This document shows positions 1 through 35,026 of a stretch of 35,026 nucleotides of DNA, piece by piece. The notes under the pieces were generated by a model. It was given only the letters and a program-made list of their open reading frames with translations. It had not been told where the DNA came from and did not search any database. The stretch lies in NCBI GenBank assembly GCA_016182385.1, contig JACPGV010000006.1:1-35026 (forward strand). Direction: 5' to 3'. This DNA comes from Candidatus Moraniibacteriota bacterium. GTDB lineage: Bacteria > Patescibacteriota > Minisyncoccia > Moranbacterales > UBA1568. The stretch's first letter is position 1. Each line of letters starts with the position of its first letter. A program made the translations under genes and the position numbers.

Positions 1-141
1 CTCAAATGGGACTGGAATGATGCCTCCAAGCTCCGCTTTGGCAAATACCAGGCCAAACTCCTCCTCATCTATGATGACGGTACCAGAGATATCCCTATTG
101 AAGGCATGGTGAGTTTTTGGGTGGTGCCGTGGAGGATTATT
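1..141 (+). repeat. 141-bp perfect inverted repeat, left copy (partner 34886-35026)
   Basis: Reverse complement of the last 141 bases matches the first 141 bases exactly; the first mismatch is at base 142. Confidence 0.97.
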
Positions 142-234
142 GCTATAATCATTTTCAACTTTGCTCTCATCATCGGACTCATTTTCTACATTATTCGTCT
201 CCGTCGTCGTCTCAAACAAATGACTGCCGCGTAG
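1..234 (+). CDS. C-terminal fragment (5' truncated by contig edge) of a membrane-anchored surface protein; ends in one TM helix plus a basic tail
   Basis: Open frame from base 1: LKWDWNDASKLRFGKYQAKLLLIYDDGTRDIPIEGMVSFWVVPWRIIAIIIFNFALIIGLIFYIIRLRRRLKQMTAA, stop TAG at 232-234. Same first 47 codons as the minus-strand fragment at the other contig end. Confidence 0.75.
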   Translation, partial: LKWDWNDASKLRFGKYQAKLLLIYDDGTRDIPIEGMVSFWVVPWRIIAIIIFNFALIIGLIFYIIRLRRRLKQMTAA

Positions 235-261
235 AAAATCCTCCGCTCACACTTCTTTCAT

Positions 262-2037
262 TTAGTAGGTGGAACGAAGAGCGTTAACAATAACCACTAT
301 ATCAATAACTTCTTGTACAATAGCCCCCTGCACCGGCGAAATAAAACCAAAAGAAGCTATCACCATTCCAAGACCGGATAATCCGATACCAATGAGAATA
401 CTTTGCCAGGCTACATGATAAGAACGACGACCGATATGTATGGCATCATGAATAAGCCACGCATCTCGACCGAAAATAGCGACATCGGCGGCCTCCGTAG
501 AAGCACTATTTTCTGTTCCGGAAAACACAATGCCTACATCAGCCAAAGCAAGAGCGGGCGCATCATTCATACCATCTCCCACCATCCCCACCAAGTGTCC
601 CTTGTGCTGATATTGTTTTATAAGAGCCACTTTCCGCTCCGGTCTACATTCGGCATAAATCGGCACACCAAAAGAACCAAAAAGTCGTTCCGCTTGCCGC
701 TTCCTGTCTCCCGTCAAAATACCCAAACTATATCCCCGTCGTTTCAAATAAGAAAAAACGCCCGGAACATCGTTTTTTATTTTGTCATCGAAAAAAAATT
801 GTGCAATAACTTTTTTTTCACGCTGTAAATCAACGACAATTTGCCCGGTATTCATCGCCTGTGAAGATCGTACCAAGCCATACCGTTGTCCCAAAATTGT
901 TCCGAAAATTCCTTCGCCTATACGCTCCTTACTCTTCTCAACAACAAGTATCTCCCCCTCCATTTGAGCTTGCTCATGCAAAAACGCTTTTGCTAATGGA
1001 TGAAAAGAATGTTGTTCAAGAGCCGCAGCAAGAGCCACAACCGCATCACGCGAAAACGCTTGATCCAAAACACGCACTGAGACCAAACGCGGCTCACCAA
1101 GCGTAAGCGTTCCGGTTTTATCAAAGAAAAAAATCTTTGTCTTTGCCAATAACTCAAGCGCTAGTGGTGTTTTTATGACAATATTTTTGCGTGCCGCCTT
1201 ATTGAGACCCCCCAAAAAACTTAGTGGAGCGGCGATAAGAAGTGGGCATGGCGTGGCGATCGTCAACACTGCTAAAAATCTCTCTCCATCATTGGTTACA
1301 AGATAGACGATACCAGCAAGAGCGAGAGCAAAAAAAGTAAAAACGATATTATATCGCTCAGCCAAACGAACAAGAGGGGAAATATGCTGTTTCCCCTCTT
1401 CTACCAAAGAAAGAATTTTTCTGTAATTGGAATGCTCAAAATCTCCCTCTACGCGCATTTCCAAAACACCACCAACGTTTATTGATCCGCTCTGTAAAAA
1501 AGACATCTCTTTGTGAATCACGGGTTCCAACTCTCCAGTAAGATTCGCTTCATTGAGGAGAGCCTTCCCGGAAAGCAAGCGTCCATCAAAAGCAAGCATC
1601 TCATGTGGTCGCACAAGCAGAATATCTCCATCACGAACCGCCTGCACGGAAACCTCATGTCGTGAATTTTCCTGAAGAAGCGTAACCGTTTTTGGAATAT
1701 TTTTGAAAAGACCTTCCAATGTTTTTTTTGCTCGTAACGATCCGTATTGTTCCAAGGCAGCGCTCACCATAACCATAAGAGCAATCACTGCTCCCGCAAA
1801 AAATGATTGCAGTATAATAGCCGTCGCTAAAGCCAAGAAAGCTATATAGTCCAGGTTCCATCTTCTTCTTTGAATCCGCTCAAATGACTCTACACATAGC
1901 CTTACAACGCCTACGACTATCACGATAATAAAAAAAATAGTCCAACCAAAAACCGTTGCCACAATCAAACAACCGAGAGAAAACATCGGCGCAAAAAATT
2001 CTCGGCGGAGTAACACTTTAAAAAAGCTCATCGCCAT
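262..2037 (-). CDS. P1B-type (heavy-metal class) cation-transporting P-type ATPase
   Basis: DKTGTLT phosphorylation motif, TGEL, ATPCPLL transmembrane motif, HP dipeptide (HSFHPLA), GDGMNDAPALALADVG. The ORF is open to 2196, but the ATG at 2037 (MAMSFFK...) removes the overlap with the upstream protease gene. Confidence 0.9.
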   Translation of the reverse strand: MAMSFFKVLLRREFFAPMFSLGCLIVATVFGWTIFFIIVIVVGVVRLCVESFERIQRRRWNLDYIAFLALATAIILQSFFAGAVIALMVMVSAALEQYGSLRAKKTLEGLFKNIPKTVTLLQENSRHEVSVQAVRDGDILLVRPHEMLAFDGRLLSGKALLNEANLTGELEPVIHKEMSFLQSGSINVGGVLEMRVEGDFEHSNYRKILSLVEEGKQHISPLVRLAERYNIVFTFFALALAGIVYLVTNDGERFLAVLTIATPCPLLIAAPLSFLGGLNKAARKNIVIKTPLALELLAKTKIFFFDKTGTLTLGEPRLVSVRVLDQAFSRDAVVALAAALEQHSFHPLAKAFLHEQAQMEGEILVVEKSKERIGEGIFGTILGQRYGLVRSSQAMNTGQIVVDLQREKKVIAQFFFDDKIKNDVPGVFSYLKRRGYSLGILTGDRKRQAERLFGSFGVPIYAECRPERKVALIKQYQHKGHLVGMVGDGMNDAPALALADVGIVFSGTENSASTEAADVAIFGRDAWLIHDAIHIGRRSYHVAWQSILIGIGLSGLGMVIASFGFISPVQGAIVQEVIDIVVIVNALRSTY

Positions 2038-2044
2038 ACTATTC

Positions 2045-3562
2045 TCAAATGATTTTTTTTCTTGATATTTTTTCTGATTGCCCCACGGTTTTTTGAACCT
2101 TCTCGCGAGAAAGAGTTTTTTCTTGTTGATATATCCATAATCGTTCTTCGTCGTTTTGCACGCGAATTTCAAGGGCCGAAATTTCTCCCTCCTCACGTCT
2201 TACTTCCCGAAATAAAACAGCGAGCGCCCCTCCCATAACGCAAAAAAGGACTAGAGCTACACTCATTACATAAAAAAATGGCTTGTAGGAACGATAATCA
2301 TTCTTGAGCGTATCAAACATCGTATCGAGCGTCAGCCCCTTCTCCTCCCACTCTGCGCACTGTTTGATGTATTCGGCGACAAAACGTTCCGAAACAAAAT
2401 AAGGATTGCTTTCATCAATGGCAGAATGAAAATATTTTTTCGCATCCGTACAATGTTTTTTCGTAAACGCATCAAGTCCCTTTTTAAAATATTGTTCGTA
2501 CGCTCCGGACACAGGGGAAATATGAGCATCAAACAACATTGTTCGTACAAGACCAATCGGCAAAGCAAAAGCAAAATTGTCCCCCTGAGAACGCTCAAGC
2601 TCTGCCGTCTGAAAACTCACAATGCCAAAAACGCTTCCTTTTTCGTCAAGCAGAGGTCCACCACTTGATCCTTCCGATACCTTGGCATCGGTTTGAAAAA
2701 TATGAAAATCTTTTTTTATTGATTGTTTAATGGCGCCAATCACTCCCTGCGTAAAAGTCGCCTCCAAAGAGCTTTGTTGTCCGCGTTCGGCTGTAGCAGG
2801 AAAACCAAAAATAAAAACTTTTTCTCCGACAGATTTTTCTGTTTCCTCTCCCAAAGAAAGGGCTGGTAATCGCTTTTCTTCTATATGCACAATCGCCACG
2901 TCTTTTTCATCTTCAAGAAAATCATCGTGAACGGAAACAATGGTAGCGGGAAATCCATCCGCTAAAGAATCTTTCACGTTTTTTTGAATGGTTGTCGGTC
3001 GCAAAACAGTAACCGTTCGTGTCAAATCAAATTCGCTTTGCGCGATAATAAAATTTAACACCTTGGGAGCAAACCCGTTCTCTTCCTCTTCAGCGCGAAG
3101 AAATTCCTCCATTTCATCGTCAGAAAGCAAAAGAGCGCTTTGATAAAAAGCGGAAATAGCTCCCTCCGAAACAAGCATCTGCTCTATGGTTTTCCGAGAA
3201 ACAACATGGGCGTTTGTCGCAATATATCCATCGGGATGAACGATAAATCCACTTCCCATTAAATATTCATCAACCTTCACTGTCATAAAACTCCCCGGTA
3301 CCACCGCTACCAAACCACGGCGAATATCCACCTTGATTTTTGGAATTTTTGCTGTCCCTGTAACATGTTGGACGACACGCACAATCGCTGGTTGTGCCAA
3401 ACGAGCCAAAGCCTCCTCAGAAAAGATCTCCGCTTGAACCAAAGCATTTCCTGGAAAAAATACAAACACGATCAACGAAAGAAGAAAAGCAGATAGATGA
3501 CGAGAAAAAAAATAACCCATACTTTTTCTTTTTATTGTAACACGCTTTATTCTTTTTCTCAC
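2045..3562 (-). CDS. Trypsin-like serine protease (HtrA/DegP-like), signal peptide or anchor and a C-terminal TM; no obvious PDZ
   Basis: GSGFIVHPDGYIATNAHVV (His), DVAIVHIE (Asp), SEGSSGGPL (Ser) motifs. Alternative start at 3520 (MGYFFSRHLS...). Confidence 0.85.
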   Translation of the reverse strand: MRKRIKRVTIKRKSMGYFFSRHLSAFLLSLIVFVFFPGNALVQAEIFSEEALARLAQPAIVRVVQHVTGTAKIPKIKVDIRRGLVAVVPGSFMTVKVDEYLMGSGFIVHPDGYIATNAHVVSRKTIEQMLVSEGAISAFYQSALLLSDDEMEEFLRAEEEENGFAPKVLNFIIAQSEFDLTRTVTVLRPTTIQKNVKDSLADGFPATIVSVHDDFLEDEKDVAIVHIEEKRLPALSLGEETEKSVGEKVFIFGFPATAERGQQSSLEATFTQGVIGAIKQSIKKDFHIFQTDAKVSEGSSGGPLLDEKGSVFGIVSFQTAELERSQGDNFAFALPIGLVRTMLFDAHISPVSGAYEQYFKKGLDAFTKKHCTDAKKYFHSAIDESNPYFVSERFVAEYIKQCAEWEEKGLTLDTMFDTLKNDYRSYKPFFYVMSVALVLFCVMGGALAVLFREVRREEGEISALEIRVQNDEERLWIYQQEKTLSREKVQKTVGQSEKISRKKII

Positions 3563-3581
3563 AAAAAATAAGTTCCCTGTC

Positions 3582-3610
3582 TTGACAAATATATGTTTTT
3601 ACGCTACAGT
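3582..3610 (+). promoter_or_regulatory. Sigma70-type promoter for the RND efflux operon: TTGACA-17-TACAGT
   Basis: -35 at 3582-3587, 17-nt spacer, -10 at 3605-3610, just upstream of the ORF at 3637. Confidence 0.7.
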
Positions 3611-3636
3611 GAGCGGTTATTACTAGTATTATTTTT

Positions 3637-4788
3637 ATGCTACGACAAGCCATTATTTCCCGTATCCCCCGAGGTGCTTTTCTTACTAAAGCTCCCGTTT
3701 TAAGCTTCTTCTTTCTTGTCGCGTTACTTTTTGGTTCTATCATGGCAAGCCACGCTCTCCGCAACGAAAAAATATCCGACGCTGTTTCATTGACCCAAGA
3801 AAAAAAGACTGTCTCTTTTTTTTCACCAAATAAAGATGTCGCCTTTATGACTGTACCGGCCCAAGTGCGAAAAACAAGCGTCGTAAATATTGTCGCCCTC
3901 ACCTCAGGCATCGTATCTTCTCTTTCCGTAACACCCGGAAAAAACGTCGCCGCCGGCCAGACACTCTTGAAAATAACGACGGATTATGAAAGCGACGCCA
4001 CTCATTTAAAAAAAGAACTTGCCAACAATCAGGCCGAACTCGCAAAGAAAACAACTTCTCTCAATAAGCGTATTTTTTCCCTTGAAGAAAAACGTATTCG
4101 TCAAAACGATACACTTACCGATACGGAAAAAAAATTGGCGCTTGAACAAATAACCAAAAACCGCGCTGAAAATAAAACCACTCTCAAGCAAAGTGTTTTG
4201 GAGCAATCACTGGCCTATCAAAACGATGCCGTACTCACACCAAAAACTTTTGTCAGCGGCACTGTTGAGCGTCTCGCCGTGCGAGAAGGCGACTTTGTCT
4301 TACCCGGCGATATACTGATAACAATACACGCTCCCGCACAAACAGCTACCCTCGAAACTCTGGTGAGCAGAAAAGTGGCGCTTTTGGTAGATGTGACCAA
4401 GTCAGCACGACTGACAATTGGAAGTGATACCATTGAGCTCCTTCCCTCCTATTTCTCACGTCAAGAAACAAAAGACAATCTCTATTCGCTCCTCTTTGTA
4501 TTATCTGAAACAACAAAGAATCGCATTGGAGACGGAGAATTTTTACAATTGGAAATCCCTTTGCGCCCAACAAACACTGATTCTTTTCTTGTTCCCATAG
4601 ACGCTATTTTCCAAACTGGAAACAAAACGACCGTTTTCGTCGAAGAAAACGGTACAGCCATAAGCAAACAAGTGACTGCCGGAAATATTTACGGAGAATT
4701 TGTGGAGATACTGTCCGGCATTTCTTCCGATACTCGCATCATTACTGATCGTTCCGTACTTTCAGGCGATATCCTCATAACACCTTAA
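3637..4788 (+). CDS. RND efflux periplasmic adaptor (HlyD/MFP) subunit
   Basis: N-terminal anchor, biotinyl-lipoyl-like GIVSSLSVTPGKNVAAGQTLLKI and VSGTVERLAVREGDFVLPGDILITI halves, coiled-coil region; immediately precedes the RND permease. Confidence 0.85.
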   Translation: MLRQAIISRIPRGAFLTKAPVLSFFFLVALLFGSIMASHALRNEKISDAVSLTQEKKTVSFFSPNKDVAFMTVPAQVRKTSVVNIVALTSGIVSSLSVTPGKNVAAGQTLLKITTDYESDATHLKKELANNQAELAKKTTSLNKRIFSLEEKRIRQNDTLTDTEKKLALEQITKNRAENKTTLKQSVLEQSLAYQNDAVLTPKTFVSGTVERLAVREGDFVLPGDILITIHAPAQTATLETLVSRKVALLVDVTKSARLTIGSDTIELLPSYFSRQETKDNLYSLLFVLSETTKNRIGDGEFLQLEIPLRPTNTDSFLVPIDAIFQTGNKTTVFVEENGTAISKQVTAGNIYGEFVEILSGISSDTRIITDRSVLSGDILITP

Positions 4789-4797
4789 ACCGTCTTT

Positions 4798-7700
4798 ATG
4801 GAGAAAGAGCCTTCTTTTCTTGATCGCCTCACTTTTGATGCGGCGCTCTACAAAACATTCATCGCCAAATATTTTTCCAATATTCGCGCCATTATACTGG
4901 TCGTTCTCACGCTCACCGTCTCAGGATTGGCCGCGTTTTTCACGCTACCAAAAGAACTCAATCCCGATATTAAAATTCCGATCGTCTTTGTATCCACAAC
5001 ATTTCCCGGCGCGAGCCCAGAAGACGTGGAAAAATTATTAACCATTCCTCTTGAAGACGCGGTAAGCGGTTTGAGCAATGTACAAAAAGTTTCCTCAACA
5101 TCACAAGAAAGCGTTTCTTTTCTCAACATCGAATTTTCTTCCGGTACCGATCCGCAAAAAGCCAAGGAAGATGTTCAAGGCGCCATTGATGGCGTTACCG
5201 ATATTCCGGAAAGTGCCGAATCATCAAAGGTACAGGTGCTTGATTTCCAAAATCAACCAGTCATTATTTTCTCCCTATCCGGAAAAGCTGATGAAGCAAC
5301 TCTAGAGCGATTTGCTGATCTTCTCAAAGACCGTCTGGATACTTTGCGCGACACGAAAAAAGTCGAGCTTTCTTATCGGAATGAACAAGACATCGTTATC
5401 ACCATTCGCCCAGAAAAAGTGCGCGAAAAAAATCTTTCTTTACAAACCATCGCTCAAAACATCGAAACGGCTATCGGACAATATCCCGGTGGGACCATCA
5501 GTACCGCCCGTACATCATTTGTTCTCACGCAAAGAGCGACCGTTCGTTCCATTGAAGAGTTGCGCACCCTGCCGATTTCCGTGCAAGACACGATTATTCC
5601 GCTTGGCATGCTTGCTGACATCTCTCTTCAAACGCCAAAAAACTCCGCTGTCGCTTACTACGGAGACAGCAAAACAACCCCACACAGAACCATAACTTTT
5701 TCCATTTTCAAAACTGATGAGGCCGATGCCACATCAACCGTACAAGAAGTTCTTGCTATCACTGAAAAATGGAACGTTCTCTACGGTAACCAATTCATTA
5801 TTGAGCCTATTTTTAACGGTGCCAAAGAAATAAAAAAAAGTTTCGATCAGCTTTTTCGTGATTTTGCCGTCACTCTCTTTTTGGTGTTCATCGTTCTCTT
5901 TATTTTTTTCGGTCTGCGACAATCCATCATCGCCGTTCTCGCTATCCCACTCACGTTTCTTGGTACCTTTCTCGTCATGGCCGGAAGCGGCATCTCCATA
6001 AATTTTATCGCTCTTTTTTCCCTTCTTCTTGCTTTGGGTATCTTGGTTGACAATGCCATCGTCATCATATCAGCAATGTCGAGCTATGAACGAGCTAAAA
6101 ATTTCCCCCCTCAAGAAACCGCCCTTCTTGTATGGCGTGATTTCCGCTCCGTTATTTTCACCACTACTATCACGACTGTCTGGGCTTTTTTACCCCTTCT
6201 TCTTTCTACCGGTATCATTGGCGAATTCATTAAGCCGATCCCTATCGTTGTTTCCACAGCCCTCTCTCTTTCCGCGTTCATTGCTCTTCTTATCGTTATT
6301 CCGGCTATGGCGTGGATGCGTCTCGGCACCATGCCTCGGCGCACTCTCCTCTTTTTTCACGGCCTTCTTTTCATTCTAGGGAGTGCGCTTCTGTTTCTTC
6401 TTATGCCGGAGGGAAATTTTCGCCTGCCCCTTTTCATTGTCGCCGGCATACTCCTCCTTCTTCTCGTCAAAACTCTGCACGCCTTTCGTGAAAAAATTCA
6501 CGAATACGAACAATGCCACTTTACAAAATTTTTTCGTCTCCTCCACAAGCTTTCCCAAAGCGGACTCTTCCAATTCGATCACTTAGCGCACCGTTATGAA
6601 CGCTTCATCTCGACCGTTCTCAACTCAAAGAGCGCTCGTCGAAAAACGCTTATCGGTCTCATTATTTTTTCTCTTTTTTCTTACGCTCTTGTGCCACTCG
6701 GATATGTCGTCAATGAGTTTTTTCCGCAAGACAATCAAGATACCGTCTACATCGGAGTTGAATTACCAAAAAACACCGTGCTCGAAAAAAGTAACGAGGA
6801 GCTTTTACGTCTCTTGGAAACATTTCGCACCCTCCCTGAAGTTCTTTTCGTATATGCCGAAATAGGCAATGTGATGCCTACCGATAACACGCCGGTCGTT
6901 GCTCGCGAGCATCATCGCCTACTCTTCACCCTTGCCCTTTCTCCTTCACACGAACGAGAAAAAACATCCGGGGAAATAGTACGGGAATTAAACGCTTCCT
7001 TCAGATCCTACAGCCACGGCATTCTTTCTGCCGGACAAATATCTGGCGGTCCGCCAGCAGGGAGCGATCTTGAGCTAAAACTTTCCGGCGACGATCTTTC
7101 TGTTTTGCAACAATACGCTGAAAATATTCAAGACTCTCTTCGTCAGACACCCGGAATAAGCAATGTTAAAATTTCCGTTACCAGCGGTTCAAGCAAAATA
7201 GTCTACGTCCCCCGTCAAGAAATACTTGCCCAAAACAATATCCGCCCCGATGCTTTAAGCGTTTTCCTTCGCACGCTCGGCAATGGATTCACAGTAAAAA
7301 ACGACGTTCGCTTTGCAGACGAAAAACAAGATATTCTCATCCGTTTCGTAGACAACGATACATCCGAACATCCGCAAGATCTTGGCCTTCTTTCTTATTC
7401 CGAAGGACAAAAAAATATTCCTTTGCTTGCTCTTGGTGATTTCATTCTGGAAACAAATCCGGCGCTGATCACTCGAGAAAATCAAAAGCGCACTCTTTCG
7501 GTTTCCGCTTCCGTAGAAAACGGGTTTTCCGTAAGCACGCTCAATACCGATCTCGAAAAACTGGCTGATTCTCTCAATCTTCCAGATGGTTATGCTTGGC
7601 AAACAGGCGGGGTAAATGATGAAAACAACAAATCAGTTCAGTCCATTCTTCAGGCTATGGTTTTGTCCGCCCTTCTTATCTTTGCTACCATGGTTATCCA

Positions 7701-8124
7701 ATTTACCTCTTTTCGTAAAGCTCTTATTGTTATTCTTGTTATTCCTCTGGCGATTTCCGGCGTCTTTATTCTTTTTGCGCTCTCGGGAACACCACTCTCT
7801 TTCCCCGCCCTTATCGGTGTTCTCGCGCTCTTCGGTATTGTTGTCAACAACTCCATCATTATGGTTGATAAAATCAACCGCAATATGGACTCCGGGTTAC
7901 CACTCAATCAAGCCATTGCCCAAGGAGCGGCCAGTCGCCTCGAGCCAATCCTTCTTACTGCCCTTACTACTATCGTAGGTCTTATTCCTATCACGCTTTC
8001 CGATCCTATTTGGCAGGGCTTGGGCGGGGCAATCATCGCCGGTCTCACCTTTTCAGGAATCGCCAAACTCTTTTTCATTCCGGTCATCTATCGCGTCTGG
8101 TTCGGAACAAAAGAAAGTGTTTAA
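4798..8124 (+). CDS. RND family efflux transporter permease (AcrB/ACR_tran type)
   Basis: 1108 aa; PNIxxP-like start (LNPDIKIPIVFVSTTFPGASPEDVE), duplicated TM/porter architecture, GILVDNAIVIISAM and FGIVVNNSIIMVDKINR signatures. Confidence 0.93.
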   Translation: MEKEPSFLDRLTFDAALYKTFIAKYFSNIRAIILVVLTLTVSGLAAFFTLPKELNPDIKIPIVFVSTTFPGASPEDVEKLLTIPLEDAVSGLSNVQKVSSTSQESVSFLNIEFSSGTDPQKAKEDVQGAIDGVTDIPESAESSKVQVLDFQNQPVIIFSLSGKADEATLERFADLLKDRLDTLRDTKKVELSYRNEQDIVITIRPEKVREKNLSLQTIAQNIETAIGQYPGGTISTARTSFVLTQRATVRSIEELRTLPISVQDTIIPLGMLADISLQTPKNSAVAYYGDSKTTPHRTITFSIFKTDEADATSTVQEVLAITEKWNVLYGNQFIIEPIFNGAKEIKKSFDQLFRDFAVTLFLVFIVLFIFFGLRQSIIAVLAIPLTFLGTFLVMAGSGISINFIALFSLLLALGILVDNAIVIISAMSSYERAKNFPPQETALLVWRDFRSVIFTTTITTVWAFLPLLLSTGIIGEFIKPIPIVVSTALSLSAFIALLIVIPAMAWMRLGTMPRRTLLFFHGLLFILGSALLFLLMPEGNFRLPLFIVAGILLLLLVKTLHAFREKIHEYEQCHFTKFFRLLHKLSQSGLFQFDHLAHRYERFISTVLNSKSARRKTLIGLIIFSLFSYALVPLGYVVNEFFPQDNQDTVYIGVELPKNTVLEKSNEELLRLLETFRTLPEVLFVYAEIGNVMPTDNTPVVAREHHRLLFTLALSPSHEREKTSGEIVRELNASFRSYSHGILSAGQISGGPPAGSDLELKLSGDDLSVLQQYAENIQDSLRQTPGISNVKISVTSGSSKIVYVPRQEILAQNNIRPDALSVFLRTLGNGFTVKNDVRFADEKQDILIRFVDNDTSEHPQDLGLLSYSEGQKNIPLLALGDFILETNPALITRENQKRTLSVSASVENGFSVSTLNTDLEKLADSLNLPDGYAWQTGGVNDENNKSVQSILQAMVLSALLIFATMVIQFTSFRKALIVILVIPLAISGVFILFALSGTPLSFPALIGVLALFGIVVNNSIIMVDKINRNMDSGLPLNQAIAQGAASRLEPILLTALTTIVGLIPITLSDPIWQGLGGAIIAGLTFSGIAKLFFIPVIYRVWFGTKESV

Positions 8125-8283
8125 ACCTCTTTCCGAATATTCTCTCACTTACTAAGTATTTCCCTCTCATCTCAGCCATATATGGCCGGTCCAGTCATCG
8201 AGACATTATCACCACCCTTGCATCCACGAGCCCTTTTTGTTCTCCGCGCTAAAATACCCCTTCGTACAAAATTTCTCCCCATA

Positions 8284-8331
8284 AAAAAAGTCTTACAATA
8301 CACGCAATTGCGTATATTGTAAGACTTTTTT
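8284..8331. terminator. Bidirectional intrinsic terminator between the convergent RND and PPIase genes
   Basis: aaaaaagtcttacaata-c-acgcaa/ttgcgt-a-tattgtaagactttttt: 24-bp arms with one mismatch, A-tract on one side and T-tract on the other. Confidence 0.85.
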
Positions 8332-8347
8332 ACACTTATCTCTTGTT

Positions 8348-9076
8348 TTATTTTTCGGAAATTTCTATCGTTTGAATAGCAACCGGTGTCACAGGGACAG
8401 ATTGCTCCCCGCTAGCACTCGAATTCACGGGCGCCTCCGCGATTTTGTCGACTGTTTCCATTCCCGATATCACGCGCCCAAAAATAACATAGTTTGGTGG
8501 AAGAGGGTTGTCTTTATGCATGATAAAAAACTGACTCCCATTCGTGTCTGGTCCACTATTGGCCATAGCGACGACACCACGAACATATTCTCCGGAAAAC
8601 GGCTCATCCGCAAATTTGTACCCCGGCCCCCCCATGCCGGTTCCTGTCGGATCCCCACCCTGAATCATAAATCCCTTGATGGTACGATGGAAAACCGTCT
8701 GATCATAAAATTTTTCCCGCGCCAAAAAAACAAAATTATTGGTTGTCACTGGCGTCGTTTCGGCGGCAAGTTCAATGACTATGTTCCCTTGCGTCGTCAC
8801 CAGTGTTGCCTGATATATTTTCTTGGTATCGATAATCATCGATGGTTGAGTGGTATACATTTTTTTGTTCAATGAAGAATAAGTATCTGCTGTTCTGGGT
8901 GGTGTCGCGGGAGGCGGCGTCACGGCGGGAGGAGGAGATTCTTTATTTGATGATGACGAATAAAACGTGAGTTCCGTATTTTTTTCTGTTTGCTTCTTCG
9001 CTTCCGGTGTATTCATGGTGCAACCAGCAAGAAAAACTGATCCTCCTATGATGCTCAACAAGAAAAAATTTTTCAT
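8348..9076 (-). CDS. Cyclophilin-type peptidyl-prolyl cis-trans isomerase, predicted lipoprotein
   Basis: Lipobox MKNFFLLSIIGGSVFLAGC; VFHRTIKGFMIQGGDPTGTGMGGPGYKF, ANSGPDTNGSQFFI. Alternative start at 9124. Confidence 0.9.
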   Translation of the reverse strand: MKNFFLLSIIGGSVFLAGCTMNTPEAKKQTEKNTELTFYSSSSNKESPPPAVTPPPATPPRTADTYSSLNKKMYTTQPSMIIDTKKIYQATLVTTQGNIVIELAAETTPVTTNNFVFLAREKFYDQTVFHRTIKGFMIQGGDPTGTGMGGPGYKFADEPFSGEYVRGVVAMANSGPDTNGSQFFIMHKDNPLPPNYVIFGRVISGMETVDKIAEAPVNSSASGEQSVPVTPVAIQTIEISEK

Positions 9077-9157
9077 ACAACGCGCAATGTTTTTTAAATC
9101 TTCTTTCCTTTCCAGTATACTCATTTTTTCATAAACAACAAAATAAAAAAGAAAATC

Positions 9158-9186
9158 TTGACTTTTCTCTTTTTTTGCGCTATAAT
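9158..9186 (+). promoter_or_regulatory. Near-consensus sigma70 promoter TTGACT-17-TATAAT
   Basis: -35 at 9158-9163, 17-nt spacer, -10 at 9181-9186; predicted TSS about 9193. Confidence 0.8.
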
Positions 9187-9192
9187 AGATAT

Positions 9193-9277
9193 GTTGAGAA
9201 ATGAAAAACGGGTGGCGACAATTTCTGTCGAAAACCCGTTTTTTCTTTCTCAACAAGGCTCAACCGTCGAATTGAGC
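9193..9277 (+). ncRNA. Structured 5' leader: long hairpin (9193-9254) plus second hairpin (9258-9277); leader or independent sRNA
   Basis: gttgagaaatgaaaaacgggt pairs with acccgttttttctttctcaac (2 mismatches) with inner cgaca/tgtcg; gctcaa/ttgagc forms the second hairpin. Confidence 0.5.
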
Positions 9278-9315
9278 TTCTAATAAAATAAAAATAACTA
9301 GTAAAATAAAATTCT

Positions 9316-9498
9316 ATGGAACCAGTCAAAATGGAAGAAGACACCACTTCACCTTCTTCCTGTTCTTCTGGACAGTGTCCTGAGTGCGAAAAAAGCGCTC
9401 AAGAGGCAAGAGAGAATGAAGAAATGAGTATGGCGTTTCTTTTGGCCCTCATGCCCGTCATCAGCCTCACCTTCTTTGGTCAAGTCGGCCTTTTATAA
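9316..9498 (+). CDS. 60-aa micro-protein: acidic, Cys-containing N-terminus and hydrophobic C-terminus (possible membrane peptide)
   Basis: MEPVKMEEDTTSPSSCSSGQCPECEKSAQEARENEEMSMAFLLALMPVISLTFFGQVGLL; bounded by a strong promoter/leader and a strong terminator. Confidence 0.6.
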   Translation: MEPVKMEEDTTSPSSCSSGQCPECEKSAQEARENEEMSMAFLLALMPVISLTFFGQVGLL

Positions 9499-9509
9499 AA
9501 ACCGACAAC

Positions 9510-9542
9510 AAAACCGGTGCTCATGAGGAGCACCGGTTTTTT
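9510..9542. terminator. Intrinsic terminator (13-bp stem, 5-nt loop), usable on both strands
   Basis: aaaaccggtgctc-atgag-gagcaccggttttttt-like hairpin with a T-run downstream. Confidence 0.88.
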
Positions 9543-9561
9543 GATACAAAATTTTTTTCAT

Positions 9562-12285
9562 TTATTGCGTTTCGCCACGACGTCTTTCAAGTAATCCATA
9601 CAAAAGTCCGCAGATAAAAAGTATCAAACCGACACTGACGAATATACGGAAGGTAAAAAGAATAGACGCTGGAAAATAAGAAGTAAGCGCGGCAAAATAC
9701 TTCTCAGGACCAAGCGGCGTGGCATAGGTAATAGCGGGATCGCGTAACTCAATCTGCGTGGCAATGCTCATATTTTTTTCCGCCGTATCAAAAGGAGAGA
9801 CGTTCCAGATAGCAAAAAGAGCGCGTCGAATATCGTCTGACTGTATGACGCGAGAAACAAAATCGAGACTGTAAATATCTCCCAAAGATCGATCGGCAGA
9901 AAATGTTATGGTTTGCGGATCCGTGCTCCCATCAACCCTCTCTCCATTGAGGCGCCATTCGCTGGTAGACATACTCTCGATATATGCCGGCACAAAACCC
10001 CGCTTGAAAGAAAGATCACTTCCGGCGTATGCCTCAAAAACCGTTTCACTAAAATGATCACAGAGATTATTGGCGCACTTTCCGGAAGAGCCCGAACTGC
10101 CGGTAATATCTTTGTACTGTCCCAAAAGTTTCGGCCACGCGACATTATTATTCGTCGAACGAATATACACCGACGGTTCAACAATACGGAATGTTCTCGC
10201 CATCGTTATATTTTTTCCCGACTGACTATCATTTGCCGTAACAGATACCGTATACGTATCTCCGACATTCCCCGTTACTGGAAAAAAGTTTACATTCGTC
10301 TGTTTTTCATCGGCGCATTCCGAAGATACAACCTTGGAACATACAAGTGGCTTCCCATTGATGGCCCACTGAAAGTCAGAAAGTCCTCCCGTATCAACTT
10401 TTACTCCGATGATATCATTTTTGATAATGGAACACACCGCCCGATCAGAAAGATCATTACAAATAGAATCTGAGGATTGGTCCAATCCAACGGTAATACC
10501 CCTCACTGTCTCCGTAATCGTTCTTACTCGATACGTATTTATTTTTTCCCCCGTAGAAAGAAATTTGACGATGACATCGCTCTTTCCCTTGCGAACGACA
10601 CCGGAAGAAAAATTTTCAACTGCATCCACACGAAAACGCAAATAGCCGACTCCTCCCGAAAGAAAATCTCCCAATTTCTTCTCGCTCGTACCAAATTCTG
10701 CCGTACGCTTGCTATTTTGCGGAATATTCAATCGCAGTTCGATAGTATTAAGACCATTTCCCTTGCTATTCCCCAAAAGCCCCCAATTTTGAAGCTCTTT
10801 CGTTATATTTGCTACGTTTCCACCGCTCGTAGCATCAAATCGGATGTTATCACTTATGGAGACATTCCATTCATAAAGAACCTCCGTGGCATTACGACCA
10901 ACATTACTTATATTGGCATACGCCACCACTGTATCACCGGCGGCGCTTTCGGTCGGATCATTTGTCGGGCTCTCCGGAGTAGCTGTCACACTTACGTCAA
11001 GATTGGAAGGCTGTCCACCTTCAGCCGGATCAATAAGGTTATTCTTCAAACATTTATTCATGTCTATATCCACTGTAGGAATACTTACTTTATAGCCACG
11101 AATAGTCTTGGTATATGCCCCCGTACCGGAAGCCTCAGAAATACTGCAATTATTTTTGGAAAAAGCCCACATAATCATGTTTGATCCATCATCATGCTTG
11201 GTAGGAAACATCGAGGTTCCTTCCACCGCGACTCCCACCTTGTCCCCGGAAACATAATTCCATGTAAAACTCGACTGTCCCAAACCAATCACATTCGCCT
11301 CGTCTTTATTGCCATTATCCGCCGTATCCGGATCATGGGGATTCGTTCCCCAAAAACGTTCTTCAGTTTTCCCAAAAACACCATCACCGCTTTTTGAGGC
11401 CTCGGGAAAAATATGCTTACAATAAGGTTTTGAATTACTCTCGGCTTGTGGTGTACAAGAGGAAAGAGCTGTTCCGCACGCCGTCGTTGATGGGTCGGCG
11501 ACACAACGTGGTGTTCCGGTCGAACAGCTTGCCGTACTTGTTTCTGAAGAACAAACGGGAAAACCGGCAAATTGGCATGTCGTCGAACTTGTAATGGTAA
11601 AAAAGTTTTCGCTCGGGTCATTGGAACCACTCGTTATCTCCTCTTCAGGAAGCATGCACGCGGCCGATGTTCCGCTCGGACAAGGGAACTCCGGGCTTCC
11701 GGTTGACTCGGCAAACTCATAATTTTTTCCACTCACATTGTCGTGAAAATAACAATGATCGACATGTCCTACTTTGTTATTTCCGCCGAAACGCGCTTTG
11801 TATCCATCATTATCATCATCAGAACCATAATTCGTATCGGAGCTGTCATACCCATTCTGAGCCAAAATACGCATAGCCTCTATCTTCCAATCTTCCTCAT
11901 CATATTTGCCATTATCATCATAATCACAAGTCTCCTTATCACAATCAACACGCTTGAGGTACCACGTATAATACAAATCATTCTCATTGTTGGAAAAATA
12001 AATAGGAAGAGCTTTCGCCGTTATTTTTTGCCCCTCTTTCGGGTCGGTCGGGTTGAAAAAAAGCGAAACTTCAGGTGTCATTTTCTTGTTACCCGATGTA
12101 TTAAATTCCTCTCCCTGATTTTGGATCGCCCCCAAATCAAGATGGTATCGTTTTTCAATATCACCCGCCATTGAAGAAGCGGATGGCATTTTAAATGCTA
12201 AAACAGGAGCCATCGGCTCTATCAAAAGAGCGCTCATCAAAAAAAGACTGAAAAAAAAATTTTGTTTTTTGAGAAAAATAGACAT
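9562..12285 (-). CDS. Large surface-exposed protein of the T4SS locus, with signal peptide, Ca-binding-type motifs and C-terminal TM
   Basis: 907 aa; N-terminal hydrophobic segment, DYDDNGKYDEED (EF-hand-like loop), DDDNDGY and GTNPHDPDTADNGNKDEANV (TSP3-like), Cys-rich block, C-terminal TM ILFTFRIFVSVGLILFICGLLYGLLERRRGE. Confidence 0.75.
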   Translation of the reverse strand: MSIFLKKQNFFFSLFLMSALLIEPMAPVLAFKMPSASSMAGDIEKRYHLDLGAIQNQGEEFNTSGNKKMTPEVSLFFNPTDPKEGQKITAKALPIYFSNNENDLYYTWYLKRVDCDKETCDYDDNGKYDEEDWKIEAMRILAQNGYDSSDTNYGSDDDNDGYKARFGGNNKVGHVDHCYFHDNVSGKNYEFAESTGSPEFPCPSGTSAACMLPEEEITSGSNDPSENFFTITSSTTCQFAGFPVCSSETSTASCSTGTPRCVADPSTTACGTALSSCTPQAESNSKPYCKHIFPEASKSGDGVFGKTEERFWGTNPHDPDTADNGNKDEANVIGLGQSSFTWNYVSGDKVGVAVEGTSMFPTKHDDGSNMIMWAFSKNNCSISEASGTGAYTKTIRGYKVSIPTVDIDMNKCLKNNLIDPAEGGQPSNLDVSVTATPESPTNDPTESAAGDTVVAYANISNVGRNATEVLYEWNVSISDNIRFDATSGGNVANITKELQNWGLLGNSKGNGLNTIELRLNIPQNSKRTAEFGTSEKKLGDFLSGGVGYLRFRVDAVENFSSGVVRKGKSDVIVKFLSTGEKINTYRVRTITETVRGITVGLDQSSDSICNDLSDRAVCSIIKNDIIGVKVDTGGLSDFQWAINGKPLVCSKVVSSECADEKQTNVNFFPVTGNVGDTYTVSVTANDSQSGKNITMARTFRIVEPSVYIRSTNNNVAWPKLLGQYKDITGSSGSSGKCANNLCDHFSETVFEAYAGSDLSFKRGFVPAYIESMSTSEWRLNGERVDGSTDPQTITFSADRSLGDIYSLDFVSRVIQSDDIRRALFAIWNVSPFDTAEKNMSIATQIELRDPAITYATPLGPEKYFAALTSYFPASILFTFRIFVSVGLILFICGLLYGLLERRRGETQ

Positions 12286-12291
12286 AGAATC

Positions 12292-12948
12292 TTATTGGAG
12301 AATAAGCAAAAATACGTCGGCGAGTAAAAGAAAGAGCCATTGGGTGAAAAAAGAATACCGAATCGATCCTGAACGATGAGCAATCCACGCGGAAAAAGGA
12401 CAAAAAAGAAAAAGCGCGAAAAGCGACCACGTTATCGAATCTTGCAAAAACATGGTGAGAAAAAAAAGACTCACGCCCACGCCCACCCCCCACAAACCAT
12501 TCTGACGCAACCACAACAACTGTACAAATCCACGAAAAAACATTTCATACAAAAATATGGTAAAGGGAACCAAAATCATCTCATACAAAACAAACCAGAG
12601 AAAATTCTTCTGTACGAAAAGAGGCAAAGCATACGCTTCTTTTATCTCGGGGAAAAGAAAGGTGGCGACAACGAACAAAAAACTGGCCACAACAAGAGAA
12701 ACCACGCCGGCAAAAATCCCTTCTCGCAACTCTCCCCAATGCCAACCGATATTTTTCAAGGACTCTTTTAATATCATTGTACAATAAAGAGTGGGAATCA
12801 CCAAAAAAAACGCGACTCCCACTACCGCCTCTTGAAAAGCAAGACTGAGCGTTTCGTTTCCGGAAAAGAAAATAATAAAACCAAGACAAAAAAACACCAA
12901 AAAACCAGTAACAAAAAAACGTCTATTGGTAAAAAAATTTTTTTCCAT
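12292..12948 (-). CDS. CPBP/Abi-like integral membrane protein with degenerate motifs
   Basis: Multi-TM; FLYEMFFRGFVQLLW resembles the CPBP EExxxRG motif but lacks the first Glu. Start placed at 12948 (MEKNFFTNRRF...). Confidence 0.55.
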   Translation of the reverse strand: MEKNFFTNRRFFVTGFLVFFCLGFIIFFSGNETLSLAFQEAVVGVAFFLVIPTLYCTMILKESLKNIGWHWGELREGIFAGVVSLVVASFLFVVATFLFPEIKEAYALPLFVQKNFLWFVLYEMILVPFTIFLYEMFFRGFVQLLWLRQNGLWGVGVGVSLFFLTMFLQDSITWSLFALFLFCPFSAWIAHRSGSIRYSFFTQWLFLLLADVFLLILQ

Positions 12949-12952
12949 AAAA

Positions 12953-13519
12953 TTATGTTGTTTCCGCGGGAACAGCTTGTTGTGCTTCACGCCAAGCCTT
13001 TCGCGCCAAATGATACAAAAGTACGACCATTGCCGTCTCAATCGGCATAAAATTAAGACCAAAACCGATTGCTTCGATCAGCCCGAATCCGATCACGACC
13101 AGTCCGCGCATGAGTTGCATATTGGATCGCGTTTGCTTGGAAGAGCTGTCAAACAAAGTAAGAAGCATCCAAATAAGAAACGTGAAACAAAGAGTGACGA
13201 CTGTCCCGATACCGGGAAATGAACCGATACCGACCAAATCCAAAAGATCCTTCAAAAGAGCGATGCAACCCACCCCCGTATAAAGAACTATCGATGGCTT
13301 TTTTCCGGTGAACTGCGCCGACGAAGCGTTTTTCCCTTGCCTATCCGTCACAGCTCTCCGATAAACATCATTGTATACTCTCTTTGCTTCACGCGCCCGA
13401 TCCAAAGGACGCAAACTGGACGTGCTTTTTGTGGTTGCGCTACGACCAGCGGCAGAAGTTGCTCCCCTGATGGCAGAGACTGCTCCTCTCGCGGCTTGAG
13501 CGATAACGGGAAGAACCAT
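12953..13519 (-). CDS. Hypothetical membrane protein within the T4SS locus
   Basis: 188 aa with hydrophobic segments (GIGTVVTLCFTFLIWMLLTLF, LMRGLVVIGFGLIEAIGFGLNF); tightly packed in the operon. Confidence 0.7.
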   Translation of the reverse strand: MVLPVIAQAARGAVSAIRGATSAAGRSATTKSTSSLRPLDRAREAKRVYNDVYRRAVTDRQGKNASSAQFTGKKPSIVLYTGVGCIALLKDLLDLVGIGSFPGIGTVVTLCFTFLIWMLLTLFDSSSKQTRSNMQLMRGLVVIGFGLIEAIGFGLNFMPIETAMVVLLYHLARKAWREAQQAVPAETT

Positions 13520-13530
13520 AAGAAAAAAAG

Positions 13531-15396
13531 TTAGCTGGCATCAAAATCCTGTTTTGCCTGTTCAATTTCCAATAATTGTCGCGGATCGGAAGTGATAATC
13601 TGGTCCTCACTATAAGAAGCGATCACCTTGATAGCGGCATGTTTCGATCCGGCGAAAAAAATCCCTTCTCCGACGTTACTTTCAAGCAAAAGAAATTTTT
13701 CATGATCCGTCAAATAAAACGTTTCCGACACCAGATCAATCGATGATGGCGATTGACGAAGCAAAAGTTGCATCGAGGAGTTGGTAATAATCGGTTTGCC
13801 ATACCGAGAAGACGCGAAATCACCAATATCCTGAGTGATCGTCGTCAGTCCCGTATAATACTTGCGACATCGTTTGGCCACGCCAAAAAGAAAAGAGGCG
13901 GCATCTTCATGTTGCATCATCACCCACGCCTCATCAACCACAATGATTCTTTTTTTCATTTTGGAACGAATTTCATTCCAAATAAATTGCAAAATAATAT
14001 ACATGGCTATCGGTCGCAACTCATCTTCCAAATCACGAATATTGAATACCACCAACTGATTATTCGTTTCGATATTCGTCTGCTTATTGAGGAACCCTCC
14101 AAAAATACCCTCCGTATATCGCTCCAGACGCGCCGCGAGTGATTCCGCGCCTTCCATATTCTGCAAAACGGCATACAAGTCGGACATCGTTGGAAAAGAT
14201 GACGCGGTAAGTGCCGAAAAATCCGTCGTTTCGGTAATATCCCGAATGGCGTATGATTCCCGAATGGCGCGATCAATGATCGAATCCTCCTCAGGCGTTA
14301 CCGAACCAAGCATCAAATGAAGTAATCCGATAATATTGGCAATCGTGTTGCGGAAAACCCCTTCACTGTCCTCGTCGTCACCTCCCTTTGGCAAATCAAA
14401 AGGATTGAGATGTACATCCGAATTAAGAGAAACCTTCAAGAATGTCCCGTCAACCGCTTCACAAAGATGTTTATACTCATTCTCCGGATCAACGATGATA
14501 ACACTCGCGCCAAACATCATCGAACGCAAAACCTCAAGTTTCACAGTATAACTTTTACCAGCTCCGGATTTGGCAAACACCACCATATTGGCATTTTCCA
14601 TTTTAAACCGATCAAAAAGCACGAGACTGTTATTGTGTCGATTGATTCCATACAAAATACCCTCATTAGAAGAGAGGTCCGAAGAAACGAACGGAAATGT
14701 CGTAGAAAGAGGTTCGGTATTTAAATTATTCGCCACGTCAAGCGTATCCATGGCAAGTGGTCGCGTCGCCGAAAAACCCTGATCCATACGCATAATGGCC
14801 GGTTTGGTATAGACGAGTTGCGCCTCAAGCAACGATTCCATCGCCTGGCATTTTTTTGACAAATCCTTTTCATCACTCCCATAAATCGTCATATAGATAC
14901 CAAAGCGGAAAAATTTTTCCGTCCCCTGTTGCAGCTTATCACGCAACATTTCGATATCCTCCAAGGCGGTTTCCAGTACGGGATCACGCACTTTGCCGCC
15001 CTCCGCTTCGATATGAATTTGCGACTGCACCTGCGTCGCTGATTTGCGCAAACTCTTGAGAATCTCCGCGGTCTCAATGGGATGAACAAACAAAGCCGTG
15101 TCCATGGCAAAATCAATATTGATAATCGGCGAAAACCAGTTGGTAGAAAGGTACCGCGGATACGCAATGACAAAATATGTCCGTGTCAACACATCTCCAA
15201 TCTGCATCCCGTTGGGATTGAGACGAATAGCCGGAGGAGCGATCAGATCCCGAATGGTAGCCACTCCCTTTTGGTAGAGCAACTCTTCCTCGCTCACTTG
15301 CGGTTGCGCAAACAAAGAAAATCCACCGTTTTTCTTTTTGTTCGTCTCGGCTTTTTTCTTTTCCTCAATATTCTGAAGAGAAATTCCTTGTGGCAT
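13531..15396 (-). CDS. VirB4-like type IV secretion ATPase
   Basis: Walker A VVFAKSGAGKSYTVK, Walker B RIIVVDEAWVMM, downstream TITQDIGDF and NSSMQLLLRQS motifs typical of VirB4/TraC ATPases. Confidence 0.93.
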   Translation of the reverse strand: MPQGISLQNIEEKKKAETNKKKNGGFSLFAQPQVSEEELLYQKGVATIRDLIAPPAIRLNPNGMQIGDVLTRTYFVIAYPRYLSTNWFSPIINIDFAMDTALFVHPIETAEILKSLRKSATQVQSQIHIEAEGGKVRDPVLETALEDIEMLRDKLQQGTEKFFRFGIYMTIYGSDEKDLSKKCQAMESLLEAQLVYTKPAIMRMDQGFSATRPLAMDTLDVANNLNTEPLSTTFPFVSSDLSSNEGILYGINRHNNSLVLFDRFKMENANMVVFAKSGAGKSYTVKLEVLRSMMFGASVIIVDPENEYKHLCEAVDGTFLKVSLNSDVHLNPFDLPKGGDDEDSEGVFRNTIANIIGLLHLMLGSVTPEEDSIIDRAIRESYAIRDITETTDFSALTASSFPTMSDLYAVLQNMEGAESLAARLERYTEGIFGGFLNKQTNIETNNQLVVFNIRDLEDELRPIAMYIILQFIWNEIRSKMKKRIIVVDEAWVMMQHEDAASFLFGVAKRCRKYYTGLTTITQDIGDFASSRYGKPIITNSSMQLLLRQSPSSIDLVSETFYLTDHEKFLLLESNVGEGIFFAGSKHAAIKVIASYSEDQIITSDPRQLLEIEQAKQDFDAS

Positions 15397-15407
15397 GATA
15401 GTAAATA

Positions 15408-16094
15408 TTATTTTTCCGAAGAAAGCTCGATATTCTCTACGTTTTTGATAACGGTCGTGGTAAACAAAGACGGATTGTAACTATTGTAAAGCAATTCTAT
15501 GATCTCTTCCGTATTGAGCTGCGTCACGCGCAAACCTGATCCGGAAAGCGAAGCGGCAATATGATCGACGCGTTGTGTGAGTTGCAATCGGTACGTATCA
15601 AAAAGATCCTCCCGCGTGTTTGCTTTTTTTGCCTGAAAAACACCCAGCATTTTTTCGAAAAACCCGCCCTGTTTATCTTCGACCGGCGAAAAAGGAATCA
15701 CCACATAAAAAAACTTGGACATGATACTCGACACCTCGGTCAAGTTCTTGATAAACGTCTTATATTCAGAAATCTGAAAACGGAGCAGTTCGTTTTCTTG
15801 TTTTTTTTCTTCCTCCTTAAGGCGCTCCAAATACGGATCAATATTAAACCGCCGCGAACTCACTATGATCTGCACCGGAAAATCAAGAGAGTTGAGAAAT
15901 GATTGGTACTGACCGATAATAGCATCCTGTTCTTCGCTTGATTTCAAGTCAAAATTAAGCGAAGACACAAGCAAAATACTCCGCAAAGCGCCATTTTTAA
16001 GAATAATGACTCCGTCACGAATTTCATCCACTTCCACGTACTTTTGTGTGCTGGATGCGCCTGTATTTTTTTTTGTTTTCAGAAGCTCCACCAT
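15408..16094 (-). CDS. TraC/VirB4 N-terminal-domain-like protein
   Basis: YVEVDEIRDGVIILKNGALRSILLVSSLNFDLKSSEEQDAIIGQYQSFLNSLDFPVQIIVSSRRFNIDPY; located between PrgI and VirB4. Confidence 0.75.
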   Translation of the reverse strand: MVELLKTKKNTGASSTQKYVEVDEIRDGVIILKNGALRSILLVSSLNFDLKSSEEQDAIIGQYQSFLNSLDFPVQIIVSSRRFNIDPYLERLKEEEKKQENELLRFQISEYKTFIKNLTEVSSIMSKFFYVVIPFSPVEDKQGGFFEKMLGVFQAKKANTREDLFDTYRLQLTQRVDHIAASLSGSGLRVTQLNTEEIIELLYNSYNPSLFTTTVIKNVENIELSSEK

Positions 16095-16133
16095 ATATTC
16101 CTCATGCGACTATCACGATAAAATTTTCTCAGA

Positions 16134-16541
16134 TTATTTTTTTCCTCGGCTATCCATGATGCGTGCCAACTCTTCCAGTTTTTCTCTCTCGATTCGTTTT
16201 CTTTCCGATCCCTGTTTATCGCCTGTTTCTTTTGCTTCCGTTTTCATGGGTGTTGGTCGACGTACGGGACGCTCCCACACCGACACCTTCGGTCGAAATA
16301 AAAATAATATTGAGTAAAAAATAAATGTTACCAGCGGAAAACCATTGGGGCGATAGAAAGCGAAAGCCACGAAAATAAGAACAATGGGGATGGCGGAAAC
16401 GATAAACATCGCTCCATCAAATACATTGAACGCGACCAAAAGAACGGCGCCCATACCGATCATCCACAAAAGCTGTCGCCACGTGAGCGGTCCGGCGATT
16501 TTGTCTTCAACATCGATAAATTGTGGAACGCTAAACATCAT
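16134..16541 (-). CDS. PrgI family protein (VirB3-like position)
   Basis: FSVPQFIDVEDKIAGPLTWRQLLWMIG N-terminus and two TM helices, then FRPKVSVWERP. Confidence 0.88.
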   Translation of the reverse strand: MMFSVPQFIDVEDKIAGPLTWRQLLWMIGMGAVLLVAFNVFDGAMFIVSAIPIVLIFVAFAFYRPNGFPLVTFIFYSILFLFRPKVSVWERPVRRPTPMKTEAKETGDKQGSERKRIEREKLEELARIMDSRGKK

Positions 16542-16582
16542 AGATCACGTATTTTTCATTATAACACAGGCGTCGAGATATT

Positions 16583-17761
16583 TTACAGATCACCTTCTTC
16601 AAAAGATCCCTGTCGTTCCGAAGAAAGTGCTGTGATACGAAACGGGCCATTTCCGGAAAAAGGTATCGCCTTCTTCGGTGTGGGTGAGATAATTTTTTCG
16701 GTCATTTCTTTTTCCGCCGGAAGAATATGCTTGGTAGAAAAACTGATACCCCCTCCCAAAGGGGGAGACGCTACTGGTGGTGCTACTGGCGATGCTAAGT
16801 CTTTTCGCGGCACAACAGGAAAGGCGGTTCCTCTTTGCATGACAATATCTCCCTCGGTATGATTCGGGAACGCTTTTTTTGGCGGAAGCGGGACGACTGT
16901 TTCCTCTCCCGCTCGTCGTACCGGAGAAAATGTAAAATGAACATCTTTTTCCTCTCCCACCTCCTTTTTCAAAGGAAGAAAACTCTTTGCCGAAGCGGAA
17001 AAACTCTCCTCAAAAGGCGGAAACACGATCTCTTGTCGCACCGTATCAATGGTGAGAGGAAAATTTTCTTCAATGGATTTCAACACGAAATTGACGTGTT
17101 CTCGATCTTCCGACGAAAGTTTTTTTCCGTTCTCCGAACGAAAAAGAAAATTGCCACGCTGAACACTGTCATGGTGTCCGACTCCCAATTCATCCCGGTA
17201 ATATTTGATCCAATTAACAAGCGACGGTCGCACCGGTGTTCTTTGTGTTTTCAGTTTAATTTTTTCCATCGTAATCGTCTGCTGACCAAGCATTTCATAC
17301 TGCGCCATTGCCTGAAGCAAGGGCAGGCTTACCGCCACTATTTGCGGTTTTTCCTCCTGTTCATCCTCTTCCGATTTCAATTTCGGTTTAATCGTCATAA
17401 TTTCTGTTCGGATGAATTCCGCGATTTCCCGTGCCTGATGAGGATCGCCCCCCATCGTCACGAGCACCGATCCGATTTTCGCTTCCGCCTGCTCTGGCGA
17501 CAACTCGCCGAAGAAAATTTTACGGATAAATAAACTAACGTATCCAATCGCCGTATCATTTAAACGAAAAAATTCTTGTATTTCTTCAACTTTATAAGGC
17601 AATTCATCTGATATCAGAATATCTCGAATTTCTTTCGACAAACCCTTAAACTTCTTCCAAAGCGCTCTTTCGTTATCTGGAGGCATCAAATCAGCCGTTC
17701 CTTCTTCAGAAACAAGCATCGGAAAATAAATGGTATGTTTGATTATTTCTTGCTTATTCAT
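16583..17761 (-). CDS. Hypothetical protein of the T4SS locus, basic/Pro-rich C-terminus
   Basis: 392-aa ORF between the VirB6-like and PrgI genes in the same operon; no family recognised. Confidence 0.75.
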   Translation of the reverse strand: MNKQEIIKHTIYFPMLVSEEGTADLMPPDNERALWKKFKGLSKEIRDILISDELPYKVEEIQEFFRLNDTAIGYVSLFIRKIFFGELSPEQAEAKIGSVLVTMGGDPHQAREIAEFIRTEIMTIKPKLKSEEDEQEEKPQIVAVSLPLLQAMAQYEMLGQQTITMEKIKLKTQRTPVRPSLVNWIKYYRDELGVGHHDSVQRGNFLFRSENGKKLSSEDREHVNFVLKSIEENFPLTIDTVRQEIVFPPFEESFSASAKSFLPLKKEVGEEKDVHFTFSPVRRAGEETVVPLPPKKAFPNHTEGDIVMQRGTAFPVVPRKDLASPVAPPVASPPLGGGISFSTKHILPAEKEMTEKIISPTPKKAIPFSGNGPFRITALSSERQGSFEEGDL

Positions 17762-17782
17762 ACGTTCATTAATAAGACTACC

Positions 17783-19693
17783 TCAGGGTAAATCTGCCAG
17801 AATCTTCTGACGCCTTGAATCATTCGTGCCTGCCAATCCTGTCACATAATTGTTAGCCGCTCCCTGATTTACACTACCAGCCTTAAAAAGATCCTGCTTT
17901 GCCACATCTTCACTTTTCATTCCTTTCAAAATATCATTAACGGCATGGTCGCGAGAAAGTCCCGGATTCGCATCAATCTCAACTTCGACCAGAATATTCG
18001 TTTTTCCTTCTTTTTTAAGCTTCTTATCAAGCTCTTTCTTCACTTCTGGACCAAGAGCGGCCATATTCTTATACTGATCCAAACTCATTCCATCAAGTGC
18101 CTCTCCCTTCGTTTTCTTAATAAGTTCCTTAATTTTTTCCGCCTGTACATTGGCATCAGGATTTGCGGCTTTAATCGCTTCTATCGCATTGTGTAATTCA
18201 TTCGCATTATTAAACTTCTCTTTCTTTAAAAGAAGATTGGCCGCTGCTTCTTTTTCTGCTGCACTATACTTTTTGCTATTTGCAGGATTGATTATCTCTT
18301 TCATCGCGGTTTCGCTCGTACGCATTTCTTCCATTTCTTTTTCCTTTTCAGCGACTTTCTTATTGTGTTGATTTTCAATAACCCTCGCTTTTCCATCAGC
18401 TCCACCGGACGCATAGCCTTTATATTGCTCTTCTTTTTTCTTACTTATATCAGAATACGTCTTCGGCATGACCCATTTAGCAATCTTACTGTTTTCTGCG
18501 CGTTCTTTTAATCCAGCCGCTGTACCACGTGTCCAAGCATTATTCGTTATCGGATTATTATATGTCTTCTTCCCCATCCACTTGGCGAATTTTTCTCCCT
18601 TACCCGATATCGTACCTGCGCCGGCGATAGAAAATTTATTGGCAAGACCGATAGTAAACCAAAGCAAAACAATAGGGATGGCATATGTGGCTATGGCCGT
18701 AATAAGAGTGGTGCTATTGTGGGTGCTATTCTGGGCGGCAACCGACTGAACACTCTTGAAAATTTCATCACCTTTCATCTCCTGAAGAAACCGCACGCTT
18801 ATAAGCATCATGAGCATGGCCGCCGGACCAAAAAGCGCGTATTGCCAAAAATTATCCCACCACATTTTGGAATACTTCTCCATTCCGGGAATAATTGACG
18901 CCGCAAATCCAACCGAAGAAAAAATAACAAGGATAAGAAGAGCTATCAGCCGCACCACCATCATCGCCGCAAGGACGAGAAAAGAAACGGCCATGATAAA
19001 AATAAAAACTATACCCAACAAAATATCTGAAATATCAGGCCCACTTCCTTTCCCCTTCAAAAGAATATTCTCAATTTTTGAAGCGGAAAAATAACTCCCC
19101 AGTCCGCCCGATCTATCTAAAGAGGTGATTTGATTGGCAAAAAAATACATCGGCACATTGGTCGCGTCGATAAGCACACGCGAAACGGGAAAGCTAAAAT
19201 TCACAAAAAGTGCCGCCAAAACGAGACTCAGCAAAGCTTTCTTGAAATCCTTCTGAATCTGAAAAACCACCGTAAAGGCGATATACAAAAGAGTAAGAAT
19301 AAAAAAAAGATTAAAAAAATCCCGTACGAATTTCCATAAATCATAAACGCTCTGCAAATTGAAAAGCTGGGCGACATGGTCCGGTCTGATGGCATAATTA
19401 AAAAGCGTGACTGCGGCAGTCAAAAAAATAGAAAATAACAAAAAAATACTATAAAGAATTTCTTTAACGACAGCAACTATCGGGGAAAATATGTCCGTCC
19501 AAGACCAACCACCAGAAGATGGTTTTACTGGGTCATCAACGTAGGGCATATATCCATCAGAAAGTGATTGAGCATTTACCAACTCACTGCCACCAAAAAA
19601 TAAGAAAAGAGAAAAAACAAAAAAAAGAGCCACAAAAAAACCGTAAAAATACTGTCGCTGTTTTTTCTTTTTTTGTTCACCCAAAAAGTTCAT
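17783..19693 (-). CDS. VirB6/TrbL-like polytopic membrane protein
   Basis: Signal peptide, many TM segments, long charged cytoplasmic-like C-terminus; first gene of the T4SS operon. Confidence 0.75.
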   Translation of the reverse strand: MNFLGEQKKKKQRQYFYGFFVALFFVFSLFLFFGGSELVNAQSLSDGYMPYVDDPVKPSSGGWSWTDIFSPIVAVVKEILYSIFLLFSIFLTAAVTLFNYAIRPDHVAQLFNLQSVYDLWKFVRDFFNLFFILTLLYIAFTVVFQIQKDFKKALLSLVLAALFVNFSFPVSRVLIDATNVPMYFFANQITSLDRSGGLGSYFSASKIENILLKGKGSGPDISDILLGIVFIFIMAVSFLVLAAMMVVRLIALLILVIFSSVGFAASIIPGMEKYSKMWWDNFWQYALFGPAAMLMMLISVRFLQEMKGDEIFKSVQSVAAQNSTHNSTTLITAIATYAIPIVLLWFTIGLANKFSIAGAGTISGKGEKFAKWMGKKTYNNPITNNAWTRGTAAGLKERAENSKIAKWVMPKTYSDISKKKEEQYKGYASGGADGKARVIENQHNKKVAEKEKEMEEMRTSETAMKEIINPANSKKYSAAEKEAAANLLLKKEKFNNANELHNAIEAIKAANPDANVQAEKIKELIKKTKGEALDGMSLDQYKNMAALGPEVKKELDKKLKKEGKTNILVEVEIDANPGLSRDHAVNDILKGMKSEDVAKQDLFKAGSVNQGAANNYVTGLAGTNDSRRQKILADLP

Positions 19694-19740
19694 AGTCGCT
19701 ACGACAAGAAACCGTCAAAAAGACGGAAAATATCATTCGT

Positions 19741-19749
19741 AGTATACCA
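19741..19749 (-). promoter_or_regulatory. Extended -10 (TGGTATACT) upstream of the T4SS operon
   Basis: agtatacca on the plus strand; about 50 nt before the start codon at 19693. Weak -35. Confidence 0.5.
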
Positions 19750-19781
19750 TAAAATATTTGTGAAAAGTAGCAAAAAATAAG

Positions 19782-19804
19782 AAAAAACAGATCGATTGAT
19801 CTGT
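19782..19804 (-). terminator. Intrinsic terminator downstream of the AbiEii-like gene
   Basis: Minus strand acagatc-aatc-gatctgt followed by TTTTTC. Confidence 0.65.
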
Positions 19805-19889
19805 TGCCACTATTCCAGAAACAAAAACATCCGTGTCTCCCTCATAAAAAACTTCTTATGCCGCAACGAGCATTAAAAACATGCTCTCA

Positions 19890-20522
19890 TCATAGGCCAT
19901 CTTCCACACTCAATCGTTTTAGTTCCGACCGAATGTATTCATCATCAATTTGAAACCCCGGACGAAATGAAACCGCTTCCGAATAATCAATATCCTCAAA
20001 ATATGCCAATGCCGCGCGAAAAACCTTCTCATTAAATTCATTTCCGAACATCATTTCAGCTCTTTTTATTATCTCAACAAGCGTATGAGATCGTGAAAGT
20101 ATAAAATACAAATCGATATAATCCTTCCATTTTGATCGACGACCAAGCGCGTAGGCCTTCATAGCGGCAAGCGTCAAAAGATCCGGCACTCGTGCAATAT
20201 CCTCAAATAAAAGAAATTTATCAAACGGGAATGGATAACACAAAAAAGTTACTTTTACACCTCGCACAACCACCGTATATTCATCCTCATTTTTTACAAG
20301 AACGCTAAAATCTTTATCAACTTCTGAAAGTTTCTTTCGAAGTATATTGATATTGAGATCATCGGTCGTAAATAAATCAAAATCTATAGATTCCCTATGT
20401 CCAATATGGAGAGCAATCGCCGTGCCTCCACATAAAAAGAATTTTGGACAAAAATTCTTGATAAGAGGAAAAAGCGCCTGCTGTGACGAAGAAAAAATTT
20501 CTTTATGAAGCATGGTGATCAA
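19890..20522 (-). CDS. AbiEii/AbiGii-type nucleotidyltransferase toxin-like protein
   Basis: FFLCGGTAIALHIGHRESIDFDLFT and LLTLAAMKAYALGRRSKWKDYIDLYFIL motifs characteristic of the AbiEii family. Confidence 0.85.
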   Translation of the reverse strand: MITMLHKEIFSSSQQALFPLIKNFCPKFFLCGGTAIALHIGHRESIDFDLFTTDDLNINILRKKLSEVDKDFSVLVKNEDEYTVVVRGVKVTFLCYPFPFDKFLLFEDIARVPDLLTLAAMKAYALGRRSKWKDYIDLYFILSRSHTLVEIIKRAEMMFGNEFNEKVFRAALAYFEDIDYSEAVSFRPGFQIDDEYIRSELKRLSVEDGL

Positions 20523-20772
20523 AATAAAGTTGAAAAAAATTCTTTATCTCCGGACGATAATTCGTCCGTGGCAAAGAGGCTTTTTGATGAAAATCCAACG
20601 CTACCCGTTTCACTCCAAGTATATGAATGAGTTCTTGAACGTCTTTCCATGTACCATAATTAAGCGTGTGCTCAACAATAGAATCTTCCGAAAGGTGTTC
20701 GAGGTTTCCCGCATACCACACAAGATGCGAACGGGACTGAATAAACTGATGCAGCGGATCAAATGAAGTCAT
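20503..20772 (-). CDS. Putative antitoxin partner of the AbiEii-like gene (DUF6922-like small protein)
   Basis: 89 aa, overlaps the AbiEii-like start by 20 bp. IVEHTLNYGTWKDVQEL...NFFQLYF resembles the small proteins paired with AbiEii toxins. Confidence 0.6.
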   Translation of the reverse strand: MTSFDPLHQFIQSRSHLVWYAGNLEHLSEDSIVEHTLNYGTWKDVQELIHILGVKRVALDFHQKASLPRTNYRPEIKNFFQLYFDHHAS

Positions 20773-20794
20773 TGGTTCCTTTTAAAGTACTTTC

Positions 20795-20823
20795 ATTATA
20801 TCACAAATTTTGCCTTTTTACAA
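20795..20823 (-). promoter_or_regulatory. Promoter TTGTAA-17-(tga)TATAAT for the DUF6922/AbiEii-like pair, within copy A
   Basis: -10 rc at 20795-20800, extended TG at 20802-20803, -35 rc at 20818-20823. Confidence 0.75.
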
Positions 20824-20858
20824 GCAAAATTCTAATAAATAAACCCTTTGATAGCACG
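20795..20858 (-). repeat. 64-bp direct repeat, copy A (promoter plus remnant of LysM-CHAP 3' end)
   Basis: Identical to 21525-21588 except one base (t/c). Confidence 0.97.
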
Positions 20859-20863
20859 CGGAA

Positions 20864-21202
20864 TTACTTAGAAATCTCTTCAAGCTTCTTTCTGAGCGGA
20901 CAAATATCCACTTTGTACGTATCCCACACAACCTTGTTACTCACATCAAAATATTCGTGGATAAGAAAATTACGCATATCTTTAGCCTCCTGATAGGGCA
21001 AAAAGATGTGTTTTTCACGAAATTCTTTTGAAAAACTGTCCATCGCTTCGCCTATGACAGCAATCTGCCGTACTGCCAAATTGACAAACAAGTCATTTTT
21101 CAAAAATTCTTCTTCGGAAATGTCTCCCAAATGCCGATCGAGAAGTGTGATAGCATCAAGAATATGTTTCACTCTGATACAATCTTTTTCATTTTCGCTC
21201 AT
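20864..21202 (-). CDS. hepT: HepT-like toxin (HEPN ribonuclease, DUF86)
   Basis: Rx4HxY motif RNFLIHEY; LAVRQIAVIGEAM; overlaps the nucleotidyltransferase gene by 14 bp. Confidence 0.88.
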   Translation of the reverse strand: MSENEKDCIRVKHILDAITLLDRHLGDISEEEFLKNDLFVNLAVRQIAVIGEAMDSFSKEFREKHIFLPYQEAKDMRNFLIHEYFDVSNKVVWDTYKVDICPLRKKLEEISK

Positions 21203-21503
21203 AAATTGTTTCGGATTCGGAAAGCACTTCGTCGCGGAAGTATTTGCTTAGTCCGTCTTTTGGTACAAGATCAACCTTTTTCCCGGTATTCTGTTCAAGA
21301 AACCGCAACATATGAGACATTTTGAAAAATCCGACGCGCGCGCCCGGCTGAAATTCGACGAGAATATCAACATCACTCCGCTCTGTCGCTGTACCGTGAA
21401 GCTGTGATCCAAAAAGAGCCAATCTTTTTATTGCTTCTTTGTGCGGAAAAACGTCAATTTGCGAAATAATTTTCTTTTTTAAATCATCTTTTCTCATACT
21501 CAT
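21189..21503 (-). CDS. mntA: MntA-like minimal nucleotidyltransferase antitoxin
   Basis: GSQLHGTATERSDVDILVEF (GSx10DxD); upstream of and overlapping hepT. Confidence 0.88.
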   Translation of the reverse strand: MSMRKDDLKKKIISQIDVFPHKEAIKRLALFGSQLHGTATERSDVDILVEFQPGARVGFFKMSHMLRFLEQNTGKKVDLVPKDGLSKYFRDEVLSESETIYERK

Positions 21504-21524
21504 TCACAGATTCATTACCCTACT

Positions 21525-21553
21525 ATTATATCACAAATTTTGCCTTTTTACAA
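21525..21553 (-). promoter_or_regulatory. Promoter TTGTAA-17-(tga)TATAAT for mntA-hepT, within copy B
   Basis: -10 rc at 21525-21530, extended TG, -35 rc at 21548-21553; about 15-nt leader to the ATG at 21503. Confidence 0.75.
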
Positions 21554-21588
21554 GCAAAATCCTAATAAATAAACCCTTTGATAGCACG
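21525..21588 (-). repeat. 64-bp direct repeat, copy B (contains the real 3' end of the LysM-CHAP gene and the promoter for mntA-hepT)
   Basis: One mismatch with 20795-20858. Confidence 0.97.
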
Positions 21589-22875
21589 AGAAGAAGCGGA
21601 AAGGGTGCGGCGATTGGTTTTTCCCCACTTCACATAATTCATTTCACTCACCGTAATAGTGTCCCCGCTTACTTTTTCAACATACGCCACATGACCATAC
21701 CGACGATCTTCCGTCGTTACCATAATAGAGCCAACGGTCGGCTTACGACCAGTCTTGTATCCAAGCGCTTTGGCTTTGTACAACCATGTTCCGGCATTCC
21801 CGCTCCAGGGAACATAGCGTTTTTGTGACACATACCACGTACACCAACCAAAAGGGAAACGATGTCCGGTACCCGGCTTCCCTCCGAGTGTCCGATATCC
21901 GGAAGAAATATCCGTAGCTGTTCCACCTGTCGATGTGGCATACTGTCGACGTTCAAGACCGCTTGACGGGGTCTCCTGACGAACCGGGGTTTCTTTTTGT
22001 CCGTCCGGAATGATGATACTGTCTCCCACGCGTAACTCTCCGTTAGCCGGCAAACTATTGAAAGAAATGATTTTTTCCTTATCGGCCTTATATTTGGCCG
22101 CAAGAGCATCAAGCGTATCGCTCGCCACGACGGTATGTGAAAGACCAGCTACCGGCAAAATGAATATCTGATCATCCGGTTTAATCTGATCGACATTATC
22201 GATATCATTCGCCCACAAAATCGTACTCACCGTAATTCCAAACTTCGCCGCGATACCGGAAACCGTATCGCCGGAAGCAACCGTATAAATCTTTACATCC
22301 TCGTTTTCTTCAGACTCTTTCGGATAACTTCCAGACCACGATGAAAGCATCAAAGGATCATTTGTGTTGCCTCCCTGCGCATCAAACAAAGAAGTATTAT
22401 CCCGCTCTTCCGGGTCAACCGCCGTCGGCGCGCTGGCAAGCGGCACGAGAGAAAGATTATCTTTTTGGTCAACCTGGGCTACAATACGGCGTTTAGCGAT
22501 CGCCGAATCTTCACTCACAACCTGCTTTCCGGCATAACCGAAAAGAAGACTATCAAAATCCTTTCCTTGGGCAAAATTGCTCGCGGAAACCAAAAGGGCG
22601 CTTGAAGCAACGATTGAAAAAGCTGAATAATTTCTAAAAATACGTACGACTCGATAGCCAGATGCCTCCTTGAGAAAAAGAAGAAACTTCGTTTGCCATT
22701 GATGAACACGCGTTTGCCACTTTATGTGCTTGATATGCGTCTCAACGCTCTCCTCTCCTTTTCCGGTATGAGAAAAAGTGTGTCGGGCCTTCTGTCCACT
22801 TGCCCGAAAACGTCGCCAGAGAGAAGTAAATTTGCTTTGAGTACCGATAAGACTCTCGCCTTTCAATTGATACAT
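21562..22875 (-). CDS. Secreted peptidoglycan hydrolase with two LysM domains and a CHAP domain
   Basis: YTVASGDTVSGIAAKFGITVSTILWAN and HTVVASDTLDALAAKYKADKEKI (LysM); GWCTWYVSQKR...GSIMVTTEDRRYGHVAYVEKV...SEMNY (CHAP). Confidence 0.92.
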   Translation of the reverse strand: MYQLKGESLIGTQSKFTSLWRRFRASGQKARHTFSHTGKGEESVETHIKHIKWQTRVHQWQTKFLLFLKEASGYRVVRIFRNYSAFSIVASSALLVSASNFAQGKDFDSLLFGYAGKQVVSEDSAIAKRRIVAQVDQKDNLSLVPLASAPTAVDPEERDNTSLFDAQGGNTNDPLMLSSWSGSYPKESEENEDVKIYTVASGDTVSGIAAKFGITVSTILWANDIDNVDQIKPDDQIFILPVAGLSHTVVASDTLDALAAKYKADKEKIISFNSLPANGELRVGDSIIIPDGQKETPVRQETPSSGLERRQYATSTGGTATDISSGYRTLGGKPGTGHRFPFGWCTWYVSQKRYVPWSGNAGTWLYKAKALGYKTGRKPTVGSIMVTTEDRRYGHVAYVEKVSGDTITVSEMNYVKWGKTNRRTLSASSRAIKGFIY

Positions 22876-22946
22876 TCCTTAAGAGTGCCGTTTCAAAAAC
22901 AACGTAAGTCACCTATCGGGAATTTATCCTAATTTTTACAAAGTTC

Positions 22947-22975
22947 AGTATAGCCAATAAAGTGGTTTCCGTCAA
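22947..22975 (-). promoter_or_regulatory. Promoter TTGACG-17-TATACT for the LysM-CHAP gene
   Basis: -35 rc at 22970-22975, 17-nt spacer, -10 rc at 22947-22952. Confidence 0.75.
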
Positions 22976-23195
22976 TGAAAAAATGACTATTTTTCTCGTT
23001 TTTTGCTTTTATTAAGCCTTTTTTTATTATTTAAAAAAAGGTGTTTTCCTTACAAAACAGGATTTTTTTCATCAGGATGCCTTTTCACCTTTTCAATGTG
23101 AAAAACTCTTTCTTGTGATACAATATCCATGTCTTCTAATGTAAAAAATTGAGTTTTCCTTTTAAAAAATTTCTCCAAACTCGCGCAATATTTTT

Positions 23196-24182
23196 TTGAT
23201 CAAAAATATGCATATCCCCTCTCAACAACAAAAAATTCCTTTTTTGAAGCCAAAAAATGATATCGAAGGATACGCCAAAAATTTTCTTGAACATCTGGAA
23301 ATCGAAATGAATCGTTCTCCGCGCACACTGAAAAATTACGCCGACACCCTTTCTTGTTTTTTCACTTGGGGAAACATCAAAAAACCAAAAGATATCACTG
23401 CTCATACCATACGTGAATACCGTCTTTATCTCAATCGAAAGGTATCGCGACGTGGTACAACCCTCAAAAAAAACACTCAGGCTTACCACGCGATTGTTCT
23501 GCGTACTTTTCTGAAATATCTTGCCAAACAAGATATTCTCGTCCTGGCGGCCGAAAAAATCGAGGTGGGAAAACTCCCCGATCGACAAGTGGATTTTCTC
23601 GAATATGAAGAAGTGGAACGCCTTCTTCTTGCCCCTCAAGGAAACAACGTGCGAATATTTCGTGACAAAGCCATTTTGGAACTCCTCTTTTCTTCAGGAT
23701 TGCGCGTTTCCGAGCTTGTTTCTCTCGATCGTTATCACCTCAACTTGGAGAAAGAAGAATTCAGCGTACGCGGTAAAGGAGGGAAGCTCCGCATTGTTTT
23801 CCTCTCTTCTTCTGCACAAAAAGCACTCACGCTCTATCTTCATCACCGCGCGGATGTCGATCCGGCCCTCTTCGTTTCTCACGGCAAAAAAGGACTGGTC
23901 AATAAAAAAAATAAAGATCGTTCCACCTTGCGATTGACAGCGCGAAGCGTTGCCCGCATCGTCAAATACTATGCCAAAAAAGCCGGCATCACGAAAGATG
24001 TTCATCCTCATACCCTCCGTCACAGCTTTGCTACCGATCTCCTTATAAACGGTGCCGATATCCGCAGTGTCCAGTCCATGCTTGGTCACGCGTCTATCAC
24101 CACTACCCAAATTTATACCCACATTACCAACGAACGCCTCAAAGAGGTTCATAAAAACTTCCACGGAAAAAGAAAAAAATAA
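23196..24182 (+). CDS. XerC/XerD-type tyrosine recombinase
   Basis: SAM-like N-domain; catalytic SSGLRVSEL, HPHTLRHSFAT, LGHASITTTQIYTHI. Alternative start at 23208. Confidence 0.93.
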   Translation: MIKNMHIPSQQQKIPFLKPKNDIEGYAKNFLEHLEIEMNRSPRTLKNYADTLSCFFTWGNIKKPKDITAHTIREYRLYLNRKVSRRGTTLKKNTQAYHAIVLRTFLKYLAKQDILVLAAEKIEVGKLPDRQVDFLEYEEVERLLLAPQGNNVRIFRDKAILELLFSSGLRVSELVSLDRYHLNLEKEEFSVRGKGGKLRIVFLSSSAQKALTLYLHHRADVDPALFVSHGKKGLVNKKNKDRSTLRLTARSVARIVKYYAKKAGITKDVHPHTLRHSFATDLLINGADIRSVQSMLGHASITTTQIYTHITNERLKEVHKNFHGKRKK

Positions 24183-24230
24183 CCGCTACAAGCTCCGAAA
24201 AAAAGTCTTTTTTTCTCTCTTTATTCGACA

Positions 24231-24261
24231 ACAAAAAACGCCCTCTTCGGACGTTTTTTGT
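24231..24261. terminator. Bidirectional intrinsic terminator between the convergent xer and VWA genes
   Basis: acaaaaaacg-N11-cgttttttgt hairpin. Confidence 0.75.
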
Positions 24262-24280
24262 TTCCTCTCTTCCAAAAACA

Positions 24281-25300
24281 TTAGTAACTGTAATTGTTGA
24301 TATCGATAGCTCCGCTTGGCAACGTGATATCTTGTTCACCATTATTCAGCGTCGTTGAGCCATCAGCGTTAATATTCATCGTCCGTCCATCGGGGCTTAT
24401 CAAGCTTCCCGTACCGTTGTTGATATTGGCACTGCGACCATCCTCTGTCTGCAAATTCATATCACTGATATTTACTTCGCCGCCAAAAGAAGTGACGTCG
24501 ATGCTTCCTTCACCTACTTTAAGAAAAGCATTCTGTATTTGATCTCCGGTATCGGCATCATAGTATTGTCCACATCCGTTTGTGGCAATATTGGAAAGAC
24601 CTGCCTCCACCGCGCCGGAAACACCGAGTCCGATAACATCCGTCGTTATTTTCTTGGCGCACAGCTCTTTGGCTACGGCTACCGGGTTGCCGCCACACGT
24701 TTCTTCTCCATCACTCAACAAAACGATAAGATTCTCATCACCGGATTTTGTTTTTGTCAAAAGAATATCTCCCGCCTTCTTCAAAGAGTCAGCGATAGGC
24801 GTCCACCCGGTCGGCACCAGTTTATTGATTTTTGATTGAGCCACCCCGACATTCACATCACCAAAAAAATACACTTCTTCAATGCCCTGACAAGAAACAG
24901 TTTTTTGCGCTTGCGTGTTATTTCCTTTGTGTCCATAGACGACAATACTCAATTGCACATTATCCGTAAGACCGGCAATAAATTTGTCCGCGGCCGTTTT
25001 GGCAAGATCAATCTTTGCTGTACCGCCGGATTTTTCCATCATACTACCCGAATCATCCATCACCAAAACAATATTTTTCTTCGGTCCGGCACTCTCCTTT
25101 GTCATTTCTTCTTTTCCTGTCGTCGTTTTGGTATCAAAGGTCCCCGTCACCTCCGGTTGATTTCCCAAAACGATGGTGCTCCCATCGGAGGTCTTTATGG
25201 AACCAGTTCCCCGTGTATCAAAAAAGAACATTTTTACAGCAAATCCGATGATACCGAGAAGAATCAAAACGGCAAAAATGATGATGAGCGCATTTTTCAT
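24281..25300 (-). CDS. von Willebrand factor type A domain protein with N-terminal membrane anchor
   Basis: MIDAS-like NIVLVMDDSGSM, LIVLLSDGEETCGG; hydrophobic N-terminus. Confidence 0.88.
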   Translation of the reverse strand: MKNALIIIFAVLILLGIIGFAVKMFFFDTRGTGSIKTSDGSTIVLGNQPEVTGTFDTKTTTGKEEMTKESAGPKKNIVLVMDDSGSMMEKSGGTAKIDLAKTAADKFIAGLTDNVQLSIVVYGHKGNNTQAQKTVSCQGIEEVYFFGDVNVGVAQSKINKLVPTGWTPIADSLKKAGDILLTKTKSGDENLIVLLSDGEETCGGNPVAVAKELCAKKITTDVIGLGVSGAVEAGLSNIATNGCGQYYDADTGDQIQNAFLKVGEGSIDVTSFGGEVNISDMNLQTEDGRSANINNGTGSLISPDGRTMNINADGSTTLNNGEQDITLPSGAIDINNYSY

Positions 25301-25334
25301 ATTTTTATTTTATTTTTGATTATGAAATTATATT

Positions 25335-25916
25335 TTAGAGTTTTCCTATTTTCCAGACCACTGTTCCTGTAGTTTTTCCGGGCTGTGTTCCTTTAATTTT
25401 ATCGATTTCTACACCAATTTCTACACCAATTTTTCCAATATTATTTTTCACAGAAGAACCGTTTCCTCCCTCAAACGTTGTTCCACCAATCGTTGCTGTA
25501 TGAATATTTCCCTCTCCATTACTTACTTGATTAATCTTCGTTGGATTTTCAAGATCAAGCACGCCGGTATTCATAGCAGATGCATCTTTCGATGCAAACG
25601 CGACACAAAGAATTCCTGCCGCCACAGTCGTAAGCGCTGCTTTTGTTACGAATCTTTCTGCTCGAAAAAGAAATTCTTCTCTTGAAGCAGGGGGAAGATT
25701 GTTTGCTATTTTTTGTGCTTCTTTCAGAAGATTATTCTCTAAGAAGTGTCCTTCCTCCAAAGAAACAATCGGTTCTACCGACCCTCCTTCTCCTTGTCCT
25801 CCCACTTGTTCCGCCACCTTCAAAACTTCTGAAGGAACTTCTTCGTTGTTTTCATATCCTTTTTTTCTTTCTCCCTCTCCGTTTTCTGAGACCGGTGCCG
25901 TTTCAAAAGCGCTCAT
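25335..25916 (-). CDS. Hypothetical protein with one TM segment
   Basis: 193-aa ORF; hydrophobic ALTTVAAGILCVAFA; co-directional with its neighbours. Confidence 0.6.
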   Translation of the reverse strand: MSAFETAPVSENGEGERKKGYENNEEVPSEVLKVAEQVGGQGEGGSVEPIVSLEEGHFLENNLLKEAQKIANNLPPASREEFLFRAERFVTKAALTTVAAGILCVAFASKDASAMNTGVLDLENPTKINQVSNGEGNIHTATIGGTTFEGGNGSSVKNNIGKIGVEIGVEIDKIKGTQPGKTTGTVVWKIGKL

Positions 25917-25960
25917 AGCGTTACGTTCTTGGAAAAATTATTACAAAACTTCTCAAAATA

Positions 25961-26218
25961 TTATTCTTTGGCAAGCGTCTTTAAGTATTCCTTCTCCCGC
26001 TCATAAATCCTTCCCAATGCTTCCGGATCATCTCGCGCGTCGACTTTTTCTTGAATATCGGAGAAAAATGCCGGTAATTCATCCACATGTTCAGAAAATT
26101 CCTCTACAAAAGTTTTCTGCATATCCTCCCCACCTTTTTCGAGCGTCAACAACAACAGGGACTTTTGTCCATCTGTGAGTGTTGACGCGGCAATAATTTC
26201 CCGAATGCGGTCCATCAT
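25961..26218 (-). CDS. Small hypothetical acidic helical protein
   Basis: 85-aa ORF preceded by extended -10 TGGTATACT (26241-26249). Confidence 0.6.
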   Translation of the reverse strand: MMDRIREIIAASTLTDGQKSLLLLTLEKGGEDMQKTFVEEFSEHVDELPAFFSDIQEKVDARDDPEALGRIYEREKEYLKTLAKE

Positions 26219-26283
26219 AAACTTTCTTTAACTCCCTTAAGTATACCAGATATTCAGAAAAAAGACATTCTTTCTTGCTGCTT

Positions 26284-28548
26284 TCACGTCTTTCTAAGCG
26301 GTGCGACGCCAAGCATCATTTTCTTCACACCGAAACGCTTAAAAGCAATGGTGATGAGCGTACCGGAAAGAGAAATGACAAGTCCCGAACCAAACTGAGG
26401 GTGTTCTACCGTATCTCCCGGTCGCACCTCTTCTCTTGTAAGTGGCGCGCTCTTCACGGTCTGATTTTTCTTATCATCCCCCGATACGCTCTTGGCCATC
26501 GTCACAAAAGCATCGTTCTTTTTCGCTGACTGGGGAAATTTTCGAAACGATTTCTGAAAATATCTTTTGCCAAGCATTCCCGACGAAACACGTTCTGCTT
26601 CATCGATTAAATGCTCGGGAATCTCCTGTATGAAACGCGATGGCGGGTTGACCTGTGTCGATCCGAAAATAGTCCGCTGCTCGGTATACAAAAGATAGAC
26701 CTTCTCCTCGGCACGCGTGAGGCCGACATACATCAAACGACGCTCTTCTTCCAATTCGCCAGAAGAGAGAGCGCTACGAGAATGAGGGAAAATACCTTCC
26801 TCCAACCCAAGAATAAATATTATCGGAAATTCCAATCCCTTGGAGCTATGAATCGTCATCACATGCACGCATTCATTTTTCTCACTGATCTCATCCGTAT
26901 CCGAAGAAAGCGCCACCTCCTCAAGAAACCGGTGCAGTGCCTCCTCAACCGATAGGTGATCATATTTCTGAGCTACCGAAAGGAGTTCGCGCACGTTTTC
27001 CTGCCGCACTTCTCCTTCTGCTGTTCCGTCAGCGATACTATCGATGTATCCGCTCTCCCGACCAATTTTATCGAGTAATTCCGGAAAATGCATTTCCGAT
27101 TGTGTTTCCATTTCAGATCGCAACCGAAGAAATATATCGGCAAAGTTTCTGATAATTTGTCTTTTTCCTTCACGTATATCACTATTTTCTTCTCCCAATC
27201 GATACGCGGCATCCAAAAAATCGATCCCTTGCTCTCTCGCAAATACACTCCATTTCTCAAGTGTTGCCTTACCCAAGCCGCGCGACGGTTCATTAACAAT
27301 TCGCTCGAGTGCCAAAAAATCACGCGGGTTTTCCAAAAACCGCACGTAAGCAATCATATCTTTGATTTCCTTACGCTGATAAAATTTCAATCCACCGACG
27401 ATGCGATAGCTGATCGAGTGACGCAAAAATATCTCTTCCAGTATGCGCGACTGCGCGTTGGTTCTATACAACACGGCAAAATCACTGTATGGTCGTCCAC
27501 CGCTCCGTTCCCGAACGATCGTCTCCGCCACAAAACGCGCTTCCGCTTCTTCGTCCTCTGCCGGCACAAGCGTAATCCGTTCTCCCTGATGTGTCTCAGT
27601 CCAAAGTTTCTTATGACGTTGATAAACATTCTTGGAAATAATACCATCTGCCGCATCCAAAATAACCTGTGTCGAACGATAGTTCTGATCAAGCGTAATA
27701 ACGACTGCTTCCGGATGATCTTTTTCAAAATTAAGAATGTTTCTGATATCCGCCTGCCGCCAACCATAAATCGACTGATAATCATCACCAATAACAAAAA
27801 TATTCTTATGTTTCTTCGCGAGCAAATGAACAAAAAGGTATTGCGGATAATTGGTATCCTGATATTCATCCACCATCACATAACGAAAAATATTCTGATA
27901 TCGTTCCAATGTTTCCGGATATTCCTGAAACAGTTTGACTGTAAGCATAATCAGGTCATCAAAATCAAGACTGTTTCCCGAACGCAATTCTTTTTGATAA
28001 TGAGCATACACTTTGGCGACAATTTCCTCGTAATAACTCCCGGCTTGCGCCGCGTACTGTTCCTCGCTCATAAAAGCATTTTTGGCACGTGAAAGAGCAT
28101 CCAAAACAGCCCGGGGTTTTATTTGATCAGGATCGATTTCAAGTTCCTTCATCGATTTTTTTACCATTGACTCCTGATCCTGACTATCGAGAATGTTGAA
28201 CCGTTTGTCATAGCCAAGCACCACGATCTCCCGTCGCAAAATACGGCAACAAATATTATGAAATGTACCAATATATTGAGGCAGAGTCATGGCTCCATAT
28301 TCCGCCGCCCCACTCTGCGAAAGAAGCTTCCCAATACGCTCGCGCATTTCTCCCGCCGCTTTATTGGTAAACGTCACCGCGAGAATATTCTCGGGAGAAA
28401 CTTTTTTCTCCTCAATAAGATACGCGATCCGATGCGTAAGTGTCTTCGTCTTCCCCGATCCTGCTCCAGCCAAAATAAGCACCGGTCCTTCTGTCTGAAG
28501 CACCGCTTTTTTCTGTTCCGGATTAAGTCCTTCTTCCCAAAATTTCAT
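26284..28548 (-). CDS. pcrA: UvrD/PcrA-type superfamily 1 DNA helicase
   Basis: LNPEQKKAVLQTEGPVLILAGAGSGKTKTLTHRI, DEYQDTN, GDDYQSIYGWRQAD, LDQNYRST, MTIHSSKGLEFPIIF; C-terminal VEHPQFGSGLV. Confidence 0.96.
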   Translation of the reverse strand: MKFWEEGLNPEQKKAVLQTEGPVLILAGAGSGKTKTLTHRIAYLIEEKKVSPENILAVTFTNKAAGEMRERIGKLLSQSGAAEYGAMTLPQYIGTFHNICCRILRREIVVLGYDKRFNILDSQDQESMVKKSMKELEIDPDQIKPRAVLDALSRAKNAFMSEEQYAAQAGSYYEEIVAKVYAHYQKELRSGNSLDFDDLIMLTVKLFQEYPETLERYQNIFRYVMVDEYQDTNYPQYLFVHLLAKKHKNIFVIGDDYQSIYGWRQADIRNILNFEKDHPEAVVITLDQNYRSTQVILDAADGIISKNVYQRHKKLWTETHQGERITLVPAEDEEAEARFVAETIVRERSGGRPYSDFAVLYRTNAQSRILEEIFLRHSISYRIVGGLKFYQRKEIKDMIAYVRFLENPRDFLALERIVNEPSRGLGKATLEKWSVFAREQGIDFLDAAYRLGEENSDIREGKRQIIRNFADIFLRLRSEMETQSEMHFPELLDKIGRESGYIDSIADGTAEGEVRQENVRELLSVAQKYDHLSVEEALHRFLEEVALSSDTDEISEKNECVHVMTIHSSKGLEFPIIFILGLEEGIFPHSRSALSSGELEEERRLMYVGLTRAEEKVYLLYTEQRTIFGSTQVNPPSRFIQEIPEHLIDEAERVSSGMLGKRYFQKSFRKFPQSAKKNDAFVTMAKSVSGDDKKNQTVKSAPLTREEVRPGDTVEHPQFGSGLVISLSGTLITIAFKRFGVKKMMLGVAPLRKT

Positions 28549-28627
28549 AAAAATATGCAGAACTTTCGTATTGTATCACATCCATTTCATTCCCTCTATA
28601 ATCACTAAATATGCTACACTATTCGAT

Positions 28628-30262
28628 ATGAAACGCTTTTTCTTTCACACTCTTCACATGATCGAAAACACGCCTCTGACACTGGCGTCATTCGCAATGA
28701 CCTTTTTCGCGCTGATTGTCGCGCGTCTTCTCATCGAAAATGCTCTTGGTTTATTTCAACCGCAAAGCTTTTTTTATCTCTTTTTTGAATTCGCGCATAC
28801 CTTTCTTTTTTTTCTTTGTTCCTTCATTCTCCTTTTACCTCTCGTACGTTTTGCCGGTAACACCGATTATGAGAAAGCCGCTCATGTTCTTCTTTTCGGT
28901 TTTCTTATTATCCTTACCCCACCGATAATAGATGTTTGGATTTTCAATGGCGCACATTTTTGGAGTTTTTATGAATTTGACGGACTCTTGGGACTTGTCC
29001 AAAGATATTTTACCTTCTTTGGCGACACGCCAAACATGGGTATCACCTATGGTGTGCGCGTAGAAGTCGCTCTCGTGACCATTGCTCTTGGTTTTTATGC
29101 TTTTCTCACATCCCGACGCATCACGAAAGCGATTCTCGTTTCTCTGTTTGCGTACAGCATCCTCTTTGTCCTCGGCACATTTCCCTCTTGGATTACCATT
29201 CTTTTCTTTCTTTTTCAAAAAAGCCTTCTTGCTATCAATGCGAATGACGTGGCCGCTCTCTTTCTCACTCCGGAAAATATTTTCTCACGTCACATCGTTG
29301 ATTTTCGTAGTGTTCTCAACGTAAAAATGAGTCTCGTCTACGCGCTCCTTCTCGTTATCCTTTCCGGAATATTTCTCTTTCGTGAACACCGTGTCTACAG
29401 CGTTGCTCTCTGGCGTAATGCTCGTTTTCCACAACTTCTCTACCATGGTGGCCTGCTTCTTCTCGGTATGTTCCTTGCTCTTCACTTTACCGATAGCGTT
29501 TTTCCTCTTGATCTTTTCCATGGTCTCGCGCTCATTGTTCTTCTGTGCGCTGTCGAAAGCGCTTGGCTTGCTTCCGTCATCGCTAACGATTTTTACGATA
29601 TACCCATTGATGAAAAAACAAACAAAGACCGTCCCCTGATACAAAAAACCATCCCCCAAAAAACGTATGCTTTGTTTGGTTGTCTCTTCTTTTTTCTTTC
29701 CCTCTTTTTCGCTGGCATAGTAAATTTTTCCGCCACGCTTCTTCTTCTTGCTTACCAAACACTCGCTTGGCTCTATTCCGCACCACCCCTTCGTCTCAAA
29801 CGATTTCCTCTCATCGCAACACTTTTTGCCGCCACTGCCGGACTTCTTATTTTAATAATCGGCTTTCTTGTCGTCTCGCCTACGAACAATCTTTCTCTTC
29901 TTCCTCTTCCTATACTTCTCTTTCTTTTTTTGGCCTATCTTTTCATCTTGCCCGTCAAAGACTTCAAAGACAGCCTGAGCGATGGTGCCCATCACGTCTA
30001 TACAATCCCCGTACTCTTGGGTATAAAAAAAGCCAAACTTCTTCTTGGCTCATTCGTCTTTCTTTTTTATGTTGCCAGTATTTTTCTTCTCAATATGCGC
30101 GCTCTGCTCCCGATAGCTCTTTGTGTCGGAAGTCTTTCTTTCTGGATTATTCAAAAAGGAGTCGCCAACGAAAAAAGTTTTTTTTCTTTCCGCGCTCTCC
30201 CGGGACAACTCCTCGCGCTCACCATTATTTACGGACTGGTCATCGCGTACTCGCTTTCATAG
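28628..30262 (+). CDS. UbiA-like prenyltransferase domain protein with large N-terminal multi-TM extension
   Basis: NDFYDIPIDEKTNKDRP and DFKDSLSD (two Asp-rich UbiA motifs) in the C-terminal half; about 290 aa hydrophobic N-terminal part. Alternative start at 28571. Confidence 0.72.
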   Translation: MKRFFFHTLHMIENTPLTLASFAMTFFALIVARLLIENALGLFQPQSFFYLFFEFAHTFLFFLCSFILLLPLVRFAGNTDYEKAAHVLLFGFLIILTPPIIDVWIFNGAHFWSFYEFDGLLGLVQRYFTFFGDTPNMGITYGVRVEVALVTIALGFYAFLTSRRITKAILVSLFAYSILFVLGTFPSWITILFFLFQKSLLAINANDVAALFLTPENIFSRHIVDFRSVLNVKMSLVYALLLVILSGIFLFREHRVYSVALWRNARFPQLLYHGGLLLLGMFLALHFTDSVFPLDLFHGLALIVLLCAVESAWLASVIANDFYDIPIDEKTNKDRPLIQKTIPQKTYALFGCLFFFLSLFFAGIVNFSATLLLLAYQTLAWLYSAPPLRLKRFPLIATLFAATAGLLILIIGFLVVSPTNNLSLLPLPILLFLFLAYLFILPVKDFKDSLSDGAHHVYTIPVLLGIKKAKLLLGSFVFLFYVASIFLLNMRALLPIALCVGSLSFWIIQKGVANEKSFFSFRALPGQLLALTIIYGLVIAYSLS

Positions 30263-31062
30263 ACAAAAAGAAGTCTTTCCCAATCAGCCATACTCAAAGC
30301 TTGCGCGCGAATGTCTTTTTTTAAATCACTTCGTGCCAAAAGAGTTTCTATAAACAAACGATCCAGATGAAGTCCGGAAGAAAGATTATTACAAAGCGTT
30401 TTTCTTCTCGCGGCAAATCCTATTTTTACCAAACGAAAAAATCGTTTTTCTGTCTCTTCATCGTATGAACGATTCGGTATGATATGAACGACAGCACTCT
30501 CCACTTTCGGTACCGGATCAAACGCTTCTTTAGGAACAAATATTTTTTTCTCCGCCGTGGCAAAATATTGAACCATAACGGAAAGAAGCGACATCGAGCC
30601 CGGCTTGGCGACCAAACGATCAGCCACTTCATTCTGCACCATAAGCGTTATTGTTTTGGGCTGATGTTTCAATGAAAGCAACCGGCGAAGAATCGGCGCG
30701 GTAATGTAATAGGGAATGTTCGCAATCACTTTATATCCCTGTTCGGCAAATCCAGATGTCACAAATAATTTTTCCAAATCAAGAGAAAGAATATCTCCTT
30801 CTACTATTGAGACGCCTTCCCGATGAGCATTCTGTTTCTGTAGCTCTTCTGCCAATCGATGATCCAATTCGATGGCCAGTATTTTTTTTACGCACGGCAC
30901 AAGCGCGAACGTTAATGCGCCCATTCCCGGTCCGATTTCCAACACAGAATCCTCCGCCTGAACATTAGCAATCTCGAGGATGTTTTGGACAACGCTCTCG
31001 TCTCTCAAAAAATTCTGCCCGAGAGATTTCTTTGCTCTTATTGTTTTTTCTGTTCTTTTCAT
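30229..31062 (-). CDS. rsmA: 16S rRNA (adenine1518-N6/adenine1519-N6) dimethyltransferase RsmA/KsgA
   Basis: KKSLGQNFLRDE, VLEIGPGMGALTF, VIANIPYYITAPILRRLL, MVQNEVADRL. Confidence 0.95.
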   Translation of the reverse strand: MKRTEKTIRAKKSLGQNFLRDESVVQNILEIANVQAEDSVLEIGPGMGALTFALVPCVKKILAIELDHRLAEELQKQNAHREGVSIVEGDILSLDLEKLFVTSGFAEQGYKVIANIPYYITAPILRRLLSLKHQPKTITLMVQNEVADRLVAKPGSMSLLSVMVQYFATAEKKIFVPKEAFDPVPKVESAVVHIIPNRSYDEETEKRFFRLVKIGFAARRKTLCNNLSSGLHLDRLFIETLLARSDLKKDIRAQALSMADWERLLFVYESEYAMTSP

Positions 31063-31069
31063 TTCTCTA

Positions 31070-32005
31070 TCAATTAGTTATTTCTTCCATTTTCACATCA
31101 ATGACACCGGCGCCCACTGAAGCGATCTGAGCAAAAGCCACCTTGTCAAGATCGATAATACGCCCGGGAACAAACGGCCCACGATCATTGATAACCACGA
31201 TGACACTTTTCCCGTTAGCCATATTTGTCACCTTGACATAACTTCCTTTTGGGAGCCAAGGATTTGCGGCTGCCATCGTTCCTGTCCACGCATACCACGA
31301 CGCCGCTCCTCGATGACTTTTTCCAAGCTTCACGTATGTTCCCTGCGTCGTAATTTCCGTTACCGGTTCTTTTATTCTTTCCGTTTTAATAAGCTTTCGA
31401 TTCACCTCTTTGCCGTCGTGCTTGCTCACACGATAAGTGAGCCGATCAATACCCTTTTCCCCTTTCTGTGTCACGCTGGTTTTTCGCCATGAAAGCTTAT
31501 CGTCCTCTACAGTCTTTTTTTCAAACGATACCGCTTTCTCTACTGATTGCTCTTCTATTTCAACCCGCGTAATACGAATAATCATATCAGAAATGATACC
31601 CTCCCCTCTCCCCGGTTTCACTATATCATCCTCATCAAGCACAACTCCCCCTTCCACGAGAGCTCCTTCAATGGTTGGCGCCTGAACAAAAATCTCCTGC
31701 TCCTTCTTATCTACCACTACAATGATTTTTTGGGCCCGATCGATGTATACGCAAGTATTAAAAAATACCTTACTCTCTTTTTCCGGAAAAACAATATCCT
31801 TCGGACCAAGAAAAATTTTTTCTTGTTCAAGAAAATCAGAAACAGTCTGTCCCGTATGATGCCGCAAAGAAAATGTCATTCCCTCATCAACGAGGCAAAT
31901 ATTTTTTGCAGCCGATAAAAATCGATTATCGTCCGGTCTATTGGTAAAAATATATACACCAACACCGCTTACCACTACGACTATGACAAAAAAAATCTTT
32001 TTCAT
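31070..32005 (-). CDS. Cell-wall protein: DUF348-like and G5 domains plus RlpA-like double-psi beta-barrel
   Basis: TYRVSKHDGKEVNRKLIKTERIKEPVTEI (G5); ASWYAW...AAANPWLPKGSYVKVTNMANGKSVIVVINDRGPFVPGRIIDLDKVAFAQI (RlpA/3D-like). Confidence 0.85.
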   Translation of the reverse strand: MKKIFFVIVVVVSGVGVYIFTNRPDDNRFLSAAKNICLVDEGMTFSLRHHTGQTVSDFLEQEKIFLGPKDIVFPEKESKVFFNTCVYIDRAQKIIVVVDKKEQEIFVQAPTIEGALVEGGVVLDEDDIVKPGRGEGIISDMIIRITRVEIEEQSVEKAVSFEKKTVEDDKLSWRKTSVTQKGEKGIDRLTYRVSKHDGKEVNRKLIKTERIKEPVTEITTQGTYVKLGKSHRGAASWYAWTGTMAAANPWLPKGSYVKVTNMANGKSVIVVINDRGPFVPGRIIDLDKVAFAQIASVGAGVIDVKMEEITN

Positions 32006-32011
32006 GAAGAG

Positions 32012-33532
32012 CTATTCCTTGAATCGATATTGTAAAGCTTCGGCAACATGTGGCACCTCAATATGCTCCGCCGAAGAAAGATCGGCGATAGTCCGCGCCA
32101 CCTTGAGCACGCGCGTGTATGCTCGAGCGGAAAGAGCAAGCTGTGTCACTGCCGCTCGTAAAAGAAGTCGCGCTTCTTCATTAAGGGCACAGTGCTCTTT
32201 TACGAGTTGACTCGTCATTTCTGCATTTGTTTTTGGCGAGGCAAACCGTTTTTTCTGAAAAGCTCGCGCTCGTTCCACTCGTTCCCGAATAGACATGCTT
32301 GCCTCGGCGCCAGTACTCTTTTTTTCCAGTTTTTCGATTTTAACGCGAGGAACATCAACGTGCAAATCAATACGGTCAAGAATTGGCCCGGAAATTTTTT
32401 GTCGATACCGCACAACTTGATGTGGCAAACAAGCACACAGGCGCTCCGGATCACCACTATGCCCGCAGGGGCAAGGATTCATCGCTGCCACCAACATAAA
32501 ACGCGCCGGAAAATAAAGCGACCCCTTCGCGCGAGAAACAGTAATTTCTCCGTCTTCAAGTGGTTGACGCAAGTTTTCCAAAACCGTTCTTGAAAACTCC
32601 GCAAATTCATCCAAAAAAAGCACTCCTCGGTGTGCCAAACTAATTTCTCCCGGTCGAGGGAATGTTCCACCGCCAACAAGGGCCACTGCACTCGCCGTAT
32701 GATGAGGAGATCGAAATGGTCGTTTTTTTACCAATCCGAGACCTTTTGGCAATCGTCCTGCCACTGAAAATATTTTGGTGATTTCTAAACTTTCCTCCAT
32801 ATCCAACCGCGGAAGAATGGTCGGCAGGGTCTTCGCCAAAAGTGTTTTTCCCGAACCGGGTGGTCCGATAAAAAGAATATTGTGCCCGCCGGCGGCGGCA
32901 ATTTCAAGTGCGCGCTTCGCATGCTCCTGACCGGCTATATGTGCCATATCAAAATCTCCTTGTTCTTCCACTGTCTCAAAAGAAATTTCTTGCTTCTGGC
33001 ACGGAGTTATTGATAATTTTCCAGTTAAATGTTTTGCCAAAGAAAAAAGATTTTTAACTGGAATAACGGTAATACCCTCAACAAGAGCGGCCTCCTCGGC
33101 ATTTTCTTCTGGTACATATATTTCTTCAAATCCATTCTCCTTGGCAAAAAGAGCGATCGGCAACACTCCCTGCACTTTTCGCGTGCTCCCATCAAGCGAT
33201 AACTCCCCGATAAAAATTTTTCTTTCCGTTCGAAAAGAAATTTGTTCTGTCGCGAGAAGAAACGCGATCGCTATGGGCACATCGTAAATAGGTGTGTTTT
33301 TCGGCAAATCAGCCGGCGCCAAATTCACCGTTACCCGTCCGCACTGATGTGGCGGTTTAAATCCACTGTTCTTGAGCGCCGCGCTTACCCGATCACGAGA
33401 CTCTTTCGTCGCAACATCGGGAAGGCCCACAATGGCAAAGTTGTGTAATCCAGCCAAAAGAACATCGGCCTCCACCTCCACCAATACGCTTTCCACACCA
33501 AAGGTTATTGCTGAATATACCCGAGAAGCCAT
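32012..33532 (-). CDS. comM: YifB/ComM family Mg-chelatase-like AAA ATPase
   Basis: VEVEADVLLAGLHNFAIVGLPDVATKESRDRV, GPPGSGKTLLAKTLPTILP, RPFRSPHHTAS, MLVAAMNPCPCGHSGD. Confidence 0.95.
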   Translation of the reverse strand: MASRVYSAITFGVESVLVEVEADVLLAGLHNFAIVGLPDVATKESRDRVSAALKNSGFKPPHQCGRVTVNLAPADLPKNTPIYDVPIAIAFLLATEQISFRTERKIFIGELSLDGSTRKVQGVLPIALFAKENGFEEIYVPEENAEEAALVEGITVIPVKNLFSLAKHLTGKLSITPCQKQEISFETVEEQGDFDMAHIAGQEHAKRALEIAAAGGHNILFIGPPGSGKTLLAKTLPTILPRLDMEESLEITKIFSVAGRLPKGLGLVKKRPFRSPHHTASAVALVGGGTFPRPGEISLAHRGVLFLDEFAEFSRTVLENLRQPLEDGEITVSRAKGSLYFPARFMLVAAMNPCPCGHSGDPERLCACLPHQVVRYRQKISGPILDRIDLHVDVPRVKIEKLEKKSTGAEASMSIRERVERARAFQKKRFASPKTNAEMTSQLVKEHCALNEEARLLLRAAVTQLALSARAYTRVLKVARTIADLSSAEHIEVPHVAEALQYRFKE

Positions 33533-33566
33533 AAAACGGTACCTTCAATAAAAAAATTAAATCTCT

Positions 33567-33977
33567 TTACAAAATATTTCTCTCTCGTATCCACTGCCAT
33601 ACTATGCCCGTCGCGCCTATCGTAAGCAAAACATCAGCCCCATTAAAGGCAGGAAATGAAAAAATTGTTATATAATCCACGACACAACCAAATATCCACT
33701 TTTCCAAACAATTGGCAATTCCCCCAGTAAGAATACACACCCACAACCAACTTTTCATTTCTTGCTCTTCTCTCCACCATTGTACCGCAAAAAAGATAAT
33801 AATTCCTCCTCTTATAAAAAAATCGTATTGAAAGGAGAAAAACTCCACGCCAAAAGGACCAAAAGCGTTACAAAAAGCGCTTTCTCTATATCTATCAAAA
33901 TAATCACGAAAAATTAAAAAAAGAAAAAGAAAAAAGGTCGCGAGAGACAACTGGAGTATCATTCTCTGCGACCTCAT
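33567..33977 (-). CDS. lspA: Divergent lipoprotein signal peptidase (signal peptidase II)
   Basis: GGIANCLEKWIFGCVVDYI...FPAFNGADVLLTIG matches the LspA GGxxN...VVDfI...FNxAD pattern; four hydrophobic segments. Confidence 0.8.
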   Translation of the reverse strand: MRSQRMILQLSLATFFLFLFLIFRDYFDRYRESAFCNAFGPFGVEFFSFQYDFFIRGGIIIFFAVQWWREEQEMKSWLWVCILTGGIANCLEKWIFGCVVDYITIFSFPAFNGADVLLTIGATGIVWQWIRERNIL

Positions 33978-33991
33978 AGTTTTTATACTTC

Positions 33992-34351
33992 TTAAATCGC
34001 GGTACGGGCGGCAGGGTAAGCGCGCAAACGTTCCACGCTTATTTCTTTTCCTGTTTTTTCACAAAGCCCATACGTCCCCTTTTCCATCTTTTCCAAAGCA
34101 TCTGTCACATCCTTCAAATGACTCTCTAAATTTGACTCCAAAGCAATATTATCGACATATTCCTCCACTTCTGTCGCGTTTTCATCAGTATCGGTTCCGA
34201 TAATATCAAATTGGGTCTCATAATTTCCCGGCGCTCCAGTCAATTTGGCAAAACGAGAAAGTTCTCCTTCCAATCGGGATTTCTCCAAAAGAAGCTTCTC
34301 TTTTAATTCTGAAAGTATTGTTGCATCAAACGACATACGATTTCTTTTCAT
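33992..34351 (-). CDS. DksA/TraR-like protein with degenerate zinc finger
   Basis: Coiled-coil N-terminus; GTYGLCEKTGKEISVERLRAYPAARTAI. Confidence 0.85.
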   Translation of the reverse strand: MKRNRMSFDATILSELKEKLLLEKSRLEGELSRFAKLTGAPGNYETQFDIIGTDTDENATEVEEYVDNIALESNLESHLKDVTDALEKMEKGTYGLCEKTGKEISVERLRAYPAARTAI

Positions 34352-34377
34352 TACTTCATTACGCCATCAATAAAAGA

Positions 34378-34386
34378 AGTATACCA
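34378..34386 (-). promoter_or_regulatory. Promoter TAGACA-17-(tgg)TATACT for the dksA-like gene
   Basis: Minus strand tagacaatctttttttcgtttggtatact upstream of the start codon at 34351. Confidence 0.6.
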
Positions 34387-34403
34387 AACGAAAAAAAGAT
34401 TGT

Positions 34404-34793
34404 CTAGAAGAATATATGCTCAAGATGTCGAACATGGGCTTTTTTCGCCTCATCATCATACACGATTGAAAGAGCGTCAAAATGATATTGCGCGGCAATC
34501 ATTTTTTTCTCCAAAAGGTACTGTCGAGCAATTCGTTCCAAGCGACGAAGTTTTCGTGGAGTGATATTTTCTTCCGGAAAAACCATCGTTTCCTTTTTTA
34601 TCATCCTTGTTTTTACTTCAAAAAAAACTATCTCTTTCCCCAAACAAGCAACAATATCTATCTCGCCCAGTCTTTTCCCTTTATTATTACAATAATTCCT
34701 CTGCAAAATAGAGTATCCCTTTTTCTCTAAATAACGACAACCTATATCTTCTCCAAGAACTCCCAAAGAAGAAGAAAGGCGAAATATCCCCAT
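34404..34793 (-). CDS. yraN: YraN/UPF0102 family endonuclease-like protein
   Basis: LGEDIGCRYLEKKGYSILQRNY...LGEIDIVACLGKEIVFFEVKTR. Confidence 0.92.
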   Translation of the reverse strand: MGIFRLSSSLGVLGEDIGCRYLEKKGYSILQRNYCNNKGKRLGEIDIVACLGKEIVFFEVKTRMIKKETMVFPEENITPRKLRRLERIARQYLLEKKMIAAQYHFDALSIVYDDEAKKAHVRHLEHIFF

Positions 34794-34798
34794 AGATA

Positions 34799-35026
34799 TT
34801 AGTTTTCTTTTTTACCAAAAATACGAATTCTGCTTGAAAATCTTCCTAAAAAGAAGACTAGAAGCAGTATTCCAATAAATCCAAAAATAATCCTCCACGG
34901 CACCACCCAAAAACTCACCATGCCTTCAATAGGGATATCTCTGGTACCGTCATCATAGATGAGGAGGAGTTTGGCCTGGTATTTGCCAAAGCGGAGCTTG
35001 GAGGCATCATTCCAGTCCCATTTGAG
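34799..35026 (-). CDS. C-terminal fragment (5' truncated by contig edge) of a paralogue of the 1-234 protein
   Basis: LKWDWNDASKLRFGKYQAKLLLIYDDGTRDIPIEGMVSFWVVPWRIIFGFIGILLLVFFLGRFSSRIRIFGKKEN; stop TAA = 34799-34801. Confidence 0.75.
   Translation of the reverse strand, partial: LKWDWNDASKLRFGKYQAKLLLIYDDGTRDIPIEGMVSFWVVPWRIIFGFIGILLLVFFLGRFSSRIRIFGKKEN
34886..35026 (-). repeat. 141-bp perfect inverted repeat, right copy (partner 1-141)
   Basis: Exact reverse complement of 1-141. Confidence 0.97.

Follow-up and report, generated by a model that had tools for sequence, protein, structure and literature searches.

A promoter-hairpin leader shared by an orphan microprotein gene and cell envelope genes in Moranbacteria

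The microprotein unit and its gene family

The window, that is, the whole stretch of 35,026 nucleotides that was analyzed, lies on contig C11 of a 776-kb Moranbacteria genome (G000). At 9158-9542 it holds a small self-contained unit, which is flanked by two genes on the opposite strand. The following features were assigned to the unit.

9158-9186, plus strand: sigma-70-type promoter, TTGACT (9158-9163), 17-nt spacer, TATAAT (9181-9186), with 11 of 12 consensus matches
9193-9254, plus strand: leader hairpin 1, beginning at the predicted transcription start
9209-9248, plus strand: terminator-like core of hairpin 1, a CGGGTG...CCCG stem (9209-9238) and, 3' of it, the U-tract TTTTTTCTTT (9239-9248), with a terminator score of 17.6
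9210-9214, plus strand: signature GGGTG on the 5' side of the hairpin 1 stem, from leader conservation
9258-9277, plus strand: leader hairpin 2 with the loop motif GUCGA, from folding and the comparison of relatives
9316-9498 (stop codon included), plus strand: gene for a 60-aa microprotein with a CxxC motif, a charged helix and a C-terminal hydrophobic helix, from the ORF, its conservation and dN/dS
9510-9542, plus strand: 3' intrinsic terminator, with a terminator score of 33.8

A preliminary description of this DNA had listed an isolated unit with a near-consensus promoter, a 62-nt hairpin starting at the predicted first nucleotide, a second hairpin, a 60-aa ORF with a Cys motif and a hydrophobic C terminus, and a strong terminator, and each of these parts was found where it had been placed. 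Hairpin 1 folded at -32.0 kcal/mol (z -8.2), and none of 200 shuffles was as low. The second hairpin was present but weaker (-5.5 kcal/mol, with 8 of 200 shuffles as low), and the stem of the 3' terminator near 9510-9540 reached -23.0 kcal/mol (z -8.2). TTGACT-17-TATAAT had the top promoter score within 11 kb in a simple scan. The same region contained 21 promoter-like sites versus 16.7 ± 4.1 expected by chance, indicating that the window promoter is unconvincing when taken alone and that its weight comes from conservation and not from the consensus match. The strong expression ascribed to the unit in the preliminary description would be in keeping with these sequence signals.

Elsewhere in the window, a gene for an HlyD-like membrane fusion protein is followed by an AcrB-type RND transporter gene (3637-8124). 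The minus-strand cluster at 9562-19693 encodes a TraG/VirB4-like P-loop ATPase (13531-15396) and several proteins without a Pfam match, and is possibly a type IV secretion-like system. An AbiEii-type nucleotidyltransferase domain is encoded at 19890-20522, and its gene is a possible part of a type IV toxin-antitoxin pair.

Relatives of the microprotein were detected in 42 of 57 related genomes by a single-sequence search. The profile matched in 95 of the 131 genomes of the order and in 81 of 105 good genomes, and in a phylum sample of 380 genomes its only matches were in three genomes, all of the same order. At the sensitivity of the profile search used, the family thus looks order-specific. 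Across the order, the gene was mostly present as a single copy per genome. In an alignment of 30 rows, one Cys was kept in all sequences and the second in at least 90%, and the C-terminal segment of the type AFLLALMPVISLTFFGQVGLL was also retained. The dN/dS ratio proposed earlier as a check on the ORF was determined within the genus and its close relatives for pairs with dS below 2; the median was 0.22, and the last 24 codons gave 0.09, indicating that the ORF is translated and under selection.

No Pfam or NCBIfam family matched the microprotein at cut-off. NapE and a transposase zinc-binding domain of Pfam showed a weak likeness to the short transmembrane segment and the CxxC stretch, respectively, both far below cut-off. 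The AlphaFold model was a single long helix (residues 22-57) of low-to-medium confidence, with a mean pLDDT of 67, and offered no additional hint. The product is probably a small membrane-anchored CxxC protein of Moranbacteria. The open-access literature yielded no account of the microprotein or of Moranbacteria small proteins.

The neighboring genes were loosely conserved. In the genus of the window genome a cyclophilin lipoprotein gene adjoins the unit, and a gene for a FlgJ-like hydrolase (cluster c3) was a recurrent neighbor, present at 8 of 29 named loci. In two genomes (G034 and G103), the microprotein gene had no leader of its own and was located downstream of a 251-aa gene that carries one. 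The microprotein locus of another genome (L063 in G050) was without GGGTG.

Conservation and terminator character of the leader

In nearly all relatives the microprotein leader had the same order, namely TTGACN, a 17-nt spacer, TATAAT or TATACT, and then the hairpin. Among the 91 leaders with a promoter call, the spacer was 17 nt in 88, and the hairpin began no more than 5 nt from the predicted start in 77. GGGT was invariant in all 64 aligned microprotein leaders. The nine-pair helix was paired in 93.9% of the cells of this alignment, and the covariation suggested earlier as a check on hairpin 1 was detected, with 43 cells changed on both sides versus 12.2 ± 2.9 in shuffles. The pairing signal was best at slide 0 and was destroyed when the partner was shifted by one to three columns. 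The 5' strand with GGGUG was constant while the 3' strand varied within the pairing rules, indicating that sequence and structure both seem to be constrained.

Confinement of the hairpins and the ORF to this contig, named beforehand as an outcome that would count against the preliminary description, was not observed. The ORF and hairpin 1 extend far beyond the contig. Hairpin 2 was kept mainly inside the genus, where the GUCGA loop was constant and the stem had substitutions on both sides. GGUCGA elements resembling hairpin 2 were also seen 3' of hairpin 1 in a few genomes of families f4 and f5. All nine leaders in which the GGGUG hairpin lies at least 18 nt from the start had an extra 5'-terminal hairpin. 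One relative, L010, has a fold in which the 5' strand pairs with the beginning of hairpin 2. Among the leaders examined, neither an alternative antiterminator pairing of the core nor a conserved leader ORF or leader peptide was found.

Terminator scores above 0 were obtained for 70 of 86 leaders (median 17.8), for 43 of 85 3' regions of the same genes and for 1 of 81 upstream stretches taken at random. The arm that follows the GC stem was 78% T and 5% A, and the opposite 5' arm was 57% A and 15% T. A plain AU helix does not need such a strand bias. A leader terminator is the simplest reading. On the other hand, the A/U asymmetry could stem from a preferred initial transcribed sequence, and good termination may require a hairpin more distant from the promoter than one at 20-60 nt from the start. 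The earlier idea that hairpin 1, with its U-rich arm, could be an attenuator or a 5' stabilizer is supported.

At the microprotein leaders, a promoter, an intrinsic terminator and an ORF follow one another in the order that defines an attenuator. The element was nevertheless not filed under a described attenuator class, since no antiterminator or leader peptide was found; an antiterminator that depends on a bound protein may nevertheless operate. Some leaders were only 32-45 nt in total, which leaves no room for an aptamer plus an antiterminator. In the window, no Rfam family reached its gathering score, and only unrelated families scored, below threshold, over the unit. No description of such a leader was found in the open-access literature. 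GGGUGA reads as the reverse complement of a segment at the 16S 3' terminus; an anti-Shine-Dalgarno role was considered and set aside, as no start codon lay at a conserved distance.

Occurrence of the element before other genes

A model of the promoter and hairpin, R1, was built from the 64 microprotein leaders. R1 matched in every genome of the order (131 of 131) at E values up to 1, a loose threshold that includes chance matches. At E values up to 0.001 in a class-wide sample, each matching Moranbacteria genome had one to six matches. Copies were found before other genes, and the idea of a leader peculiar to the microprotein was therefore dropped. This reuse of the leader module is a feature that the preliminary description did not foresee. 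The 75 further copies examined had a limited set of genes downstream, encoding the following products.

MurA (TIGR01072, above cut-off)
CAP-domain proteins of the YkwD type (PF00188, above cut-off)
Short membrane-anchored FlgJ-hydrolase-like proteins (weak likeness, below the cut-offs, with E 2e-4 in NCBIfam and E 0.15 in PDB)
Large secreted surface proteins that carry the motif INKQINFQGKVVN and weakly resemble the Bdellovibrio mosaic adhesive trimer family
An iron alcohol dehydrogenase, and several unassigned products

At L223 and other loci with the surface-protein motif, the similarity was to the N terminus of the Bdellovibrio mosaic adhesive trimer (NCBIfam E 4e-4, below cut-off).

GGGTG was present in all 50 leaders of other genes, which had been picked with a model that rewards GGGTG. 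The helix in these 50 leaders had 31 cells changed on both sides versus 11.6 ± 2.5 in shuffles. A second model, R2, was built from the leaders of other genes only, without the microprotein leaders and without the promoter, and it recovered the window hairpin with an E value of 1.6e-4 in 481 kb, and also as its best match in the window's own genome. In the named loci and those of the window's own genome, 44 strict promoters were found, of which 24 had GGGTG within 70 nt, all in microprotein or murA leaders; the own-genome loci came from R1 matches and are not a random sample.

The window genome has two clear copies of the element, the window leader and one before murA (C2:124255). Only one copy was recovered there with a strict hairpin pattern, because the murA leader deviates from that pattern. 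R1 matches in this genome that were weaker than about 1e-5 look like promoters without a hairpin. Outside the order, the R1 matches at CAP genes look real, and four others (L333, L334, L336 and L337) do not. A different conserved terminator-like RNA, GACGAAAAGGGATCCGAACGGCTAATTACCTAAGGAGCCCTTTTT, follows a strong promoter at C7:31629-31717 of the window genome (L198) and was also seen at L333 and L336. Related sequences occur in genomes from other families in the class, and Rfam gave no match there.

Loci were also collected by protein search. FlgJ-like proteins were gathered over the order independently of the RNA, and 30 loci were fetched. The element was present at 24 of the 26 loci of the short type (E up to 9.3e-4) and at none of the four loci of longer paralogues. 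The two element-free short loci (L312 and L318) are both from family f10, in which the microprotein is also absent. CAP proteins were gathered over the class with a query that was itself a CAP gene found via R1, so that the test is independent for the other loci and not for the query. Among the best 12 CAP loci from lineages outside the order, 11 had an element match (E up to 0.005), and at ten a GGGTG/GGGTA candidate or a match was directly visible upstream. CAP homologues from other families gave no convincing element match. At 30 murA loci, the element was located 250-450 nt upstream in about nine and before an upstream CAP gene in three more. With about 12 of 30 loci in all, its association with murA is patchy. 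The element thus recurs before murA, CAP, FlgJ-like hydrolase and surface-protein genes across the order, and one further lineage of the class has it as well.

Genomes of family f10 (e.g., G061 and G062) were without the microprotein, and two of them had no leader on the FlgJ-like gene. The leader-microprotein system may have been lost in this family.

The unit had earlier been suggested as a possible sRNA, dual-function RNA or regulated micropeptide. Its product is a genuine microprotein. With purifying selection on the ORF and the hairpin present at many different genes, we do not favor a pure sRNA or a dual-function RNA confined to this locus.

Proposed function and comparison with known systems

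The reading that we favor, with moderate confidence and on the basis of sequence comparison, is that the element is a shared leader terminator (attenuator) on envelope and surface genes, including the one-gene microprotein unit, that read-through is set by a factor recognizing GGGUG, and that the 5' stem is protective. Transcription would start at about 9193 from a promoter that is predicted to be strong in vivo, and the nascent RNA would fold at once into the hairpin, with GGGUG on its 5' strand and the U-tract after it. With a 5' hairpin and a U-tract, a fraction of the polymerases should terminate some 55-60 nt from the start, and read-through would yield the microprotein mRNA. A putative trans-acting factor, either protein or RNA, would recognize GGGUG in the nascent leader and set read-through simultaneously for all genes that bear the element. 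Such a factor would explain why one strand of the hairpin is fixed. The pairing at the 5' end suggests that the stem may additionally protect the RNA. KhpB/Jag was a tentative lead for the binding factor and was set aside; the literature search gave no usable motif.

More tentatively, termination control may operate regulon-wide in Moranbacteria, and likewise in one or more further lineages of the class. The GGGUG factor would then admit polymerase into cell-wall, adhesion and microprotein genes together, and the switch could be tied to host attachment or growth.

The hairpin might instead only shield mRNA 5' ends from pyrophosphohydrolase and RNases at envelope genes that are highly expressed, with neither termination nor a specific factor. 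This would fit the short distance between stem and predicted start, at most 5 nt in most leaders (77 of 91), as well as the extra 5'-terminal hairpin in every leader with a distant GGGUG hairpin (9 of 9). However, a pure stabilizer needs neither the one-sided U-rich 3' arm nor terminator scores that equal or exceed those of true 3' terminators, and, as far as conservation speaks to function, it does not need the invariant GGGUG either (GGGT in 64 of 64 leaders and GGGTG in 50 of 50). We consider stabilization alone rather unlikely. Less probable still is that the promoter and hairpin form a gene for a trans-acting RNA of 45-65 nt with a GGGUG seed, the downstream gene being reached by read-through. 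The strong predicted promoter and terminator, the frequent position of GGGUG at the loop edge and the several copies per genome would all suit such an RNA, but the copies stay tied to particular genes, including the case collected by protein search only, which a cis element fits better.

A ligand-binding riboswitch or an RNA switch with two structures is very improbable. Structured leaders before functionally related genes, the hairpin 2 loop that is constant in the genus and the alternative fold of L010 would agree with it; however, the shortest leaders (32-45 nt) leave no space for an aptamer and a platform, the loop is variable, and no Rfam riboswitch matched. Hardly credible is a type I toxin-antitoxin gene, in which a small hydrophobic peptide is encoded by a structured mRNA. 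The small protein with its C-terminal hydrophobic helix and the structured leader are reminiscent of such genes, but the microprotein is mostly single-copy across the order and under purifying selection, the leader is common to murA and other enzymes, and a crude scan detected no promoter-like site on the minus strand over 9158-9545.

Gene regulation in Patescibacteria is almost unexplored, and a leader terminator of this kind would be a regulon-level RNA element in the group, with sequence, pairing and gene content as its defining traits. Through it, an orphan microprotein that is conserved becomes linked with murA, peptidoglycan hydrolases, CAP proteins and large surface proteins. The proposal predicts a short leader RNA and GGGUG-dependent read-through, for which existing metatranscriptomes could be used as a test. 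The element also provides a handle for finding the trans-acting factor, and the absence of the microprotein from family f10 could aid that search.

Attenuators with an intrinsic terminator and a protein regulator include the BglG/LicT-type and TRAP-type leaders. The element resembles these in having a promoter, a terminator-like hairpin in the leaders of several related genes, and a conserved stem sequence that a factor could bind. It differs from them in the position of the hairpin at the extreme 5' end and in its GGGUG signature, and no antiterminator that overlaps the hairpin was detected. In the 5' mRNA-stabilizing stem-loops of the ompA type, the stem lies a few nucleotides from the 5' end, as it does here relative to the predicted 5' end. 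Unlike these, the element has an invariant GGGUG on one strand, a U-rich 3' arm, good terminator scores and an envelope gene set; the constraint on its sequence does not fit a pure 5' stabilizer. Among the proposed members of the regulon, MurA and the CAP/YkwD proteins are supported by family searches, and the FlgJ-type hydrolase weakly so. The FlgJ, CAP and MurA families are themselves ordinary, and the shared leader is the new part.
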